64,000 nt of DNA from Candidatus Bathyarchaeia archaeon (GCA_041447175.1 CP166960.1:2558519-2622518); one strand, 5' to 3'; shown: positions 1 through 64,000, counted from the first letter of the stretch. Notes: generated by a model not told the origin, from the letters alone. Made by a program: numbers and translations.

Positions 1-474
1 GACATGGTTTTTGTGGCTAACTACAACGCCAGCTCCGTCTCAGTCATATCCAGTGCCACACACAGCGTTGTAGCAACCATCAACGTAGGCGTCAACCCTT
101 TTGGTCTTGCGTATGACCCGAATGTTGGTCAAGTTTTTGTGGCGAACTATAATTCAAGCTCAATTTCCGTAATATCCGACGCAACCCACACCGTGACCCA
201 AACTGTCCCCATCGAAAACCAGCCCCAAGGTATAACATACGCATCAGGTGCAAAAAAGGTCTTTGTGACCTATTCCGAAAGCAGGCGGGTTTCCGTGATT
301 TCCGACCCCTCCGACACCCACGACTCGCCAAATCCGTCTGCTGTCCTGCCTTCGCCTTCTGTTCCAGAATTACCCCTCTGGGTAGCTATCACGTTTGCTG
401 CCGTGGGAACAGCTGCATCAATAATGGTTGTCACAATAAGCATTAAACGGCGAAAACAGGCATCCGCAACTTAA
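1..474 (+). CDS. YVTN beta-propeller repeat surface protein, C-terminal part (5' end outside window)
   Basis: The reading frame is already open at base 1, so this is the C-terminal part of a longer protein. About two YVTN-type beta-propeller repeats are visible, with the recurring units VFVANYN-S-S-SVIS and GVNPFGLAYDP. A short Ser/Pro linker follows, then PELPLW, one hydrophobic helix and a basic KRRK tail. That ending is typical of archaeal surface proteins anchored by a C-terminal helix, with the propeller outside the cell. The family is often structural or adhesive. The ligand cannot be told from sequence. Confidence 0.85.
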   Translation, partial: DMVFVANYNASSVSVISSATHSVVATINVGVNPFGLAYDPNVGQVFVANYNSSSISVISDATHTVTQTVPIENQPQGITYASGAKKVFVTYSESRRVSVISDPSDTHDSPNPSAVLPSPSVPELPLWVAITFAAVGTAASIMVVTISIKRRKQASAT

Positions 475-660
475 GGCAGAATCAAAACGAACTCTCCTCT
501 CCAAACAAACACTGTTAGGTTGTTTGGTTTGGTAGTTCAGCTATGCGGGGGACGACCTCTATCCCTCTACCTGTTTTTTGGTTTTGGCTACTACCCCAAA
601 TTTTTCGCCTTATCCAGTTTTAGGATAATCCTGTTTCTGGATAATCTGCAGAAAAAACAG

Positions 661-948
661 CTAAGTGCTTTGTTCACGCAGGATGCGTTCCACGTCGTCA
701 CTTTTGGCATTCTTTATCAGGAGCTTTTTTTGCCTTGAAGTTGCCCCCGACGCCAACTCAACTTCTGCGTGGAACATTTTAGAAAACGCCTTCAGCAGCT
801 TCTTGTTCACTTTGCCCCTCTCTGGCTCCTCGGTGCATCGAACCACAACTTCCTCTTCCTCACCCTCCACGGTGATGACGAACTTAGGGGAGTTGGGCTT
901 CACAAACACCTCCATCAGTGTGCCCTCTTTGGTTTGGGTGAGTTTCAT
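661..948 (-). CDS. DUF167 (YggU-like) family protein
   Basis: A 95-residue protein with the DUF167 pattern: VKPNSPK near the N-terminus, then ERGKVNKKLLKAF and SGATSRQKKLL. The open frame reaches further upstream, but ATG at 948 is chosen because it overlaps the TGA stop of the topoisomerase gene (ATGA), giving a translationally coupled pair. The fold is a small alpha/beta domain of unknown biochemical role in all domains of life. Co-transcription with TopIB is seen here; a functional link is only inference. Confidence 0.85.
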   Translation of the reverse strand: MKLTQTKEGTLMEVFVKPNSPKFVITVEGEEEEVVVRCTEEPERGKVNKKLLKAFSKMFHAEVELASGATSRQKKLLIKNAKSDDVERILREQST

Positions 949-2612
949 ACTGTGACGCACTCGGAGTCCGCCGACGATTTCCTGCTGCTGTTTAGCGCCC
1001 AACTGAACTTTTTCTGCAGCGTCGTGGGGTAGAATTTGTTTATGTCAAATTTGACTTTTTTCGCCCACTTCGCATACGCCGTCGGGTCAATGTAGGATTT
1101 TAGTGAGGTGCCTAAGTTGTACTCTTTGGCTTCTCGGGTGAGTTTGAGGTCCAGTTCGGCTTTTTTGATGCGTTTCTCAAGGGATTCGGTTTTTTTGCCC
1201 TCCGTCTTCTTTGCCTCCAACTGCGTCCGCATCTCTTTGAGCCGTTCCTCCTTTTTCGATAGCCGGTCCTCAAACGTGGCGGGAACTTTACGTTTGTGGT
1301 TAGCAACTTCAGCGACTTTTAGGTTCGCTCTTTTAGCTGCATATTTTTTGAGGTATTCAGGGTCATCTTTGGTTACGCCGCTGTTTTCCAGTTCTTCCCT
1401 CACGGTTTTTGTGCATCGCCACGTACGGAAAACCTTCGCTGTCAGCTTGGGCATTTTTTCCGAGAGGAAACGGGACACTTTTTTGCTGTCGATTCCCTCG
1501 AAAAGGTATTCTTTGCTGTTGTTGCCGAAGTATTCGATGTTACGGATAACGGCAGGGGGCGCTTGTACTTCTTTGACCCACCGCACCGAGTCCTTGCCCA
1601 AAAAGTCAAAATGCAAGCTGTCGCCTTGGATAGTTATGTGCTCTTTTCGGAGCGTTATGGCGCCCACGGTGTCGGCTTCATCAGGGTCTTTTTCGTCACC
1701 TACCCTCATGTTCGGACGCAAAATCAGCCAGCAAACCGTGGCAACTTTGCGGCGGTTCTCATCTTTCGCGTCCAGATTGCGCATGATGTGGTCTTCAATT
1801 TTCTTAATCTGCTTACCCAAGGTTTCGGCTTTTAGGAATTTCTCTTTCTCACGGTTTTGCTTCAGAAACGCGGTGTCGCTAAACCACACGTACTTGATTT
1901 TGCCCGTCAGTTTGTCTTCCCACTTCGCCACATACATCTTCTGTGGCTCCCAAACCACGGCTTTCCAATTCCCCGGCGGCACGGGAACATCTTTGGGCAA
2001 ATTCAGTATGATGTCTTCTTCACTTGGGCCATCCTTCCACCTGCCCCGCTGCGGATGGTCTCCACGTCCAGCAAACAGGCACGAAGGCTCGGCGGTCCAG
2101 TTGGCAATTTCCAGCTTCTGCCCATCCACTTCCGCCACGGCGTACTTGGCTTTGAGCTCTTCACGTTTGACTTTGCGTTCCGCCGCCAACTGCTTCTTCT
2201 CTTCTTTGGTCATTTCTTCTTTTTTCTGTTTTTCCGCAGCCACAAAGTCAGCTACCTGCGAGAAATCAATTTCTGCATGAATTGCGGCATCGGGGATGCC
2301 GATGTCGTCTGCCGTGTTTTCTATCTTCTGGAGGTATTCCTCACTGAAGGCGTCGAGGAAACCTACGGTTGGATTATTCTCCTTTTTTAGCTGTTCGAGA
2401 AATTCGCGCATGAAATTCTTCATGAAAACCTTGTCAGGCGGAGACGCGGCGGACTGCCGCTTTTTTATCCACGCGACCGCCATCTGCTCACTTTTTGGGG
2501 TCAGCTTGAGTGGTGTGCCTCGAATTTTGATGGTGAAGCCTTTGAAGTCGTATTGGGGGACATATATGCCGTTGTGTTGGAGGGTTTGCAGAACGTGCTT
2601 CATGTTTGCCAC
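945..2612 (-). CDS. Eukaryote-type DNA topoisomerase IB
   Basis: A 555-residue type IB topoisomerase that relaxes supercoiled DNA by nicking one strand through a 3'-phosphotyrosine. The N-terminal DNA-binding core has the NWxxEPxxLFxGRGxHP-type motif near 171-187. Catalytic residues can be matched to the eukaryotic enzyme: Arg344 (GKDSVRW), Arg396 (AKVFRTW), His439 (ANHKRK) and the nucleophile Tyr507 (SYIDP). A charged coiled-coil linker lies at about 450-495. The protein is shorter than the human enzyme because the long disordered N-terminus is missing. In archaea this family is known mainly from Thaumarchaeota and relatives, which supports a TACK origin. The ATG at 2612 gives a full core domain. 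Confidence 0.95.
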   Translation of the reverse strand: MANMKHVLQTLQHNGIYVPQYDFKGFTIKIRGTPLKLTPKSEQMAVAWIKKRQSAASPPDKVFMKNFMREFLEQLKKENNPTVGFLDAFSEEYLQKIENTADDIGIPDAAIHAEIDFSQVADFVAAEKQKKEEMTKEEKKQLAAERKVKREELKAKYAVAEVDGQKLEIANWTAEPSCLFAGRGDHPQRGRWKDGPSEEDIILNLPKDVPVPPGNWKAVVWEPQKMYVAKWEDKLTGKIKYVWFSDTAFLKQNREKEKFLKAETLGKQIKKIEDHIMRNLDAKDENRRKVATVCWLILRPNMRVGDEKDPDEADTVGAITLRKEHITIQGDSLHFDFLGKDSVRWVKEVQAPPAVIRNIEYFGNNSKEYLFEGIDSKKVSRFLSEKMPKLTAKVFRTWRCTKTVREELENSGVTKDDPEYLKKYAAKRANLKVAEVANHKRKVPATFEDRLSKKEERLKEMRTQLEAKKTEGKKTESLEKRIKKAELDLKLTREAKEYNLGTSLKSYIDPTAYAKWAKKVKFDINKFYPTTLQKKFSWALNSSRKSSADSECVTV

Positions 2613-2713
2613 ACTTCTCTATAGTTGCTTGTTAGAGCGGAAACTTTGCCGATTTTCCATTAAACCCTATGGAATCTGGCTTATTAACTTTCACTAAATC
2701 TCGGCGCCTTCGT

Positions 2714-3118
2714 TTATAAGGGCAACTTGGACTTTTTCGCCGCCCGCGCCTTCTTCAACTTAGCATAAACTTCGTCCACCATCTTTCGTTCTACGTAGCC
2801 TTTGTGGGGTCGGAAGCCGCCGCCGAAGCCGCCGGGGATGTGCATGAGTTCGTGGACTAAGGTTTTTTCTTGGTCTTCGGGGGGCATTTTGTCATAGATT
2901 TCGGAGACGACTTCGATGGTGTAGGCGGGGGGCATGTTTAGGACGCCTTGCCAGAGTTTGCCTAAGCCGTGGATGCGGGCGATGGTGCGTTTGGCTTTGC
3001 TGCCTCTGCTGCGGACGCAGTAGACGAATTGGGGGACGACGTGGAAGAATTCGCATTCGGCGGCTAGTTGGTCGACTTGTTTTTTGATTTCGGGGGCGTC
3101 GTAGTATTTGATTGGCAT
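2714..3118 (-). CDS. Putative zinc metallopeptidase (HExxH type)
   Basis: A 134-residue cytosolic protein with a gluzincin-like motif: His89-Glu90-x2-His93 (VHELMH), followed by Gly-rich GGFGGGFRPHKGY in which His105 could be the third zinc ligand. This matches the small archaeal and phage 'putative metallopeptidase' family. Substrate unknown. No signal peptide or membrane segment. It lies upstream of and in the same direction as topIB, about 100 bp away, and may be co-transcribed. Confidence 0.8.
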   Translation of the reverse strand: MPIKYYDAPEIKKQVDQLAAECEFFHVVPQFVYCVRSRGSKAKRTIARIHGLGKLWQGVLNMPPAYTIEVVSEIYDKMPPEDQEKTLVHELMHIPGGFGGGFRPHKGYVERKMVDEVYAKLKKARAAKKSKLPL

Positions 3119-3230
3119 GTTGTGTCCTTCTTCTGGTTAGGCATGTATAGTGTGTTTGGGTTTAAACTTTTTTCGTTGTGTTTGTTTTTTGTGGTGGTTG
3201 TTCAACCTTGAGTTAAGTTTGGGTTAAGAT

Positions 3231-3267
3231 AGGTTTATATTATTTTGTTGGTTGGATAATCCAACCA
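3231..3267 (+). promoter_or_regulatory. TATA box plus perfect 9-bp inverted repeat before the binding-protein gene
   Basis: An AT-rich TATA-like stretch (GGTTTATATTATTT, 3231-3244) is followed at 3249-3267 by the perfect inverted repeat TGGTTGGAT-A-ATCCAACCA. Its place just downstream of the TATA box would cover the transcription start, as expected for a repressor operator. A shorter related repeat, GGTTG-TT-CAACC, lies at 3196-3207. It probably controls the binding-protein gene and perhaps cobN. The regulator is unknown. Confidence 0.6.
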
Positions 3268-3362
3268 TAAAGGAGATTGCGAACCGTGCATCCAAAAACC
3301 CAATTCTCTCCCCAATCACCAAACCCCCAATCCACTCAAAGACTTTGGGAGGCACCTAACTT

Positions 3363-5570
3363 TTGAAAACAGACGTCAAAGTACTCGCATTAATTTTAGC
3401 CATAATAATTGTTGCCCTCTCCGCATACGGCGCTTACAAATGGCTTAGCATTTCCCCCTCAGAAGAGACCTCTCCCCCATCACCCTCCCCGACACCAACC
3501 ACCACACCTTCAACCCCTCCTCCAACCTCCGCACCAGCCTCCCCCAGTCCCACCTTGCAACCCACCTCTTCCCCAACCGCTTCACCCATGCAAACATCAA
3601 ACCCCTCTGCTTCACCAACCCAAACCCCTACCCAAACACCAGCCTCCACAAACACCCCCACCCCGACCTCTTCCCCAACTGCGTCTCCCACTGCTGAACC
3701 AGAAAACCGTACCCTAACGGTTGTGGATGGAACAGGCGCCGAAGTGACAGTTAATCTTCCTGTAACACGCATTGTTAGCCTTAATCCCGGCTTAACTGAG
3801 CTTCTTTACGCGTTGGACTGCGGAGACCAAATTGTGGGCCGCGACGAAAGCTCCTTTTTCCCTGAAGATGTCCTCTCTGCACCTATAGTGGCTTCCAGTT
3901 CCTACAACCCCAACTTGGAACTGGTGCTGGAGCAGAAACCCGACTTACTCATAGCCGACACCATGCTCTCTTACGCCAAAGATTCCCTAACTGCACTTCA
4001 AAATGCAGGTATACCCGTCATGATTGAATTAACCAACAACCTCACCCAAATAAGGCAATGCGTCACCAGCTTTGGCGAAATTTTCGACAAACAAGCAAAA
4101 GCCGCAGAAATAGTTGACTACATAACCTCCTACGAAAACCTCGTAAACGAACGTGTCGCAACTTTGTCCGACTCCGAAAAGCCCCTTGTGTATATCGAGT
4201 GGGACACTGTGTGGCGCAGTTTCGGCTCAGGCAGCGGCGCGGACCTTAACATCATCAGTGCAGGCGGCGTAAACATCGCTGCAGGCGTTTCAGGGTCTTC
4301 GCCCACTTTAAGTCCAGAGTATGTTGTGGAGCAGAATCCTGAGGTTGCGGTTCTGATGATAAATAAGGAAGCAAAAGGCAACTTGACTGCCTTTAAGGCT
4401 ACTCGCGATGAATTCATGAGCCGAAGCGTACTGCAGGATGTTTCTGCCATCCAGAACAACCGCGTCTACACCTATGACTCGGTGGTTTTCCAGGGGTTGC
4501 GGTATCCTGTGGGTTTGCTGTACTGGGCGAAATGGTTCCATCCGGACTTGTTTGCCGACATTGACCCCTCTGCCGTGAATCAGGAGTTGCTTGAAAAGTA
4601 CTTCAGTGTAACCACCGAAGGAGTTTACGCCTACCCTGACATAGTTACGGTAGTTGATGGTTTAGGGAACAACGTAACCGTCACTTTGCCCGTTAACCGA
4701 ATCGTCAGCATCAACTATGGCATCACCGAGATGCTTTGCGGCTTAGGCGCACAAGACTTGCTTGTTGGACGGGATGAGTTGTCCATCTCGCCCCCATCGG
4801 TTCAGGACATACCCATCGTGGCAGGCACCTCTTATTCGCCAAACATGGAGCTGCTGCTGGGAGCCAAACCCGATTTGGTGGTTGCTGACACCATGTTAAG
4901 GTCCAAAACGCAGGAAATCGCCGCCATGAAAGCTTCCGGCATCGCCGTTTACATCGAAAGCACAGGAAACTTCACCCGCATTAAAGAATGCATAACCAAC
5001 ATGGGTAAAGTGTTAGATGAAGAGCAGACCGCTGAATCGTTACGTGACTTTCTCACTGGATACCAGAATCTTGCCGCTGAACGTGTAGCCAACCTGACGG
5101 ACAGCCAAAAACCCGCCGTCTACTTGGAGTGGACGGACGACTGGCAGACCGCCATCACTTCCTCAATTGCGGGAACACTGGTTGCGGCTGGCGGAATCAA
5201 CATCGCAGAGCAGGCAGGGCTATCCTCCAGCATGGGCTACATAAGCCCTGAGTTTGTGGTGGAACAAAACCCCGACATCATCATTCGAGTGGTAGCAGGC
5301 ACAAATGAGGGTCTTGAGCCGCTTCAAGCCCAACGAAACGCAATGCTTAACCGCGCCGTGCTAGGTGACACAACCGCAGTCCAAGAAGGCAGAGTCTACA
5401 CCTACTACAACATAATCACGCAGGGCATACGCTACCCAATAGGTTTACTGTACTACGAGACGTGGCTTCACCCCGACCTGTTTGCCGACATTGACCCCGC
5501 CGCAGTGCAAGCTGAAATGTACCAGAAATTCTTCGGAATAACCGTAGACAACGTGTTCGCATACCCCTAA
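3363..5570 (+). CDS. ABC transporter substrate-binding protein with two tandem BtuF/FecB-type domains
   Basis: A 735-residue lipoprotein-like or membrane-anchored binding protein. An N-terminal hydrophobic helix (about 5-25) is followed by a roughly 80-residue Pro/Thr/Ser-rich stalk. Two homologous Peripla_BP_2 domains come next, at about 118-415 and 425-735, each starting with TVVDG-G-x-V-TV-LPV-RIVS. The family binds cobalamin, hemin or ferric chelates outside the cell for a FecCD-type importer. TTG start at 3363 has GGGAGG about 10 nt upstream. There is no permease beside it; the closest is at 40.9 kb. The next gene is cobN, which points to corrinoid or cobalt supply. The duplication inside one chain is unusual. 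Confidence 0.85.
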   Translation: MKTDVKVLALILAIIIVALSAYGAYKWLSISPSEETSPPSPSPTPTTTPSTPPPTSAPASPSPTLQPTSSPTASPMQTSNPSASPTQTPTQTPASTNTPTPTSSPTASPTAEPENRTLTVVDGTGAEVTVNLPVTRIVSLNPGLTELLYALDCGDQIVGRDESSFFPEDVLSAPIVASSSYNPNLELVLEQKPDLLIADTMLSYAKDSLTALQNAGIPVMIELTNNLTQIRQCVTSFGEIFDKQAKAAEIVDYITSYENLVNERVATLSDSEKPLVYIEWDTVWRSFGSGSGADLNIISAGGVNIAAGVSGSSPTLSPEYVVEQNPEVAVLMINKEAKGNLTAFKATRDEFMSRSVLQDVSAIQNNRVYTYDSVVFQGLRYPVGLLYWAKWFHPDLFADIDPSAVNQELLEKYFSVTTEGVYAYPDIVTVVDGLGNNVTVTLPVNRIVSINYGITEMLCGLGAQDLLVGRDELSISPPSVQDIPIVAGTSYSPNMELLLGAKPDLVVADTMLRSKTQEIAAMKASGIAVYIESTGNFTRIKECITNMGKVLDEEQTAESLRDFLTGYQNLAAERVANLTDSQKPAVYLEWTDDWQTAITSSIAGTLVAAGGINIAEQAGLSSSMGYISPEFVVEQNPDIIIRVVAGTNEGLEPLQAQRNAMLNRAVLGDTTAVQEGRVYTYYNIITQGIRYPIGLLYYETWLHPDLFADIDPAAVQAEMYQKFFGITVDNVFAYP

Positions 5571-5615
5571 ACGACCGCCGCAACTCTCTGGAAGCAACAC
5601 ATATGCAACGAGCAA

Positions 5616-5648
5616 AAAGCGATCTTCCCTCGCTTTCCTTCCTTTTTT
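5616..5648 (+). terminator. Hairpin plus T-rich tail after the tandem binding-protein gene
   Basis: Stem AAAGCGA (5616-5622), loop TCTTCCC, stem TCGCTTT (5630-5636), then a pyrimidine-rich run ending in seven T. It sits about 45 nt after the stop codon and before cobN, so it probably ends or attenuates the first transcript. Confidence 0.55.
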
Positions 5649-5766
5649 TATTAACTCTTCCACCCGAAGCGTTTTGTTCCACGCCTAACTGGGCTTCTCC
5701 ACTGTTTGTGCCCGTGGGCTACCCTGTTTCTTCACACCGCTTTGAACAATCCCTGAGGCAAGAATA

Positions 5767-8700
5767 ATGAAACCACTTAAAATCGCCTTCACCTCTACAA
5801 CCCAAGTAGATACCCTGCCGTTTCTCTCCGCACTCAAATCGGTCAACGCCCGCTTCGGCGAAGTTGTTACCGCTCGGTTCTGGTTTGACACTGACTTTGA
5901 TAAGAGAAATCCTGACAACACTGGCTTTGACGGGTTTCTGCATTTCGCCAAAACCTCCCACGTAACCATAGTGCACCTAATGGGAGAACCCCAAAAATTC
6001 AATGAACTCGTGGTTTCGCTAAAAACCGCGGGGGTTCCCCTTTTTGTTGCGGGGTCTTTTTTTGAGCAGAACCCCAACTACCGCAGCCTCTCAACAGTGG
6101 AGCCTGAGGATTTTGAGAAGATTTTTGTTTACCTTAACCACGGAGGCAAAACTAACTTTGAAAATTTGCTACTGTTTTTGGCGAACCGTTTTGTGGGCGC
6201 CAACTTTGAAGTCCATGCACCTGTGCCTGCGAAGTGGGAAGGCATCTACCACCCCGACTTCGACTACGTTCCCAGTTTAGAGGAGTACCTGGAAAAGAAA
6301 GTTGACCCTTCCAGGCCAACTGTGGGCGTCTGGTTTCACCACGGCTACTGGCAAGGCAGCAACACCGCCTTCATTGACTGTTTAGTGCGGGAAATTGAAC
6401 GGCAAGGCGCTAACGCTCTGCCAGTGTTTGTGAGCGGAAAAAAAGACCCCACCATAGACATCCATGGCTTTGACTGGATGCTTGAACACTGCTTCACAAA
6501 AGACGGCAAACCGCGAGTTGACGTAGTTATCAGCACTTTGGCGTTTTCATGGTTTGCATCCGCGCCTACTGGACTAGAAAATTTGGCTGCCCTGAAAAAA
6601 ATCGGAGTCCCCGTAATCAAAGCCCTTTTGACGTTTAACACGTTTGAAGAGTGGCACAACTCCCCACACGGATTAGGCGTGGTGGATATACCTTTACATG
6701 TGGCTCTGCCCGAGTTCGACGGCTTCTTAATCTCCGTGCCCATCGCCACAACCGACTTTGCAGTTGACCCTGAAACAGGAACCCAAGTAACCACGTACAA
6801 CCCCATTGCTGAACGGGTCACAAAACTGGTTCGTTCAAGCTTAAAATGGGGCAACCTGCGCCGAATTCCAAACAGCCAAAAACGGGTGGCAGTGATTTTT
6901 CACAGTTACCCACCCCGAAACGACACCGTCGGCAAAGCTTTTGGGCTGGACAGTTCCGCTTCAGTCATGAACATCCTGCAAGGGCTCAAAGCGCAAGGCT
7001 ACACCGTGGATTCTCTGCCTCAAACCAGCAAGGACTTGATGGATACCGTCTTAAACGGGTTAACAAATGACCGCCGATGGCTAAGCACCCAAGAACTTGC
7101 CAGCCGCGCGTTAGCCAAAACCCCCAACAAACAATACGCCCAATGGTTTAACGAGTTGCCCAGCGAGGTGTCTGCCAAAGTTGCAAAAGACTGGGGCGTG
7201 CCGCCGGGCAAGTTGTTTAGCTACAATGGGCGTCTGCTTGTGGGCGGGGTGGTTTATGGTAATGTGTTTGTTGGGTTGCAGCCTCCGCGTGGGTTTTTGG
7301 AGAACCCTGCCGCCATCTATCACAGTCCCGACCTGTCCGTGCCTCACCATTACTACGCGTATTATCGTTGGATACGGGACGTTTTCAAGGCGGATGTTAT
7401 TTTGCATATTGGCAAGCATGGCACGTTGGAGTGGTTGCCGGGCAAGTCGGTGGGGCTTTCGGCGTCTTGTTTTCCTGACATAATGATTTCGGATTTGCCC
7501 AACATCTACCCCTACATCATTAACAACCCCGGCGAAGGCACGCAGGCCAAGCGGCGAGGCTACTGTTGCATCATCGACCATCTGGTTCCCGTCATGACCA
7601 ACGCTGACGCTTACGAGGATTTAGCCAGCATCGAAGTTCAATTGCAAGAGTACTACCATGCTAAAACCTCTGACCCCAAAAAACTTAAAGTTCTGCAGAA
7701 GCTAATCTGGGAAACGGTTGTCCAAGCGAACCTTGACCGCGACCTCGAAGTTACCGAGGAAGGCGCGTTGTCGGATTTTGACGCGTTTCTGGAACGCCTA
7801 CACGGCTACCTAAGCGAGCTTTCAGACACGCAGATTCGAGACGGGCTTCACATTTTCGGCGAGCCCCCACAAAATTCGCGTCTGGATGAATTTCTGGTCA
7901 CCTTAACGCGGCTAAACAATGGCAGTGTGCCTTCTTTGCGGCAGTCTCTGGCAGAATGGAAGGGCTACAATTTTGAGGAGTTGTTGGCGAATCGGGGCAA
8001 ACTGCGTTCGGACGGCAAAACCAACGGGGATGTAATTAACGAGTTGAACGGTGTTGCGTTGGAGTTGATGCAGCGATTCCATGAGCAAAGCTTCAACGCC
8101 GTTTATATCGAGGAGTTGATGCAGACCGTGTTGGGCACAAGTAACTCCAACGTTAGGCGATGCTTAACTTACGTTTCAAGTTTTCTGGTTCCAGCCCTGC
8201 AGGCAACCACCGACGAGTTAACCAACACCTTCGCTGCTTGTGGGGGCAACTACGTTTCGGCGGGTCCTTCAGGTCCCCCCACGCGGGGCATGGCGGACAT
8301 TTTGCCTACTGGGCGCAACTTTTACTCAGTGGACCCGCGGTCGGTGCCCTCCGCTGCAGCATGGCGAGTGGGGGTCGCGTTGGGCGACTCGTTGCTGGAA
8401 CGCTACCTTGAGCAGGAAGGCAAATACCCCCAGAGCATCGGGATTGTGGTTTGGGCAACGGACTGCATGCGCACAAAAGGGGACGATGTGGCGGAGATTT
8501 TGTATTTGATGGGTGTGAAGCCCGTGTGGGAACAATCCACCGGACGCGTCGCGGGCGTGGAAGCGATTCCGCTTGACGAGCTTAAGCATCCCCGCATTGA
8601 TGTGACGCTTCGGATTAGTGGGCTTTTCCGTGACACCTTCCCAAACCTTGTTCACCTCATCGACGACGCCGTCGCCTTGGTAGCAAGTCTTAAGGAGCGT

Positions 8701-9531
8701 TCTGAAGACAACTATTTAGCCGCGCATGTAGAAGCCGAAGTTGCCAGCCGCGTTGCTGCAGGAGGAGACGCCCAGAGCGCCCAGGAAGAAGCCTGCTACA
8801 GGGTTTTTGGTGACCAACCCGGAAGCTACGGGGCAGGCGTAAGCCAAGCCATAGACTCCAAAAACTGGAAAGACCAATCCGACTTAGGCGCCCTCTACGT
8901 CACTTGGGGCGGGTACGCTTACAGCCGCAAAACCTACGGACGCGCAGTGCCCGAACAGTTCAAATTGCGGCTTAGCCAAATCAACCTAACCGTGAAAAAC
9001 GGCGATTCCCGTGAATGCGACATACTTTGCTGTGATGACTGGTACGATTTTCACGGCGGCATGATTGTCGCAGTCAAAACCCTAAGCGGCAAGGCACCCG
9101 CGTCATTCTGCGGCGACAGCTCCGACCCTGACCGCGTCAAAGTCCGAAGCACCCAAGAAGAAACCTGCCACGTTTTCCGCAGCCGCCTCCTCAACCCTAA
9201 ATACATTCAGGGGCTGCAGCGTCACGGCTACCATGGCGCCGCGGAGCTGTCACGGGCAATTGACTACATTTTTGGCTGGGACGCCACAGTTGAAGCGGTT
9301 GAGGACTGGATGTATGAGGATTTAGCGGAGAAGTACGTGTTGGACCCCAAGATGCAGCAGTGGCTCAAAGAGGTCAATCCGCACGCGTTGCAGAACATGA
9401 CTGAGCGGCTGCTGGAAGCCATAGCGCGGGGGATGTGGCAGGCAACCGACGAACTGAAAAAGACCCTGCAAAAACTCTACCTGACTGTTGAGGGCATCTT
9501 GGAGGGCGCCGAAAAAAAGCCCTCGGCTTAG
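5767..9531 (+). CDS. cobN: CobN / magnesium-chelatase H family large subunit
   Basis: A 1254-residue cytosolic protein matching the CobN/BchH family, the large porphyrin- or corrin-binding subunit of ATP-dependent metal chelatases. The hallmark block HIGKHGTLEWLPGK (about residue 545) is followed by DLPNIYPYIINNPGEG, and the C-terminal half has CDDWYDFHGGM. CobN inserts Co2+ into hydrogenobyrinate a,c-diamide together with AAA+ subunits CobS/CobT or ChlI/ChlD, none of which is in the window. Upstream is a corrinoid-type binding protein. In archaea such orphan cobN genes often travel with metal or corrinoid importers, so cobalt chelation is likely but the exact substrate is not proven. The stop codon overlaps that of the convergent ATPase gene. 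Confidence 0.88.
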   Translation: MKPLKIAFTSTTQVDTLPFLSALKSVNARFGEVVTARFWFDTDFDKRNPDNTGFDGFLHFAKTSHVTIVHLMGEPQKFNELVVSLKTAGVPLFVAGSFFEQNPNYRSLSTVEPEDFEKIFVYLNHGGKTNFENLLLFLANRFVGANFEVHAPVPAKWEGIYHPDFDYVPSLEEYLEKKVDPSRPTVGVWFHHGYWQGSNTAFIDCLVREIERQGANALPVFVSGKKDPTIDIHGFDWMLEHCFTKDGKPRVDVVISTLAFSWFASAPTGLENLAALKKIGVPVIKALLTFNTFEEWHNSPHGLGVVDIPLHVALPEFDGFLISVPIATTDFAVDPETGTQVTTYNPIAERVTKLVRSSLKWGNLRRIPNSQKRVAVIFHSYPPRNDTVGKAFGLDSSASVMNILQGLKAQGYTVDSLPQTSKDLMDTVLNGLTNDRRWLSTQELASRALAKTPNKQYAQWFNELPSEVSAKVAKDWGVPPGKLFSYNGRLLVGGVVYGNVFVGLQPPRGFLENPAAIYHSPDLSVPHHYYAYYRWIRDVFKADVILHIGKHGTLEWLPGKSVGLSASCFPDIMISDLPNIYPYIINNPGEGTQAKRRGYCCIIDHLVPVMTNADAYEDLASIEVQLQEYYHAKTSDPKKLKVLQKLIWETVVQANLDRDLEVTEEGALSDFDAFLERLHGYLSELSDTQIRDGLHIFGEPPQNSRLDEFLVTLTRLNNGSVPSLRQSLAEWKGYNFEELLANRGKLRSDGKTNGDVINELNGVALELMQRFHEQSFNAVYIEELMQTVLGTSNSNVRRCLTYVSSFLVPALQATTDELTNTFAACGGNYVSAGPSGPPTRGMADILPTGRNFYSVDPRSVPSAAAWRVGVALGDSLLERYLEQEGKYPQSIGIVVWATDCMRTKGDDVAEILYLMGVKPVWEQSTGRVAGVEAIPLDELKHPRIDVTLRISGLFRDTFPNLVHLIDDAVALVASLKERSEDNYLAAHVEAEVASRVAAGGDAQSAQEEACYRVFGDQPGSYGAGVSQAIDSKNWKDQSDLGALYVTWGGYAYSRKTYGRAVPEQFKLRLSQINLTVKNGDSRECDILCCDDWYDFHGGMIVAVKTLSGKAPASFCGDSSDPDRVKVRSTQEETCHVFRSRLLNPKYIQGLQRHGYHGAAELSRAIDYIFGWDATVEAVEDWMYEDLAEKYVLDPKMQQWLKEVNPHALQNMTERLLEAIARGMWQATDELKKTLQKLYLTVEGILEGAEKKPSA

Positions 9532-12131
9532 CTGTAGCTGGTTTTTCTTTCCAGCAGTTTCTTGGCTTCCATCCAGAACGTTGCCACAAACGCCACCACA
9601 ACCACAACCGCCCAGTTTTCCCAGCTTAAGCTGGTGATTTTCAGGGCGTCATGTATAAACGACAGGCTGGTTCCCGCAACCAACGTGACGGCAACCACAA
9701 GCCCCCACAGCAGCATAAGCTTGTTAGAAAGCAACCCCAGCTTCACAAGTGGTTCGTGGTCAGAGCGTAAGTTCAGGGCAAGGAATATGTGGCCAATCAT
9801 CCATGCGGCAAACGCCATCGTCTGCGCCAGCAACAGGTCGCCCGTTGTGTACCACGTGTAGAGGTAACTGGTGGAGACCGCCGCGAACAGGCTCAGGGCA
9901 CCCAAAGCCATCGAGGTCATCATGGGGTTGTTAAGGAACTTCTCTTTGGGGTCTAGCGGGGGTTTTTGCATGGCGCCTGCTTCTTGAGGCTCTGCCACAA
10001 ATGTTGCCGACGCTGCCAAATCCATGAATAACTCCAATACGATAATCTGGATGGGCGCAAACGGCAAAGGCACCCCCAACGTGAGGGGTAGCAGGAAGCT
10101 GGCGACGAGGGCGATTTTGCAGGCGAGGTAGTAGCGGACGCCTTTTTTGAGGTTAGCAAAGATTTTTCGTCCCTCCTTAACTGACGTTGTTATCGTCGCA
10201 AAGTTGTCATCCGCTAAAACCATGTCGGCAGCTTCCTTGGCGACGTCGGTTCCGCGGATACCCATCGCTATGCCAATATGCGCTTCCTTTAGGGCAGGGG
10301 CATCGTTGACGCCATCGCCAGTGACTGCGACGATTTCGCCGTTTTGCCGCAGCATTCGCACCAGCCGCAGCTTATCCTCAGGCGTGGTGCGCGCGAAAAC
10401 AAACGTTCCCCGAAGCTCGCCGCGTAGTTCGTCGTCGGTTAGTTTGGCGAGGTCGTTTCCGGTTAGAACGCGGGCGTTGTGTATGCCGACTTGCATGGCT
10501 ATGGCTCGGGCGGTGTCAGGGTGGTCGCCTGTAATCATGACTACTCTTATGCCTGCCTGCTGGCACTGCAAAATCGCCTCACGCACTTCCTTACGTGGCG
10601 GGTCTACAAAGCCCACGACGCCCACAAACACGAGGTTCTCCTCTAATCCCTGCATTTCTTGCCGCTGGGTGGGAGTTATTCGGTGGTAGCTAAACGCCAG
10701 CAGCCGTTGGCCCTGCTTTGCCATATCGGAAACCGCCGCGGCGACCCTGCTGCGTAGCTCGTCAGTCAAGGGGGTTTCTTGTCCTCGGAGGAGCAGTTTG
10801 GCGGAGTTGGCGAGGATGTTTTCGGGTGCACCGCTGGAGAGCACGATGAAGGCGTTGCCGACTTGGTAAATGTAGGAGGCGAGTTTGCGGTTGTTGTCAA
10901 AGCTGACTTCGTCTTTGAGAACCCATATTTTCTGCAGCGCCGACACATCCGCGCCGAATTGTTTGTTTGCCTCCAGAATTGCCCTAGACATCGGATTAGC
11001 TATCAGGGCGTTGTCTGAGAGGTCTGGGGCGGCGTCGGCGGCTAGCAGGGCGGTTTTGAGGGCTTCTTTCTGGTTTAACCCAAACTCCTGTCTGCGGCTT
11101 ATTTGTCCGTCGTAGTAGAGGGCTTCAAGACGCATGTGGTTTTCGGTTAGGGTGCCGGTTTTGTCGGTGGCGATGACGGTGGTGCTGCCCAGTGTTTCTG
11201 CGGCGCGTAGCCGTTTGACGATGGCGTTTTTCTTGCTTAGCGAGTAGGCTCCAACGCCCAGAACCATGGTGATTATGATGGGTAACTCTTCGGGTATGGT
11301 GGCAAAGGACAGGGAAAGCCCGTAGAGGATGGCGTCGGGTGCGGATAAGCCCTGCAGAAAAGCCACGATGGGGATGACTATGCTAAAGAAGAGGGCAATC
11401 CAAATGAGTGTTTTGGCAAGCTGCTTCATGGCTAACTGCAGGGGGGTTTTGGGTTCTTTGGCGGCTTGAGTTATCCCTGCAACCCTACCCAACTCGGTGG
11501 AGGCGCCTGTGGCTGTGACCTCAGCTTTGGCGTGTCCCTTGGTGATGATGGTTCCCGCGAAAACCATGTTCGGCTTAAACCGTGTCTCCTCCAGCGCATG
11601 GGCGTTGGGGTCTTTGGCGACAGGGAACGACTCACCCGTTAAAGTGGACTCATCCACCTCCAACCCAACTGACTCAAGCAGGACTGCGTCTGCAGGGACA
11701 CGTTCGCCCTGACGAAGAAGCAGAATGTCGCCTGGAACCACCTGCTCGGCAGGCACCTGCACCGCCTTTCCGTCTCGCAGAACCGTGGTTGTGGGCGCGG
11801 CGAGCTTGCGCAGGGCAGTTATGGATTTTTTGGCGCGAAACTCATTCCAAACCTCCACCAAAACCAAAACCACCACAACGGAAACTATGGTGAGGGCGTC
11901 GGTGAGGTTGCCTTGGTTGATGAAGCCGTAGAGCACGCCGATGGCGATAAGCAGCAGAATCATGGGTTCGGTGATTTCTTCGCGCAGAATCGCCCAGAAA
12001 CGGGTTTCATGCTCCTCCACCAGCCTGTTCGCGCCGTATTTGGCTTGGCGCGCTTTGGCTTCGCTGCTGGACAGACCCTTCTCTGGGTTTGAAGAGGCGG
12101 AAGCTTGAGGCTGGTCTGGGTTTAGACTCAT
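9528..12131 (-). CDS. P-type cation-transporting ATPase
   Basis: An 867-residue P2-like ATPase that moves a cation (Ca2+ is the usual guess) across the membrane. Visible are a cation-ATPase N-terminal domain, TGES in the actuator domain, the phosphorylation site DKTGTLTEN (Asp327 counted from the upstream GTG), MITGDHPDTA and GDGVNDAPALK, and about 8-10 membrane helices. The helix-4 motif is IPEELP instead of the classical PEGLP. A GTG at 12143 would add four residues; ATG at 12131 is preferred because AGGTG lies about 9 nt upstream. It runs convergent to cobN with overlapping stops. No regulatory or metal-binding extension helps fix the ion. Confidence 0.9.
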   Translation of the reverse strand: MSLNPDQPQASASSNPEKGLSSSEAKARQAKYGANRLVEEHETRFWAILREEITEPMILLLIAIGVLYGFINQGNLTDALTIVSVVVVLVLVEVWNEFRAKKSITALRKLAAPTTTVLRDGKAVQVPAEQVVPGDILLLRQGERVPADAVLLESVGLEVDESTLTGESFPVAKDPNAHALEETRFKPNMVFAGTIITKGHAKAEVTATGASTELGRVAGITQAAKEPKTPLQLAMKQLAKTLIWIALFFSIVIPIVAFLQGLSAPDAILYGLSLSFATIPEELPIIITMVLGVGAYSLSKKNAIVKRLRAAETLGSTTVIATDKTGTLTENHMRLEALYYDGQISRRQEFGLNQKEALKTALLAADAAPDLSDNALIANPMSRAILEANKQFGADVSALQKIWVLKDEVSFDNNRKLASYIYQVGNAFIVLSSGAPENILANSAKLLLRGQETPLTDELRSRVAAAVSDMAKQGQRLLAFSYHRITPTQRQEMQGLEENLVFVGVVGFVDPPRKEVREAILQCQQAGIRVVMITGDHPDTARAIAMQVGIHNARVLTGNDLAKLTDDELRGELRGTFVFARTTPEDKLRLVRMLRQNGEIVAVTGDGVNDAPALKEAHIGIAMGIRGTDVAKEAADMVLADDNFATITTSVKEGRKIFANLKKGVRYYLACKIALVASFLLPLTLGVPLPFAPIQIIVLELFMDLAASATFVAEPQEAGAMQKPPLDPKEKFLNNPMMTSMALGALSLFAAVSTSYLYTWYTTGDLLLAQTMAFAAWMIGHIFLALNLRSDHEPLVKLGLLSNKLMLLWGLVVAVTLVAGTSLSFIHDALKITSLSWENWAVVVVVAFVATFWMEAKKLLERKTSYS

Positions 12132-12265
12132 TTCTGTGTGCACCTAAAGTGTTAGTTACTTCATTAGGGTACGGATGGCTTTAGAGTTTTGCTCTACTTG
12201 CTGTTGGTCAAACTGCCTATATAGGTGCACATGAGGCGGCGATTTTTGGCAAAAGCATGGAAACT

Positions 12266-12553
12266 TTAGGCTCGTAGGGTTCTCAAAATTTTGGCGGGAC
12301 AGCTTATTCTGTAACTCAAACTGTTATGCACCGCAACAGTTGGGCCTATGGCGATTTTTAGGGTGCCGCCCAAATCGTCAACTATCGCTGGGTCGAGGGG
12401 GGTTTGGGTTTTGAGGGTGAAGAAGCTGCGGCTAAACTCCGAAACTTCAAACTTCCAGCCGCGGGCATCAAAGTATGAAGCCAGTTCGGCAAGGGAAAGC
12501 TTCCAGTTCTTGCCAGAAATAAAGCAGTAAACATTCTCTTGTGGGGAGGACAT
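12266..12553 (-). pseudogene. Truncated N-terminal part of a Trm-G10 / Trm11-like tRNA methyltransferase
   Basis: The 95 residues begin like the N-terminal domain of archaeal tRNA guanosine N2-methyltransferases: YCFISGKNWKLSLAEL, then a sheet region ending in DDLGGTLKIA. Full-length family members have several hundred residues, with the methylase domain carrying a DPPY-type motif. Here the frame ends about 25 residues after the conserved block, and I find no methyltransferase sequence downstream before the ATPase gene. This looks like a gene remnant left by deletion. A stand-alone domain is the alternative. ATG at 12553 chosen over an upstream start because homology begins there. Confidence 0.55.
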
Positions 12554-12691
12554 AGTTTTCAAGGTTAAAAGTTGAGTCGAAGCATTTGACTGTAACGGTT
12601 CAAGATTAATCAAGACAAGGCGGCTACTGCCGTAACCAACGTTACCTTGTGCTAGGCTGTCCTCATGACTTGTGAGTTCAGGGTCGTTAAA

Positions 12692-13657
12692 TTATGAAAA
12701 TATGTTCCCAAAAATAACGCCTTGACTACTCGAAGGTCCGTGTGGTATGTAAGCCCAAAATGCAAACTGCGAACCAGACGGATCAGATAGCCAGTAATAA
12801 ACAGTGTCTGTGTTTGTTGGAATGCCCCAAAGACGTATCCATTCTTGGAAATCACTAAACGAAGAGAAAATAGCAAAGTTACCTTGATTGGTGTAAGCTA
12901 TGCCAGAATCAATAGTTTCAACTGTTAGTTGGGTCCTGATAAGCTTAAACGGCCAAGGCGTGGTATTTCTTTGTAGACTATCCATGTCAGAAGAGAATTC
13001 TTTGGAGCTGGAGAATGGCGGGATGGGCGATGAATTGCCGTAGTGTAAGTGATAGGAACTAAAGGGGTATTCAGTGTCAGGATTCGTACCCACGACACTT
13101 GCCCATTCGCCAAAAGTCTGTAAAGTGGAAAACTCAAAGGTTAACATAAAACTAACATTCGCGTTACTTTCATTCGCACTTATGGTTCCATTTTCTAAAG
13201 GAACAGCTTCCCCTGTGAACCCGCAATAGTACTTTGCTGCTGCATCGGGATGATCAATGTCTATCAGAGTTATTATGTCCATGTAAAATGAGTTGTAGTT
13301 CAGAGTCAATGGGGAAGCTGAAATGTTTGTGGCATTTATTGATATTTCAATTCTTGTATCATTACCGATATTTTCTCTGCTTTCTTCATAATAAGTCATT
13401 GAAACCGCACCATCCTGTATTGAGGGAGTTGGTTGTGGAGTAGTCGAAGGTGGAGTAGATAGTGAGGGTTGGGTTGTTGTGGGTATTGGTGGAGTTTGTG
13501 TCGGGCTATGATTTTGGGTTGTTTGTCCAGTTGGTTGAGGCGAAGGAGAAATCTGTGGACTAAAAGGTGGCTCACCAACAAGGTAATACCCAAAGATACC
13601 TCCAATAACAATTAAGAGGACAGCAAAAACTGCTGCTATGAACGCTTTCTTACTCAT
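12692..13657 (-). CDS. Exported or membrane-anchored protein of unknown function
   Basis: A 321-residue protein not recognised as a family. It starts MSKKAF, then a hydrophobic helix (about 6-26) that would serve as signal anchor, then a 45-residue Pro/Thr/Ser/Gln-rich stalk. The C-terminal domain of about 240 residues is rich in beta-strand-forming sequence and N-x-S/T sequons (ISINATNIS, NVSFML). This architecture recurs in surface proteins of this window (3363, 39709, 33589). It probably sits outside the cell; ligand and role unknown. It stands alone, with about 150 bp on either side. Confidence 0.75.
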   Translation of the reverse strand: MSKKAFIAAVFAVLLIVIGGIFGYYLVGEPPFSPQISPSPQPTGQTTQNHSPTQTPPIPTTTQPSLSTPPSTTPQPTPSIQDGAVSMTYYEESRENIGNDTRIEISINATNISASPLTLNYNSFYMDIITLIDIDHPDAAAKYYCGFTGEAVPLENGTISANESNANVSFMLTFEFSTLQTFGEWASVVGTNPDTEYPFSSYHLHYGNSSPIPPFSSSKEFSSDMDSLQRNTTPWPFKLIRTQLTVETIDSGIAYTNQGNFAIFSSFSDFQEWIRLWGIPTNTDTVYYWLSDPSGSQFAFWAYIPHGPSSSQGVIFGNIFS

Positions 13658-13805
13658 AGCCCATCATTTAACCATTGGTCCAACTTGCCTAAAAACTTGC
13701 TTGTAAAGATTTCTTATGTCAAGAAAAACTTACAAATCGAGCAGAAAGGAAAAAGATGCAACCAGTATAAAAAGGGGGAGATGTTTGAGTATATGGATTA
13801 AGTCC

Positions 13806-14663
13806 CTATGGGTGCGCAGTGGGCTGGAACAAATTTGTTTGCAGCAGTTTATCCGAGGACACAAGGTCATTATAGAGAAAACCGCTTCCATAACTGCTAA
13901 GCTGCACCATATCTTTGGGAGTACTGTTTAATGGGTCTGCAAAGACGAAAACCGAACCGTTTGTTATCGTTACGTAACCAATTCTGTAGATAGTAATTGA
14001 GACGGCATTTGGTTCTCCTGCACTGAGCAGCCCCAAGGCACTGCTGGACGAACCGATATATGACGTAATTGAACCAAGAGTGTTAGTTAAAAGCGGAGTT
14101 TCGTCGCTCCAATTCAATTTGAAGTTGCCTGCAACGGTGCTATATAGACTAAAGTTGACTAAGTCGGCTACAGATTGAACTAACGTCGATTGGGAAGTAT
14201 TTGAAAAAGAAGGACTGTAGTTGGTTCCTACAAAGTATGCATGATGTTCTGTAGGGCCTTTGTCTGTGGCAATTTTAATTCCGTAAACCTCGACAGCAGC
14301 ATCGCATCCACCGATTTGAATGCCTGAAATGGAGTTGATATTTAATCGTATCACAGATGGATACTGGCTGGCTAAATGCATTGCCGTATTAGTTGCGCTG
14401 TCGACGTATACGCTTACGTTAGAAGGAGTTGGTCCAACATACGCGTATGCTACGTGAATTTGAAACTGTGTATTGGAAGATGCAAGCCCAATAGGCGCAG
14501 CGATCGGCAAATCGGTCTGAGCAGAAAACTGGACAGAAGTCATGGCGAAAGCGAGTGTGATTGGAACAGCAAGCAGGACTGTTGCAATCAAGCATAGTGC
14601 AATCCTTCGGCCGTTCTTATTGAGAAAGGGAGAGCTACTTAGCAAATTCTTTCGTTTTGACAT
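13806..14663 (-). CDS. Secreted protein of unknown function, second gene of a pair
   Basis: A 285-residue protein with basic N-terminus MSKRKN, a hydrophobic segment near residues 20-45 and no second clear helix. The mature part is Ser/Thr/Asn-rich and probably extracellular. ATG at 14663 shares a base with the TAA stop of the preceding gene (TAATG), so the two are translationally coupled; the longer open frame upstream runs through that neighbour and is not used. No family recognised. Confidence 0.7.
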   Translation of the reverse strand: MSKRKNLLSSSPFLNKNGRRIALCLIATVLLAVPITLAFAMTSVQFSAQTDLPIAAPIGLASSNTQFQIHVAYAYVGPTPSNVSVYVDSATNTAMHLASQYPSVIRLNINSISGIQIGGCDAAVEVYGIKIATDKGPTEHHAYFVGTNYSPSFSNTSQSTLVQSVADLVNFSLYSTVAGNFKLNWSDETPLLTNTLGSITSYIGSSSSALGLLSAGEPNAVSITIYRIGYVTITNGSVFVFADPLNSTPKDMVQLSSYGSGFLYNDLVSSDKLLQTNLFQPTAHP

Positions 14664-15373
14664 TACCAATCCCCACCATTGGCATAATTGTGTGCCGTTA
14701 AGAAAGCAAATGGATCTATACCGCCTGGAATATAGCGACCTGGAGGAAGCTGAGTGTAGGCCCAATAATAATAGTAGGTTGTAGATGCGTCGTTATAGTA
14801 GAATTGTCCTTCCGTTATTCCTGCGATGGAAGTCCGATCATCAAGATTGGAGTTGTATACCTGCATGCTGACAACACTGCAATAGCCATTCAAAGATTCC
14901 CATGTTGCAGTATCTTCATGTGGTAAATAGTAATAGTAACCATTTGTCCACGTTGGGCCAGAATAAATGTTGTAGTTGTTGTAATACTGACTGCCAAGGC
15001 CGTAATCAAGACAGTAAGTACCAATCAGCGGTAGCTGTATTGACACTGGGGCGTCGTAGGACGTACTAGTGGAATTTCCAGCAAATCCCATGAAATGCCA
15101 GTTTCCGTAATTGTACACAGGGGTTTGACTATTAGTGTCGTAGTAAGCATAAGCACCAAGAGTGACACACATATCTTCGTTGGTGTTGAGGTTAGAATGC
15201 ACACACTGGGAATATGCGGGAGTATTGCTAGTATCGCTTATATAAGACTCCCTGCTCCAACTGCGACCATAGATGTGGCTTACATCTGCTACTGCAACAT
15301 GAAATGTCATTGGCAAAGCCATCATCAACATTATGAACGCAACCGCAAATACTGTTATAGTGAATTTCTGCAT
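14663..15373 (-). CDS. Secreted Tyr/Asn-rich protein of unknown function, first gene of a pair
   Basis: A 236-residue protein with a signal peptide (MQKFTITVFAVAFIMLMMAL, cleavage probably after VAVADV). The mature chain is very rich in Tyr, Asn and Ser, with runs such as YYNNYNIYSG and TYYYYWAY, and has several Cys. It resembles secreted adhesive or cell-surface proteins in composition but I cannot assign a family. A 28-bp perfect palindrome lies about 135 bp upstream, and a PadR regulator is divergent, which may control this pair. Confidence 0.72.
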   Translation of the reverse strand: MQKFTITVFAVAFIMLMMALPMTFHVAVADVSHIYGRSWSRESYISDTSNTPAYSQCVHSNLNTNEDMCVTLGAYAYYDTNSQTPVYNYGNWHFMGFAGNSTSTSYDAPVSIQLPLIGTYCLDYGLGSQYYNNYNIYSGPTWTNGYYYYLPHEDTATWESLNGYCSVVSMQVYNSNLDDRTSIAGITEGQFYYNDASTTYYYYWAYTQLPPGRYIPGGIDPFAFLTAHNYANGGDW

Positions 15374-15680
15374 TTTTTATCACCCGTTTTATTGTTCTTC
15401 GGTTCTCTTTCTGTCCTTCGATTAGGGCAAGGCGGTGACACGCCTCCGAACAGTATAGTTCGGGCTGGTTGGCGTGTATGGGCAGAATTCGATTATAGGG
15501 TTTCTTGTGTAATAATATTATTAATAATATTATTACTTTTATTCTGAAACCGAACAGTTAAGTTGTGTTTGTGTTAAACAAATGCTTCAAAAGATAATTT
15601 CTGCAAAAGGCTTTAATCATTCAACCAACAATTAAATTCAAATCAGCCAAATCAATTTGGAACGCTGGGGGTGTTATTGA
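15374..15680. promoter_or_regulatory. Divergent intergenic region between the secreted pair and padR, with a 28-bp palindrome
   Basis: No gene is seen in these 307 bases. At 15509-15536 there is a perfect 28-bp palindrome made only of A and T inside its G/C ends; 15647-15660 holds CCAAAT-CA-ATTTGG. AT-rich TATA-like stretches lie near 15613-15637. The two repeats are candidate operators for the divergent promoters. The long AT palindrome could instead be a terminator-like structure. Confidence 0.5.
15647..15660 (+). promoter_or_regulatory. Palindromic candidate operator upstream of padR
   Basis: CCAAAT-CA-ATTTGG is a perfect 6-bp inverted repeat with a 2-nt spacer, just before the GGGGGTG Shine-Dalgarno sequence of the PadR gene. 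PadR regulators commonly repress their own promoter, so autoregulation is plausible. Assignment is by position only. Confidence 0.4.
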
Positions 15681-15701
15681 ATAGAATCTAAAAGCGATAT
15701 T

Positions 15702-16109
15702 TTGGAGCGGAGCCTTAAAGCCTTCTTAGATCTGGTCATTTTACGCCTTTTATCTCAACATTGTATGAGTAGCTACGAAATAAACAAAGCACTCACAAAA
15801 GAATTCCACGTCATGATTGGCCCAAGCACCATCTACTCCAAACTGTACACACTAGAAAAACAGGGACAAATCCAACGCGTTGAGGGCAGGGTAGGGAAGG
15901 TCTACGAGTTAACCGAGCAAGGACAACAAACCATAAGCAACATGCCCCTGATAATTGAGGAAATCTGCGATTCCGCCCAAATACTACTAACCAACCAAAC
16001 CATCGCATACAGAAAAAACAAAAAGGCAGAAAGTTTAATCCTCTGGGAACGGCGCAGCCTTCTCAAGCTGCAGCAACAGGAAAGTGAGTTTTCAACTTCA
16101 CATGCCTAA
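15702..16109 (+). CDS. PadR-family winged-helix transcriptional regulator
   Basis: About 135 residues with the PadR winged helix: ERSLKAFLDLVILRLL, SSYEINKAL, IGPSTIYSKLYTLEKQG and VYELTEQGQQ. A short C-terminal helix follows for dimerisation. PadR proteins are mostly repressors of membrane or efflux genes. TTG at 15702 has no Shine-Dalgarno sequence. GGGGGTG at 15667-15673 is placed 7 nt before ATA at 15681, which would add the in-frame residues ESKSDIL and give a typical PadR N-terminus. The real start may therefore be that ATA codon. Confidence 0.85.
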   Translation: MERSLKAFLDLVILRLLSQHCMSSYEINKALTKEFHVMIGPSTIYSKLYTLEKQGQIQRVEGRVGKVYELTEQGQQTISNMPLIIEEICDSAQILLTNQTIAYRKNKKAESLILWERRSLLKLQQQESEFSTSHA

Positions 16110-16185
16110 CCCTGGCGACTTTGAAAGGAGCGGTGAAACAGAGAAATGCAATACTTTTTCGTGGTGCAACGTTTTTACGCAAAAC

Positions 16186-16225
16186 TTTATTATGTCGCCC
16201 AACGTTTTGCATGGTAAATAAGGTG
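16186..16225 (+). promoter_or_regulatory. TATA box and ribosome binding site that decide the start at 16232
   Basis: TATA-like TTTATTAT at 16186-16193 predicts transcription start near 16214. AGGTG at 16221-16225 then sits 6 nt before ATG 16232. Upstream in-frame starts (16121, 16211) would lie before or at the predicted transcript start. Confidence 0.5.
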
Positions 16226-16231
16226 CAAAAG

Positions 16232-17155
16232 ATGAAATTAGGCACATACGTGTTCCTACCCGAGAAGGCTGAAGGTTTTGACTTTCACCTATTCCGCGTT
16301 AAACCCGAAGTGGGCAGGCGCATGCCGCCAATGGAAGACATGTACAGTAACATTGCCATCTTCGGAGACAACGTTACCGCACGCAACCACCCCGACTGGA
16401 TCAGCCAGTCTCCCTTAGGTCCTGCGTGGCGCACAAACAACAACTTTAACGTCCGCTGGGACATCCTCTGCCACACACAACCTGAACACCGCGCTGAACA
16501 ACTTGACTACATCGAAGATGTCGCACGCCACAGCCCCGGTGTTTGGCTTAACAGCATCCACTTTGCTGAACACGGACACTGCACATGCCCCCGATGCAAC
16601 GAACTTTGGAAGAAAAGCGGTTTAAGCTGGCTGGAATGGCGACGCAAAGAAGTCACCGATTACATGGCTCAAGTCAGCGAACGCGTCCGCGACCGCGCCA
16701 AAAAGAAATTCGTCATCGGCGTTCTGCCCGACCCCGTCACTAGCTACGAACGTTTCGGCATAAACTTTGACGACCTCGCACCCCTAACCGACGAGTTCCT
16801 CGTGGTCATGTTCAGCAAGAACTACGCCACTCCATGGTACTGGGAAATGCTCACCCGCTCCTTCAAGAAACTGTTCAGGGAAGTGCCCCTTAACATTTCA
16901 CTGTACGTTTTCGGTCCAGGCGACGACCCACGCGAAGTAGCTACCCCAAGCGAGTTGCTCACGGTTTCCACCCGCATGACCCGCGCCGGCGTAGACAACA
17001 TACTCTACCTCACCGAGAAAGCCTCCCAAATGCAGGACTTCCAAAAGGCAGCAGTCGGACTGAAGGACCTTCGCGAACGACTCCGAAGCTACGGCGGTCA
17101 ACGCGTCCAAGAGTACCAAGACTTGGTTCAGGGCTGGGAAAAAGTAGTCTCGTAA
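16232..17155 (+). CDS. Putative TIM-barrel (glycoside-hydrolase-like) protein of unknown function
   Basis: A 307-residue cytosolic protein. The block GVWLNSIHFAEHGHC, followed by C-x-C-P-R-C, resembles the active-site strand and Cys-rich loop of hypothetical glycoside hydrolase-like TIM barrels, where an acidic residue and a C-x-C-x2-C cluster follow a W/F-rich strand. Further strands are visible (KKFVIGVLPDP, EFLVVMFSKNY, PLNISLYVFGPG, DNILYLTEKA). No signal peptide. No partner gene: it is flanked by padR and the convergent GWLPKE operon. Enzyme activity and substrate are unknown; the fold call is inference. Confidence 0.6.
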   Translation: MKLGTYVFLPEKAEGFDFHLFRVKPEVGRRMPPMEDMYSNIAIFGDNVTARNHPDWISQSPLGPAWRTNNNFNVRWDILCHTQPEHRAEQLDYIEDVARHSPGVWLNSIHFAEHGHCTCPRCNELWKKSGLSWLEWRRKEVTDYMAQVSERVRDRAKKKFVIGVLPDPVTSYERFGINFDDLAPLTDEFLVVMFSKNYATPWYWEMLTRSFKKLFREVPLNISLYVFGPGDDPREVATPSELLTVSTRMTRAGVDNILYLTEKASQMQDFQKAAVGLKDLRERLRSYGGQRVQEYQDLVQGWEKVVS

Positions 17156-17179
17156 ACCCGCAGCACCAAAAAGAAAAAC

Positions 17180-17206
17180 AGGCAGCCCCCTGCCTTTATT
17201 TTTTTG
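17180..17206 (+). terminator. Hairpin terminator after the TIM-barrel-like gene
   Basis: AGGCAG (17180-17185), loop CCCC, CTGCCT (17190-17195), followed by a T-rich run (TTATTTTTTT). It lies between two convergent genes and would end the plus-strand transcript. Confidence 0.7.
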
Positions 17207-17212
17207 TTCTCA

Positions 17213-17758
17213 TTATTGTTTGACCGTTAATGTGGGCGTTGAGCCCTGCAAAACAATTTCCGTGTTATCCAACTTTAACTGCGGCGCAGGTAAATCGGTA
17301 AAGGTAGCCTTTGCGTTTTCCGCTTTCAGAGTGTAGGTCAACAAATAGCTTCCGCCAAAACCCTTTTGCTCTTGAAGACTGTTGCTTCCGTCCACCAGCA
17401 CAAAAGCCTCGGGAATGGGGTCCACAATTTTGACTTCCCGCCCAAACTCCGGAACCACATACCCATGCCAATAAACCATAACCTGCACCTCGACTGTGTC
17501 GCCGACGTTTAGTTTGGTGCTGTTGGTTGTTTTCTGGAAGTAGCAGGTAGTCACGTCCGATGCTGGGTTGCTGTAGCGCAGGTAAGTTCTGGCTGCAAAG
17601 AAGCTGGCTCCTGCAAGAAGAACCACAACTGCGACGGCTGCAAACGCTTTCAGGTACGGCTTAGGCTTTGGCTTTGGCGTTTGATGTTGGTATGCGTTGC
17701 TGGGTTTTTTGGGTAACCAACCCCGAAGGTGCTTAGTTAATCTTTGTTTTGTGTTAAT
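17213..17758 (-). CDS. GWLPKE-motif membrane protein with one helix and an external beta domain (last gene of the operon)
   Basis: Read from ATT at 17758 the product has 181 residues: basic helix, LRGWLPKKP, a Lys/Pro-rich linker, one membrane helix (about 36-57) and a roughly 120-residue domain outside the cell with beta-strand character (VGDTVEVQVMVYW). The first canonical codon in frame is GTG 17626, inside the membrane helix, which would delete the conserved motif. A GGAG sequence lies 9 nt before ATT, and the upstream stop is only 3 nt before it. I therefore prefer the non-canonical start. The external domain looks like a CARDB/DUF11-type adhesion or binding module; no firm family. It closes the eleven-gene set. 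Confidence 0.65.
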   Translation of the reverse strand: MNTKQRLTKHLRGWLPKKPSNAYQHQTPKPKPKPYLKAFAAVAVVVLLAGASFFAARTYLRYSNPASDVTTCYFQKTTNSTKLNVGDTVEVQVMVYWHGYVVPEFGREVKIVDPIPEAFVLVDGSNSLQEQKGFGGSYLLTYTLKAENAKATFTDLPAPQLKLDNTEIVLQGSTPTLTVKQ

Positions 17759-17761
17759 GAG

Positions 17762-18376
17762 TTAACTCTCCACGTTTTCTTTTGCCTTAAAATGCCTATA
17801 CAGCAGAAAATTGACCAACACAACTGTGGGAATAAAGACTGCCCAGAAAACCGCCGACACTTCCGAGCTTCTGGTGTACCGGTCCACTAGCCAATGCGCC
17901 CCCAAGAAAGTGCCAACCATAACCGCATTTACCACGGCGGTTAGTTGGACAGCTTTGATTTCCTTTTCGGTTCGAGCTTTGGGCGTGAACCAGTCTCCGC
18001 GGTACCTTAGCCACTTGGAGCCCTCAACGTTAAGCCTTAAACCCCACAGAGTAAAAACAAAAAGAGACGCCACAATGAGTGCCAACGCCGCCGCCAACAT
18101 AACCCCGCCTTCAACCGTGATTGGCGACGTGTAACCCCAAACTGGGTTGGCTTTAGGCGAGTAGAACTGGGGAAAAACGTAGTACGGAACCACCAACAAA
18201 AGCAATCCTGCAAAAAGGGTTCCAAACGCGGAGGCGCCCAGAACCTGTGTGGGTACGGCTCGGGGTTTGGGCTTGGGGTTAACTTGGGTGGCACGGGTTT
18301 TTTGTATTTCTGGGCGGGTCGGCTCTTTGGGCAGCCAACCTCTGAGTCGATTCTTTAAGCGATTCTTTGACTTCAC
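17762..18376 (-). CDS. GWLPKE-motif four-helix membrane protein
   Basis: A 204-residue protein: NRLKNRLRGWLPKEP at the N-terminus, a 30-residue Lys/Pro-rich linker, then four predicted helices (about 47-68, 88-111, 143-162, 173-193). The last two form a module (TFLGAHWLVD, RYTRSSEVSAVFWAVFIP, VNFLLYRHFK) nearly repeated in the 105-residue gene at 21804-22121. GTG 18376 overlaps the upstream TGA (GTGA), with GGAGGAG just upstream. Not a known transporter family. The conserved motif lies in a basic, cytoplasm-facing N-terminus by the positive-inside rule. Confidence 0.75.
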   Translation of the reverse strand: MKSKNRLKNRLRGWLPKEPTRPEIQKTRATQVNPKPKPRAVPTQVLGASAFGTLFAGLLLLVVPYYVFPQFYSPKANPVWGYTSPITVEGGVMLAAALALIVASLFVFTLWGLRLNVEGSKWLRYRGDWFTPKARTEKEIKAVQLTAVVNAVMVGTFLGAHWLVDRYTRSSEVSAVFWAVFIPTVVLVNFLLYRHFKAKENVES

Positions 18377-18858
18377 CTACACTCCTCCATACCTGTTTGC
18401 TTCTTGAATTCCCTCAACAGTAAATTGTTAACCAAAAACAGTGCCAACAAAAGAATAATCCACAAGCCCAGCTTTACCTCGCCGCTTTTGATGATTGGGT
18501 TAATCAGGAAATATGTTCCCAAGAGAACGCTCACCATAGCTACGTTAGCCCCCGCAATTATTCCGGCTGCTCTTCTTCCCTTTTCCGTCAAAGGTTTGTT
18601 TTGAATAGGCTTTCTGAACAATACATTAACAACAATTGCTGTCAAAACTCCAATCGGCGCCGCCACAAGAGTAACGTAATCATTCCCCAACCCTAAACCA
18701 TACATCACGGCAACGGCAGCAAACACTGCGACGAAACTAGCCATGAAAAGGATGTAGCCTCTTTTTGGCTGCTGGCTTGCTTGGGCGAGGACAGGTTTTG
18801 CGCGCGCAGGCTCTTGGGGAAGCCAGCTACGACAGAACTCTTCCAACCGTTTCCTCAA
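18373..18858 (-). CDS. GWLPKE-motif four-helix membrane protein
   Basis: A 161-residue protein with the variant CRSWLPQEP close to the N-terminus, then helices at about 34-55, 60-80, 96-117 and 127-148. The C-terminal helix pair ends in VNNLLLREFKK, matching the VN-LL-R-FK ending of the genes at 17762 and 21159. TTG 18858 overlaps the upstream TGA (TTGA) and has GGAGGGG about 8 nt upstream. Function unknown. It fits the operon pattern of constant N-terminal tag plus variable membrane core. Confidence 0.72.
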   Translation of the reverse strand: MRKRLEEFCRSWLPQEPARAKPVLAQASQQPKRGYILFMASFVAVFAAVAVMYGLGLGNDYVTLVAAPIGVLTAIVVNVLFRKPIQNKPLTEKGRRAAGIIAGANVAMVSVLLGTYFLINPIIKSGEVKLGLWIILLLALFLVNNLLLREFKKQTGMEECR

Positions 18859-19922
18859 ACTTCTACCCCTCCAACCTCAAGCTGATCCCTCCACAGGTTC
18901 CCAAAAACGGGGTCCGCAAATCCCGCTTCCACCGCGACGTTTATGGCGAAATGGGCGTCTTGGGGGACCCACAAGTCAGTTGAGAACGTTTCGGCTTTTT
19001 GGGGGTTAAGCGTTGACTCTGCCCAGCTGATGTTAGTTTTTGTATCATAATTTGTTTGTATTGTTTCAGGGTTTCCAATGTACAGGGTTGCTATGCCTAA
19101 CCCTATCGCAAACGGGGATGCAGGATTGGAGTGTGGTAGCCACCCGTTTGTCGTGGATTCATTTGGGGCATTTGTCGATACGTTTACGGCTGCGTAGTTG
19201 AAGTTTGTTTCTGGACAGCGCAGGGTTATTTCTAGATAGTAGTAGTCTTTTTTGGGGTCAAGGTCACTGTACTGGTACACTTTGGTAGTGACGACAAATC
19301 CGTCGTTGTTGCTTGTTTGGGTGTGGTTTTGCATTAACGTTTTGGAGGGGTTGATTGTCTGGGCATTCACGATGGCGATTGCTGGCGCAAAGGTGGCAAC
19401 ACACAAAACCACCAGCAGTAGCGCTGCTGGAACCGCCTTAACTGCTTGGGGCGTTTTGCCTTCGCGAAGAATAACCAAGTACGCAATTAACACAACCTCC
19501 AGTGGCCACGCTGCTCTTAGCGGAAGCACATAGAACACAACAAGCGACGCTGCCAAGAACACAATGGCTATGTTTATCCACCGTTTTTGGTTGGTAAGCA
19601 AGCCTGCGCCCACCACAAACAAGCCCGCCCCGTCAACGACCGCAACTGCAGCCATCACAAACCTCAAGTCAAACGGCAAATATCCCAACTGCGCGGTCTG
19701 CTGGCTTAGGGCGAGTATGGCGCCAACCCCGAATACCCAAAGCAGACCCACAACAATTTTCAAACCCAACGGCGTTTGAGTGAACAAAGTGCGAGGCGTT
19801 TTCTTGTTTGGTGAGTTTGGGGAACTCGCTTTTCGGGGCAACGCGGGTTCTTGGGGCAGCCACCCTCGAACACGCGCCTCTACACGTTTTTTATTGTCCC
19901 TGTTTTCACACGTTTTCTTCAA
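18855..19922 (-). CDS. GWLPKE-motif polytopic membrane protein with a large external domain
   Basis: The largest member, 355 residues: VRGWLPQEP at about 18-26, five predicted membrane helices between 49 and 190, then about 165 residues with N-x-S/T sequons (NVSTN, NISWAES) and beta-rich sequence, probably outside the cell. TTG start at 19922 overlaps the previous gene by 17 bp, with GGGG about 10 nt upstream. Together with the 17213 product it gives the operon two external domains; the others are almost entirely in the membrane. No known family. Confidence 0.72.
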   Translation of the reverse strand: MKKTCENRDNKKRVEARVRGWLPQEPALPRKASSPNSPNKKTPRTLFTQTPLGLKIVVGLLWVFGVGAILALSQQTAQLGYLPFDLRFVMAAVAVVDGAGLFVVGAGLLTNQKRWINIAIVFLAASLVVFYVLPLRAAWPLEVVLIAYLVILREGKTPQAVKAVPAALLLVVLCVATFAPAIAIVNAQTINPSKTLMQNHTQTSNNDGFVVTTKVYQYSDLDPKKDYYYLEITLRCPETNFNYAAVNVSTNAPNESTTNGWLPHSNPASPFAIGLGIATLYIGNPETIQTNYDTKTNISWAESTLNPQKAETFSTDLWVPQDAHFAINVAVEAGFADPVFGNLWRDQLEVGGVEV

Positions 19923-20532
19923 AGTGTTTTTTCCCCAGTTTTTTTAAGACTTGGTCGCTTGCAAATGCTCCGATGGCAAAAAGCAGAATGAGCGATACCC
20001 AGACGTAAACGGACAGCAATGGACCAAAAAGCAATCTGAATGTGACTCCAACTGCCAATGCAGTGACCAGCCCCGAACAAATTATAATCCTTATTCTGTG
20101 CTCTTTTGGATGCCGCCTGTAGTACTCTCGACCGAAGGCAAAATACAAGGCGATGGCTACTCCCGCGTAGACTATTGTCAGAACATGGCGGTACCCAGAG
20201 TTTTCTGCGATAAACGGTACATAGAACAAGATTACTGCGGCAACAATAAGCGTTAAAACTGTAATCACTCCTACGTACCGCAAACCTTTCATCACTTTGC
20301 TTGGCGCTTCAGCCACATTTACATTATCCTTTCGCTGTTTTCGTCCTTCTCTTAGCCAGTTACGGTTAACGTTTCGTCGCGCCTTTAACGTACCCCTGTT
20401 CCTGTCATCTTCTGCTGCTTTTCTTTGTGTACCGCCCAACCTTAAACCCCTACCATATTCCAAATTACTCCACAAACAGCCACAGGCCAAATGTAAACGC
20501 CAATCCCGTTGGTCCCGCTTTCTTGTCTTCAT
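19906..20532 (-). CDS. Four-helix membrane protein of the GWLPKE operon with a degenerate motif
   Basis: A 208-residue open frame. Membrane helices lie at about 85-110, 117-133, 148-168 and 173-192. Upstream of them VNRNWLREG sits where RLRGWLPKE sits in the siblings, so it looks like a decayed copy of the motif. The first 45 residues (rich in Arg, Trp and Gly) do not look like the siblings and may not be translated, but there is no other ATG. ATG 20532 is 5 nt after the previous stop. Membership rests on position and membrane layout more than on the motif. Confidence 0.6.
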   Translation of the reverse strand: MKTRKRDQRDWRLHLACGCLWSNLEYGRGLRLGGTQRKAAEDDRNRGTLKARRNVNRNWLREGRKQRKDNVNVAEAPSKVMKGLRYVGVITVLTLIVAAVILFYVPFIAENSGYRHVLTIVYAGVAIALYFAFGREYYRRHPKEHRIRIIICSGLVTALAVGVTFRLLFGPLLSVYVWVSLILLFAIGAFASDQVLKKLGKKHFEENV

Positions 20533-20536
20533 TTCC

Positions 20537-20845
20537 TCACTCTAAGCCCCTTTTTTTAATTCTTTCCTCTGTTAACCAACCAACGGAAAAACTAGCAGTA
20601 AACAGCAAGGCCTCAAAGATGTGCGTGTAAACATACGTCATGCCTGAATGGATTCCACTGGGTCCACTGTAACCGATAAGAAAGTAACTAAGCGCCCTTA
20701 AAGAAACAAAAACGGTGCCGCCCGCTCCTAAGCCAGCTAAGGCGGCGTAACTTCTGCGTTGGGTGTTGAGTTGGTGTGGGTTTTGTTGTCCTTTGGGGAA
20801 CCATCCGTGGATTCGGTTTTTCAAGTTAACCTTTAAGGTTCCCAC
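20537..20845 (-). CDS. GWLPKE-motif two-helix membrane protein
   Basis: A 102-residue protein with LKNRIHGWFPKGQ near the N-terminus (GWFPKG variant), a short polar linker and two helices (about 33-58 and 70-90), ending in a charged EERIKKRGLE tail. GTG start at 20845 overlaps the preceding gene by 13 bp. Two-helix layout with both ends inside is expected from the charges. Function unknown. Confidence 0.7.
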   Translation of the reverse strand: MGTLKVNLKNRIHGWFPKGQQNPHQLNTQRRSYAALAGLGAGGTVFVSLRALSYFLIGYSGPSGIHSGMTYVYTHIFEALLFTASFSVGWLTEERIKKRGLE

Positions 20846-21162
20846 AGTTTTGCCTCCTTCTGTTTTTCCCTTTGGTATATCCAGGTGAAAATCAGGGCGC
20901 CTCCAATGCCGACAGCCATGCTGGTAATTAAATTCCAGTAAACGCCATACTGCGAGGTCAAATTCAGAAAACTTCCCAGCATCCAGAGCAGACCCCCAGC
21001 GAGGGCGCCTCCTAAAATGAGTGCGATGTATGCCGCCATAGCTTTGCGGGTGGGGAAAAACCTGTAATGCACCTTTTGCTGGGTGATTGATACGTTAGCC
21101 TCTTTAGGAAGCCAGCCACGTACTTGTCTTTTCACGTTTTCTAAGTGTTTGAGTTGCTTCAT
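20833..21162 (-). CDS. GWLPKE-motif two-helix membrane protein
   Basis: A 109-residue protein: VKRQVRGWLPKEA, a short linker, helices at about 43-66 and 75-95, and a basic tail (YQREKQKE). ATG 21162 is chosen because it overlaps the TGA stop of the previous gene (ATGA); the longer frame is read-through of that neighbour. No known family. Confidence 0.72.
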   Translation of the reverse strand: MKQLKHLENVKRQVRGWLPKEANVSITQQKVHYRFFPTRKAMAAYIALILGGALAGGLLWMLGSFLNLTSQYGVYWNLITSMAVGIGGALIFTWIYQREKQKEAKLWEP

Positions 21163-21500
21163 GGGAGCAACCTCGGGTCTGTTGTATTTTGGTTCCTCTT
21201 GGGGTATCTGTAGAGCAGAAAATTTACTGAACTCAAAGACACCAAGAAAACACTCCACGAACCAGCGGCGTATTCCATGTTTTTGTTATGGGGGTCAATC
21301 AGCAAGTGGGCAAGCAAGAACAGGTTCACAATGACTGCGTTAGCCACTGTGCTGCGTTTGAAGATTTTTCTCTGTGCATCGCTCTCGGTTGCAGTTTTTT
21401 GACCTTTCATGACTGTTTTCGATTCTTGTCCGTCACACAGAGAAGGTGCCTTAGGCAGCCAGCCTTGAATGCGGTTTTGCAGACTTTTCAACAGGCTCAT
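21159..21500 (-). CDS. GWLPKE-motif two-helix membrane protein
   Basis: A 113-residue protein: LQNRIQGWLPKAP, a polar linker of about 30 residues, and two helices (about 51-68 and 78-97) ending in VNFLLYRYPKR. The helix pair is related to those ending the genes at 17762, 18373 and 21804 (pattern VN-x-L-x-Y/R). ATG 21500 overlaps the upstream TGA (ATGA). Confidence 0.72.
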   Translation of the reverse strand: MSLLKSLQNRIQGWLPKAPSLCDGQESKTVMKGQKTATESDAQRKIFKRSTVANAVIVNLFLLAHLLIDPHNKNMEYAAGSWSVFLVSLSSVNFLLYRYPKRNQNTTDPRLLP

Positions 21501-21802
21501 GTTTGTTTTCTCCTTTGGTGCTCTTCTTTGCGTTTAACCAGAAACGGAACTGTCGCCACTACACCCCAGACTGAGCCTTCCACAGTTGCATACCAGAGAT
21601 AGGAGCCTATGCCGTGGGTTAAACCTGCGATGTCTCCGAAGACTAAAAGCGTTGCACTTACCCCCGCACCTGCAACAATCGCTCTCGCGGTCCATCGAAT
21701 CATGGCGGGATACTTTTCTGCGGGGTTTTGGGGTGGTGATGCGACATACTCTTTGGGGAGCCAACCTTGGATTCGACTCTGAAGATGCTTTTTTTGGTTC
21801 AT
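21497..21802 (-). CDS. GWLPKE-motif two-helix membrane protein
   Basis: A 101-residue protein: LQSRIQGWLPKEY, a short linker, helices at about 33-53 and 62-82 with Gly/Ala-rich faces, and a strongly basic tail (KRKEEHQRRK). ATG 21802 follows the previous stop after 1 nt. Unknown function. Confidence 0.7.
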   Translation of the reverse strand: MNQKKHLQSRIQGWLPKEYVASPPQNPAEKYPAMIRWTARAIVAGAGVSATLLVFGDIAGLTHGIGSYLWYATVEGSVWGVVATVPFLVKRKEEHQRRKQT

Positions 21803-21803
21803 T

Positions 21804-22121
21804 TTATTCTCCCTTTTGGGCTTGTTTTTTGAAGTGCCAGTACACTACTAAGTTAACAAAAAACAGCGACGGTATGAAAATTGCCCAGAAGACCGCTGAA
21901 ACCTCAGAGCTCCGAGTGTACGCATCCGCCGTCCAATGAGCAGCCAAGAAGGTTCCCAGCATGGCTCCGTCTGCGACCATGGTGATTTTGAAGGCGCGCC
22001 TTTCCCACGACGGCATCTCTTTACGCGTTGGTTCCGCGGCTTTGCGTTGGGGACTGGGCAAACAGGGCTCTTTGGGGAGCCAGCCTCTAAGGCGGTTTTC
22101 GAGGGCTTTTAGAGCATTCAT
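21804..22121 (-). CDS. GWLPKE-motif two-helix membrane protein (close paralogue of the 17762 C-terminal module)
   Basis: A 105-residue protein: LENRLRGWLPKEP, a linker, then two helices with TFLAAHWTAD, YTRSSEVSAVFWAIFIP and VNLVVYWHFKK. The loop RSSEVSAVFWA is identical in the 204-residue protein at 17762-18376, so one is a duplicate of the other with or without the extra helix pair. ATG 22121 is 2 nt after the previous stop. Function unknown. Confidence 0.75.
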   Translation of the reverse strand: MNALKALENRLRGWLPKEPCLPSPQRKAAEPTRKEMPSWERRAFKITMVADGAMLGTFLAAHWTADAYTRSSEVSAVFWAIFIPSLFFVNLVVYWHFKKQAQKGE

Positions 22122-22123
22122 TT

Positions 22124-22426
22124 TTAGTGCTCCTTTTTAGTGTGCCTCAAAACTGCCGTAAACGCCGCAGCCGCTACACAGGCAACCACGATGAATAGTG
22201 AAACGTACCCTCCGAGCCCTGAAAAAAGACCTAACCCCAAAGCGGCATCCGCTGCACCTAAAAAGGCGCCTGCAAAGCCTAGTCCCAGAATCGAAGTCCC
22301 CAATCGAATGTTTGCTGTTGATGTCTTGTGGCTGTTTGTCTGCTGGAGGCTGGGTATTTTTTGCTCTTTAGGAAGCCAACCGCGGAGCAAACTCTCAATA
22401 CGGCGTAGGTCCTTTCGAGCAGTCAT
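22124..22426 (-). CDS. GWLPKE-motif two-helix membrane protein (first membrane gene)
   Basis: A 100-residue protein: ESLLRGWLPKEQ, a short linker, then a Gly/Ala-rich pair of helices (about 38-65 and 70-92) and tail RHTKKEH. ATG 22426 overlaps the TGA of the regulator gene (ATGA), which ties the membrane set to the regulator in one transcript. Confidence 0.72.
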   Translation of the reverse strand: MTARKDLRRIESLLRGWLPKEQKIPSLQQTNSHKTSTANIRLGTSILGLGFAGAFLGAADAALGLGLFSGLGGYVSLFIVVACVAAAAFTAVLRHTKKEH

Positions 22427-22908
22427 GTTTTCAACTCCGGTATTAGTTGACCAAAGATTTGGGTTGCCAGCTTGGCGGGGTGCATTTCTTGGGCGCCCTC
22501 GATTTGGATGCCTCTTTCTTTGGCTACCTGTAGCAGGTATTCGCGGGTTTGCTGTAGAAAGTCTTCGCTGAGGGTTTCTTCTTCGGGGTTGTCGTGCCAG
22601 TACCAGACTTTGATGCCGTGGCTGGTGGTGTAGGTGACGACGGCTTTGCGGTTGAGGGCGGGGTGGTAGCCGAGGAGCACGGCGTTTTGGGCGTTTAGGC
22701 GGGTGACTTGGAGTTCGTTGACTTGGGCAACTTCGAGGAGGGCTTTGCTGATTTTTGCTTCTGCCGCCAGCCTTGTTTGGTTGATGTATTGGCGGCTGGT
22801 TTTGAGTTTTTCTGCTATGGCGGCGATGGAGTTCCCTGCGCTGGTTAGCGACCAGACTGCCATCTGTTTGGGGCTGAGGGGTGAGGCGAAGGAGTAATTG
22901 GGCTTCAT
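22423..22908 (-). CDS. Helix-turn-helix regulator heading the GWLPKE operon
   Basis: A 161-residue protein from ATG 22908. Residues about 10-55 form a LuxR/Tfx-like helix-turn-helix: LSPKQMAVWSL, SIAAIAEKLKTSRQYINQTR. The rest (LNAQNAVLLGYHP, KAVVTYTTSHGIKVWYWHD) is an alpha/beta domain I cannot assign. The open frame extends upstream, but the promoter palindrome and TATA box lie inside that extension, so the shorter start is preferred. It is the first gene of the operon and probably controls it. Tfx-type archaeal activators are the nearest comparison; this is inference. Confidence 0.78.
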   Translation of the reverse strand: MKPNYSFASPLSPKQMAVWSLTSAGNSIAAIAEKLKTSRQYINQTRLAAEAKISKALLEVAQVNELQVTRLNAQNAVLLGYHPALNRKAVVTYTTSHGIKVWYWHDNPEEETLSEDFLQQTREYLLQVAKERGIQIEGAQEMHPAKLATQIFGQLIPELKT

Positions 22909-22920
22909 AACCAACACACT

Positions 22921-22950
22921 GTAAATAGTCAAATGTTTACAATTATTTAA
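22921..22950 (-). promoter_or_regulatory. TATA box and imperfect palindrome in front of the GWLPKE operon
   Basis: Reading the minus strand, TTAAATAA (22950-22943) is a TATA-like box. It is followed by a 20-bp imperfect palindrome at 22940-22921 with outer arms GTAAA and TTTAC (seven of ten pairs match). The palindrome lies between the TATA box and the ATG at 22908, so a bound regulator would block initiation. The operon's own HTH protein is the obvious candidate. Confidence 0.5.
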
Positions 22951-23318
22951 GGTTACCGAAACAAACTCCACAAACCCAAACAAACCCGAATCTATTTGCC
23001 GCCTATTAGCATCCAAATAACAATTCTATGCAGAACCTATAGAGGGGAGGGTCGACACAGACATTTTCCCAGCCAACCATGTCAAAAACGAAAAGCATAG
23101 AGGGATAGGGGTACGTAAAGGTAGCTAACCTACCTGTATACCTTGAAGGATGAAGCAGGCAATAACGGGAGACGCAACGGCAAGCAACTGAACCTTAACC
23201 TTTTCGCCCGCCTCTAGCTGGCAAAGACCATCAAACAAGACCTTTGCTGCCCCCGGCGATTTGGATACATTAAATTTATTAGTGTACACCCCAATGCATA
23301 TGCTAAAGGCGAACACAA
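22951..23318. other. Intergenic stretch between the GWLPKE operon and a small membrane gene
   Basis: No convincing gene. A TATA-like TTAAATTTATTA at 23270-23281 serves the plus-strand gene at 23319. A minus-strand open frame at 23125-23334 covers this promoter and is considered spurious. Confidence 0.4.
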
Positions 23319-23669
23319 GTGCAAGTTGCATCAAAGCTCAAAACCCAACCAAAAACCACACTGGCAAGCATAGCATTCTACGGCATCGCAGGCATAATCC
23401 TGCTTATCCTGTTGCCCCTCAGCGGTTTCCCACCCCACATCGGCTTAACTGGCATCGCAAGCCTCGCAGCCGCATACGGACTCTTCATGGACCGCAAATG
23501 GGCAAAATGGCTTGTTGTAATCCTGTTCTTTGTCGCAACAACCTTCACCTTCTACACGCTATACTACATCATAGCCATAGACACCGTTGCATCCGCAGGC
23601 ATGATTGCCTACACCGCACTAACCTGGATATTTACGGTTCTGGTGCTCAGAAAACAACCCCAATTCTAA
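23319..23669 (+). CDS. Small four-helix membrane protein, unknown function
   Basis: A 116-residue protein with four predicted helices (about 15-35, 42-57, 63-84, 88-108), short loops and a basic C-terminus (LRKQPQF). GTG start at 23319 has AAAGG about 9 nt upstream and a TATA-like box about 40 nt upstream. It ends 4 bp before the stop of the convergent moeA gene. It does not carry the GWLPKE motif. No family recognised. Confidence 0.7.
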   Translation: MQVASKLKTQPKTTLASIAFYGIAGIILLILLPLSGFPPHIGLTGIASLAAAYGLFMDRKWAKWLVVILFFVATTFTFYTLYYIIAIDTVASAGMIAYTALTWIFTVLVLRKQPQF

Positions 23670-23673
23670 CTTT

Positions 23674-24915
23674 TCAGGTTCTTTCCTTAAACAACCAAAC
23701 CCGAACTTCCTCATCAGCATCAATAAACTGCTGATTATCCGGAATCTCCAAAAAACCATCCGCCTTCGTCAACGTCGTTATTGCACCAGAACCACCTGAC
23801 TCCACAGGCTTAGCCACCCAACCCTTTACGCCGTCCGAAACAAGCGAAACCGTAACAAACGTGCGTCTACCCTTCGCTGCAAACATTCGCCGCCAAGCAA
23901 CCGCCCTCACCGAAGGCACATCACCCGGCAACCTGCCGCACATAACCTGCAGAATTGGTCTAGCTAACAAATGGAAAACCAGCAACGCCGAAGTCGGATG
24001 ACCCGGAAAAGAAAACACTGGCTTATCCCCAATTAACGCCACCGTCACTGGCTTGCCTGGCTTAATTGCAACGCCCGAAAGAAAAACCCCCGGTTCCCCC
24101 AACGAATCCACCATCGACGGAACAAGGTCTTTAGGACCCACCGAAACACCACCCGACGTCAAAACCATATCCGCCAACAACAAAGCCTTCTTCAAACCCC
24201 GACGCAAAGGCATCTTCTCGTCAGGAACCACACCCGCATAAACCGCATCGGCGCCACATTCCCGAACCGCCGTGCACAAACTGTAAGCGTTTATGTCGTA
24301 GATTTTGGCTGGCGGCAACGGCTTTCCCGGTTCGGTGACTTCTCCGCCTGTGGAAAGAACCGCCACTGTGGGAACCTTAAAAACTCTGACTTTAGCGTTG
24401 CCTAAAGCCGCTAACGCGCCGATTTCGCGGCTGCCCAAAACCACCCCTGCCCCAAGCACGGTTGCACCCTGTTTTATGTCGGAGCCTTTTTTCATAACAT
24501 TCTCGTTTGGGGTTACACTGCGAAAAACCAAAAGCGTATCCTTTTCTTTTTGGGTTTCTTCAACCATGACCACCGCATCGGCGCCTTCAGGGATGGGCGC
24601 GCCCGTGACGATTTCGGCGGCTTCACCCTCTGAAACCTTAACTTGAGGTGGTTCGCCGATGCCCACAAAACCGCACACCTTAAGCTGCACAGGCTGGTTT
24701 TCGTCTGCACCAAACGTGTTTTGGGCTTTAACCGCGTAGCCGTCAACGGTTGAACGGTTAAACGGCGGAATATCCAGCTTGCTGGTCATGTCTTCGGCTA
24801 ACACGCGGCTGTAAGCTTGCAGCAGCGAAATTTTTTGGGTGCCCAACGGTTTAGGCTGCAGCTTCTGCCAGAGAATCTGTTTTGCTTCGTTGAAGGTGAC
24901 CAGTTTCCTAAACAT
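23674..24915 (-). CDS. moeA: Molybdopterin molybdenumtransferase MoeA (copy 1)
   Basis: A 413-residue MoeA family protein, which inserts molybdate or tungstate into adenylylated molybdopterin. Visible: domain with PPFNRSTVDGYAV near the N-terminus, GxxIPEGADAVVMVEET, the MoCF-binding core VAVLSTGGEV and TSGGVSVGPKDLVP, FSFPGHPTSALLVF, and the C-terminal beta domain. It lies about 10 bp downstream of a second moeA in the same direction. Paired moeA genes are common in archaea and may divide Mo from W or serve two steps; the sequence does not say which is which. Confidence 0.93.
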   Translation of the reverse strand: MFRKLVTFNEAKQILWQKLQPKPLGTQKISLLQAYSRVLAEDMTSKLDIPPFNRSTVDGYAVKAQNTFGADENQPVQLKVCGFVGIGEPPQVKVSEGEAAEIVTGAPIPEGADAVVMVEETQKEKDTLLVFRSVTPNENVMKKGSDIKQGATVLGAGVVLGSREIGALAALGNAKVRVFKVPTVAVLSTGGEVTEPGKPLPPAKIYDINAYSLCTAVRECGADAVYAGVVPDEKMPLRRGLKKALLLADMVLTSGGVSVGPKDLVPSMVDSLGEPGVFLSGVAIKPGKPVTVALIGDKPVFSFPGHPTSALLVFHLLARPILQVMCGRLPGDVPSVRAVAWRRMFAAKGRRTFVTVSLVSDGVKGWVAKPVESGGSGAITTLTKADGFLEIPDNQQFIDADEEVRVWLFKERT

Positions 24916-24925
24916 GCCGCTTCAC

Positions 24926-26164
24926 CTATACCTCGTCAAACAAGTGCACCGTGACTTTTTCGCCTTCCGCCAAGCCCTCACGGTTTTCGGAAACAATCAC
25001 GTAGCCGTTGGCTTTGGTCATGGTGCTCAGGTTTCCTGAACCCTTCGCGCTGACGGGCTCCGCAACATAGTCCCCGTTTTGCGTAACGACATGAACCCGC
25101 ACAAAACTTTTCCTGCCCAAGGCAGTGGCGATTCTTCGGGTCATGACCGCTTTCAGGGTTGGTCGGGGCTCTTCCTTCTTCAAACCTGACAACTTGCAAA
25201 TTAGTGGCCTAGCAAACACTTCAAAGCCTGTGATTGCCGCAACGGGGTTGCCGCTGAGAACCATCACGGGTTTGCCCTCCAAGATAGCAAGGGCGGTGGG
25301 CATTGCGGGACGCATGGCAACTCCATGAACCACTATGCCTGGCGCGCCTACTTTGTTCACGGCTTCGGGCACCAGGTCTAATCCGCCAACGCTGGTTCCG
25401 CCCGTGGTTATGACGGCATCCGCGATTTTGAGCCCAATGGTTATGGCTTGTGCGATTTCGTCCACGTTGTCTTTTGATAAACCTAAATCGAGAGGTTCAG
25501 CATCTAATTCGTAGCACATGCTTGTGAGCATGATGCGGTTGGATTCCCAAACCTGTTTTGCGCCGCGTTTGTCCCCGCTTTTGGCAAGTTCGTTTCCTGT
25601 GGCTACGATGGCGATTTTGGGTTTTTCAATCACTTTAACTTCACTATTCCCCAGCGCGGCAAGAAACGCCAAATGATAAGGTCTGAGTCTGGTGCCTGCT
25701 TCCACGGCAACTTTGCCTTTTTTGATGTCTTCGCCTTGACGCATAACATTGTCAAAAGGGGCTGCTTGAGTCCACACCTCGATTTTAGCGTTCACAGGCT
25801 TGGTTTTCTCCACCATGACCACTGCGTTAGCGCCTTTTGGAAGGGGGTTTCCTGTCCAAACCTGCTTGCCCTGACGATGCGCAGTGTCGGTTAATGCGTC
25901 TTCTTCAGTTAAACGGAAAAGAAGCGGTTTGGTTTCGGATGCGCCAGTGGTGTCTTCAGCTCGAACTGCGTAGCCGTCAACAGCTGAACGGTTAAATCTG
26001 GGCAGGTCTTCGGCTGCAATTATGTCTTCGGCTAACACGCGGTTGTAGGCTTCAGTTAAGGGAATGGTGGTTTCTCTGCAGGGTTTGGGCTGCAAGGCGT
26101 CAAACCACGTTTGTAACGCTTCATAGGTAAATGTAAGTTTTTGGAATCCCTTCGTTTTCGACAA
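24926..26164 (-). CDS. moeA: Molybdopterin molybdenumtransferase MoeA (copy 2)
   Basis: A 412-residue paralogue of the next gene with the same blocks: PRFNRSAVDGYAVRAED, GNPLPKGANAVVMVEKT, IAIVATGNEL, TTGGTSVGGLDLVPEAV, VLSGNPVAAITGFEVF. TTG start at 26164. The two copies are clearly diverged, so the duplication is old. Presence of two suggests that the organism makes tungsten or molybdenum pterin enzymes, as expected for an anaerobe. Confidence 0.93.
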   Translation of the reverse strand: MSKTKGFQKLTFTYEALQTWFDALQPKPCRETTIPLTEAYNRVLAEDIIAAEDLPRFNRSAVDGYAVRAEDTTGASETKPLLFRLTEEDALTDTAHRQGKQVWTGNPLPKGANAVVMVEKTKPVNAKIEVWTQAAPFDNVMRQGEDIKKGKVAVEAGTRLRPYHLAFLAALGNSEVKVIEKPKIAIVATGNELAKSGDKRGAKQVWESNRIMLTSMCYELDAEPLDLGLSKDNVDEIAQAITIGLKIADAVITTGGTSVGGLDLVPEAVNKVGAPGIVVHGVAMRPAMPTALAILEGKPVMVLSGNPVAAITGFEVFARPLICKLSGLKKEEPRPTLKAVMTRRIATALGRKSFVRVHVVTQNGDYVAEPVSAKGSGNLSTMTKANGYVIVSENREGLAEGEKVTVHLFDEV

Positions 26165-26273
26165 ACCAGCTCACACACAAGCCATTAGCAAGTTTCACAT
26201 AAAAAAGTGTATCGCAACAAAACCGAATCCCCATAGCCGCTTAGACGTTGTCCCCCCTAATGCTTGAAAAAGG

Positions 26274-27191
26274 CTACATGCCCCCTTTATGTAGAGACGG
26301 TGTTACTGTCTGGTTTGAGGCGACTTCTTTGTTTTCGATGTTTGCCAAGATTCTTTTCATTTTGGCGGCATCAGCATCCTGCACGGCAGTTTCACAAATC
26401 ACCACAGGACGCAGCTTAAACTCCGAGATAACCTCAGCGAGATTTTCAAATTCAGGTCCGTATCCCGATTCGTCAAGAATGTGATGACGCTTTTCGCCTG
26501 ACTTGTAAGTGAACTCTATTTTACTAAAGTGACAATGCATGTTCCGCACCACCTCGGTGCCCAGCTTCTCCTCGGCTTCGACAACAATTTTGCGGAAATC
26601 CTCCACCGACCGCAATCCGCCGCCCGTCCGAGCATGCAAATGTGACCAGTCAATCACCAACTGCGTCCCCTCGACCTGCTGGCAGACCGCCAAAATTTCG
26701 TCTAAGCTGCCAAACTGGCTGTGGCGCCCCATCGTTTCAGGACCCAACTTCACCTTCGTGATGCCCCTGCTTTTGAGGGTTTCCGAAACCTCCGTCACTG
26801 CTTGGACACATTTCTTGAGCGATTCCGCTTTGCCGTTGTTGCCGTAGTAACCCGCATGAAAAACCACCACGTACGCGTCCATCCATTGGGCTGCTTGGGC
26901 ACACGCGATTAGCCGCCGTTTGCTGGCTTCTGCAACATCCTTTTCGCCCAGCAGGTTGATGAAGTAGGACCCATGCAAACTTAGCTGTACATCATACCGT
27001 TTTGCCTCTTCGCCTAAGGCTTGGGCGTCTTGCTGTTTCATCTGCGGCACTTGCCCCCACCGCACCGCGGCGTACTCAAAAGCATCCAGTTCTTCAACAC
27101 TCAGCAGCTTAGGTACGTCGACGAGTTTGGCACCCATCTCCCTGAAAATGCGGGGTACACCTGCGGGTCCAAAACGGGTGTGGTCAGCCAT
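26274..27191 (-). CDS. nfo: Endonuclease IV family (AP endonuclease 2-like TIM barrel)
   Basis: A 305-residue protein with the zinc-dependent endonuclease IV pattern: LSLHGSYFINL, VVFHAGYYG, LGPETMGR, LVIDWSHLHAR, MHCHFSKIE and VICETAVQDADAAKMK. These His, Glu and Asp residues match the three-zinc site that cleaves DNA 5' of abasic sites. Because sugar-isomerase TIM barrels share this fold, the exact role is slightly uncertain, but GPETMGR and the HxH block favour the DNA-repair enzyme. It stands alone after the moeA genes. Confidence 0.82.
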   Translation of the reverse strand: MADHTRFGPAGVPRIFREMGAKLVDVPKLLSVEELDAFEYAAVRWGQVPQMKQQDAQALGEEAKRYDVQLSLHGSYFINLLGEKDVAEASKRRLIACAQAAQWMDAYVVVFHAGYYGNNGKAESLKKCVQAVTEVSETLKSRGITKVKLGPETMGRHSQFGSLDEILAVCQQVEGTQLVIDWSHLHARTGGGLRSVEDFRKIVVEAEEKLGTEVVRNMHCHFSKIEFTYKSGEKRHHILDESGYGPEFENLAEVISEFKLRPVVICETAVQDADAAKMKRILANIENKEVASNQTVTPSLHKGGM

Positions 27192-27373
27192 GCCGGTTCC
27201 TTCTTGAGTGTTAGCCCAAGAATGGTTTGCCTCCTAAAAGATGTATTCCCCATTGATTTTCCAAAACTTTGCTTGGTTGACTTTCTATGTTCTTCTTTTC
27301 ACGGGCTTTTTTGCGTAATATTGATTTAAACACAGTTAAAATTAAAAGTAACGTTATCGTGAAACATAGTTGA

Positions 27374-28375
27374 ATGGGGATCGGTTCGGGGAAAATGGGC
27401 AAAGCTGAGACAAAGGGCTCCAGTAAACCAAACGAAGACTACGATGAGCAAGCTTTGTTAAGTAAATTTTTAAGTGGCGACCTCAAAACCCTTGACCCCA
27501 CCTACGACCCAAGCACGGGATATCATTATCCGCCTGTGGAAGCTGCCGTCGGTGATTCTGCTAAAGTGCAGTCTCTTTTAGAAAAATTAACAGAAGAGGG
27601 GACGCTTGAGCGGAAACTCTTTGACAAAGTCATCTTCTGCCCTCATTGTGGGTCTTCAGGTATAAACTTCCGTTACTGCTGTCCCTTCTGCAAGTCTTTT
27701 AATATCAAAAAGAGCAGCCTTATCGAGCACGTCAAATGTGGCTACATGGACTTAGAAGAGAACTTCCTCAAAGATACCAACAAAATGATTTGCCCCAAAT
27801 GCGGCGAAGAACTTGTTAAGTTGGATGTCGATTTCCGAAAAGCTGGCATGTGGTGTGCTTGTAAGGAATGTGGCAAAAACTTTGACATACCCGTTCCTGA
27901 GCATTACTGTACTACTTGCCATTCGACCAGTAATTTTGAGCAGTCACCCATAAAAGACGTTTACTCATACACCCTAAGTGCGGCGGCGAAGGAAAAAATG
28001 TCTTCAGACATGTTTCTGGTTGCCCCCACACGGGACTTGCTCATAAAAGAAGGCTTCCAAGTTGAAAGCCCCGCGTACCTAACGGGAAAATCAGGTGCCA
28101 AACACAGCTTCAATTTGGCGGCGTACAGCCAAGACAAATCCAAAATCATAGTGGTTGACTTGGCTTTTTCGGATGGAGGCTTAGTTTCCGAGCAGCCAGT
28201 CATTGCTTTGTTTGCAAAAACCTTTGATGTTTCCCCAACCAAGGCTTTTCTGCTGGCAATTCCCAAACTCAACGAAAACGCCCGAAAAATGGCTGACCTC
28301 TACAGCATCCAAGCCATCGACGCAAGCAGCCAAGCTGAAGCCGTTGCCGCCCTAAAACAGAAACTTGAAAACTAG
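27374..28375 (+). CDS. TackOD1-like zinc-ribbon protein with a C-terminal nuclease-like domain
   Basis: A 333-residue cytosolic protein. Residues about 85-190 hold at least six Cys pairs or knuckles (FCPHCGSSG, CCPFCKSF, CPKCGEEL, CACKECGK, YCTTCHST), as in the thaumarchaeal output domain TackOD1. The C-terminal 130 residues (SDMFLVAPTRDLLIKEGF, KIIVVDLAF, TKAFLLAIP) look like a divergent PDDEXK or receiver-like alpha/beta fold. TackOD1 proteins are thought to be signal output modules in TACK archaea. It faces the pilus operon and its stop overlaps the convergent pilin gene's stop, so a link to pilus control is possible. ATG 27374 kept; ATG 27395 is an alternative. Confidence 0.7.
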   Translation: MGIGSGKMGKAETKGSSKPNEDYDEQALLSKFLSGDLKTLDPTYDPSTGYHYPPVEAAVGDSAKVQSLLEKLTEEGTLERKLFDKVIFCPHCGSSGINFRYCCPFCKSFNIKKSSLIEHVKCGYMDLEENFLKDTNKMICPKCGEELVKLDVDFRKAGMWCACKECGKNFDIPVPEHYCTTCHSTSNFEQSPIKDVYSYTLSAAAKEKMSSDMFLVAPTRDLLIKEGFQVESPAYLTGKSGAKHSFNLAAYSQDKSKIIVVDLAFSDGGLVSEQPVIALFAKTFDVSPTKAFLLAIPKLNENARKMADLYSIQAIDASSQAEAVAALKQKLEN

Positions 28376-29730
28376 TTTCCGGCGTAAACGAATACGTTTC
28401 CTCTTTCTGTAACCAATTTCACCACAAACTTCTCGGAAGGCAACGCTATATCCTCCAGCAAATTGGTCATTGCTTCTCCCGAATTGAAGTAAACATTTCT
28501 TGCGTACCGTGTGTGAACGGTCGCGGTGTCTACCCATAAGGCTACTACGTGCACGGTTTGTGGGCTGGTGTTTATTATTTCAAGTTGAAACTCGCTGCTC
28601 AAAACTGTGGTTACAGCGAAATAATCTATCGAACAGTCTGTTTGATCCGTGCCTAAGCCGCCACTGAAAAACCTGACTTGGACCTCGCCTGTGGCTGAGT
28701 GCACATAAGTGGTTGGCACCTCCAAAACGTAGTCATTCCACGCTCCAGCGGTGGCAGGCTCATTTCCGTTTGCGTTGTCAAAGCCGCTGCTGCTCCATGT
28801 TGAAGTAGCCCAATCGTAGGCTTGGATGTACCATGTTTCGCCGACGCTGGACACGTTGTATCTGAGTTGGATTTGAATTGTTTCCATCTGGCTTAACGGG
28901 TACGTTTGTAAATCCACAAGGAAACTGTTCCTTATGTCAAGCGAGTACAAACTTGCAACGGAGTATGTGGCTTCAATTCGTATCCAATCAACTTTCACGG
29001 CGCCACTGGCGCTATGTACATGGGTCAATCTGGCTGCGATGTCATTTACCTCCTCAGAAGTCCATGTAGTCCATGCCGTAACGTCCACTGTATATGTTGT
29101 TTCTTCTTGTGTTAACGAAAACACTTCCGCTTGACCGATAAAGCTGGAGCCTCCGTTGATAGAAACTTCAACTTGCATGTCATCGTTTTTTGTCTGATTC
29201 GCATCCACCAATATCAACACTTGAGTTACTGTAACTCCAGTAGGTAACGTGAAGCCGAATCCGCCGTAGACCTGCTGCTCGTCTTTGTCGGTAGAGCTAG
29301 TGTAGCCGCCTCCATCTGTGTACGCTTCAGTGGGGCTAACCCATGTTCCTGAAGTTGAACTTGGACTCTTAACGTTCGTTACTTCTTGACTGCCCGTTCC
29401 CGATTCCTGCCTGAACGTTTCAAATCCTGCACCCAACGACTGAGTATCCGAGTAATCTCCACTTTGAACTTCACCAGCCATAAGCGTAAAATCCTTTTGA
29501 ACTGTGAACGGCGAAGACGTTTGAGTGGTTTCTTGAACTCTGCTCAGAGTGAGTGTTTCCCGCATTCTCTCCATGTCCAGTTGGTTCATCTGAAAACTTG
29601 CCAAAAAAACGTTACCAACAATAATAATTATCAGGACAAGGCTAAGCATGACTGTAATGACCGTGCTGATTGCCCGCTTGTCTTTTCGGAAGCGGTTTAA
29701 CCGGTTAAGGTGCTTGGTAATAGTCTGCAA
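28372..29730 (-). CDS. Large pilin-like protein with class III signal peptide
   Basis: A 452-residue protein. The N-terminus RKDKRAISTVITVMLSLVL is a class III (type IV pilin/archaellin) signal: charged stretch, cleavage expected near KRA, then an uninterrupted hydrophobic helix. The rest is beta-rich with Thr/Ser repeats and a galactose-binding- or lectin-like look (two segments TYVHSATGEVQVRF and THVHSASGAVKVDW). TTG start at 29730 has AAGGGGG 8 nt upstream and overlaps the previous gene by 26 bp. It is large for a pilin and could be a tip adhesin. Last gene of the pilus operon. Confidence 0.78.
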   Translation of the reverse strand: MQTITKHLNRLNRFRKDKRAISTVITVMLSLVLIIIIVGNVFLASFQMNQLDMERMRETLTLSRVQETTQTSSPFTVQKDFTLMAGEVQSGDYSDTQSLGAGFETFRQESGTGSQEVTNVKSPSSTSGTWVSPTEAYTDGGGYTSSTDKDEQQVYGGFGFTLPTGVTVTQVLILVDANQTKNDDMQVEVSINGGSSFIGQAEVFSLTQEETTYTVDVTAWTTWTSEEVNDIAARLTHVHSASGAVKVDWIRIEATYSVASLYSLDIRNSFLVDLQTYPLSQMETIQIQLRYNVSSVGETWYIQAYDWATSTWSSSGFDNANGNEPATAGAWNDYVLEVPTTYVHSATGEVQVRFFSGGLGTDQTDCSIDYFAVTTVLSSEFQLEIINTSPQTVHVVALWVDTATVHTRYARNVYFNSGEAMTNLLEDIALPSEKFVVKLVTERGNVFVYAGN

Positions 29731-30121
29731 TGTGCAGCCCCCTTGATGTAACTATATCTATGTAGTAGAGTTCTCCCGGCGTCCAATTGTACTCGATGGT
29801 TAATGCATAACTTCGGTCTACTTCCAGTGCAGGCAACTCCTCAAAATCGGTGTTGGCGTTGTTAATGTAAACTCGGGCAAAGTTCACGTCTACTTTGCCC
29901 ACGTTGTGCACGTAAACCGAAATTGAGGTTGCAGAGTTAAACCAAACATCCTCGGTTATGACGCGTTCACTCATGTTTTCCCGCATGCTAGAGGTAATCA
30001 CGTAAGTTGCTGAGGTTGCGATGGACATGGCTGAGACCGCAATAACCACCAACAGCAGTTCGCTTAGAATCGGCGTGATGCCCCGTTTATCGTGAAGAAA
30101 CCTTCTGAGCGTTTTTCTCGT
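29705..30121 (-). CDS. Small pilin-like protein with class III signal peptide (probable ACG start)
   Basis: Read from ACG 30121 the product has 138 residues and begins RKTLRRFLHDKRGITPILSE, then a hydrophobic helix: a textbook class III signal peptide with DKRGI as processing region. The first canonical codon in frame is GTG 30052, in the middle of the hydrophobic helix, which would destroy the signal. GGAGG lies 8 nt before the ACG and overlaps the end of the preceding gene. The mature part (TSISVYVHNVGKVDVNFARV) is the short beta domain seen in archaeal pilins. Confidence 0.7.
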   Translation of the reverse strand, partial: TRKTLRRFLHDKRGITPILSELLLVVIAVSAMSIATSATYVITSSMRENMSERVITEDVWFNSATSISVYVHNVGKVDVNFARVYINNANTDFEELPALEVDRSYALTIEYNWTPGELYYIDIVTSRGLHIADYYQAP

Positions 30122-30122
30122 C

Positions 30123-30947
30123 TTAGGTTCCTCCCATAAACATCCGCAACGCCAAGTAGCCCAACAGCATCATAATCAGGCTGTGCTTTAACCCTGCGCC
30201 TATGGAGCCTTCCCCCATTTTTCCCGCTGCCAACCCTCCAAAGAAGCCCTGAACAAGCGTCATGTGCAGGAAAATCCGCGCCATCTCGTCAGGTGAACCT
30301 GTGGGCGCCGACATTAGGGCCATGCCTTGGGTTGTGGCAAAGAACGTGTTGAAAAGCAGAATAATGGTGAAGAGGAACACGAACAGCGCGACGTAGATGA
30401 TGAGGATGTAGGGTCGGGTTTGGGTTCGGCGCTCCTTCTCCATCAGGTTGTTGGTGTTTATGAATTTGCCCATGGGGTCAAAGACTTTTTCGGCGTTTCC
30501 TCCTGAATGGCTGGCTTCGATAATAAGCGGCAAGATACGCTGCACAAGGGTGGTGCCGACGCGTTTTCCGAATGCTGTTAGGGCTTCTTCAAAACTGTAG
30601 CCCCATGACATTTGTACGGTCATCTTCTTTAGCTCCGCCGTCAGTGGACCATAATTGCGTTGAGACGCTTGCTCCACTGCCTGAGGCAAAGTCATGCCCA
30701 CTTCTTGCGCCTGCACGATGCTGCTAAACAGGTTTGGCAACTGCTGGTCGATGCCGTTTTGCCATTGTGCATTAATAAAATGTACAACTGCCAGCGGCGC
30801 CATAGCTGCCATTAACCCAAAAATGACGAAGTCATCCAACGCTGCGTTAAAGCCCACCATGAAGAAACCAAACAGGATTATGGCTCCCGCTGCTAAACCT
30901 GAACCTGCCGCGATTATCTTTTGGGTTTTCTTTTCAATTTTGGGCAT
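30123..30947 (-). CDS. Type IV pilus membrane platform protein (GspF/TadC/FlaJ-like), copy 2
   Basis: A 274-residue protein with a T2SSF domain: LPNLFSSIVQAQEVGMTLPQAVEQAS, then FEEALTAFGKRVGTTLVQRILPLIIEASHSGG, and membrane helices near the N-terminus, at about 183-205 and at the end. It forms the inner-membrane platform on which the ATPase acts. It follows the first copy after 6 bp. The pair together corresponds to the two T2SSF units present in one chain in other systems. Confidence 0.85.
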   Translation of the reverse strand: MPKIEKKTQKIIAAGSGLAAGAIILFGFFMVGFNAALDDFVIFGLMAAMAPLAVVHFINAQWQNGIDQQLPNLFSSIVQAQEVGMTLPQAVEQASQRNYGPLTAELKKMTVQMSWGYSFEEALTAFGKRVGTTLVQRILPLIIEASHSGGNAEKVFDPMGKFINTNNLMEKERRTQTRPYILIIYVALFVFLFTIILLFNTFFATTQGMALMSAPTGSPDEMARIFLHMTLVQGFFGGLAAGKMGEGSIGAGLKHSLIMMLLGYLALRMFMGGT

Positions 30948-30953
30948 GTTGTG

Positions 30954-31928
30954 TTACCATTTTGGAGCGGTTGAATCCACGATGATTAGGAAGATGACTG
31001 CCGCAAAGGGGAGGACGATGTAAGTGATTAGTTTGAGCAGCATATCTGAGTCAAATCCGCCTAAGGCTCCTCCGCCCATGACAGAAACCACCGACAGCAT
31101 AATAACAAACAGCAACGGGCCAGTCAACAGTATCGTCACGTAAACCTCCGCCAGCATTGACAATGTGTCCCCGTACTTTTTCAGACCCAGCTTTCTCACT
31201 CTTATGTATGTTCTGAATTGGGTTCTTAGATAAACCTCCAGCGAGCCGCCGCTGTGAATGGTGGATATGATGCCTTCAAGGATTTCCTTAAGCTTCTCGG
31301 AGGCGGTCTGGTTAGCCGTTTTTTCCAAAGCTGAGATTATGTCCATGCCGAACAGGTTGATGCTTCGAATGATGGCTTTTGCTTCTTTGGATGCGGCTAA
31401 GGGCTGTTTTAGGGTGGCGATGGAGGTGAAGATTTTTTCTGGAGAAACCCCTGCACTTGCCAGAATTGACATGTAGCCTGTGGTGAAGGGGAGTTCATCG
31501 TCTACTTCGCGTTTGTGTTTGTCGGCAAGGTAAACGGGGTAAAAGTAGAACCCGATGACGGTGCCTGCCCCCGCCAGCAACGCAGAGCTTAACCCAAACA
31601 GCAACAGCGCCAGCGTGGATACGTCAAGGAGGACCATCAGAATCATGGGCAGGGCGACTCCTGCGGCGACGGTTGCGACCAAAGCGGTGAAAACCGTTAA
31701 GCTTACGTAAGCGCGAAAGCTTATCTTGACTTCTGCCTTCTGGAGGTTCGCATCTAAATCCCGGAAAATTGGCAAGTACCGCCCGATTCTACCGCTTAGC
31801 AGACGGTATGCGGTTCTGTTAAGTTTCTCAAATTCTGTCTCAGACTCCTTTTGCGCCTTGTCCTTTTTGGGTTTTTTTTGTTTGTCAACGCGTCGCAGTT
31901 TGTTTTTGAGTTTTTCTGAGACTTTTAT
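30954..31928 (-). CDS. Type IV pilus membrane platform protein (GspF/TadC/FlaJ-like), copy 1 (probable ATA start)
   Basis: With the start proposed here the product has 324 residues: a basic N-terminal region (about 1-60), two helices near 75-125, the T2SSF block (ELPFTTGYMSILASAGVSPEKI, EGIISTIHSGGSLEVYL) and three C-terminal helices. The first canonical start in frame is TTG 31775, with no Shine-Dalgarno sequence, and would drop about 50 well-coded residues. ATA 31928 overlaps the ATPase stop as ATAA, the same geometry as the usual ATGA, with GGTGGG 6 nt upstream. Confidence 0.75.
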   Translation of the reverse strand: MKVSEKLKNKLRRVDKQKKPKKDKAQKESETEFEKLNRTAYRLLSGRIGRYLPIFRDLDANLQKAEVKISFRAYVSLTVFTALVATVAAGVALPMILMVLLDVSTLALLLFGLSSALLAGAGTVIGFYFYPVYLADKHKREVDDELPFTTGYMSILASAGVSPEKIFTSIATLKQPLAASKEAKAIIRSINLFGMDIISALEKTANQTASEKLKEILEGIISTIHSGGSLEVYLRTQFRTYIRVRKLGLKKYGDTLSMLAEVYVTILLTGPLLFVIMLSVVSVMGGGALGGFDSDMLLKLITYIVLPFAAVIFLIIVDSTAPKW

Positions 31929-33460
31929 TTTAATCCCACCTTGGCTTTCTGCACAACTCGGGTTGGATTAGCGTAGAATTCTCTGATGACCTGCGCTACG
32001 TCGGTGTATCGGCGGATGTTCTGCTGCACCATCCACTCCAAGACGGCTTTGCGGTACTGGATTTCTCGGCTGACTTCTTCAGGCTCCATCCCCATCTTTA
32101 CCATGTGCTTATGCAAAAAGGGGCTGTGTTGTCGCATGATGAATTTGTCAAACTTGGGGTTCCACTGAAAAACTGTCTCTGTTTCCACTTCTTTGGAGTC
32201 TGCCGTGAAGTCTTTAAGTTCGGAAAGGATGGTTGCTCGACGGGCAGGTTTACCGTTAACTTCAGTTCGCGCCATCACTAAGATGACGTTGGTCATAGCG
32301 ACGAGGGTTTTGGGGATGTTCATAGGTTCTGATTCAAGGCGGTTGATGACACTTTCCACCGATTCAGCGTGAAAGGTGCACATACCCAAGTGTCCCGTTG
32401 CCATAGCTTGAAATAGGGTGTAGGCTTCTTCACCGCGGACTTCCCCCACAATGATGTAGTCGGGGCGTTGCCGCATAGCCGCCTTGAGCAGGTCAAAGAG
32501 GGTTATGCTGTTAGCGCTTTTGGTGCCTCCCTTAAAGTCTGAACGGACAACTGAGGGAATCCAGTTTTCATGCGCCAAATTCAACTCCTGCGTGTCTTCG
32601 ACGCTGATGATTTTCATTTCGGGCTTGATGAACATGGATAAGCAGTTGAGTATGGTTGTTTTTCCGCAGGCGACTCCACCTGCAACCAGCACTGACGCGC
32701 GGTTCTCGATGATGTACCACAGGTAAGCCGCCATTTCAGAGCTTAACGTGTTAAATGCAATTAGGTCGGAGATGGTTAAGGGGTCGGCTTTGAAGCGTCG
32801 GATGGTGAAGGTTGAGCCTCGGCGCGTGATTTCCTTGCCAAACGTCAGCTGAATTCGGCTGCCTTCAGGGAGGGATGCGTCTAAAATGGGTTGGGCGACG
32901 GAAACATTTTTTCCCGCCAAGTACGCCAGTCGAACTATGAAGGAGTCAAGTTCTGTGGCGTCAGCGAATTTTATGTTGGTTGGTATGGATTCGTATTGTC
33001 GATGCCAAACGTATAGGGGAACGTTGATGCCGTCGGCGGATATGTCTTCAATAAGGTGGTCCCGCATGAGGGCGTCAATTTTGCCGTACCCAATGAAGTC
33101 TCGCACAATGTAGTACGCCAGTTTATCGACGGCTTCAGGCAAAATTTTTAGGCGGTAACGCTTCACCGTTTCCGCAATTTTCCGTTTAAGGTACTGTTCA
33201 GCTTTTTCTTGGCTTTCAATTTCTTTAAAGTTGACATCCAATTCATCCATCAAAAACGTTTTCAACTCTGAAAGCCGCGCTGTTTCCTCCTCAGACAAGG
33301 TGGGCTCGATGACTTTGTAGCTGGTTTTCTGAGTTTCAGGGTCCTTTGCGATGGCGGCGTAAACGTACGGTTCCTGAATAGGGTAAACTTCTTTAAACGT
33401 AACCGGCTTGGCAGACTCGTTGATGCTCACCGCTGCAACGGGCTGCTCTATAACATCCAT
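31925..33460 (-). CDS. Type II/IV secretion system ATPase (GspE/FlaI family)
   Basis: A 511-residue motor ATPase for pilus assembly. N-terminal domain about 1-220; Walker A GGVACGKTT (261-269); Asp box VEDTQELNL; Walker B-like PDYIIVGEVRG (333-343); His box TGHLGMCTFHAES (355-367). First gene of the operon: ATPase, two platform proteins, two pilin-like proteins. Prepilin peptidase is not in the window. No archaellum genes (flaG, flaF, flaH) are present, so this is a pilus or secretion system and not a motility archaellum. Confidence 0.93.
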   Translation of the reverse strand: MDVIEQPVAAVSINESAKPVTFKEVYPIQEPYVYAAIAKDPETQKTSYKVIEPTLSEEETARLSELKTFLMDELDVNFKEIESQEKAEQYLKRKIAETVKRYRLKILPEAVDKLAYYIVRDFIGYGKIDALMRDHLIEDISADGINVPLYVWHRQYESIPTNIKFADATELDSFIVRLAYLAGKNVSVAQPILDASLPEGSRIQLTFGKEITRRGSTFTIRRFKADPLTISDLIAFNTLSSEMAAYLWYIIENRASVLVAGGVACGKTTILNCLSMFIKPEMKIISVEDTQELNLAHENWIPSVVRSDFKGGTKSANSITLFDLLKAAMRQRPDYIIVGEVRGEEAYTLFQAMATGHLGMCTFHAESVESVINRLESEPMNIPKTLVAMTNVILVMARTEVNGKPARRATILSELKDFTADSKEVETETVFQWNPKFDKFIMRQHSPFLHKHMVKMGMEPEEVSREIQYRKAVLEWMVQQNIRRYTDVAQVIREFYANPTRVVQKAKVGLK

Positions 33461-33588
33461 TGGCTTGACGGTTCGCTTGTTTGACGTTTGGCACTTCCCC
33501 TTTCGTCAGGTGGCGCTTCTTGTTAAGAATTTGGTGTGTAGTGAATATTAATAAACTGAATGAATTAGTACTATTGAATCAGAATTCA

Positions 33589-35025
33589 TCAAACAACCCT
33601 AAAAGAAAGGTTTAACCGTTTTTTCCTTACGAAAACAAGCCCAACTACGGTAGCCACAATTACGCCGACAATTGCTGCATAAAGGTAGTTTGAGGGTGTC
33701 ATGCTGTCTGCTGCCGGCTTAGTTGTAGACGTGGGCTGCTCTGATGGGGCGGGCGTGGTGGTTGGCTGCTTGGTGGGCGATGGGCTTGGGCTGTGGTTTG
33801 GGGTTGATGTTGGTTGAGGCGTTGCTGTTGGCGTAGGCGTTGATGATGGGGTTATGGGTACTTGTGGCCAGTCAGGCGGTATGAGGCGTGAGTCGTCCCA
33901 ATGGACAACGGTGCCGTATCCAAGTGAATCAAGGGGATACTGCTGGTCGGGGTAAATAATATCTAAGTCATTTCCGCAGACCTGCAATAGGCTGCTGACG
34001 CTCATGCTGATGTCGGTTGCAACTGCGTCGGCTTCCCAGAGCCCCCAGATTTTGTCTTCTGGTCCCCTAAACCCGTATGCGTAATCTTCAGGAAGAACAT
34101 ATGCGGTTCTTTCGCTGACTGGGCTGATGGTCCGGGGGTTCTCTTGAACGTACTGCCAAAACTGTTGCATCGCATCAAAGTGTTCCTGTTGCAGGATGCT
34201 TTCGGTGTAGTTTTCGTTGGTGTCAAACACGATTATGTATTTGGCGCCGCTTTCGTAGGCTGTAACCATGTCTTTGAAAAGTTCAGGGCCTGACTCGATG
34301 TAGGGCGGCTGGAGGTATGTCCATGTTATCATAGCGCCCCAATCTCTGTTCTGGGCTGTGGCTGCGCCTCTGCAGAGTGCCACGTTTATCTGTCGACTGT
34401 AGTTCCATCCGAACTCTGCAAAAACTGCGTCATACCCTGCTTTATAGTCGTACCAGTAAAGCGCATAGTCTGAGGTGAACATTTGGAATTCATTAGGGTG
34501 TTCAAAGTTAATTTTAAATGCCCCCTGCAGCCACCAACTCGTGTAGTTGATATACTTGTTTGCAGCGTCGCTGTAGTTTTCGGCGCTTCGAACTGACATG
34601 AAAATTTCAGATTGGTCTAACTGTCTTCCGCCGGTTTCGTCTGCAACATACAATCCTAAGAAACTATTGCCCCACTGGCTTCTGGCAAGGTTAAACCATT
34701 CCTTGGAGGGATATCGTGGGTCATCTGTGTAAACAATGAAGCACATATTTTTGTCGTACACGTACTGACTGATACTGGTAAGCCTTGTTTCATTTCTATC
34801 ACCCAAACACCCTACAACAAAAAGGTTGGTGTAGCTGCTAACTGTGTCAATTAGCTGTTTTGTGGCTGTCAAGTCTTCGTAGGCGACATCTACTCCCACA
34901 TATAAGTCGAGGGGTGTTTTAGTATCCGAAGACTGCGCTTGTGCTTCAACAAAAGTACCGAGCGTCAGAAGTGGCTGAAAAACCAGAAGCGCAACGAATA
35001 AAACCACCGCTACCTTGATTCGCAT
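33589..35025 (-). CDS. Secreted, C-terminally anchored TIM-barrel-like surface protein
   Basis: A 478-residue protein: signal peptide (MRIKVAVVLFVALLVFQPLL), a catalytic-looking domain of about 330 residues (DLYVGVDVAY, NLFVVGCLG, FLGLYVADETGGRQ, YIIVFDTNENYTES), a Pro/Thr-rich stalk of about 65 residues and a membrane helix with basic tail (VRKKRLNLSF). The acidic residues after strands suggest a glycoside hydrolase-type barrel, but I cannot name a family. A TATA-like box around 35052-35058 would start transcription almost at the ATG (near-leaderless). Confidence 0.72.
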   Translation of the reverse strand: MRIKVAVVLFVALLVFQPLLTLGTFVEAQAQSSDTKTPLDLYVGVDVAYEDLTATKQLIDTVSSYTNLFVVGCLGDRNETRLTSISQYVYDKNMCFIVYTDDPRYPSKEWFNLARSQWGNSFLGLYVADETGGRQLDQSEIFMSVRSAENYSDAANKYINYTSWWLQGAFKINFEHPNEFQMFTSDYALYWYDYKAGYDAVFAEFGWNYSRQINVALCRGAATAQNRDWGAMITWTYLQPPYIESGPELFKDMVTAYESGAKYIIVFDTNENYTESILQQEHFDAMQQFWQYVQENPRTISPVSERTAYVLPEDYAYGFRGPEDKIWGLWEADAVATDISMSVSSLLQVCGNDLDIIYPDQQYPLDSLGYGTVVHWDDSRLIPPDWPQVPITPSSTPTPTATPQPTSTPNHSPSPSPTKQPTTTPAPSEQPTSTTKPAADSMTPSNYLYAAIVGVIVATVVGLVFVRKKRLNLSFRVV

Positions 35026-35115
35026 TAATAAATAGTAGGAAAACCGACGGTTTATAACAATTTCCCAGAATTCATTCCAGAAAACAAAAACCCTTTGAGG
35101 GCAAATTGTTGTTTT

Positions 35116-35907
35116 CTAAGCGAATCCTATGAGGCTTCGAATGGTCGGTATGGGCACGTAGATGAAGGCGTAAGCCGTCACCGCTAACATTCCGATGATT
35201 ATAGCCAGCAACACGTAGTCGCCCCTACGCAGCTTTAACTCGTAGAGGTTGGTGCGTTTTTTGGCGGCGCCCCACGCTCGGCTCTCCATGGCTTCTGCCA
35301 GTTCTAAACTGCGGCGGATGGCACTCACGATAAGCGGGATAAGCACAGGTACATAGTTGCGGATACGCTTCAGAATGTTTCCTTTCTCCAGTTCTAAGCC
35401 TCGAGCTTTCTGTGCGTCCATGATGGTTTGGGCTTCCTCAGCCAAGACTGGGACGAAGCGGACAGCGGTTGTGAAGGCGAAGCTGAACTCGTAGGGCACG
35501 TGGCTTTGTTCCAGCGCTAACCCCAAATGGTCAGGCGATGTGGTGAGGAAGAACACGCTAAACGACTCAACCAGCACGACGAAACGTAAGGTCATGGCGA
35601 AGGCGTTTTCCAAGTCTGCAGGCGTTACCGTGAAGCCGTGGGTGAAAAAGTTGCCCGCGATGTTCACCACAAAGATGAAGACCGCCAAGAAAAGGGCACC
35701 TCGAAGCGAGCGGAGCCACTGCTTTTGCACTTTTGCTAGCAGCACAAACGGTATCTGCAACAGGAAAAGAATTGTTAACGGTATTACTGAGCCGAAAAGG
35801 ATGGCCGCTAAAAAGACCGCGATTACGTAGATGAATTTCATGCGGGGGTCAAGACTGTGAATGGGAGAGTAGACCTTACGGAACTTTAAGCCGTCAAAAA
35901 CACTCAT
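35116..35907 (-). CDS. ecfT: Energy-coupling factor transporter transmembrane protein EcfT
   Basis: A 263-residue membrane protein with five or six helices and the two coupling motifs of EcfT: ARGLE and SRAWGAA, which touch the ATPases. N-terminal SPIHSLDPRMKF is typical. ATG 35907 overlaps the stop of ecfA2. Last gene of a T/A/A' module. No substrate-binding S component lies nearby, so specificity (vitamin or metal) is unknown. Confidence 0.92.
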   Translation of the reverse strand: MSVFDGLKFRKVYSPIHSLDPRMKFIYVIAVFLAAILFGSVIPLTILFLLQIPFVLLAKVQKQWLRSLRGALFLAVFIFVVNIAGNFFTHGFTVTPADLENAFAMTLRFVVLVESFSVFFLTTSPDHLGLALEQSHVPYEFSFAFTTAVRFVPVLAEEAQTIMDAQKARGLELEKGNILKRIRNYVPVLIPLIVSAIRRSLELAEAMESRAWGAAKKRTNLYELKLRRGDYVLLAIIIGMLAVTAYAFIYVPIPTIRSLIGFA

Positions 35908-36731
35908 GGTAGCCGCCTCTTTTGAAGCGCATCAAGCAGCAGCGCTTTTGCCTCGTATATATCGATGACGTTTTTAGGTAAATCAGGAATTTTCAGGCTC
36001 ATGAAGACCTGAGCAATCTGCGGCAGAACAATCGAGCTCTGCTCCAGCGCCTCAGGGTCAGTGAGTATGTCGTTGCCTTTACCGTCAGCAACAACTTTGC
36101 CTTCCCGCATCAGCACCACGCGGGGATTGCATTCCGCCACAAACTCCACATCATGCGTGACGGTGACTATGGTTCTGCCCTGCGTCTGCATCTGCATGAT
36201 GAACTGGCGCAGGTTCTCCTTCTGCTGATGGTCTTGCCCGATGGTGGGTTCATCTAAAACCAGCACCTGCGGGTCCCACGCTAACACGCTGGCTAAAGCG
36301 ACCCGTTTGCGTTCGCCGCCGCTAAGCATGAACGGTGAGGTTTTGCGGTATTGGTTAACCCCCAGTAGGTTAACCGCCCATGTGACACGGGACTCTATGG
36401 TTTCGGCGGTGTAGCCGAAGTTTTTGAGGGCAAACGAAATCTCATCCTCCACCGTTTCGCTGAAAAGCTGGTGGTCGGGGTTCTGGAAGACAAAGCCGAC
36501 TTTGCGCGCCAGCGCCGCCACACTGGACTTGGTTGTGTCCACATCGTCAACAAGGACTCGGCCGCTGGTAGGTTTAAGCAGCCCATTGAATTGTTTAACG
36601 AGGGTGGTTTTGCCTGCGCCGTTTTGTCCCATGATTGCCACGAACTCGCCGTCTTTGACGGTTAAGGAGACGCCTTTGAGGGCTTCAACTCCGCTGGCAT
36701 AGCTGAAATGAACATCTTCCACGGTTAACAT
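35904..36731 (-). CDS. ecfA2: Energy-coupling factor transporter ATP-binding protein (EcfA')
   Basis: A 275-residue ABC ATPase: Walker A GQNGAGKTT, Q-loop VFQNPDHQLF, signature LSGGERKRVALA, Walker B VLVLDEPTIGQD and H-loop TVTHD. The Q-loop form FQNPDxQxF is characteristic of ECF and cobalt-type importers. ATG 36731 overlaps the TAA of ecfA1 (TAATG). Confidence 0.92.
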   Translation of the reverse strand: MLTVEDVHFSYASGVEALKGVSLTVKDGEFVAIMGQNGAGKTTLVKQFNGLLKPTSGRVLVDDVDTTKSSVAALARKVGFVFQNPDHQLFSETVEDEISFALKNFGYTAETIESRVTWAVNLLGVNQYRKTSPFMLSGGERKRVALASVLAWDPQVLVLDEPTIGQDHQQKENLRQFIMQMQTQGRTIVTVTHDVEFVAECNPRVVLMREGKVVADGKGNDILTDPEALEQSSIVLPQIAQVFMSLKIPDLPKNVIDIYEAKALLLDALQKRRLP

Positions 36732-37579
36732 TAGTTGCCCATTGCCTCCGTAATCATTTTAGCTAACTCAGCTGAGGACAAGGGGGTGACGCCGCTAAGG
36801 TTTGCGCCTTCTTTTTGTAGCAGCTCGTAGAGTAGGGTGGCTTTGGGGATGCCTACGCCGATGAGGCGGGTTTCTTCGCTGCTAAGAATGCTGCGGGTTT
36901 CGCCATCAAAGCGCACCTTGCCTTGATCCATGATTATGATGTGGTTAGCGTACTTTGCTGTGAGGTCAAGGCGGTGTTCGACCAGAACGACGGTTAAGCC
37001 CAACTTTTGGTTAAGGTCATAAATAACTTCAAAAATCTTCTCGGCGCTCAACGGGTCCAAAAAGCTCGTTGGTTCATCAAGCACGATGATTTCGGGCTGC
37101 ATCGCCAGTACCGCCGCTAAAGCGACGCGTTGTTGCTGTCCACCTGACATTTCGTGGGGAGAACGCTCCCGCAGGTCATAGATGCCCGTCAAGTCTAGTG
37201 CCCAGTTAACTCGTTGCTGCATCTCTTTTCTGTCAAACCCCAAATTCTCCAAACCAAATGCGACATCTTTTTCGACGCTTAACGCGAACAGCTGGTTTTC
37301 GGGGTTTTGGAAGACTAATCCGACAGATTTTGCCATCTCGTAGGTAGGGTGCTTGTCGGCTTCTAAACCGGCAACTTGGATTTCGCCGGTGAGTTCGCCT
37401 TGGTAAAATTGTGGAATTAAGCCATTGAAGGTTCGGCACAAAGTGGTTTTTCCGCAGCCGCTGGGTCCAGTGATGAGAACGAATTCGCCTTTCTCCACTT
37501 TCACAGAGACATCACTAATGGAAGGCTTGGTGGCGCCTGGGTACGTGTAAGTTAAGCCTTGGGTTTGGATGACAGCCAT
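36731..37579 (-). CDS. ecfA1: Energy-coupling factor transporter ATP-binding protein (EcfA)
   Basis: A 282-residue ABC ATPase: Walker A GPSGCGKTT, Q-loop VFQNPENQLF, signature MSGGQQQRVALA, Walker B IIVLDEPTSFLD and H-loop VEHRLD. ATG 37579 is chosen over GTG 37606 because family homology starts at AVIQTQGLTYTYPG. First gene of the ECF module; energises vitamin or metal uptake with EcfT and an S component encoded elsewhere. Confidence 0.92.
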   Translation of the reverse strand: MAVIQTQGLTYTYPGATKPSISDVSVKVEKGEFVLITGPSGCGKTTLCRTFNGLIPQFYQGELTGEIQVAGLEADKHPTYEMAKSVGLVFQNPENQLFALSVEKDVAFGLENLGFDRKEMQQRVNWALDLTGIYDLRERSPHEMSGGQQQRVALAAVLAMQPEIIVLDEPTSFLDPLSAEKIFEVIYDLNQKLGLTVVLVEHRLDLTAKYANHIIIMDQGKVRFDGETRSILSSEETRLIGVGIPKATLLYELLQKEGANLSGVTPLSSAELAKMITEAMGN

Positions 37580-37621
37580 GTTTTGTGCCCGCCTAATTAC
37601 GCACACTGTTGTCTCATTTAA

Positions 37622-37633
37622 GAGTAACTACTC
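37622..37633 (-). promoter_or_regulatory. Short palindrome upstream of the ECF operon
   Basis: GAGTA-AC-TACTC, perfect 5-bp arms, about 45 nt before the ecfA1 start. Candidate operator by position only. The rest of the 270-base gap shows no gene. Confidence 0.25.
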
Positions 37634-37848
37634 GGTTTTGGCTAAGTTTACCGAAGTTTCAATCAAATCCTTGGCTGTTGTTCAGAACCATCGGCACATC
37701 TTCTTTTCTTGCCAAAGAGTGCGCCGAGAAGTTTGTTATCTTCCTCTATTTCCTGTTGCGTATTTTCTTTCGTTTTCGTTGCATAATCTCTGCCTTTCGC
37801 AATTAACGTCTGAGTTTTTTGTGTGTAGCCTTGACCTGGTTACGGGGC

Positions 37849-38850
37849 TTATTCAGTTGTGGATTTGAGGTTTTCTTTCAAAAGTCGCAAGCAACGCTTC
37901 AACCCCGTTTTCACGTCGCCTTTCGCGTTGACGCCTGCCGCCATCGCGTGCCCTCCACCTTGCCCCTGCATTGATGCCCCCAACGGCTTAGCAATATCCC
38001 TGCCTAAGTGGATTCCAGTTTTCTCCGTGAACTCTCGACTGCATCGCATGCTGATTTCGACGCTTTCCCCTTTTTCCCCTGCAACCGCCGCCATATGCAC
38101 CCCCAAATCGGTCAAGGCTCGGGCGGCAGACGCTTGGAAGGCGCTGACGTGGCTGAGGGCAATTATCCAGTTGTCAATGCGGAAAATTTTGGCTCGGCGG
38201 CAAGCTTTGACTCGGGCAACCCGCTCGGAAAAATCCATGGGTATGGCAAGCATGGCGAGGGCTTCTTGCGCGTTTACGCCGCTGTCCACCAAATCTGCAA
38301 CTGCCTTAAACGTGGAGGAATTAGCTAAAACAAAGTGTCGCGTGTCAAATGCCATGCCCAGAAAGAGTGCTTTGGCGTAGTCTGGTTTGGGTTTGAGGTT
38401 TTGTTGTTTGTAGAAGTCGTAGACTATGTCGCAGGTGCTGGCGGCGTCTTCGTTGGTTATGCAGAGCCTGCAGAGTTTCTGTGTTTCAGGATGTGCAATG
38501 TGATGGTCAATGAGGATGATGGGCGCCGTGGAACCTGTAACTTTTTCTGCCAAGTTGTCAAGTTGCTGTACGGTGTTTGTGTCCAGCAGGAAGATGGCTT
38601 GGGCTTTCTCCACGTTCGGCGCTAAATTCACTTTTATGGGCAAGTAACGGAACAAGTTTTTGGTGAGCTTGCTTACGCCTCCTCCTGAACCGATGACAAC
38701 CGTCAAGTTTGGTCGGACACTTTTAAGCAGCCCCATAAAAGCGTAGGCGCTGCAAACGGCATCAGGGTCGCTGTTGTGGTGACATAACAAAAGCACATTC
38801 TCAGCGCCCGTTTCGTCCAACAGTTTGACTACGTCGTTGAAGGAGGTCAT
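37849..38850 (-). CDS. DHH-family phosphoesterase (nanoRNase/pAp phosphatase-like)
   Basis: A 333-residue DHH/DHHA1 protein: CHHNSDPDAVCSAYA (metal site), FLLDTNT, ILIDHHIAHP (the DHH motif) and the C-terminal DHHA1 block GGGHAMAAG. Such archaeal proteins hydrolyse short oligonucleotides or pAp, or act like RecJ relatives. It overlaps the DUF3194 gene and follows prefoldin beta, a gene order conserved in many archaea as the tail of the exosome superoperon. Confidence 0.88.
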   Translation of the reverse strand: MTSFNDVVKLLDETGAENVLLLCHHNSDPDAVCSAYAFMGLLKSVRPNLTVVIGSGGGVSKLTKNLFRYLPIKVNLAPNVEKAQAIFLLDTNTVQQLDNLAEKVTGSTAPIILIDHHIAHPETQKLCRLCITNEDAASTCDIVYDFYKQQNLKPKPDYAKALFLGMAFDTRHFVLANSSTFKAVADLVDSGVNAQEALAMLAIPMDFSERVARVKACRRAKIFRIDNWIIALSHVSAFQASAARALTDLGVHMAAVAGEKGESVEISMRCSREFTEKTGIHLGRDIAKPLGASMQGQGGGHAMAAGVNAKGDVKTGLKRCLRLLKENLKSTTE

Positions 38851-39146
38851 GTTAGTTTTCTCAGGCTGCTTTCTATCGCTTCAAAGGCTTTCTTTAGAGC
38901 TTCATCCGCCAACGCCTTCTCCCCTACGTCTTTGGCTTCAGGCGCCAAAACCAAGTTGATTTCGACGGCGAAATTTACGGGTTTAATGCCTTCCGCCTCA
39001 ACGCTAATGTCTAAGGTGTTGACAAGTTTTTGGGTTACTTTGGAAAAAATGTATTTTCTGGCGGCGTTCTCGGCAGCCTCGCTGACGACTTCAACCTGCT
39101 CGTCCGTCAATTCAGGTATACCAAGGTCCACCAGACTTCTCACCAC
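38847..39146 (-). CDS. DUF3194 family protein
   Basis: A 99-residue archaeal protein: LTDEQVEVVSEAAENAARKYIFSK at the N-terminus, then VEAEGIKPVNFAVEINL and an amphipathic C-terminal helix. The sequence matches the small archaeal family found next to prefoldin beta. It overlaps the DHH gene by 4 bp. Its role is unknown; by position it has been linked to translation or RNA processing. It is not Pcc1, which is present separately at 47896. Confidence 0.78.
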   Translation of the reverse strand: MVRSLVDLGIPELTDEQVEVVSEAAENAARKYIFSKVTQKLVNTLDISVEAEGIKPVNFAVEINLVLAPEAKDVGEKALADEALKKAFEAIESSLRKLT

Positions 39147-39158
39147 ACGCGGCTCAGT

Positions 39159-39533
39159 TTAGGCTGGCGGCGGCGAAGAAGCAGGGCTAAGGTCCGACTG
39201 CAACTGCGTCTGGATGTCTTTAAGTTGGCTGCGCATGCGTTCTTCTTGGCGTGCCAGCACCGTTTGCCTCGTAGCGAGGAGGTCTTTGCGTTCATTTAGG
39301 TCGGTGTTGACTTTAGCTTTCTCAGATTTGACCAGGATGCTGCCAGCGGCTTTGTAGATTACAGCGTCGTCAGCGGTTTTGCCTAGTTCGGCGAGAGTTT
39401 GGTCAATTTCGGCAACTTCCATGTCAACTTGCTGTTTCTGTTGCAAAATGGTTTGTAAGGTTTGCTGGAGCTGCTGGAGCCTCATAAGACGTTCTTGGAC
39501 TTGAGGAGGTAACTTGGATAGTTCATCACTCAT
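39159..39533 (-). CDS. pfdB: Prefoldin subunit beta
   Basis: A 124-residue chaperone subunit from ATG 39533. Two long coiled coils (LPPQVQERLMRLQQLQQTLQ to EIDQTLAELGK, and DLNERKDLLATRQTVLARQEE) flank the beta hairpin AVIYKAAGSILVKSEK. With the alpha subunit it forms the hexamer that delivers unfolded proteins to the thermosome. Family length matches. The Pro/Ser-rich end (SPASSPPPA) is a short extension. Confidence 0.93.
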   Translation of the reverse strand: MSDELSKLPPQVQERLMRLQQLQQTLQTILQQKQQVDMEVAEIDQTLAELGKTADDAVIYKAAGSILVKSEKAKVNTDLNERKDLLATRQTVLARQEERMRSQLKDIQTQLQSDLSPASSPPPA

Positions 39534-39708
39534 AACTTGATTCCTTCCGTTTTCTGTCAAGGAAAAGCGTAACCAATTAAATAAGCCTTATCCACCTGCC
39601 CCCCATTTTGTTCTTTTCAACAGCGGAGTTTTTTCATCTGTTTGGTACAATTATGGTCGATATGTTTTTATGTTCACGTCGAAGACTCTTCCCGCAGGCG
39701 AACGTTTA

Positions 39709-40866
39709 ATGTCTCATAAAATACTGGATAGAAAAGCTGTAAGCAAACTACAAGCCATAATTTTAATCCTTGTTGTAGCAGTTTGCGCAGTCGGCGGCAC
39801 AGCTGCCTACTACTTAACCCTCCCCGAATCCGATACGTCTACCCCCACTCCCTCTCCGACCTCTACGCCAACCCCAACTGCTGCTCCGACTCCAACTGCG
39901 TCTCCCAGCTTAACGGTCGTTGACTATGCTGGGCGAACCGTAACCTTTGATGGACCCATCGAAAGCATCGCTTCCAACTACCCCATCTCCACTGAAGCAA
40001 TCCTGTTCTTAGGCGGCGAAGACAAAATCATCGGCTGCGACGGGTCTAACTACGCTAACGCGTTCATGACTTCTCTTTACCCCAAAATTGCTCAGGCAAC
40101 GGACATCGGCTACCCTTGGAACCTTAACATGGAACAAGTTGTCGCTTTGGAACCCAGCGTCTTCGTAACCGCGGGCAACAACAAAGACGCCGCTGACCAA
40201 CTGGCTACCCTGGGTGTGCCAACAGTTTGCTTAAGCTTTGAAACCCCCGAAGACTTCAATAACGCTTTGACCATAATAGGCGAACTCTTAGGCAACGAAG
40301 AAGAAGCTGCAACCGCTGTCCAGTACTTCACCTCCATGACCCAGTCAATCACCGACCAAACCCAAAACTTAGCCGACTCAAGCAAACCCACCGTGATGTT
40401 TGCCAGCTACGGCGCTCAAAAGAAGTACGCGCTTCAAACCCCTGGTGAAGGCATGCTGCAAAATAACATGATAGAAATGAGCGGCGGAATCTCTGTTTCA
40501 GCCGACCAACCCGGCGGATGGAACCAGATATCCATGGAGCAAGTTGCCGCTTGGAACCCCGACATCGTAATTGTCACCAGCTACGCCTCCAACGTCTCCA
40601 CAACCGACCTCAAAAGCCAGATAATGTCTGATGATGCATGGAACGTCACCAACGCCAAACTTGACGGGAAAGTTTACGCCTTCGCGCAAGACTGGGAAGC
40701 CTGGGATTCCCCAACACCGAAATGGATCCTTGGTTTATGCTGGCTTGGTACGCACATTCAGCCTGACTTGTTTGCTTCAATGGACCTCACCAACGCAGCA
40801 AGCAGCTTCTATCAGAATTTCTACGGCATCAGCTACGCAGACGCAGGAGTCCAAGGAGACGTATAG
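39709..40866 (+). CDS. ABC transporter substrate-binding protein (BtuF/FecB family)
   Basis: A 385-residue protein from ATG 39709: N-terminal helix (IILILVVAVCAVGGTAAYYL), a short Thr/Pro-rich stalk and a Peripla_BP_2 domain (LTVVDYAGRTVTFDGPIESIAS, FLGGEDKIIGCD, NLNMEQVVALEPSVFVTAG). It binds a corrinoid, heme or ferric chelate outside the cell. Permease, ATPase and a radical SAM gene follow directly, forming one operon. It is a paralogue of the tandem protein at 3363. An in-frame ATG-like start at 39670 lacks sense as a signal peptide. Confidence 0.85.
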   Translation: MSHKILDRKAVSKLQAIILILVVAVCAVGGTAAYYLTLPESDTSTPTPSPTSTPTPTAAPTPTASPSLTVVDYAGRTVTFDGPIESIASNYPISTEAILFLGGEDKIIGCDGSNYANAFMTSLYPKIAQATDIGYPWNLNMEQVVALEPSVFVTAGNNKDAADQLATLGVPTVCLSFETPEDFNNALTIIGELLGNEEEAATAVQYFTSMTQSITDQTQNLADSSKPTVMFASYGAQKKYALQTPGEGMLQNNMIEMSGGISVSADQPGGWNQISMEQVAAWNPDIVIVTSYASNVSTTDLKSQIMSDDAWNVTNAKLDGKVYAFAQDWEAWDSPTPKWILGLCWLGTHIQPDLFASMDLTNAASSFYQNFYGISYADAGVQGDV

Positions 40867-40929
40867 ATGAAGAACCTTAAAGCCGCAATTCTGCTGGCTT
40901 CCTTGCCCTTCATCTTTTTTTTATCATGA
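40867..40929 (+). other. First membrane helix of the permease in a separate frame
   Basis: ATG 40867 directly follows the TAG of the binding-protein gene and encodes 20 residues, MKNLKAAILLASLPFIFFLS, then TGA overlapping the next ATG. This is what the first helix of a FecCD permease should look like. Adding one T to the run of eight T at 40915-40922 would fuse it in frame to GRYFINP of the permease. It is either a frameshift (mutation or read error) or a separate coupled peptide. Confidence 0.55.
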
Positions 40930-41843
40930 CCTTTACGGGAAGGTACTTCATAAACCCGCTAAGCATCATGACAGGAAATTTCCCCCAAAAAGAATGGATA
41001 ATAATAACCTCAATTCGACTCCCAAGAATCATCGTGGTCATGTTCGCAGGCGCCGCGCTGTCAATCTCGGGGGCAACACTGCAGGGCGTATCCCGTAACC
41101 CCCTTGTGGGACCGGAAACTTTGGCGGTTTGTTCAGGCGCTGGATTCGGTGCGGCTTTTGCCATTATCTTTCTGGACGGAACAGGCGTAATTCAAGCATG
41201 CTCCTTTCTGTTTGGCTTAGCCGCAGTACTTGTAACCTACCTAATCAGCGCCTCATTCAAAAACTACGGCAACTCCATTCTAACCCTGATTTTAGCTGGC
41301 ATTTCCGTCTCAGCAATTTTCTCCGCCTTAATCGGCATACTGAAGTACATGGCTGACCCATACGAAAAGTTGCCCTCCATTGTTTTCTGGTTGCTGGGCA
41401 GTTTCTCGGCAATCACCTGGTCCGATGTGCCCAACTTGATTCCCATGTTTCTTGGCATCTTCATCATAGTGCTGCTACGCTGGCGCGTGAACATAATGTC
41501 TCTTGGTGAAGAAGAAGCAAAAACCTTAGGCGTCAACTACGGCTTAACCCGCGCTGTTCTGATTTTAGCTGCAACTTTGGCGACTGCATCCGCCGTTGCC
41601 ATAAGCGGCATAATCGCTTGGGTAGGCCTGATTGTCCCCCACATCACCAGAAGAATCGTAGGAACAGACCACAAAATCCTCCTACCCGCCACGATTTCAG
41701 TTGGCGCCATCTTTATGGTTGTCTGTGATACTCTTGCACGGACGCTCTACTCATTTGAAGTCCCCATAGGCATTGTCACTTCGCTTGTGGGCGCGCCTCT
41801 TTTCATTCTTCTACTTCGGGTTGGTGCAAAGAAAAAATGGTGA
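40926..41843 (+). CDS. FecCD/BtuC-type ABC transporter permease
   Basis: The frame holds 305 residues: GRYFINPLSIM, RLPRIIVVMFAGAALSISGATLQG, NPLVGPETLAVCSGAGFG, and the ATPase-contact region GEEEAKTLGVNY, IAWVGLIVPHITRRIVG. Family members have about 330 residues with ten helices; here the first helix is missing from this frame and found just upstream in another (40867-40929). Transports the ligand of the 39709 protein, driven by the 41837 ATPase, with which it overlaps. Confidence 0.85.
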   Translation: MTFTGRYFINPLSIMTGNFPQKEWIIITSIRLPRIIVVMFAGAALSISGATLQGVSRNPLVGPETLAVCSGAGFGAAFAIIFLDGTGVIQACSFLFGLAAVLVTYLISASFKNYGNSILTLILAGISVSAIFSALIGILKYMADPYEKLPSIVFWLLGSFSAITWSDVPNLIPMFLGIFIIVLLRWRVNIMSLGEEEAKTLGVNYGLTRAVLILAATLATASAVAISGIIAWVGLIVPHITRRIVGTDHKILLPATISVGAIFMVVCDTLARTLYSFEVPIGIVTSLVGAPLFILLLRVGAKKKW

Positions 41844-42631
41844 CCCTCCAAGTAAAAGACGTGAACTTCTCGTACGAAAACGGCTTCTGCTTAAAAGATA
41901 TCTCGTTTTCGGCAGATGCTGGTCAACTTTGCGCATTTTTTGGCCCCAACGCTTGCGGAAAAACAACTTTGCTTAAATGTTTGTGCGGTGTTTTCAGACT
42001 GAAACATGGCGCCATCCTTTTCAACAACGTTGATTTAACCACATTGAAGTCCACAGCTGTTTCCAAGATTCTTTCGTATGTGCCTCAAATTCATGAAGCC
42101 TCTTTCTCCTACAGCGTCATGGAAATGGTGCTCATGGGAAGAAACCCCTACGTGAACCATTTTTCCACTCCCCGCAAGGCAGACGTAACCAAAAGCTTGA
42201 ATGCACTTGCCGCCTTAAACCTGCATCACCTGCGAAATGAGTCCTTCACCGAAATTAGCGGTGGACAACAAAAGCTGGTTTTGATTGCCCGCGCCTTAGC
42301 ACAGGAAACGCCCATTATGCTGCTTGACGAACCCACAGCCCATTTGGACTTTAAAAATAAGCTTTTGGTGCTCAAAGGCATCAAGAAACTGGTTAAAGAA
42401 CAAGAGCTGATTGTTCTGATGTCTTTGCATGACCCTAACGAAGTTCTGTTGGTCGCCGACCAAGTCATCATGATGAATGATGGAAAAATCCTTTTACAGG
42501 GAACCACCGATGAAGTCCTCACAGTTGATGCTATAAGAACAATTTATGGCGTGGACACCGAAATCTGGAGTTCTGGCACCCAAAAAGTGTTTGTGCCTTC
42601 TATGAATTTCCAAACAGGTGACTTTACTTGA
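41837..42631 (+). CDS. ABC transporter ATP-binding protein (BtuD/FecE type)
   Basis: A 264-residue ATPase: Walker A GPNACGKTT, Q-loop YVPQIHEASFSYSV, signature ISGGQQKLVLIARAL, Walker B IMLLDEPTAHLD, H-loop SLHDPN. The VPQ- form after the Q-loop is typical of iron-chelate and cobalamin importers. It completes the F-C-D import set and overlaps both neighbours by 4-7 bp. Confidence 0.92.
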   Translation: MVTLQVKDVNFSYENGFCLKDISFSADAGQLCAFFGPNACGKTTLLKCLCGVFRLKHGAILFNNVDLTTLKSTAVSKILSYVPQIHEASFSYSVMEMVLMGRNPYVNHFSTPRKADVTKSLNALAALNLHHLRNESFTEISGGQQKLVLIARALAQETPIMLLDEPTAHLDFKNKLLVLKGIKKLVKEQELIVLMSLHDPNEVLLVADQVIMMNDGKILLQGTTDEVLTVDAIRTIYGVDTEIWSSGTQKVFVPSMNFQTGDFT

Positions 42632-43566
42632 AAACCACAAAAAACCTTCTAACTTTAGCAAACCAAGCCTGCACTTTTCAGGCTGTCAAAAAAACCCGTG
42701 GAGTAAGAATAACCAACAAATGCGCCCGCGTCCCAATATGCTATTACTGTAACTACATGAATGAACCCGTCTACACCATGACCATCCAAGAAACCATAGA
42801 CCGCGTAACGGAGCTTAGAAAAGTGGGCGTAAACAGAATCACTTTGGTTTCAGGCTGGCTGGGCTACCAAAACACCATGTCGGTTCCTTACCTAAAAGCG
42901 CTAAGAAACGAATTTGCCGATTTAGAAATCAGCGCCGCCGCGGGCCCCATTTCAAAAAGCAGCCTGAAAGCACTAAAAGACGCTGGATTAAACCAGTATG
43001 GATGCAACCTTGAAGCAACCCCTGAGATTCTTGTTAAAATCAAAGGCTTTAACGACATTCCCGAACGGATTGAAACCCTCAGATACGCCAAGGATGTTGG
43101 CTTAAAAGTGTCCTCAGGCTACATCATCGGGATAGGCGAAACCCCCGAGCAGCTCACCCGACTGCTTGAAATAATCGGAACCGTTGACCCTGACAATGTT
43201 TTCATGACCCCCTTTGAACCCTACCCAGACACGCCCATGAGCGACGCATCCGCCCCCACCATTAAGCAAATAGCGGAAACTGTAGCCAAAACCCGGTTGA
43301 TGTTTAAAGAAAAAGTGTTGGGGCTTAGGATAATCCGTCAAGGTAACTTTATTCCTGTGGAGTTTTTGAGTTTGATGGTGTACGCGGGGATTAACTTGGT
43401 GGCGCCCGCACCAGAAATCAAAGACATGTCGGTTGAGCATTTCCGAAATGAACTCAAAGCCAGCATCCAAGACCCCGCAAGAACCGAGCAAAACCTGCGT
43501 AGCAAGGGCATAAGCCAAAACGAAATAACGGAGTTCAACGAAATTGCCGCTTCCTTGAATTTATGA
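42628..43566 (+). CDS. HmdB-like radical SAM protein with a CX5CX2C cluster motif
   Basis: A 312-residue radical SAM barrel. The [4Fe-4S] ligands are Cys32-x5-Cys38-x2-Cys41 (CARVPICYYC) in place of the usual CX3CX2C. This spacing is known from HmdB, the radical SAM enzyme of [Fe]-hydrogenase cofactor synthesis, in the BioB/ThiH-like group. Further blocks: RITLVSGWLG, GCNLEATPEI, SSGYIIGIGETPEQ. TTG 42628 overlaps the ATPase stop (TTGA), so it belongs to the importer operon. No hmd, hcg or methanogenesis gene is in the window, so the substrate may be a corrinoid or another imported cofactor. Confidence 0.75.
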   Translation: MKTTKNLLTLANQACTFQAVKKTRGVRITNKCARVPICYYCNYMNEPVYTMTIQETIDRVTELRKVGVNRITLVSGWLGYQNTMSVPYLKALRNEFADLEISAAAGPISKSSLKALKDAGLNQYGCNLEATPEILVKIKGFNDIPERIETLRYAKDVGLKVSSGYIIGIGETPEQLTRLLEIIGTVDPDNVFMTPFEPYPDTPMSDASAPTIKQIAETVAKTRLMFKEKVLGLRIIRQGNFIPVEFLSLMVYAGINLVAPAPEIKDMSVEHFRNELKASIQDPARTEQNLRSKGISQNEITEFNEIAASLNL

Positions 43567-43808
43567 GCTTAGTGCCCAATTTTTTATAGCACCTGTACGT
43601 AACATAGCTTCAAACATCTTAAAAAGTAGCCAGAGGTTGCCACAGGTTACACGTTTTGTTTATGTTGCAAACTTTTGTTCAATATGAACTAACGTTTACT
43701 ACATGTTCAGCGGTGCCGTTCCTGTTCGTATTTAAAAGGAAAGGTTTTTAGTGTGGCTTACCCATCTGATTTTGCGAATAGCGAAAAGAGTTAAACGAGG
43801 TTAAAATT

Positions 43809-44537
43809 ATGTCCGTATTTGCAGCACCAGGAGCATACGACCGCGCGATTACAGTTTTTTCACCTGACGGAAGGCTTTTCCAAGTTGAGTACGCCATGGA
43901 ACTCGTCAACCGGGGCGCAACCATCCTCGGCATCCAAAGCCCAGAAGGCACCGTCCTTGGCGCAGAAGAATCAATCGAACCCCTCGAAGAAGCAGGGTAC
44001 AGCTGGAAAATCTTCCGCGTCGATGAACACATCGGCGCCGCCATCGTGGGCCTCGCAAGTGACGCCCGCATACTCATCGACCAAGCCCGCATATATGCAC
44101 AAAGCAACAAACTAACCTACGACGAACCCATCGACACCGAAATCGTCACCAAACGCATCGTCGACATCCAACAAATGTACACCCAACACGCAGGTGTCCG
44201 ACCCTTCGGCGTCAGTCTAATCTTTGGCGGAGTTGACAAAACAGGACCGCGCGTCTTCGGAACTCACCCAAGCGGAACCTACCGCGGCTACAAAGCCACA
44301 GCCTTAGGTGCAGGTCGCGAAACCGTCCTAAACATTTTCAAAGAAGAATACAAAGATGGGCTTTCACTGGAAGATACCAAAAAGCTCGCCGTGAAATGCT
44401 TAGTCAAAGCTCTCGAAGCCCGAACCCTGCCGCCCAGAATCAAACTTGCCGTCATCTCAAACGAAACCAAAAAGCTAGAAATGCTCTCGGACGAAGCTGT
44501 GGACGTATACATCAAACAGTTCAGTTCGGGCAAGTGA
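43809..44537 (+). CDS. psmA: Proteasome subunit alpha
   Basis: A 242-residue 20S proteasome alpha subunit. N-terminal gate YDRAITVFSPDGRLFQVEYAMELV is nearly invariant in the family; also GIQSPEGTVLGAEE and RPFGVSLIFGG. ATG 43809 has GAGGT upstream, and a TATA-like GTATTTAAAAGG lies at about 43718-43730. It opens the conserved exosome/translation gene block. Confidence 0.96.
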   Translation: MSVFAAPGAYDRAITVFSPDGRLFQVEYAMELVNRGATILGIQSPEGTVLGAEESIEPLEEAGYSWKIFRVDEHIGAAIVGLASDARILIDQARIYAQSNKLTYDEPIDTEIVTKRIVDIQQMYTQHAGVRPFGVSLIFGGVDKTGPRVFGTHPSGTYRGYKATALGAGRETVLNIFKEEYKDGLSLEDTKKLAVKCLVKALEARTLPPRIKLAVISNETKKLEMLSDEAVDVYIKQFSSGK

Positions 44538-44544
44538 AACCCTG

Positions 44545-45234
44545 ATGAGCGGAAAGTTCACCATCGCTAGGTACACAAAAGACAACACCCACTTTGAAGT
44601 CTTGGTGAAACCCGAAAAAGCCCTTGACTACCGCAACGGCAAAATTTCAGGCATCACTGAGGTTTTAGCAGCTGAAACTATATTCAGTGACGCAAACAAA
44701 GGCACCCGCATACCCGACGATGACTTAAAGAAAGCCTTCGGCACAACCGACCCTCTTAAAATCGCCGACAGCATCATCAAAAAAGGTCAACTGCAGCTTA
44801 CCACCGAGCAGCGGCGAAAGATGGTGGAGGAAAAACGCCGGCAAGTCATCGACTACATCAGCCGCCAAGCCGTTGACCCTAAAACTAACCTGCCGCATCC
44901 GCCGATGCGTATTGAAAACGCGATGGAACAAATCCGCTATCCTATTGACCCATACAAAAGTATTGAAGAACAAGCTCGTGACATAATTAAGCTTCTCAGA
45001 CCAATTTTGCCGCTTAAAGTTGAGCAAATCTCAGTTGGCACCCGCATACCTGCACAGTACGCCCAACGCGCCTACGGAGCTATCAAAGCTTTTGGTCCCA
45101 TCAAAAAGGAGGAATGGCGCAGTGACGGTTCCTGGTTTGGCGTAATCGAAATGCCCGCGGGCAGCTATGCTTCTTTTCTCAACAAGTTAGGCGACATGAC
45201 CAAAGGTAGCGGAGAAGCAAAAATAATCAGTTAA
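44545..45234 (+). CDS. Ribosome maturation factor SBDS/Sdo1
   Basis: A 229-residue orthologue of the Shwachman-Bodian-Diamond protein, which with EF-2-like GTPases releases anti-association factor aIF6 from the large subunit. FEVLVKPEKALDYRNGK, GTRIPDDDLKKAFG, then three-helix domain with PLPHPPMRIENAM-type sequence and the C-terminal ferredoxin-like domain (RIPAQYAQRAYGAIKAFG). Sits 7 bp after psmA. Confidence 0.95.
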   Translation: MSGKFTIARYTKDNTHFEVLVKPEKALDYRNGKISGITEVLAAETIFSDANKGTRIPDDDLKKAFGTTDPLKIADSIIKKGQLQLTTEQRRKMVEEKRRQVIDYISRQAVDPKTNLPHPPMRIENAMEQIRYPIDPYKSIEEQARDIIKLLRPILPLKVEQISVGTRIPAQYAQRAYGAIKAFGPIKKEEWRSDGSWFGVIEMPAGSYASFLNKLGDMTKGSGEAKIIS

Positions 45235-45267
45235 CAAACTTGACTACAAGTAATGGAGGAAAAAATC

Positions 45268-45978
45268 ATGCCAACCTATTTTGAAGCAAAACAGCTGGTC
45301 ACGCCCGGAGAATTCTTGGCGGAAGGCGAATACCAGACTGGGGAAAACACGTATCTTGAGGCAGGAAAAATATACGCCTCGCGAATCGGACTCGTAGACT
45401 TAGACAACAAAAAAGTGAATGTCGTTGCCCTGCGCTCTTTTTATGTTCCTAAAGTGGGCGACATAATTATAGGATCAGTCAAAGAAGTCGGATTCAACGG
45501 CTGGACCATCGACATAAAAGCTCCCTACGACGCGCTTCTACGCGCTTCTGATGTGCTCAGTCGACCGTTTAAACCCCAAAACGATGAACTTTGCCAGTTC
45601 CTTGACCAAGGCGACTTAATTGTCGCAAAAATTGCATCCTACGACCGAGCCCACGACCCACAACTCACTGTAGGTGAACCTGGGTTAGGGAAAATCACTC
45701 GGGGTCAACTTATGCATGTAACCCCCACCAAAATTCCGCGGGTTATCGGCAGAAAAGGCTCCATGATTTCCATGATAAAGCAGGAAACCAACTGTCAAAT
45801 CATTTTGGGCTTAAATGGCGTAATTTTGGTCACTGGAAAGACCATTGAAGATGAAGAGCTCGCCATGAGAGCAATTAAGAAAATCGAGGATGAATCCCAC
45901 ACAACTGGTTTGACTGACCGAATCACCCAGCTGCTTAAAGAAGAGAAAGCTAATCGGGAGGAAAACAAACATGAGTGA
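45268..45978 (+). CDS. rrp4: Exosome complex RNA-binding protein Rrp4
   Basis: A 236-residue exosome cap subunit. N-terminal domain [22 protein letters not shown]1 domain ([21 protein letters not shown]), KH domain ([17 protein letters not shown]). It binds RNA and feeds it into the Rrp41-Rrp42 ring. ATG 45268 has GGAGG upstream; the in-frame ATG at 45253 overlaps that site and is rejected. Confidence 0.95.
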
Positions 45979-46720
45979 AAAACACGAAAAACTAATCGAC
46001 AAAAAAGGTATCCGCCTCGACGGTCGAAAAGCTGACGAATTGAGGTCGCTGAAACTTGAAGTTGGCGTCATACCCAATGCTGACGGCTCAGCATACATTG
46101 AGCACGGAAAAAACAAGATTTTAGTTGGAGTTTTTGGCCCCCGCGAAGTCCATCCTAAACATTTGTCGCGTCCTGACCGAATGGTCCTAAAATGCCGATA
46201 TCACATGGCTCCTTTCAGTGTTCAGGAGCGGAAATCTCCAGCACCCTCACGTCGGGAAGTTGAACTTAGCAAAGTTATCCGTGAATCTTTGGAACCCGCC
46301 TTGTTTCTGGAACTTTACCCCCGCACAGGCATAGACGTGTTCGTGGAGGTTTTGCAGGCTGACGGCGGAACCCGTTGTGCTAGCATCACCGCTGCGGCAC
46401 TTGCACTTGCAGACTCGGGAATTCCGATGCGTGACTTGGTGGTTGCGTGTGCTGCAGGTAAAGTGGAAGACACCGTTGTTTTGGACCTCTACGACGCTGA
46501 GGACAAATTAGGTTCAGCAGATGTTCCAGTGGCGTACATGCCCAATCTTAACGCGGTCACTTTGTTGCAGATGGATGGCATTTTGTCCCCTGACGAATTT
46601 GAAAAAGCCGTAAATATGGCTATGGACGGCTGCAAGCATATTTATGCTTTGCAGAAAGAAGCCTTAAAGAACAAGTACATGAAAATCAAAGACGAAAACA
46701 AAGAGGAGGCCGAAGAGTAA
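45971..46720 (+). CDS. rrp41: Exosome complex exonuclease Rrp41
   Basis: A 249-residue RNase PH-type subunit, the catalytic one: [68 protein letters not shown] with the catalytic Asp residues. Phosphorolytic 3'-5' RNA decay. Overlaps rrp4 by 8 bp. Confidence 0.96.
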
Positions 46721-47511
46721 TGTCAAGTCTAATAACCAAAGTCCGACAAAGACAAATCTCACAGATGATTGACGAGGCAAAACGCGTTGATGGCAGAGGG
46801 CTCACTGAATTCCGCGAATTCAAAGTTGAACAAGGTGTAATTGAGAAAGCTGAAGGTTCCGCCCGTGTCTGGCTGGGCAACAGCGATGTTCTGGTGGGTG
46901 TCAAGGTTGAAACAGGCGAGCCGTTTTCCGATACACCCAACGAAGGTGTAATGACGGTTAACGCGGAACTTGTACCGTTAGCTTCCCCAACGTTTGAGCC
47001 TGGACCACCCGATGAAAGCAGCATTGAATTAGCCCGCATAGTTGACCGTGGCATCCGCGAATCTAAAGCTATCGACAATCAAAAACTGTGCATTGAGGCA
47101 GGCAAAAAAGTGTTTGTGGTCTTTGTGGACGTTTACGTACTCAACCACAGTGGGAATTTAATTGATACTTCTGCTTTAGCCGCTATGTCTGCTTTGTTGA
47201 ACACCAAGATGCCCAACTACGAGGTCAAAGACGGTGAAGTTACGCTTAAGCAGGGTTACACACAGTTGCCGATTAAGAGCCGCCCAATCACTGTCACCGT
47301 GGCTAAGATCAATGATAAACTGTTGGTGGATCCAAGCTTGGAAGAAGAACAGGTTATGGACGCAAGGATTACTTTTGCCGTTAACGAGGAAGGTAACATT
47401 TGTGCCATACAGAAGGGTTTAGCAGGTTACTTTACACCGCAACAGATAATAGAAGCTTCGAAGCTTGCTCAAGAAAAAGCAGCAGAGTTGCGCAAGAAAC
47501 TTAAGTGGTGA
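46720..47511 (+). CDS. rrp42: Exosome complex subunit Rrp42
   Basis: A 263-residue RNase PH-type subunit without catalytic residues, which pairs with Rrp41 in the hexameric ring: RVDGRGLTEFREFKVEQGV, LGNSDVLVGVKVETGEPF, VFVVFVDVYVLNHSGNLID. Shares one base with the rrp41 stop. Confidence 0.96.
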   Translation: MSSLITKVRQRQISQMIDEAKRVDGRGLTEFREFKVEQGVIEKAEGSARVWLGNSDVLVGVKVETGEPFSDTPNEGVMTVNAELVPLASPTFEPGPPDESSIELARIVDRGIRESKAIDNQKLCIEAGKKVFVVFVDVYVLNHSGNLIDTSALAAMSALLNTKMPNYEVKDGEVTLKQGYTQLPIKSRPITVTVAKINDKLLVDPSLEEEQVMDARITFAVNEEGNICAIQKGLAGYFTPQQIIEASKLAQEKAAELRKKLKW

Positions 47512-47517
47512 AAATAG

Positions 47518-47820
47518 TTGCCTAAAACAAAGAAAGTTGGTCCAACTCGCGGTTTCGGAACACGTTACGGTTCCACCGTTCGCAAGCGATACATCAAAGT
47601 CATTGAGGGACTTAAGAAAGCACACAGGTGTCCCCAATGCGGTTTCGTCAGAGTTAAACGCAAGAGTGTCGGCATTTGGCAATGTAGCAAATGTAACTTC
47701 ACTTTTACCGGTGGAGCGTACATGCCCACAACGAAGCTGGGTACAATTGCGAAACGTGCCTCCAAGCGTGAAAGCGACTTTGTAGCTGCTCCAGCAAAAC
47801 CCGCTGGAACTAGCGCATAA
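47518..47820 (+). CDS. rpl37ae: 50S ribosomal protein eL43 (L37Ae)
   Basis: A 100-residue zinc-ribbon ribosomal protein: GPTRGFGTRYGSTVRKR, Cys pairs HRCPQCGF and WQCSKCNFTFTGGAY, and a longer Ala/Pro/Lys tail. TTG start at 47518. In many archaea rpoP (a tiny zinc-ribbon RNA polymerase subunit) follows; here no such frame is found before pcc1. Confidence 0.95.
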   Translation: MPKTKKVGPTRGFGTRYGSTVRKRYIKVIEGLKKAHRCPQCGFVRVKRKSVGIWQCSKCNFTFTGGAYMPTTKLGTIAKRASKRESDFVAAPAKPAGTSA

Positions 47821-47895
47821 CCTTTTCTTTCTTAGTTCCTTTTTTGTTAATCAAACCTTTTTAGGTTGCAGTACGGTTTTTTCGTTGGGATTTGC

Positions 47896-48150
47896 GTGAA
47901 TGCTACTGCCGTGATTCATCTTCCTTTTGAATCAGAAAAACAACTGAAAGCCTTGTTGGACGCGTTAACTCCTGAAGTTCATCGACAAATTGGGGGTCGT
48001 TCCAAAACCAAAGTGGTAGCAGAAGCACAAACCCTTGTTCTTGAAGTTGAAGCTGAGGACACTGTTGCATTGCGGGCGGCGTTGAATGCCTATTTAAGGT
48101 GGATTAACTCAATGGCAAATGTGCTTGACGCGATTGCTTTGAGCTCTTAG
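47896..48150 (+). CDS. pcc1: KEOPS complex subunit Pcc1
   Basis: An 84-residue protein with the Pcc1 fold: ATAVIHLPFESEKQLKALLDALTPE, LVLEVEAEDTVALRAALNAYLRWI. Pcc1 is the dimerising subunit of the KEOPS complex, which makes N6-threonylcarbamoyladenosine in tRNA. GTG 47896 fits the family start; TTG 47866 would add ten residues not in the family. The 242 bases after it hold no gene; T-rich stretches near 48210-48230 may end the operon. Confidence 0.85.
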   Translation: MNATAVIHLPFESEKQLKALLDALTPEVHRQIGGRSKTKVVAEAQTLVLEVEAEDTVALRAALNAYLRWINSMANVLDAIALSS

Positions 48151-48392
48151 TTCCAGTGTGTGTTCCCTGTAGGTAAACATCCACCTTAGGGGCGCCGTCT
48201 TTCTGTGTGTCTTTTTATTCTTTTGCTGTGGCTTCTCTGAGCTTTGCGTGGTCACCCGTTAGGTTACGGTGTGGTTGTACATCCCATTTATTATGTACAC
48301 ACAGCTATAGGTGAACCTTTGAGTTTGTAGTCCACAACAAAGCTCAACAAACTGAACGGAAGAAAACCTTACCCTAAGAGGCAGAAAACCGC

Positions 48393-50123
48393 ATGAACGT
48401 TGTCGCTTTCATATCACTCGTTTCAAGCATGATCTGCGCTTTCTTAGGGTTATTTGTTTTTTTCATGAACCGCAAATCCCTTTTGAATAAGCTTTTCATG
48501 CTTGTTCTTTTTGCAAACGCCTACTGGGCATTTTCTGAATCCATGATTTGTCAAGCTCCAAACCTTGAAACCGCCGTTCTATGGAACAAAATTCTCTCCT
48601 TTTGGCCTTTAATCGTGCCTTTGATGTTTCATGCTTCGCTGGTTTTTGTAGAAAGCGACTTGGCAAAGAAAAAGGTCACTTACCTGCTTTTGTATGTTCC
48701 CGCTTTGGCTTTCTCTGTAATTGATTTGACAACCGACCTTATCTCTACAGATCCAGTACCGCAATTTTGGGGGTACGCGGGGTCTATGAGTCTTGGGTCC
48801 TGGCTGAGTTATTTGGATGCGGTTTGGGCAGCCACCCTTTCACTGCTGGCTGTTTTCCTGTTAGTAGTCTACTACAACAGGGTTTCGGACACAACCAGAA
48901 GACAGCAAACAAAATATGTCTGCATGGGCATGGCAACTGCAGTTTTTCTTTCGATAATTACAGATTCCTTTTTCCCTCTTCTGGGAATCAACTTTCCCGG
49001 GTTAGGCAGCATATCCGGGGCTGCCCTAAGCATCTTTGTTGTCTATGCCATCTTGAAATACGACCTTTTCACTGTAAATCCCGCCATCGCGGCGCAAACC
49101 GTTTTCTCCACCATGCATGACTCGTTGGTTTTGGCAGACCAGCAAGGCAAAATTCTAAGTGTCAATAAACCTCTTTTAGACTTTTTTGGCTACACAGAAA
49201 ACGAGTTAATAGGTAAATCGCTCACCGAGATTCAATTTGAAAAGGACACTTATGCAAAAATTCACCTTCAGCTCCGAGAAAAAGACGAGGTTGAAAACCT
49301 TGAAACAAAATGTTTCACCAAGGCGGGTGTTGAGAAAACTGTGATCCTTTCAGGTTCGAAAATTAAGAACAAGAGCGGGCAGGATGTTGGGTTCAACTGC
49401 ATTTTTCGTGACATCACTCATCAGAAACAGATGGAAAAGCAACTGATTGAGGCACAAAAATACGCTGCCATTGGTGAGTTAGCTGGGATGGTGGGTCATG
49501 ACCTGCGTAATCCGCTGACTAGCATGCGTGGTGCAGTTTACTACCTGAAGGCTAAGCATAACTCCCAGCTTGATGATAAAGACAAACTTATGTTTGAAAC
49601 CATCGAGAAAAGCATTGACTACTCCAACAAAATCATAAACGACCTGCTTGACTACTCCCGTGAGATCAAACTTAACCCTGAATCTGCCACCCCAAAATCT
49701 CTTATAGCAAACACTTTGCTTCTGGTTCAGAACTCACAGAACGTAAACATCATTGATTCCTCCGAAGACACCTACATGGTGCGGGTGGACAAAACCCACA
49801 TGGTTAGGGTGTTTGTGAACCTTGTGACTAACGCGTTTGACGCCATGCCCAACGGCGGCACACTTACAATTAAAAGCCAGAATCTGGGCGATAAGGTTTC
49901 CTTAAGCTTTGAAGACACTGGCTCGGGAATGACCACCGAGACCCTCAGTAAACTTTGGATTCCGCTTTTCACAACCAAAGCCAAGGGCATGGGATTTGGT
50001 ATGGCAATTTGCAAACGCATTGTGGAAGCTCACGGCGGCAGAATCTGGGCAAAAAGCGCCGTGGGTGAAGGAACCACAATCAACATAGACCTTCCTTCAT
50101 GCACAAAATCCACCCTACAATAA
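48393..50123 (+). CDS. Orphan membrane sensor histidine kinase (7TM-PAS-HisKA-HATPase)
   Basis: A 576-residue sensor kinase. Residues 1-225 hold about seven helices of the 7TM histidine-kinase type (LFMLVLFANAYWAF, LWNKILSFWPLIVP). A PAS domain follows (235-345, MHDSLVLADQQGKILSVN), then HisKA with phospho-accepting His369 (VGHDLRNPLTS) and HATPase (NLVTNAFDAMPNGG, DTGSGM, GMGFGMAICKRIVEAHGG). No response regulator is adjacent. It is convergent to the radical SAM gene. Confidence 0.92.
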   Translation: MNVVAFISLVSSMICAFLGLFVFFMNRKSLLNKLFMLVLFANAYWAFSESMICQAPNLETAVLWNKILSFWPLIVPLMFHASLVFVESDLAKKKVTYLLLYVPALAFSVIDLTTDLISTDPVPQFWGYAGSMSLGSWLSYLDAVWAATLSLLAVFLLVVYYNRVSDTTRRQQTKYVCMGMATAVFLSIITDSFFPLLGINFPGLGSISGAALSIFVVYAILKYDLFTVNPAIAAQTVFSTMHDSLVLADQQGKILSVNKPLLDFFGYTENELIGKSLTEIQFEKDTYAKIHLQLREKDEVENLETKCFTKAGVEKTVILSGSKIKNKSGQDVGFNCIFRDITHQKQMEKQLIEAQKYAAIGELAGMVGHDLRNPLTSMRGAVYYLKAKHNSQLDDKDKLMFETIEKSIDYSNKIINDLLDYSREIKLNPESATPKSLIANTLLLVQNSQNVNIIDSSEDTYMVRVDKTHMVRVFVNLVTNAFDAMPNGGTLTIKSQNLGDKVSLSFEDTGSGMTTETLSKLWIPLFTTKAKGMGFGMAICKRIVEAHGGRIWAKSAVGEGTTINIDLPSCTKSTLQ

Positions 50124-50168
50124 TGGTTCCTTAGGTTGATAGTAAAAATCTAAAAAGTGGGATAGTAA

Positions 50169-51236
50169 CTATTTTTCCCTTAACGCTTTGGGTATGTATG
50201 CGCATTGGGGGTCGGGTCCCAGTATGTCTCCTGTGAGGAAATACGCTGAGGTTCGGCAGCCACCGCAGATGTCTTTGTATTCACAGACGCCGCATTTGCC
50301 CTTCAGGTTGAGTTTGTTGCGGGCTTTTTCAAAGAACTCGCTGTTTTGCATGCCGTCCCAGATGCTTTGGAGACTCTGGGTTTGGACGTTGCCAAAGCGG
50401 TACACGTCGTTGTAGCTGCAGGGGATGGCGTCGCCGTTTTCGGCTATGCTCATGAATTTGCCAAAGAAGCATCGTCCAAGGAAGAAGTGATTAAACCAGT
50501 GGTCCCAGTCTGCGATGCCCCGCTGCTTGGCAACCCGCGCAAACGACGGATAATACACGTTAATGTCTGGTTTGCCCTTGTACTCAACCCGCAGGTCATA
50601 GAGTTTGTTCCATGCCCACTCGTTCTGCTCGGCGGAGGGACACGCTTTGAGGGTCTGGGGGTCTTTGCTGTAGGGAATCATGCCGTGATAGATGACCCAT
50701 CTGGCGCCGTATTGCTCGGCTAAATCCAGAACGGCTCGGAAGTCGGCTTCGTTAACATTGGTGACGGTGTCAGATACGTTGGCGAGGGTATAGACGAGGC
50801 AGTTGAGCAGTTTTTCTTGTGAGAGCCGCTTGGTGGCTTTGACGGATGCTGTGTAGGCGTCTTTGCCCCGGACAAGGTCGTTGGTGACTGGTCCGCCGTC
50901 AATGCTGACGGAGACTTTGACTTCGTTTTTGACGATTTGGTCAAACGCCTTGTCGTCCATGAGGCGTCCGTCGGTTATGATGCTGGCACTCATGCCGACC
51001 TTCCGCGCGTAGGCTATCACTTCAAAGAGGTCTTTGCGCAAAAGCGCCTCGCCGCCTGTTACGCCAAAAAAGGTTGCCCCAAACTCGTAAGCTTGGTCAA
51101 CTAGCCGTTTTGCAGCGTCGGTGCTGATTTCGTCGGGCACGGGAGGTTTGCCTGCGGAGGTGCAGTGGACACAGTTAAAGTTGCAGCCAAAAGTGCATCG
51201 CCAAGGCAGAATGTAAAGAGGTCCCTTTCGTTGCAT
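50169..51236 (-). CDS. Radical SAM/SPASM domain protein (AhbD/NirJ-like)
   Basis: A 355-residue protein with the SAM-cluster motif CNFNCVHC (CX3CX2C), GGEALLRKDLF, and a C-terminal SPASM Cys set (CSYNDVYRFGN, CGVCEYKDICGGCR, PDPQC). It resembles AhbD/NirJ heme-pathway enzymes and peptide-modifying SPASM proteins. No heme or peptide gene is beside it, so the reaction is open. Same direction as the MBL-fold and Lrp-type genes upstream, with gaps of about 60 and 13 bp, perhaps one transcript. Confidence 0.85.
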   Translation of the reverse strand: MQRKGPLYILPWRCTFGCNFNCVHCTSAGKPPVPDEISTDAAKRLVDQAYEFGATFFGVTGGEALLRKDLFEVIAYARKVGMSASIITDGRLMDDKAFDQIVKNEVKVSVSIDGGPVTNDLVRGKDAYTASVKATKRLSQEKLLNCLVYTLANVSDTVTNVNEADFRAVLDLAEQYGARWVIYHGMIPYSKDPQTLKACPSAEQNEWAWNKLYDLRVEYKGKPDINVYYPSFARVAKQRGIADWDHWFNHFFLGRCFFGKFMSIAENGDAIPCSYNDVYRFGNVQTQSLQSIWDGMQNSEFFEKARNKLNLKGKCGVCEYKDICGGCRTSAYFLTGDILGPDPQCAYIPKALREK

Positions 51237-51295
51237 TTTTAATCAAGGCTCCAAATGTTATTTTTTAACTTTTCATAAAAACGCTTCATTTCATG

Positions 51296-52282
51296 TCATA
51301 CCTCGTATAGGTTTCCTACGCTGTTCCAGACAAACGCTTCAGGCAACGCGTCGGCGATGGTGCACATGGCTCTCCACCCTGTGCAGTGGCAAGGCACAAT
51401 CAGTTTGGGGTTTATCTGCTTGAGCTCGCTGATGGTGGGTTGGATACGTTTTTCGTTTTCTTTTCCCGCCAAATGAAAACCCCCCAAAACCGCGTAAACC
51501 TCGCCTACGCCCGTGATTTGTTTAGCGTAGTTTATGGTGTTGATTATGCCTGCGTGGGCGCAGCCTGAAACCACCACCAACCCCTTGCCTTTGACGTTGA
51601 TGACAACGGCGCGTTCATCCACAATCAGCGGGTCAGGCTTCCATGTGCCCTCTTTTAAGCAGCGGTGCTGCAGGTAGCCTTGCTCAAAGCTGGTTTCCCG
51701 CGGGATTTCCCCTGTGACCAAAACTTCGTCATCCACAATGGCAAACGGCTGCTTGGTCTCAATTAATTGGGCATCGTTTAGTTGCTCTTTGGAGGGAAAC
51801 GACGCGTACTTTCGGACGGAGCCGTCGGGGTTGGCTGACCCGCGGGTGGTGAACATTTCTTCATGAATAACTATGGGTAGGTTTTTTTTGCTGATTGCTT
51901 TCAAAGCTGTCCGCAATCCACCAGTGTGGTCCCAGTGTCCATGAGACAAAACAATACATTCAATCTCGGTTAAATCAACGCCCATCCGAGACGCATTCTC
52001 AACAATCCCCTCTCCACTACAGCCCGTGTCAAAAAGAACGCTGTGGCGCCTTCCCTTGTTTAGGGTATGTATAAGCATTGAGAATCCGTGTTCCCCTTTG
52101 GGCAGTCGGGGGTGGGTGTGCATCCAGTCTTCACCATAACGTTTTTTGGTCCACTGCCTTAATGGGTACGCTCCATCTTTGTAGGTGGGGGACAGAAAAT
52201 CCACAGAATTGTCGACCATGCTGAATATTTCTACAGCATCCACTTCTTTGAATACGAGGTTTTCCTGTTTAGTTGACTCCAT
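51296..52282 (-). CDS. MBL-fold metallohydrolase (dihydropterin/RFAP-P synthase-like group)
   Basis: A 328-residue metallo-beta-lactamase fold protein. Metal site LSHGHWDHTGGL, further His in HEEMFTTRG, SGCAHAGIINTI and the end block VPCHCTGWRA. These match the archaeal group annotated after MJ0301. Function in this group is poorly settled. It lies between the Lrp-type regulator and the radical SAM gene, probably in one transcript. Confidence 0.85.
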   Translation of the reverse strand: MESTKQENLVFKEVDAVEIFSMVDNSVDFLSPTYKDGAYPLRQWTKKRYGEDWMHTHPRLPKGEHGFSMLIHTLNKGRRHSVLFDTGCSGEGIVENASRMGVDLTEIECIVLSHGHWDHTGGLRTALKAISKKNLPIVIHEEMFTTRGSANPDGSVRKYASFPSKEQLNDAQLIETKQPFAIVDDEVLVTGEIPRETSFEQGYLQHRCLKEGTWKPDPLIVDERAVVINVKGKGLVVVSGCAHAGIINTINYAKQITGVGEVYAVLGGFHLAGKENEKRIQPTISELKQINPKLIVPCHCTGWRAMCTIADALPEAFVWNSVGNLYEV

Positions 52283-52294
52283 ACGTCACTTCTC

Positions 52295-52864
52295 CTAAAG
52301 GGGTCCTCTGTACTTGGTTGTGGTTGGGCAACCTACACATTTTTCTTTTACGTAGCGGACGCAGGGGTTGCAGTCCACTTTGCAAGGCGAGAGTTTTCTC
52401 TCTTTGTGCGCCATGTTCTCGCGGATTTGTAGAAACGGCGAGAAATAGATGTCACTTATGGGGTAGAATTCTGAACGGCGGATTCCTTTGCTGCATCGCA
52501 GCGAACATTTCTCCATCGATATGCTTTCGAGGGTTTCAGGAGTTTCCGCTACGACCACCGCGATGAGGTTGAAGCCGCCGACGGTTTTGAATATCTGGAT
52601 TACTCGGGGGCATTCTTCGAATCGGTCAAGCAGGTTCTGCATGGCTTCGGCGCTTTCCATTTCAAGCATGACGATTGCGGGGTGAAGCTTGAGGGCGCTG
52701 GGGTTGATGAGGGCTGAAACTTTGATGGTGCCGTTTTTGAATAGGCGTTCGACCCGTTTTTTGGTGCCCATGCTGGTGAACCCGATGGTTTTGGAGAGTT
52801 CTTCTAGGGTTGCTCTGCCGTTTTCTTGAAGGTGTGCTACTATTTTTTTGTCGATTGCATCCAA
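52295..52864 (-). CDS. Lrp/AsnC-type regulator with a Cys-rich C-terminal tail
   Basis: A 189-residue protein: winged HTH (DAIDKKIVAHLQENGRATLEELSK, MGTKKRVERLFKNGTIK), then an Lrp ligand-binding-like domain (PAIVMLEMESAEAM, GGFNLIAVVVAETPETL). Unlike normal Lrp proteins it ends with a Cys-rich extension: C-x3-C in MEKCSLRC and CKVDCNPC...CVGC, seven Cys in total, fit for an Fe-S cluster or zinc. TTG start at 52864. Its own promoter carries the paired palindromes shared with two Fe-S gene promoters, so it is the best candidate for their regulator. Confidence 0.8.
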   Translation of the reverse strand: MDAIDKKIVAHLQENGRATLEELSKTIGFTSMGTKKRVERLFKNGTIKVSALINPSALKLHPAIVMLEMESAEAMQNLLDRFEECPRVIQIFKTVGGFNLIAVVVAETPETLESISMEKCSLRCSKGIRRSEFYPISDIYFSPFLQIRENMAHKERKLSPCKVDCNPCVRYVKEKCVGCPTTTKYRGPL

Positions 52865-52875
52865 CCTGCTTCACC

Positions 52876-52921
52876 GTTTATTTTATCAACATAAATTATT
52901 AATAAAGTTTATCTGCTAAAC
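52876..52921 (-). promoter_or_regulatory. Paired palindromic operators (site A) in the Lrp-type gene promoter
   Basis: GTTTA-TTTTA-TCAAC (52876-52890, one mismatch) and GTTTA-TCTGC-TAAAC (52907-52921, perfect) flank the AT-rich TATA region ATAAATTATTAATAAA. The two copies start 31 bp apart, exactly as at sites B and C. The first copy ends 12 nt before the TTG start, so binding there would repress. Confidence 0.65.
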
Positions 52922-53057
52922 TCCTTCTACAGGGGGCGGATGGTTTTCTTGTAAAAACAGCCTAACAACACAAGAACCAAAAACAAAGTCACCCCTCAGC
53001 CGCCCAAACATCCAGTCTCAAAACAGAAAACCTCAATTCAAGCCCAATAATGCCGTT

Positions 53058-53492
53058 TTATTTCACTATTAGCACAGGGCAGTTGGCTTCGTCGGCGACT
53101 GAAGCACTAACGCTCCCCAGACCATACCCTCTGTGACCTAACCCCCGGCTCCCCATCACAATGAGGTCAAAACATCCATTTTTTGCCTCTTCCAAAATTT
53201 TCTGGTCGGGGTCCCCTTTCTCAAGTATAGTTGATATCTTCACGTTTTTTAGCTTCCCTTTTTTCTCAGCGTTGCAAAGAGTCTCTCTAAAAATGTCTTC
53301 TAATTGCAGGTTGGCGTTAACCATTGCCTCTGTCTTCACCACATTAAACGAGTGTGCAGGTAGGAAAACAGGTGGAACGACAGTTAACAGGTGAATTTCT
53401 GCTGAGTAATGTTGTGCTAAGTCAAGAGCAAAGTTTAACGCGTGTTCCGCAGGTTCAGATCCGTCTGTTGCCAAAAGAATTTTTCGGATCAA
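53058..53492 (-). CDS. Universal stress protein (UspA family)
   Basis: A 144-residue UspA domain with the ATP-binding pattern G-x2-G-x9-G-S (MGSRGLGHRGYGLGSVS) and KILLATDGSEPAEHALNFA at the start. Likely nucleotide-binding stress protein. It sits next to redox genes but on its own promoter. Confidence 0.93.
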   Translation of the reverse strand: MIRKILLATDGSEPAEHALNFALDLAQHYSAEIHLLTVVPPVFLPAHSFNVVKTEAMVNANLQLEDIFRETLCNAEKKGKLKNVKISTILEKGDPDQKILEEAKNGCFDLIVMGSRGLGHRGYGLGSVSASVADEANCPVLIVK

Positions 53493-53656
53493 ACTTAACC
53501 CATTAGAAACAAGGGGTTTGCAAAGATTTAGCTCTTCAGGTTCTCATATTTCTGGTGCGCCGCAAAGTTTGTTGGCGCACTGAGTGAGGCGTAAACAATT
53601 TTATTGCGTTCGCCCATATAATACATGCGTTCTAAGCGCGTGAGGAGTTGCTCTTC

Positions 53657-54028
53657 TTGGCTACGGGTTGTACTGAAACCAAAGACCCCCTGCGTGTTGT
53701 ACCAAACAATGAGGGCTTCCATTTTTACACCGCCATAGGGCATCCTTGCGGAATATCCTGCACCAGTTTAGGCGAGTTCGCAAATGCTTTGCAATATTTA
53801 TGTTCGGAAGCCATAATTTTCCATTTCACCCGCGGCGATTTCCAAAAGTGGATACACGAAGTAATCGGTGACGAGGAACTGGCTCGGCGATTGGATGAGA
53901 TAAGGCTTTGTTCGCGTCAGTTGGAGGCAGACTGCTGCCGAAAGGAGCTTGTGGAGACAATACGGATTCGGATTCTCCAGTTGGAAGTGGACCGTGGTCC
54001 ACCTTGTTTTGGGGCAGAAACAAAATAA
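53657..54028 (+). CDS. DUF5752 family protein
   Basis: About 123 residues: FHFYTAIGHPCGISCTSLGEFANALQ-type block, then EAIIFHFTRGDFQKWIHEVIGD. This matches the archaeal DUF5752 pattern (FHF-RGDFEKWI). It has six Cys. TTG 53657 is preferred since GAGGAG lies 9 nt upstream; TTG 53648 overlaps that site. Function unknown. In other archaea the family occurs near trehalose or stress genes; no such partner here. Confidence 0.65.
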   Translation: MATGCTETKDPLRVVPNNEGFHFYTAIGHPCGISCTSLGEFANALQYLCSEAIIFHFTRGDFQKWIHEVIGDEELARRLDEIRLCSRQLEADCCRKELVETIRIRILQLEVDRGPPCFGAETK

Positions 54029-54204
54029 CAACTTGCACGCCTCCGAGTTTTGGGGCGCCTTTGATGTTGCTCAACAAAACGGGGAAAGGAATCTGGTTTT
54101 TTTGATTTTGGGCTGCATTTATCATGGCTTTACTTGTTGGCGTAGCGAAAAATCAATATTAGCGGGTTATCTTTGATGTCCCTTCAAGTTTGCGGTTGAG
54201 TGCG

Positions 54205-54897
54205 ATGGTCTGCAAGTTGTTCATTTTCAGGCATGCCGAAACATTAGACAACAGTCATGGTGTGTTCTCGGGCTGGCGTGATTCAAACCTCACTCCCAAA
54301 GGAGTTGGGCAAGCGCAAGAAATCGCTAAACAACTAAACCCCTACCCAATTGATTATGCTTTTACTTCTCATTTGATGCGCGCCCGAAAAACCCTTGAAA
54401 TTGTCCTTGAAGGGCGGGCTTCTACTTCCGTCTTTGTTGATGACAGGCTTATTGAGCGCTGTTACGGTTTGTTTCAGGGAAAAGATAAATGGCAAATGGA
54501 GCGTGATGACCCTGAATGGTATGCTAAGATTCATCGGGGTTATAGCTTTGTTCCGCCGGGTGGTGAAAGTTTGGAAATGGTGGAACGAAGGGTTACTTCT
54601 TTTTTGGAGCAGCTTCGAGAGTGGCTTAAGGTTAACCCGGGTAACGTGGCGATTTCTTGCCATAATAATTCTATTCGTCCTCTTAGGCGAGTTTTTGATA
54701 ATTTGAGTGTTGCCCAGATGTGTAGTCTTGAGAGTTCGCAGGACTGTGCCCTTGTTTATGAGGTTGAAGGCGGAGATTTTGCGGTTCGGGGTATGGGTGA
54801 GGCGGTTGGCAAGCCTTCTTGGAAGGGGGTTTTGGTGCCTGAAGCGGTTGAGTTGGCTTGGGATGTTTTGAATCCATTGCGTGTCTATTATAAGTAG
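54205..54897 (+). CDS. Histidine phosphatase family protein (phosphoglycerate mutase-like)
   Basis: A 230-residue protein with the phosphohistidine motif FRHAET, SGWRDSNLTPKG, ERCYGLFQGKDK, GGESLEMVERR and the second His in SCHNNSIRPL. It is either a cofactor-dependent phosphoglycerate mutase or a broader phosphatase; the WRDSxLTxxG and GGES motifs favour the mutase-like group. ATG 54205 follows a weak GGTTGAG site. Confidence 0.85.
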   Translation: MVCKLFIFRHAETLDNSHGVFSGWRDSNLTPKGVGQAQEIAKQLNPYPIDYAFTSHLMRARKTLEIVLEGRASTSVFVDDRLIERCYGLFQGKDKWQMERDDPEWYAKIHRGYSFVPPGGESLEMVERRVTSFLEQLREWLKVNPGNVAISCHNNSIRPLRRVFDNLSVAQMCSLESSQDCALVYEVEGGDFAVRGMGEAVGKPSWKGVLVPEAVELAWDVLNPLRVYYK

Positions 54898-54915
54898 GCT
54901 GCCAAACGGTAGTTT

Positions 54916-54961
54916 GTTTATTATGTAAACATAAAGTATTAATATGGTTTATCTATTAAAC
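54916..54961 (+). promoter_or_regulatory. Paired palindromic operators (site B) in the Mrp operon promoter
   Basis: GTTTA-TTATG-TAAAC (54916-54930) and GTTTA-TCTAT-TAAAC (54947-54961), both perfect, start 31 bp apart and flank the TATA-like AAAGTATTAATAT. The gene starts 24 nt further on. Same arrangement as sites A and C. Confidence 0.7.
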
Positions 54962-54984
54962 TGCCGCTGGGAACGGTGAAAAAA

Positions 54985-55899
54985 ATGGTCAACCCACCAC
55001 AAACCAACGCATCCCAAGACTGCAGTGGAACATGCGACTCCTGCTCCACCTCCGACGGATGCAACGACCAAAAGAAACAACAATACGAACTAAACCTCAA
55101 ACTAACCAAAATCAAGCATAAAATTGCCGTCATGAGCGGCAAAGGCGGCGTAGGCAAAAGCACAGTAACTGCGAACCTTGCTGCGGCGTTTGCCCTGAAC
55201 GGTCACAAAGGAAAAGTTGGCGTACTGGACGCAGATATCCACGGTCCATGTATCCCCAAAATGCTTGGTCTGAAAGGAAACGTCCTGAAGGGTGGAGCCG
55301 ACGGCAAAATCGTGCCCGTAAGCGGCAGCCTCGGCGTGAAAGTGGCTTCAGTGGACTTTCTGCTCCCCAACGATGATGCCCCTGTCATCTGGCGTGGCCC
55401 ATTAAAAATGCAGCTTATCCGCCAGTTCCTTTCCGACATTGCATGGGGCGAGCTTGATTACTTGTTTATTGATTTGCCTCCGGGCACAGGTGACGAACCA
55501 CTAAGCGTTGTGCAGTTAATTCCTGACTTGGATGGTGTTGTGATTGTGACTATGCCCTCCGAGGTTTCCGAAGCAGTTGTCAAAAAATCCGTTTCATTTG
55601 CCAAACAAGCAAACCTCCCCATAATTGGCATCGTGGAAAACATGAGCGGCTTTGTTTGTCCTGACTGTGGAGCTAAAATTGACATATTCAAAACTGGCGC
55701 TGGACAGCGAATCGCCCGCGACCCCTCAGTGCCGTTCTTAGGCAGCATACCCCTTGACCCCCAGATATGCATGGACTCTGACAGCGGCGAATCATTCCTT
55801 AAAAATTCCTCCTCCGCGTCGGCAACGGTGTTCAAAGAAATTGTCCACAAACTCGAACAGTTCACCGAAAACAACAAACCCCGAGGCGCACAGCAATGA
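54985..55899 (+). CDS. Mrp/NBP35 family Fe-S cluster carrier ATPase
   Basis: A 304-residue P-loop protein: N-terminal Cys cluster (CSGTCDSCSTSDGC), deviant Walker A GKGGVGKST, DADIHGPCIPKMLG, DLPPGTGDEPLSV, and a C-terminal CPDCG. It carries and transfers [4Fe-4S] clusters. ATG 54985 is 5 nt after GGTGA. First gene of an operon with a NifX-like protein and probably the two ferredoxin-MinD ATPases. Confidence 0.93.
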   Translation: MVNPPQTNASQDCSGTCDSCSTSDGCNDQKKQQYELNLKLTKIKHKIAVMSGKGGVGKSTVTANLAAAFALNGHKGKVGVLDADIHGPCIPKMLGLKGNVLKGGADGKIVPVSGSLGVKVASVDFLLPNDDAPVIWRGPLKMQLIRQFLSDIAWGELDYLFIDLPPGTGDEPLSVVQLIPDLDGVVIVTMPSEVSEAVVKKSVSFAKQANLPIIGIVENMSGFVCPDCGAKIDIFKTGAGQRIARDPSVPFLGSIPLDPQICMDSDSGESFLKNSSSASATVFKEIVHKLEQFTENNKPRGAQQ

Positions 55900-56267
55900 A
55901 GGTCTGTGTCTCCGCAGTCTCCGACAGCTTAGATGCACAACTGGACCCCCGTTTCGGCAGATGCGCCTACTTCATAATCCTTGACGCCGAAACCTCACAG
56001 TTTGAAGCCGTCCCCAACGTCTCCCAAGGGGCTTCAGGCGGCGCAGGAATTCAAGCCTCTCAAACAATCGCAAACAAAGGCGCAAAGGTTCTAATCACAG
56101 GCAATGTTGGTCCAAACGCTTTTGAGGCTTTATCCGCCGCGGGCATACAAATCATAACGGGCGCCTCGGGAACCGTTCGTGAGGTTGTGGAGCAGTTCAA
56201 GAAGGGCGAATTCAAGACCACCGATGCACCCACCGTCGGCGAGTTTTCAGGCAAAACCCCCAACTAA
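55896..56267 (+). CDS. NifX/NifB-associated dinitrogenase iron-molybdenum cofactor-like protein
   Basis: A 123-residue protein of the Nitro_FeMo-Co family: CVSAVSDSLDAQLDPRFGRCAYFIIL, GGAGIQASQTIANKGAKVLI, GNVGPNAFEAL. In non-diazotrophs the family binds Fe-S or Fe-Mo clusters of unknown role and often sits by Mrp and MinD ATPases, as here. ATG overlaps the Mrp stop (ATGA). Confidence 0.9.
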   Translation: MKVCVSAVSDSLDAQLDPRFGRCAYFIILDAETSQFEAVPNVSQGASGGAGIQASQTIANKGAKVLITGNVGPNAFEALSAAGIQIITGASGTVREVVEQFKKGEFKTTDAPTVGEFSGKTPN

Positions 56268-56273
56268 ACCCAA

Positions 56274-56304
56274 GCATGCGAAGGGGCATTTGCCCTTTGC
56301 GTGC
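56274..56304 (+). other. Long imperfect stem-loop between the NifX-like and ferredoxin-MinD genes
   Basis: GCATGCGAAGGGGCA, loop TT, TGCCCTTTGCGTGC form a stem of about 13 pairs with a few mismatches. No T-run follows, so it is less likely a terminator than a processing or attenuation site between operon halves. Confidence 0.4.
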
Positions 56305-56339
56305 CGTTTAAGCGTCTGATGTAATTGCGAGGTAACTGT

Positions 56340-57176
56340 ATGATTGTAACTGTAGCAAGCGGAAAAGGTGGAACAGGCAAAACCTCTGTAGCCGTGAACA
56401 TGGCTCTTTCATTGGAGAACGTTCAGCTTTTAGACTGCGATGTTGAGGAACCCAACGCTTATCTGTTTCTGGATGCGGATTTGCAGCACACCGAACCCGT
56501 TTACACTTCTATCCCGCTTGTGGACCAGCAAAAATGCGTTTACTGCGGCGAATGCTCCCGTGCCTGCCAATTTAACGCCTTGTTTGTTGCCCCTCAGAAA
56601 CTTCTTGTTTTTCCCGAATTATGCCACAGCTGCGGCGGATGCGCCATGGTTTGTCCGCAAGCGGCGATTTCTTGGGAAAAACACCGCATAGGCGCAGTTA
56701 AAGTTGGGTTTGCGGATGATTTGCAGCTTGTTTATGGGGAATTAGAGGTTGGCAAGCCACTGGCAGTTCCGATAATCAAAGCCGTTAAAAACAAAATGGT
56801 GGCTAGCAAAAACGTGATTCTGGACTCTCCGCCAGGAGCATCTTGTCCTTTTGTGGAGACGGTGCGGGGAAGTGACTTTTGCGTTCTTGTCACGGAACCA
56901 ACCCCGTTTGGTTTACATGACCTCAAAATCGCCGTCCAAGCCCTTGAGAAACTCAAGGTTCCGTTAGGTGTAGTGGTTAACCGCGCGGGGATAGGCGACC
57001 GCCAAGTCTACGATTACTGCCAAACCCAAAACATCCCCCTACTCCTAGAGATCCCCTACCAAAGACGCATCGCCGAACTATACTCCAAAGGCATCCCCTT
57101 CAGCACAGAGATGCCCGAATGGAGGGAAAAATTCCAAACTCTTTTCAGCAAAATTGAGGAGTTGACTAAAAAATGA
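56340..57176 (+). CDS. MinD-type ATPase with inserted two-cluster ferredoxin domain (copy 1)
   Basis: A 278-residue P-loop ATPase: GKGGTGKTS at the start, ferredoxin insert with CVYCGECSRACQFNA and CHSCGGCAMVCPQAA (two [4Fe-4S]) at about 60-115, then DSPPGASCPFVETV and TEPTPFGLHDL. This fused family occurs in anaerobes, often in pairs as here. It may couple ATP hydrolysis to cluster or electron transfer; known from ORP-complex-like gene sets. ATG 56340 has GAGGT 7 nt upstream. Confidence 0.93.
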   Translation: MIVTVASGKGGTGKTSVAVNMALSLENVQLLDCDVEEPNAYLFLDADLQHTEPVYTSIPLVDQQKCVYCGECSRACQFNALFVAPQKLLVFPELCHSCGGCAMVCPQAAISWEKHRIGAVKVGFADDLQLVYGELEVGKPLAVPIIKAVKNKMVASKNVILDSPPGASCPFVETVRGSDFCVLVTEPTPFGLHDLKIAVQALEKLKVPLGVVVNRAGIGDRQVYDYCQTQNIPLLLEIPYQRRIAELYSKGIPFSTEMPEWREKFQTLFSKIEELTKK

Positions 57177-58033
57177 AGCAGCTGACAATTTTAAGCGGCA
57201 AAGGCGGCACCGGAAAAACAAGCATAACCGCCTCGTTAGCGGTTCTGGCAAAAAAAGCAGTTGTCGCCGACTGCGATGTGGACGCACCCGACCTTCACAT
57301 GCTTCTGCAACCTGAGGTTTTGGAGAAACGCGAGTTTTCCGCCTCAAAAGTTGCCGCCATCGACAAAACAAAATGTACCCAATGCGGTTTGTGCAAAGAA
57401 AACTGCGCTTTCGACGCCATAAGTGACGATTTGACTGTTGAGGCTGCCACTTGTGAAGGCTGCGGCGTATGCAAACTGGTCTGCCCCTCAGAAGCAGTCA
57501 CCTTGGTCACTCGCGTTTCAGGAGAAACTTATCTCTCAAAAACCGCCTACGGCTTCATGTCTCACGCTCAACTCTACCCTGGTGAGGCAAACTCGGGTAA
57601 GCTTGTCACGTTGGTTCGGCAGAATGCTAAAATCTTGGCGGGCAAAGAGCATCTGGACTTAATTCTCATTGACGGCTCTCCGGGCATTGGTTGCCCAGTT
57701 ATCGCTTCCATCACAGGCGCCGACGCTGCATTGGTTGTTACCGAACCCACCCTCTCGGGGATTCATGACCTCGAACGGGTGCTCAAACTGCTAGACCACT
57801 TTCATGTTGCATCCTTTGTCTGCATAAACATGTACGACATAAATACGGCTAACACAAACAAGCTTTTGGACTTCTGCAAAGCAAACAGCGCTGAGGTTGT
57901 GGGTATTCTTCCTTACGCACCGGAAGTGACCCAAGCAATGATTAAAGGCAAAACCGTGGTTGAATACGCCCCTGAAAGTGGAATCGCCCAAGAAATCAGC
58001 TCTATGTGGAGCAAAATTTCCGCCTCCCTTTGA
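57173..58033 (+). CDS. MinD-type ATPase with inserted two-cluster ferredoxin domain (copy 2)
   Basis: A 286-residue paralogue: GKGGTGKTS, CTQCGLCKENCAFDA, CEGCGVCKLVCPSEA, DGSPGIGCPVIASI, TEPTLSGIHDLERV. It overlaps copy 1 by 4 bp, so the two are made together and probably form a heterodimer. Confidence 0.93.
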   Translation: MKQLTILSGKGGTGKTSITASLAVLAKKAVVADCDVDAPDLHMLLQPEVLEKREFSASKVAAIDKTKCTQCGLCKENCAFDAISDDLTVEAATCEGCGVCKLVCPSEAVTLVTRVSGETYLSKTAYGFMSHAQLYPGEANSGKLVTLVRQNAKILAGKEHLDLILIDGSPGIGCPVIASITGADAALVVTEPTLSGIHDLERVLKLLDHFHVASFVCINMYDINTANTNKLLDFCKANSAEVVGILPYAPEVTQAMIKGKTVVEYAPESGIAQEISSMWSKISASL

Positions 58034-58133
58034 GGTATCGCGTGGATTTTGTGAGTTTGCCCTTGAAAATTTGGGTTGGATGGAAAAACCCTTTAAACCT
58101 GCGGAGCTAACTTTAAGTTACAATTAGGAGTCG

Positions 58134-58424
58134 ATGTGTTTGCTGTCAAAAATCCCCATAAACTTGGAAAAAATAGCCAAAGAAAACCTTGACAAAGAAA
58201 TTCTGCGAGCCGCAATAATCGCTGAACTCGATGCAATCAACCTCTACGAACAAATGGCTGCCTTAGCTCAAAATAACGACATTAAATTAATTCTGCTGGA
58301 CGTAGCCAAAGAGGAAAAAACCCACGTGGGCGAATTCCAAGCTCTGCTGTTAGCAAATGACGCCGAGCAAGTGAAGGAACTTGAAGCTGGCAAAGAAGAA
58401 GTCGAAGAAGAACTGAAAAAATAA
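58134..58424 (+). CDS. Small ferritin-like / rubrerythrin-like protein
   Basis: A 96-residue helical protein with iron ligands in the ferritin pattern: AIIAELDAINLYEQMA (Glu) and EEKTHVGEF (E-x2-H). At this length it has one pair of helices, as in encapsulated-ferritin-like proteins that dimerise to build the di-iron site. Ends in an acidic coil. No encapsulin gene nearby. AGGAG lies just before ATG. Confidence 0.78.
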   Translation: MCLLSKIPINLEKIAKENLDKEILRAAIIAELDAINLYEQMAALAQNNDIKLILLDVAKEEKTHVGEFQALLLANDAEQVKELEAGKEEVEEELKK

Positions 58425-58431
58425 GCAACAA

Positions 58432-58460
58432 AAAGCCTGCTGGCTTTCTTCTTTTCTTTA
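58432..58460 (+). terminator. Hairpin terminator after the ferritin-like gene
   Basis: AAAGCC (58432-58437), loop TGCT, GGCTTT (58442-58447), then a pyrimidine/T-rich run. Confidence 0.6.
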
Positions 58461-58510
58461 CTATCAGCCGCTTGAAAAAGCTGAAAAAAGATTTTTAAAA
58501 AAAGAGTTGG

Positions 58511-58732
58511 TTACTGGATTGCGTTTTCTCCAGTTTTGGAAAGCTTGTACTTGTCCCCTGCTTCCTCAACGAACCCTGCGTTTTTAAGTTCTCGAAGTCC
58601 GCTTCTAACGCGGAACAGGGGCTGACCGGTTTTGCCTGCCACTTCTTCAGGGGTTAGCTCGCCATCTTTTAGCGACTTCAGTGTAACCATGCCTGTTGAG
58701 GTGGGTTTTCCATCAGCGGAAATGCACGGCAT
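58511..58732 (-). CDS. Small winged-helix regulator co-transcribed with peroxiredoxin
   Basis: A 73-residue protein: LKSLKDGELTPEEVAGKTGQPLFRVRSGLRELKNAGFVEE forms a winged HTH, then DKYKLSKTGENAI. ATG 58732 is 5 nt after the peroxiredoxin stop; the longer frame is a shadow of that gene. One Cys near the N-terminus (MPCISADG) might sense oxidant, which is only a guess. Confidence 0.72.
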   Translation of the reverse strand: MPCISADGKPTSTGMVTLKSLKDGELTPEEVAGKTGQPLFRVRSGLRELKNAGFVEEAGDKYKLSKTGENAIQ

Positions 58733-58736
58733 GCGC

Positions 58737-59396
58737 TCAACTCTCAGGGAGTTTCTTTCTGCAGAGATACCAGTCTTTGCATTCGTAGCCTTCTTTGAGT
58801 CTCTCTTCGGCTCCTTCGATGGTGGCTGGTGGTGGAACAACAACTGGTTCGCCTGGCTTCCAGTTTGCGGGGGTGGCGACTTTGTATTTGTCAGTTGTTT
58901 GCAGGGCATCAATTATTCGGAGGATTTCTTGCATGTTTCTGCCTGTGGTCAGGGGGTAGTAGAGCATGGTGCGGATTTTGCTTTCAGGGTCTATGATGAA
59001 GACGCATCGGACGGTTTCGGTTTTGCTCTGCTCTGGGTGTATCATGCCGTAGGCTTTGGCGACTTCTTTGTTGAGGTCGGCGATTATGGGGAAGGGGATT
59101 TTGACGCCCATTTTTTCTTCGCAGTTTCTTATCCAGGCGATGTGTGACGACACGCTGTCAACACTTAAACCTAGAAGCTCTACGTTTCTTTTTTTGAGTT
59201 CTTCGTAAATTTCTGTGAACCCTATGAATTCGGTTGTGCACACGGGCGTGAAATCTGCGGGGTGCGAGAATAGGATGAGCCATGTTCCTTTGTAATCTGA
59301 GAGTCTGAGTGTTCCTTGTGTTGTCACTGCTTCAAAATCTGGTGCTTTTTGCCCCAACACGGGGAAAGTTGGTTCTTGTTTTTCAATTTCTGTCAT
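58737..59396 (-). CDS. Peroxiredoxin (AhpC/TSA, Prx6-like)
   Basis: A 219-residue thiol peroxidase: peroxidatic Cys in HPADFTPVCTTE, the Prx6-type C-terminal extension (RVxNWxPG-like ATPANWKPGEP) and a C-terminal CKDWYLC pair that could be resolving Cys. Removes peroxide in anaerobes. The promoter holds a perfect 19-bp palindrome. Confidence 0.94.
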   Translation of the reverse strand: MTEIEKQEPTFPVLGQKAPDFEAVTTQGTLRLSDYKGTWLILFSHPADFTPVCTTEFIGFTEIYEELKKRNVELLGLSVDSVSSHIAWIRNCEEKMGVKIPFPIIADLNKEVAKAYGMIHPEQSKTETVRCVFIIDPESKIRTMLYYPLTTGRNMQEILRIIDALQTTDKYKVATPANWKPGEPVVVPPPATIEGAEERLKEGYECKDWYLCRKKLPES

Positions 59397-59425
59397 TTGT
59401 TTTCACCTTAGTTTTCCTAAAAAGA

Positions 59426-59444
59426 ACAGTATGTGTTATACTGT
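59426..59444 (-). promoter_or_regulatory. Perfect inverted repeat in the peroxiredoxin promoter
   Basis: ACAGTAT-GTGTT-ATACTGT, 7-bp arms with a 5-nt spacer, lies between an AT-rich TATA-like stretch (59451-59466) and the start codon 30 nt away. The place suits a peroxide- or redox-responsive repressor; the wHTH gene of the same operon is a candidate. Confidence 0.6.
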
Positions 59445-59539
59445 GTGTTTCATAAAAATATTTTTGTTTTTGAGTTTAGGAACTAAACTCGCTGTTTTTG
59501 GGGTTTCATGTCGGTTTTTGATATAAAAAAAGTGTGGGT

Positions 59540-59809
59540 TTATTTGTTGAGTTCTTTTAGCCGCTCTTGGATTTGGTCGAGCCTTTCTTGCATGGCTTTG
59601 AGTTGCTCTTCGATGAGTATTTTTTGTTCCTTCAGTATGGCGACTTCGTTTTCGGGTAGGGTGGCTGAAGTGGCTGGTTGTGTTTGTGGTCCGTATAGGT
59701 ACCAGCAGGCGCCTCTGCCGTAGTTCCATCCGGGGCGTTGCCATGGTGGCAGGTTGCTGTATGGTCCGGCTCCTGGCCAGTTTCCGCGGTTTCTGTATCC
59801 CCAAGGCAT
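59540..59809 (-). CDS. DUF5320 family protein
   Basis: An 89-residue protein: Gly/Trp/Arg/Pro-rich N-terminus (PWGYRNRGNWPGAGP) followed by a coiled coil (EVAILKEQKILIEEQLKAMQERLDQIQERLKEL). This is the DUF5320 layout, commonly beside NifX-like and DUF134 genes in anaerobes, as here. AGGTG precedes the ATG. Function unknown. Confidence 0.85.
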   Translation of the reverse strand: MPWGYRNRGNWPGAGPYSNLPPWQRPGWNYGRGACWYLYGPQTQPATSATLPENEVAILKEQKILIEEQLKAMQERLDQIQERLKELNK

Positions 59810-59834
59810 GTGTTTTTCACCTCTTGATTAATTT

Positions 59835-59848
59835 TGTGCGTATGCACA
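59835..59848. promoter_or_regulatory. Palindrome between the divergent DUF5320 and DUF134 genes
   Basis: TGTGC-GTAT-GCACA, 5-bp arms. It lies 26 nt before the DUF5320 start. A separate TATA box for the plus-strand gene (AAATATATAAAA, about 59873-59884) is close by. Candidate operator. Confidence 0.45.
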
Positions 59849-59914
59849 TATTCAATTATGGGAATAAGCACAAAAATATATAAAAGTTGCGCCGCCAAAC
59901 AATACCTGATCACT

Positions 59915-60250
59915 ATGGGCTGGCGACATAGATGCAGGCGAGGGCAAAGAGGCCGTTTCCCAAAACCAATAACCGTACAACAACCCACAATAATCAGCTC
60001 ATTCACTCCCAATCCGCAAACAAACTCAGCCCCAATCTTCATTGAACCCGCCGAAATAGAAGCAATGCGGCTTGTAGATTTGGAAGGGCTCTCGCAGGAA
60101 GAAGCCGGCGAAATTGTGGGTGTCTCTAGGGGAACTATCTGGCGGCTGTTGCAGGAGGCGCGAAAAAAAACTGCCCAGGCTTTAACGGAAGGGCGGCCCT
60201 TGTTGGTTTCGGGTTCTTTGGATGCTTCTGAGGAGTCTAAGCCAAGTTAG
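59915..60250 (+). CDS. DUF134 / UPF0251 family DNA-binding protein
   Basis: A 111-residue protein: RCRRGQRGRFPKP at the start, EPAEIEAMRLVDLEGLSQEEAGEIVGVSRGTIWRLLQEARKKTAQAL is a sigma-like HTH. DUF134 proteins regulate or accompany NifX-type genes. ATG 59915 (MGWRHR) matches the family start; the longer frame reaches into the promoter. Confidence 0.9.
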   Translation: MGWRHRCRRGQRGRFPKPITVQQPTIISSFTPNPQTNSAPIFIEPAEIEAMRLVDLEGLSQEEAGEIVGVSRGTIWRLLQEARKKTAQALTEGRPLLVSGSLDASEESKPS

Positions 60251-60253
60251 GAT

Positions 60254-60299
60254 GTTTGTTTTATAAACGCAAAGTATTAATATTGTTTAGTACTTAAAC
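60254..60299 (+). promoter_or_regulatory. Paired palindromic operators (site C) before the second NifX-like gene
   Basis: GTTTG-TTTTA-TAAAC (60254-60268, one mismatch) and GTTTA-GTACT-TAAAC (60285-60299, perfect), 31 bp apart, flank AAAGTATTAATAT, the same TATA core as in site B. Gene start 43 nt on. Confidence 0.7.
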
Positions 60300-60341
60300 T
60301 GTGCCGTTGCAATCAACATAAAAGCAAAAGGTTATGAAACC

Positions 60342-60716
60342 ATGACTCAAAGAATCGTAATCCCCACAGAAGAAAACACTGGTTTAGACGCAACATTAGC
60401 ACAACACTTTGGAAAAGCTCCATACTTCACCGTCGTCGACCTTGACGACAACCGAACCATTTTAGGTCTAAAAACCGAATTAAACCACGGCGAACACGTC
60501 GGCGGCACAGGTCTTCCCCACGAACATCTGCTGTCTCTCAAACCAGACGTGTTCATCGTGCAAGGCATGGGTCCAGGCTGCCTGAGAAGTCTACAAGACT
60601 CCGGAGTCACCGTCCTGAAAGCTTCTGGAAACACAGTCAAAGAAATAACTGACTTGTTTAAAGAAGGCAAACTGGGCGTATTGACTGGCGGATGCGAACA
60701 CGCTCATCACCACTAA
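60342..60716 (+). CDS. NifX-like cluster-binding protein with His-rich tail (copy 2)
   Basis: A 124-residue Nitro_FeMo-Co family protein: IVIPTEENTGLDATLAQHFGKAPYFTVVDL, GTGLPHEHLLSLKPDVFIVQGMGPGCL, ending GGCEHAHHH, a likely metal-binding tail. A paralogue of the 55896 gene; same regulator site type. Confidence 0.9.
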   Translation: MTQRIVIPTEENTGLDATLAQHFGKAPYFTVVDLDDNRTILGLKTELNHGEHVGGTGLPHEHLLSLKPDVFIVQGMGPGCLRSLQDSGVTVLKASGNTVKEITDLFKEGKLGVLTGGCEHAHHH

Positions 60717-60780
60717 ACTCCCTTCAACATAGCGGGCAGAAACAGCAATCTTAAATCCGAAACCACCAGCTAGTAAACTG

Positions 60781-61206
60781 GTGAATATTTTGCCCAAAGT
60801 TAAAGCAAAAGCAACATGGGTCGAAAATGTCTGTTCCATAACAGACAACCAACGAACCCACAGTGTAGTCTGTGACTTGTCAACAGCCGCAGGTGGAACC
60901 GACAGCGGACCAACCGCGTTGGAGCTTTCCTTGATGGCCTTGGCAGATTGTGCCGTAACAATATTTGCCGATGTCTGCAAAAAAAGCAATATAGAACTTA
61001 GCAAAGCTGAAGTCACGGCGGAAGCAGAAAAGTCCCCAGACTCCCCCAAACTAACGGGGGTCTCCATGAAAGTTCAAGTGTCTTCAAAAGCTCGTCCGGA
61101 ACTTGTTGGTGCTGCTTGGTGCCGAACCGAAGCCAACTGCCCCGTGCTGCTAGTGTTCAAAGAACCGACGCCAGTTACCGTTGAGTTCGAGAGCAAAACT
61201 GAGTAG
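60781..61206 (+). CDS. OsmC/Ohr family thiol peroxidase-like protein
   Basis: A 141-residue OsmC fold protein. The two active-site Cys are in ALADCAVTIFADVC and EANCPVLLVFKEPTPV. GPTALELSLMALADC is the typical helix. Such proteins reduce organic peroxides or bind persulfide. GTG start at 60781. Confidence 0.9.
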   Translation: MNILPKVKAKATWVENVCSITDNQRTHSVVCDLSTAAGGTDSGPTALELSLMALADCAVTIFADVCKKSNIELSKAEVTAEAEKSPDSPKLTGVSMKVQVSSKARPELVGAAWCRTEANCPVLLVFKEPTPVTVEFESKTE

Positions 61207-61242
61207 CAAAACAGTCTGGTCAAACCAGCAGACCTTAAGGTA

Positions 61243-61794
61243 ATGAAGGTGAATGATGTGAAAACAGCTTTAGTCCTTTACTCTTCAAACACTGGAAACA
61301 CCGAGAAAGTAGCCCAAGCCATAACTGCAGGGCTCAAGGAAGCCGGGCTTCAAGTGACTGTGAAAAAGCCTCAAGAAGCCGCCGACGTGGACTACTTCGA
61401 CTACGACCTTGTATGTGTTGGTTCGCCCGCTATCCAGTGGCATCCAACCAAGCAGATGGATGATTTGCTGAAAAGCAAAATGTCTGCCTACCGCAAAGAC
61501 GGAAAAATTAAGCCCACCGCGCCTCGCGTAGAAGGCAAAAACGTTCTGGTGTTTGTCACCTACAGTGGACCCCACACCGGGTTAGATGAAGCAACTCCTG
61601 CAGGCAAATACATGGCGCAGTTTTTTGCGCACGTAGGCTTTAGCGTCCTTGACGAATGGTATGTACTCAGTGAATTCTGCGGCAACGAAGAACACAGCAC
61701 CAAAGGCAGAATGGGTGACATCCGAGGGAAACCCACCGCTGAAGAGTTAGCTAAAATCCAAAGTGATGCAAAAACGTTAGCACGCAGCCTCTAA
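61243..61794 (+). CDS. Flavodoxin family protein
   Basis: A 183-residue flavodoxin-like protein: FMN phosphate loop YSSNTGNTEKVA, VCVGSPAIQWHPT and VLVFVTYSGPHTG. Electron carrier or NAD(P)H-type reductase partner in an anaerobe. It follows OsmC after 36 bp, probably same operon. Confidence 0.9.
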   Translation: MKVNDVKTALVLYSSNTGNTEKVAQAITAGLKEAGLQVTVKKPQEAADVDYFDYDLVCVGSPAIQWHPTKQMDDLLKSKMSAYRKDGKIKPTAPRVEGKNVLVFVTYSGPHTGLDEATPAGKYMAQFFAHVGFSVLDEWYVLSEFCGNEEHSTKGRMGDIRGKPTAEELAKIQSDAKTLARSL

Positions 61795-61802
61795 CCTTTT
61801 TT

Positions 61803-63128
61803 TCACTCCATTTTATTTAAGAAAACAGGTTCATTGTGTTTTTCTCTATCAACAACTAATCTGCCGTTTGTTATAACTTTGTCAACCAAGTTTACGCCCA
61901 GACTGTAACCTAAGAACCGGTAGTTGGGCGCGTTCAGGACGGCCACGTCGGCTCTTTTTCCAACCTCTATGCTTCCCACTTCTTTTGCGCGGTGTACTGC
62001 GTGGGCGGCGTTTATTGTGGCGGCGGTTATGGCTTCCGCGGGGGTCATACGCATGAAGTGGCATGCCATGGCTATAACTAACTGCTGATTTAGCGTCCAG
62101 TTTCCTGCGTTAAAGTCAGTGCCTAACGCCACTGGAACCCCTATGTCAATCATCTGTCGGGCGTTGGCAAACTGTGTCATCATCATGCTAAAAGTTGCTG
62201 CTGGAAGCAGAACAGCCACCACTCCTTTTTCCGCCATCCTCTTCATGCCTTCTGCCGAAGCGAAATTCAGATGTTCCGCCGAAACTACTCCTATGTCCGC
62301 GCCAACTTCGGTTCCGCCAAGCATGCTCAGGTGGTCGGCGTGGATTTTAGTTTTTAACCCTACGCTTTTTGCTTTCACCAAGATGCGTTTGGTTTGCTCC
62401 AGATTGAAAATGCCCCTTTCGCAGAAGACATCGCAAAATTCCGCCATCCCTGACTGCGCCACTTTGGGTAATGCTTCTTCGATGAGTATGTCAACGTATT
62501 CCTCGGTGTTGTTTTTAAATTCAAACGGAACCACGTGGGCGCCCATGAATGTGGCTGTGATGCCCATGCTGTGAAGCCTGTTTATACGTCGGATGACTTG
62601 TAAGATGCGGAGTTCATCTTCGGTGTTTAATCCGTAGCCGCTTTTGATTTCCACTGTGGTTGTGCCGTGGGTAAGCATGGTGTCCATTCTTTCGATGCCC
62701 AACTCCACTAGCTTTTCAAATCTTGTTCGGCGTGTGTCCTTTGCCGTTTTATAGACCGCCTCTCCCCTGTCAAGTAATTGGGTAAAGGAGGTGCCTTCGA
62801 GAAGCATTTGAAATTCGTCTTCACGGGAGCCTGAAAAAACTAGGTGCGTGTGGGGGTCAACAAAGCCTGGGAGAACTGTTTTGCCTTTGGCGTTGAGTAT
62901 GTATTCTCCTCGGAAGGCTTTGGTCACCTCGTTTGTTTTTCCTACTGCCACGATTCTGCCTTCGTGGATGGCTACGGCTCCATCATGGATGATTCCCAAC
63001 TCCCGCATCCACTTGCCCGTGCGGGGTGTTTGGCTGCTTCCCTGTAAGGTAAGCATTTCTTGGGCGTTTATGATGAGTATGTCGACGACTTCTCGTTTTC
63101 TGATTTTAGGTGTTTTATGTAAAACCAT
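61803..63128 (-). CDS. hutI: Imidazolonepropionase
   Basis: A 441-residue amidohydrolase that opens imidazolone-5-propionate in histidine breakdown. Metal-binding PGFVDPHTHLVFSGSRE, GTTTVEIKSGYGL, HADHLSMLGG, SAEHLNFAS, ALGTDFNAG. ATG 63128 (after GAGGAAAAAAGG) fits; 40 extra upstream residues are low in sense. No other hut gene is adjacent, so a different cyclic amide is possible. Confidence 0.9.
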   Translation of the reverse strand: MVLHKTPKIRKREVVDILIINAQEMLTLQGSSQTPRTGKWMRELGIIHDGAVAIHEGRIVAVGKTNEVTKAFRGEYILNAKGKTVLPGFVDPHTHLVFSGSREDEFQMLLEGTSFTQLLDRGEAVYKTAKDTRRTRFEKLVELGIERMDTMLTHGTTTVEIKSGYGLNTEDELRILQVIRRINRLHSMGITATFMGAHVVPFEFKNNTEEYVDILIEEALPKVAQSGMAEFCDVFCERGIFNLEQTKRILVKAKSVGLKTKIHADHLSMLGGTEVGADIGVVSAEHLNFASAEGMKRMAEKGVVAVLLPAATFSMMMTQFANARQMIDIGVPVALGTDFNAGNWTLNQQLVIAMACHFMRMTPAEAITAATINAAHAVHRAKEVGSIEVGKRADVAVLNAPNYRFLGYSLGVNLVDKVITNGRLVVDREKHNEPVFLNKME

Positions 63129-63368
63129 CCTTTTTTCCTCGTTTTTTGTGGCATGCTGTTGAGGTTGGTTTTTTCGTCGTTGAGGTGGAGCCGATTTGGT
63201 TGTGTGCCCGTTGCCGTTATAACTTGAGTTTTCAGCTCCTGAAAACATGAAGTATAGCTCTACATCTTACATAGTAATATACGTTACCTATTTCCACGGT
63301 AACGAGAAACGCACGCTACGCCAACCTTAAACCATAAGTTCCCCATACTTATCCCGCATTGTAGTGAA

Positions 63369-63980
63369 GTGAAACCTTTGACTGGCAAAGTCTGCTTTGA
63401 GGCGCCAACTTGGAACCACATCTATCGTTTACTGCTCCAGCAAAGCCGGGCAATTTGCAGAAGCGATTTTCAACCTGACCTTCTTGTGGGGGTTTCGCGG
63501 GGCGGATGGGTTTCTGCCCGCATCCTTTCAGATTTGCTCGAAAACGCCAACTTGGTGAACGTAAAAGTTGAATGCTACTTGGGCATAGGTGAAACGTTGG
63601 CTGCTCCCCGTTTGACACAGTGCCTCTCCGCGGATGTGGCGGGTAAACGGGTGCTTATCGTTGATGAGGTTGCTGATTCAGGCAAAAGCCTTCAGCTTGT
63701 TGTTGGTCACGTCCGTGAAAAAGGCGCCCAGCAAATCAAGACCGCCGTTTTGTACTTGAAACCCTGCTGCTCTTTTAAGCCTGACTTTTGGGCGGCAACA
63801 ACGGCGTGCTGGCTGGTGTTTCCGTGGGAAATTAAGGAAACGCTGCGCAAAATCACGCAAGCCCACAAAACCGACGCTTCTCAGGCTGAGGCAGAGCTTG
63901 CCGAGTTAGTCAAAGCGGGTGTTTCCAAAAGCCTAATTGCCCGGTTTTTGAGAGAGTTTTCTGAGGCTAAATCATGCTAA
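63369..63980 (+). CDS. Phosphoribosyltransferase family protein
   Basis: A 203-residue PRTase: LLVGVSRGGWVSARILSDLL and the PRPP loop VLIVDEVADSGKSL. It resembles archaeal xanthine/hypoxanthine-guanine enzymes for purine salvage. GTG start at 63369. The C-terminal 40 residues form an added helical end. The 240 bases before it hold only promoter-like AT sequence. Confidence 0.85.
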   Translation: MKPLTGKVCFEAPTWNHIYRLLLQQSRAICRSDFQPDLLVGVSRGGWVSARILSDLLENANLVNVKVECYLGIGETLAAPRLTQCLSADVAGKRVLIVDEVADSGKSLQLVVGHVREKGAQQIKTAVLYLKPCCSFKPDFWAATTACWLVFPWEIKETLRKITQAHKTDASQAEAELAELVKAGVSKSLIARFLREFSEAKSC

Positions 63981-64000
63981 ACGCTATTGTGGAGTTTGGG
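63974..64000 (+). CDS. Start of an unidentified gene cut by the window end
   Basis: ATG 63974 overlaps the end of the phosphoribosyltransferase gene and stays open for nine codons (MLNAIVEFG) to the window edge. Too short to identify. Confidence 0.35.

Follow-up and report, generated by a model that had tools for sequence, protein, structure and literature searches.

An operon in the window, a 64,000-nucleotide stretch of the genome of a Candidatus Bathyarchaeia archaeon, probably encodes an autoregulated membrane-to-promoter circuit, in which an HTH protein would act as autorepressor and a set of membrane proteins would dock on it via a shared N-terminal tag. The evidence comes from the operon itself, from the company that the tag keeps across archaeal genomes, from a palindromic operator and from covariation and modelling of the tag with the HTH protein.

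An operon of tagged membrane proteins headed by an HTH gene

The operon consists of one HTH gene and eleven membrane-protein genes, all on the minus strand and with ends that abut or overlap when checked in the window, just as an earlier note on this DNA had described it. The HTH gene (22423..22908) encodes a putative autoregulator of 161 aa (MKPNYS...) with a LuxR/sigma-region-4/Tfx-like HTH and a C-terminal alpha/beta domain. It is preceded by a putative palindromic operator, TGTAAACATTTGACTATTTACA (TGTAAA-N10-TTTACA; 22920..22941, minus strand), the sole exact copy in the whole genome, and directly upstream of this, as in nearly all relatives, by TTAAATA (22944..22950, minus strand), which from general knowledge of archaeal promoters we take to be the TATA box. 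Upstream of the operon lie two tandem MoeA-type molybdopterin genes (window 23674-24915 and 24926-26164).

The first five tagged membrane proteins have two TM helices each, with the tags LLRGWLPKEQ (22124..22426, its start overlapping the HTH stop as ATGA), RLRGWLPKEP (21804..22121), RIQGWLPKEY (21497..21802), RIQGWLPKAP (21159..21500) and QVRGWLPKEA (20833..21162), and the sixth (RIHGWFPKGQ, 20537..20845) probably has two as well; all TM numbers are estimates from hydropathy. Protein 7 (19906..20532, start position uncertain) has four TM helices and a degenerate tag, NRNWLREG, its core bearing a normal tag in one relative (L025 11219, KKHIRGWIPKES). Protein 8 (RVRGWLPQEP, 18855..19922) has four to five TM helices plus an external domain, proteins 9 (FCRSWLPQEP, 18373..18858) and 10 (RLRGWLPKEP, 17762..18376) have four TM helices each, and protein 11 (HLRGWLPKKP, 17213..17758) has one TM helix plus an external domain. 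The start codon of protein 11 seems to be ATT at window 17758 (INTKQRLTKHLRGWLPKKP), and because of this the protein loses its tag and TM helix when open-reading frames are called from ATG, GTG and TTG only; relatives of it are present in four other loci (L024 8446, L094 8679, L085 8781 and L026 15155).

In most of the eleven proteins GW sits ~12 residues after the start. The helix part of the tag is variable, which brings the mean identity among the eleven down to only 42% over 17 residues, and GW.P is the core that stays constant. The tag coding pattern GGNTGGNTNCCNMARRA has seven matches in the 2.73-Mb genome, all within this operon and on its strand, whilst a reversed-pattern control has none in the same genome; a stricter tag pattern, applied to 163 genomes of the order, gave many clustered matches vs. 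~6 control matches. On these sequence patterns the tag is real and selected, not a product of chance. Synonymous codons of the tag vary between copies, therefore it is the protein that is conserved and not the DNA, and a DNA-level recombination cassette is ruled out on the same ground. The earlier description of a constant tag on variable membrane cores is right, with the correction that some cores resemble each other: four of the window proteins (at 21804, 21159, 18373 and 17762) share a two-helix core and two further pairs are weakly similar. In a Pfam search every match of the window membrane proteins fell below the cut-off, and the statement that they belong to no named family stands; a PADLOC search for a defence system gave no usable match. 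One protein of a related locus (L024 13824-14378, 184 aa) is a tandem fusion, in which HSWIPKK and LGWVPKD both resemble the tag and both precede TM helices.

The tag accompanies the HTH gene across archaea

A profile of the HTH protein only, with the tag left out, was searched against 84,980 genomes and returned 72 loci in Bathyarchaeota, Methanosarcina, Methanoculleus, ANME and others, with methanogens and ANME archaea accounting for the majority. In this set the HTH gene is usually followed by a gene for one or another type of membrane protein with a GWLP- or WC-P-type tag, and in most loci the HTH stop and the tagged-gene start overlap as ATGA. The tag of methanogen and ANME partners is usually x-x-G-W-C-P at the N-terminus, in more distant Bathyarchaeia it reads W-C-[PQR], and in the most distant ones A-C-P. 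In Methanosarcinia the strict tag pattern was found in the partner for 28 of the 36 HTH matches inspected, and the HTH gene is mostly single per genome (97/238 genomes).

Relatives carry from one to ~10 tagged genes in a run behind a homologous HTH gene. Their HTH protein shares 55–89% identity with that of the window and is far better conserved than the sets of membrane cores, which diverge strongly between species. In many genomes a single tagged gene stands behind the HTH gene (e.g. L028, L096 and many methanogen loci), and partners reach 641 aa and ~10 TM helices. Among the 163 genomes of the order, 17 have both the tag and the window-clade HTH, ten the tag only, six the HTH only and 130 neither (Fisher p = 1e-11, the genomes being related and the events therefore non-independent), and most of the tag-only genomes show isolated matches outside any tagged membrane open-reading frame. 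Two checks proposed in the earlier note came out positive: relatives retain the tag, and their operons have the same HTH protein at the head. Exceptions are L117-L119 and L153, where the HTH gene has no adjacent tagged gene (L118 has one nearby with its own operator), and L128, where one GWC-type partner reads GWR; fragmentation of MAGs may conceal genes at loci. A search for natural HTH-tag fusions gave none, with no open frame of sufficient length.

The operator and the predicted regulon

Upstream of the HTH gene the promoter runs in the order TATA box, TGTAAA-N10-TTTACA, start codon. Across 26 promoters of the window clade the operator is exact in 15 and has one mismatch in nine (24/26 at ≤1 mismatch, against 0/520 in a shuffled control at the same threshold). 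In methanogens GTMAA-N10-TTKAC lies 1–2 nt before the ATG in 40/40 promoters, from loci that include close relatives (control, 0/2000 shuffles), and Bathyarchaeal loci of the Cys type have GTVAR-N10-YTBAC in 7/9. In the window's own genome the exact operator is unique, one-mismatch sites are no commoner than those of a reversed-pattern control, and the predicted regulon comprises this operon only.

Scanning the 163 genomes of the order for a TATA box plus operator gave 22 sites (control, three matches), of which 17 lie before an HTH gene and four before tagged genes that have a promoter of their own (L102, L098, L219 and L118), those of L219 and L118 having come to light only via the operator. 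The last site (L308, G095:C89:34799-34826) has as its neighbour the gene that in G094 (L086) borders the HTH-tag operon; the HTH and tagged genes themselves are missing from it, and the site is probably the deletion scar of a lost operon. As the sites fall at HTH and tagged genes, the predicted regulon consists of the tagged genes and the HTH gene. L088, another unlinked tagged gene, has an operator with one mismatch. L023 and L091 have tagged genes with neither operator nor HTH gene nearby; there (L023 8835-10082, L091 403-927) the neighbourhood includes an HTH protein of the ArsR type that has a membrane segment (GLKPKWW[KR]KFWI), and it is possible that these tagged genes have been handed over to another regulator. 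At the level of genome sequence, the pairing of HTH gene and tag extends across archaea, is accompanied by start-codon overlaps and goes with an operator that is restricted to HTH and tagged genes.

Possible contact between tag and HTH protein

In methanogens and most Bathyarchaeia the HTH protein carries C-x2-C-x5/6-C after a VWY motif, and the tag of its partner reads W-C-[PQR]; in the window clade these three cysteines are absent and the tag reads W-[LIFMV]-P. Tag Cys and HTH Cys are present or absent together, in a covariation that is mostly one evolutionary loss. The His of WYxH is not invariant (L224, L228 and L230-L232), and it is therefore plausible that three Cys of the HTH protein and one of the tag form a site together, the covariation behind this coming largely from that one loss event. 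AlphaFold was run on an artificial read-through of L176, where HTH and tagged gene lie in the same frame and two stop codons were read as residues. In both runs the HTH domain was confident and S-G-W-C-P formed a strand, whilst the C-terminal part of the HTH protein was modelled as a four-strand sheet plus helices. With aligned tag rows added, the pLDDT of the tag rose from 55 to 69, which is low, and a helix appeared just before the strand. Such a tag strand would have to pair with another strand, most simply one in the sheet of the HTH protein.

In the circuit that we favour, the HTH protein would bind the palindrome TGTAAA-N10-TTTACA, which lies downstream of the TATA box and ahead of the start codon, and so repress its own operon. 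The membrane-embedded tagged proteins would have their basic N-terminus in the cytoplasm, and the tag (a short helix, then the strand G-W-[L/C]-P) would dock on the C-terminal domain of the HTH protein, so that any membrane protein, whatever its core, could hold or release the same regulator. Docking would most likely pull the repressor off the DNA; the tagged protein would then act as an anti-repressor, much as a membrane-bound anti-sigma factor does, and expression of the operon would be set by the state or amount of membrane protein.

Docking of the opposite sign, where a tagged membrane protein retains the HTH protein at the membrane in the form that binds DNA and provides negative feedback or dosage homeostasis, fits the same pairing, operator and coupling data, and a regulon made up of the operon alone suits a homeostat. 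We nevertheless consider such co-repression unlikely, as no test result favours it over anti-repression and the precedent of EnfR suggests an anti-repressor (PMC10570040). Less likely again is a role of the tag as a signal for insertion or for the membrane surface, in the form of an amphipathic helix tied to the HTH gene by co-transcription alone. The tag is basic and N-terminal, with a linker between it and the TM helices, as would suit such a signal, but it is not general (the seven matches in its own genome are confined to the operon), it tracks the presence of the HTH gene over genomes, its Cys tracks the HTH Cys, and G003, which has no HTH gene, carries an untagged homologue of one core. 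A set of the toxin–antitoxin kind, in which the HTH protein would be an autoregulating antitoxin and counteract membrane toxins via their tag, would account for the upstream autoregulator, the translational coupling, the palindromic operator near the start and the small membrane proteins, and expansions in ‘dark matter islands’ (PMC4158269) would agree with it; partners of up to 641 aa and ~10 TM helices, an HTH gene that is mostly single in Methanosarcinia and the lack of any fitting PADLOC family make it a poor candidate. Poorest of all is the proposal of the earlier note that the tag joins the tagged proteins to each other in a multi-subunit membrane complex, which would suit as many as eleven tagged proteins from coupled genes in one operon, but which cannot be the general role of the tag since many loci have only one tagged protein, whilst cores and gene numbers change freely among close relatives. 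What stays constant beside a tagged protein is the HTH protein together with the operator and not another protein with the tag, so that the tag belongs with the HTH protein.

Relationship to known systems

The tag has been recorded before in another guise: methanosarcinal tagged partners match DUF1673 (PF07895; arCOG06827, ‘MGWCP motif’) with E-values down to 1e-35, the motif being the tag, and DUF1673 scored above the cut-off in 6/10 methanogen or ANME-type partners tested. The methanosarcinal DUF1673-type partners behind the HTH gene carry a GWCP-type tag and the window bears the GWLP form of the same tag; the window proteins have no DUF1673 match in Pfam at E ≤ 1. In G257 eight tagged genes stand in a run behind one HTH gene. 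DUF1673 has so far stood only for a set of uncharacterised membrane proteins that has expanded in Methanosarcina (PMC4158269, PMC4390880), and the MGWCP motif has been noted once, for the Methanosarcina proteins (PMC4158269). Neither a link between DUF1673 and an HTH gene, operator or tag function, nor the GWLPKEP motif, was found in the literature searched.

On the regulator side, the Tfx family (TIGR00721; EnfR, 8hno; MTH0916, 1nr3) likewise consists of small HTH regulators with an extra C-terminal domain and no known effector domain (PMC10570040). EnfR (8hno) is the closest relative with a solved structure; it has no effector domain, and the study of it proposes an unnamed anti-repressor, with no tagged membrane partner mentioned in the text consulted (PMC10570040). 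The model of a Methanosarcinaceae HTH protein aligns with 8hno over residues 2-53 (Z 9.7, rmsd 1.2 over 52 residues, 27% identity), and sigma region 4 structures also match the HTH half of the model. The aligned part is the HTH half alone and does not extend to the ‘note-head’ C-terminal alpha+beta domain of Tfx, our model showing a four-strand sheet plus helices in its C-terminal part. The TIGR00721 score is 17.6 bits vs. a cut-off of 60.25, and the protein is therefore not filed as Tfx.

Bacterial ECF sigma factors and their membrane anti-sigma partners (e.g. SigL-RslA, 3hug) are autoregulated, with a translationally coupled membrane partner that has a short cytoplasmic binding part; the membrane or sensor parts of anti-sigma proteins are variable, and some anti-sigma domains hold zinc. 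The HTH-tag system would be alike in logic, with its region-4-like protein, coupled membrane partner and variable cores, and its loci have ATGA overlaps and the operator, autoregulation being putative. It differs in having a repressor-like single HTH, a ~16-residue tag instead of a domain, and many partners per regulator. An identity as a bacterial RNA polymerase sigma factor was not borne out, the protein being archaeal and having only a region-4-like HTH, with no sigma region 2 found in its 161 aa.

The HTH-tag system looks like a previously undescribed archaeal modular switch from membrane to gene, built of a small DNA-binding protein and unrelated tagged membrane proteins. In its widest form, which we advance tentatively and would put at somewhat below even chances, each genome would have a single autorepressor that reads many membrane proteins, unrelated to one another, via the common ~16-residue tag, in most lineages through a shared metal site (three regulator Cys and one tag Cys), as an archaea-wide and undescribed counterpart of sigma/anti-sigma pairs. 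If true, this would explain DUF1673, a family of unknown function that is expanded in the cultivated and genetically tractable Methanosarcina, would give archaea a modular link from membrane proteins to transcription, and would offer a candidate for the type of anti-repressor which the Tfx-family EnfR study proposed without being able to name it.

Several loci have neighbours of other kinds. A contig filed as viral (L182, IMG/VR UViG_3300050582_000205) carries an HTH-tag pair opposite in strand to terminase-like genes, and the pair is probably host flank beside a provirus. Genes for an ABC ATPase and an ABC-2 or related permease adjoin tagged genes in L085, L088, L094 and L098 (all Bathyarchaeia), with Pfam support for these neighbours at L085, L094 and L098; such genes are absent from the window, and ABC-2 exporter subunits were set aside as the identity of the tagged proteins and retained as a lead. 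The window's own genome also has a second, distant HTH relative with three Cys (L052 7118-10128; G000:C1 ~643 kb). This distant three-Cys HTH, also present in L050, L053 and L054, stands ahead of a conserved membrane protein of ~242 aa with the start ..EKIIKPPVKQITSGKIFKPS, after which L052 carries an ABC ATPase and a permease-like gene as well, and the set is a parallel regulator–membrane pair without the tag.
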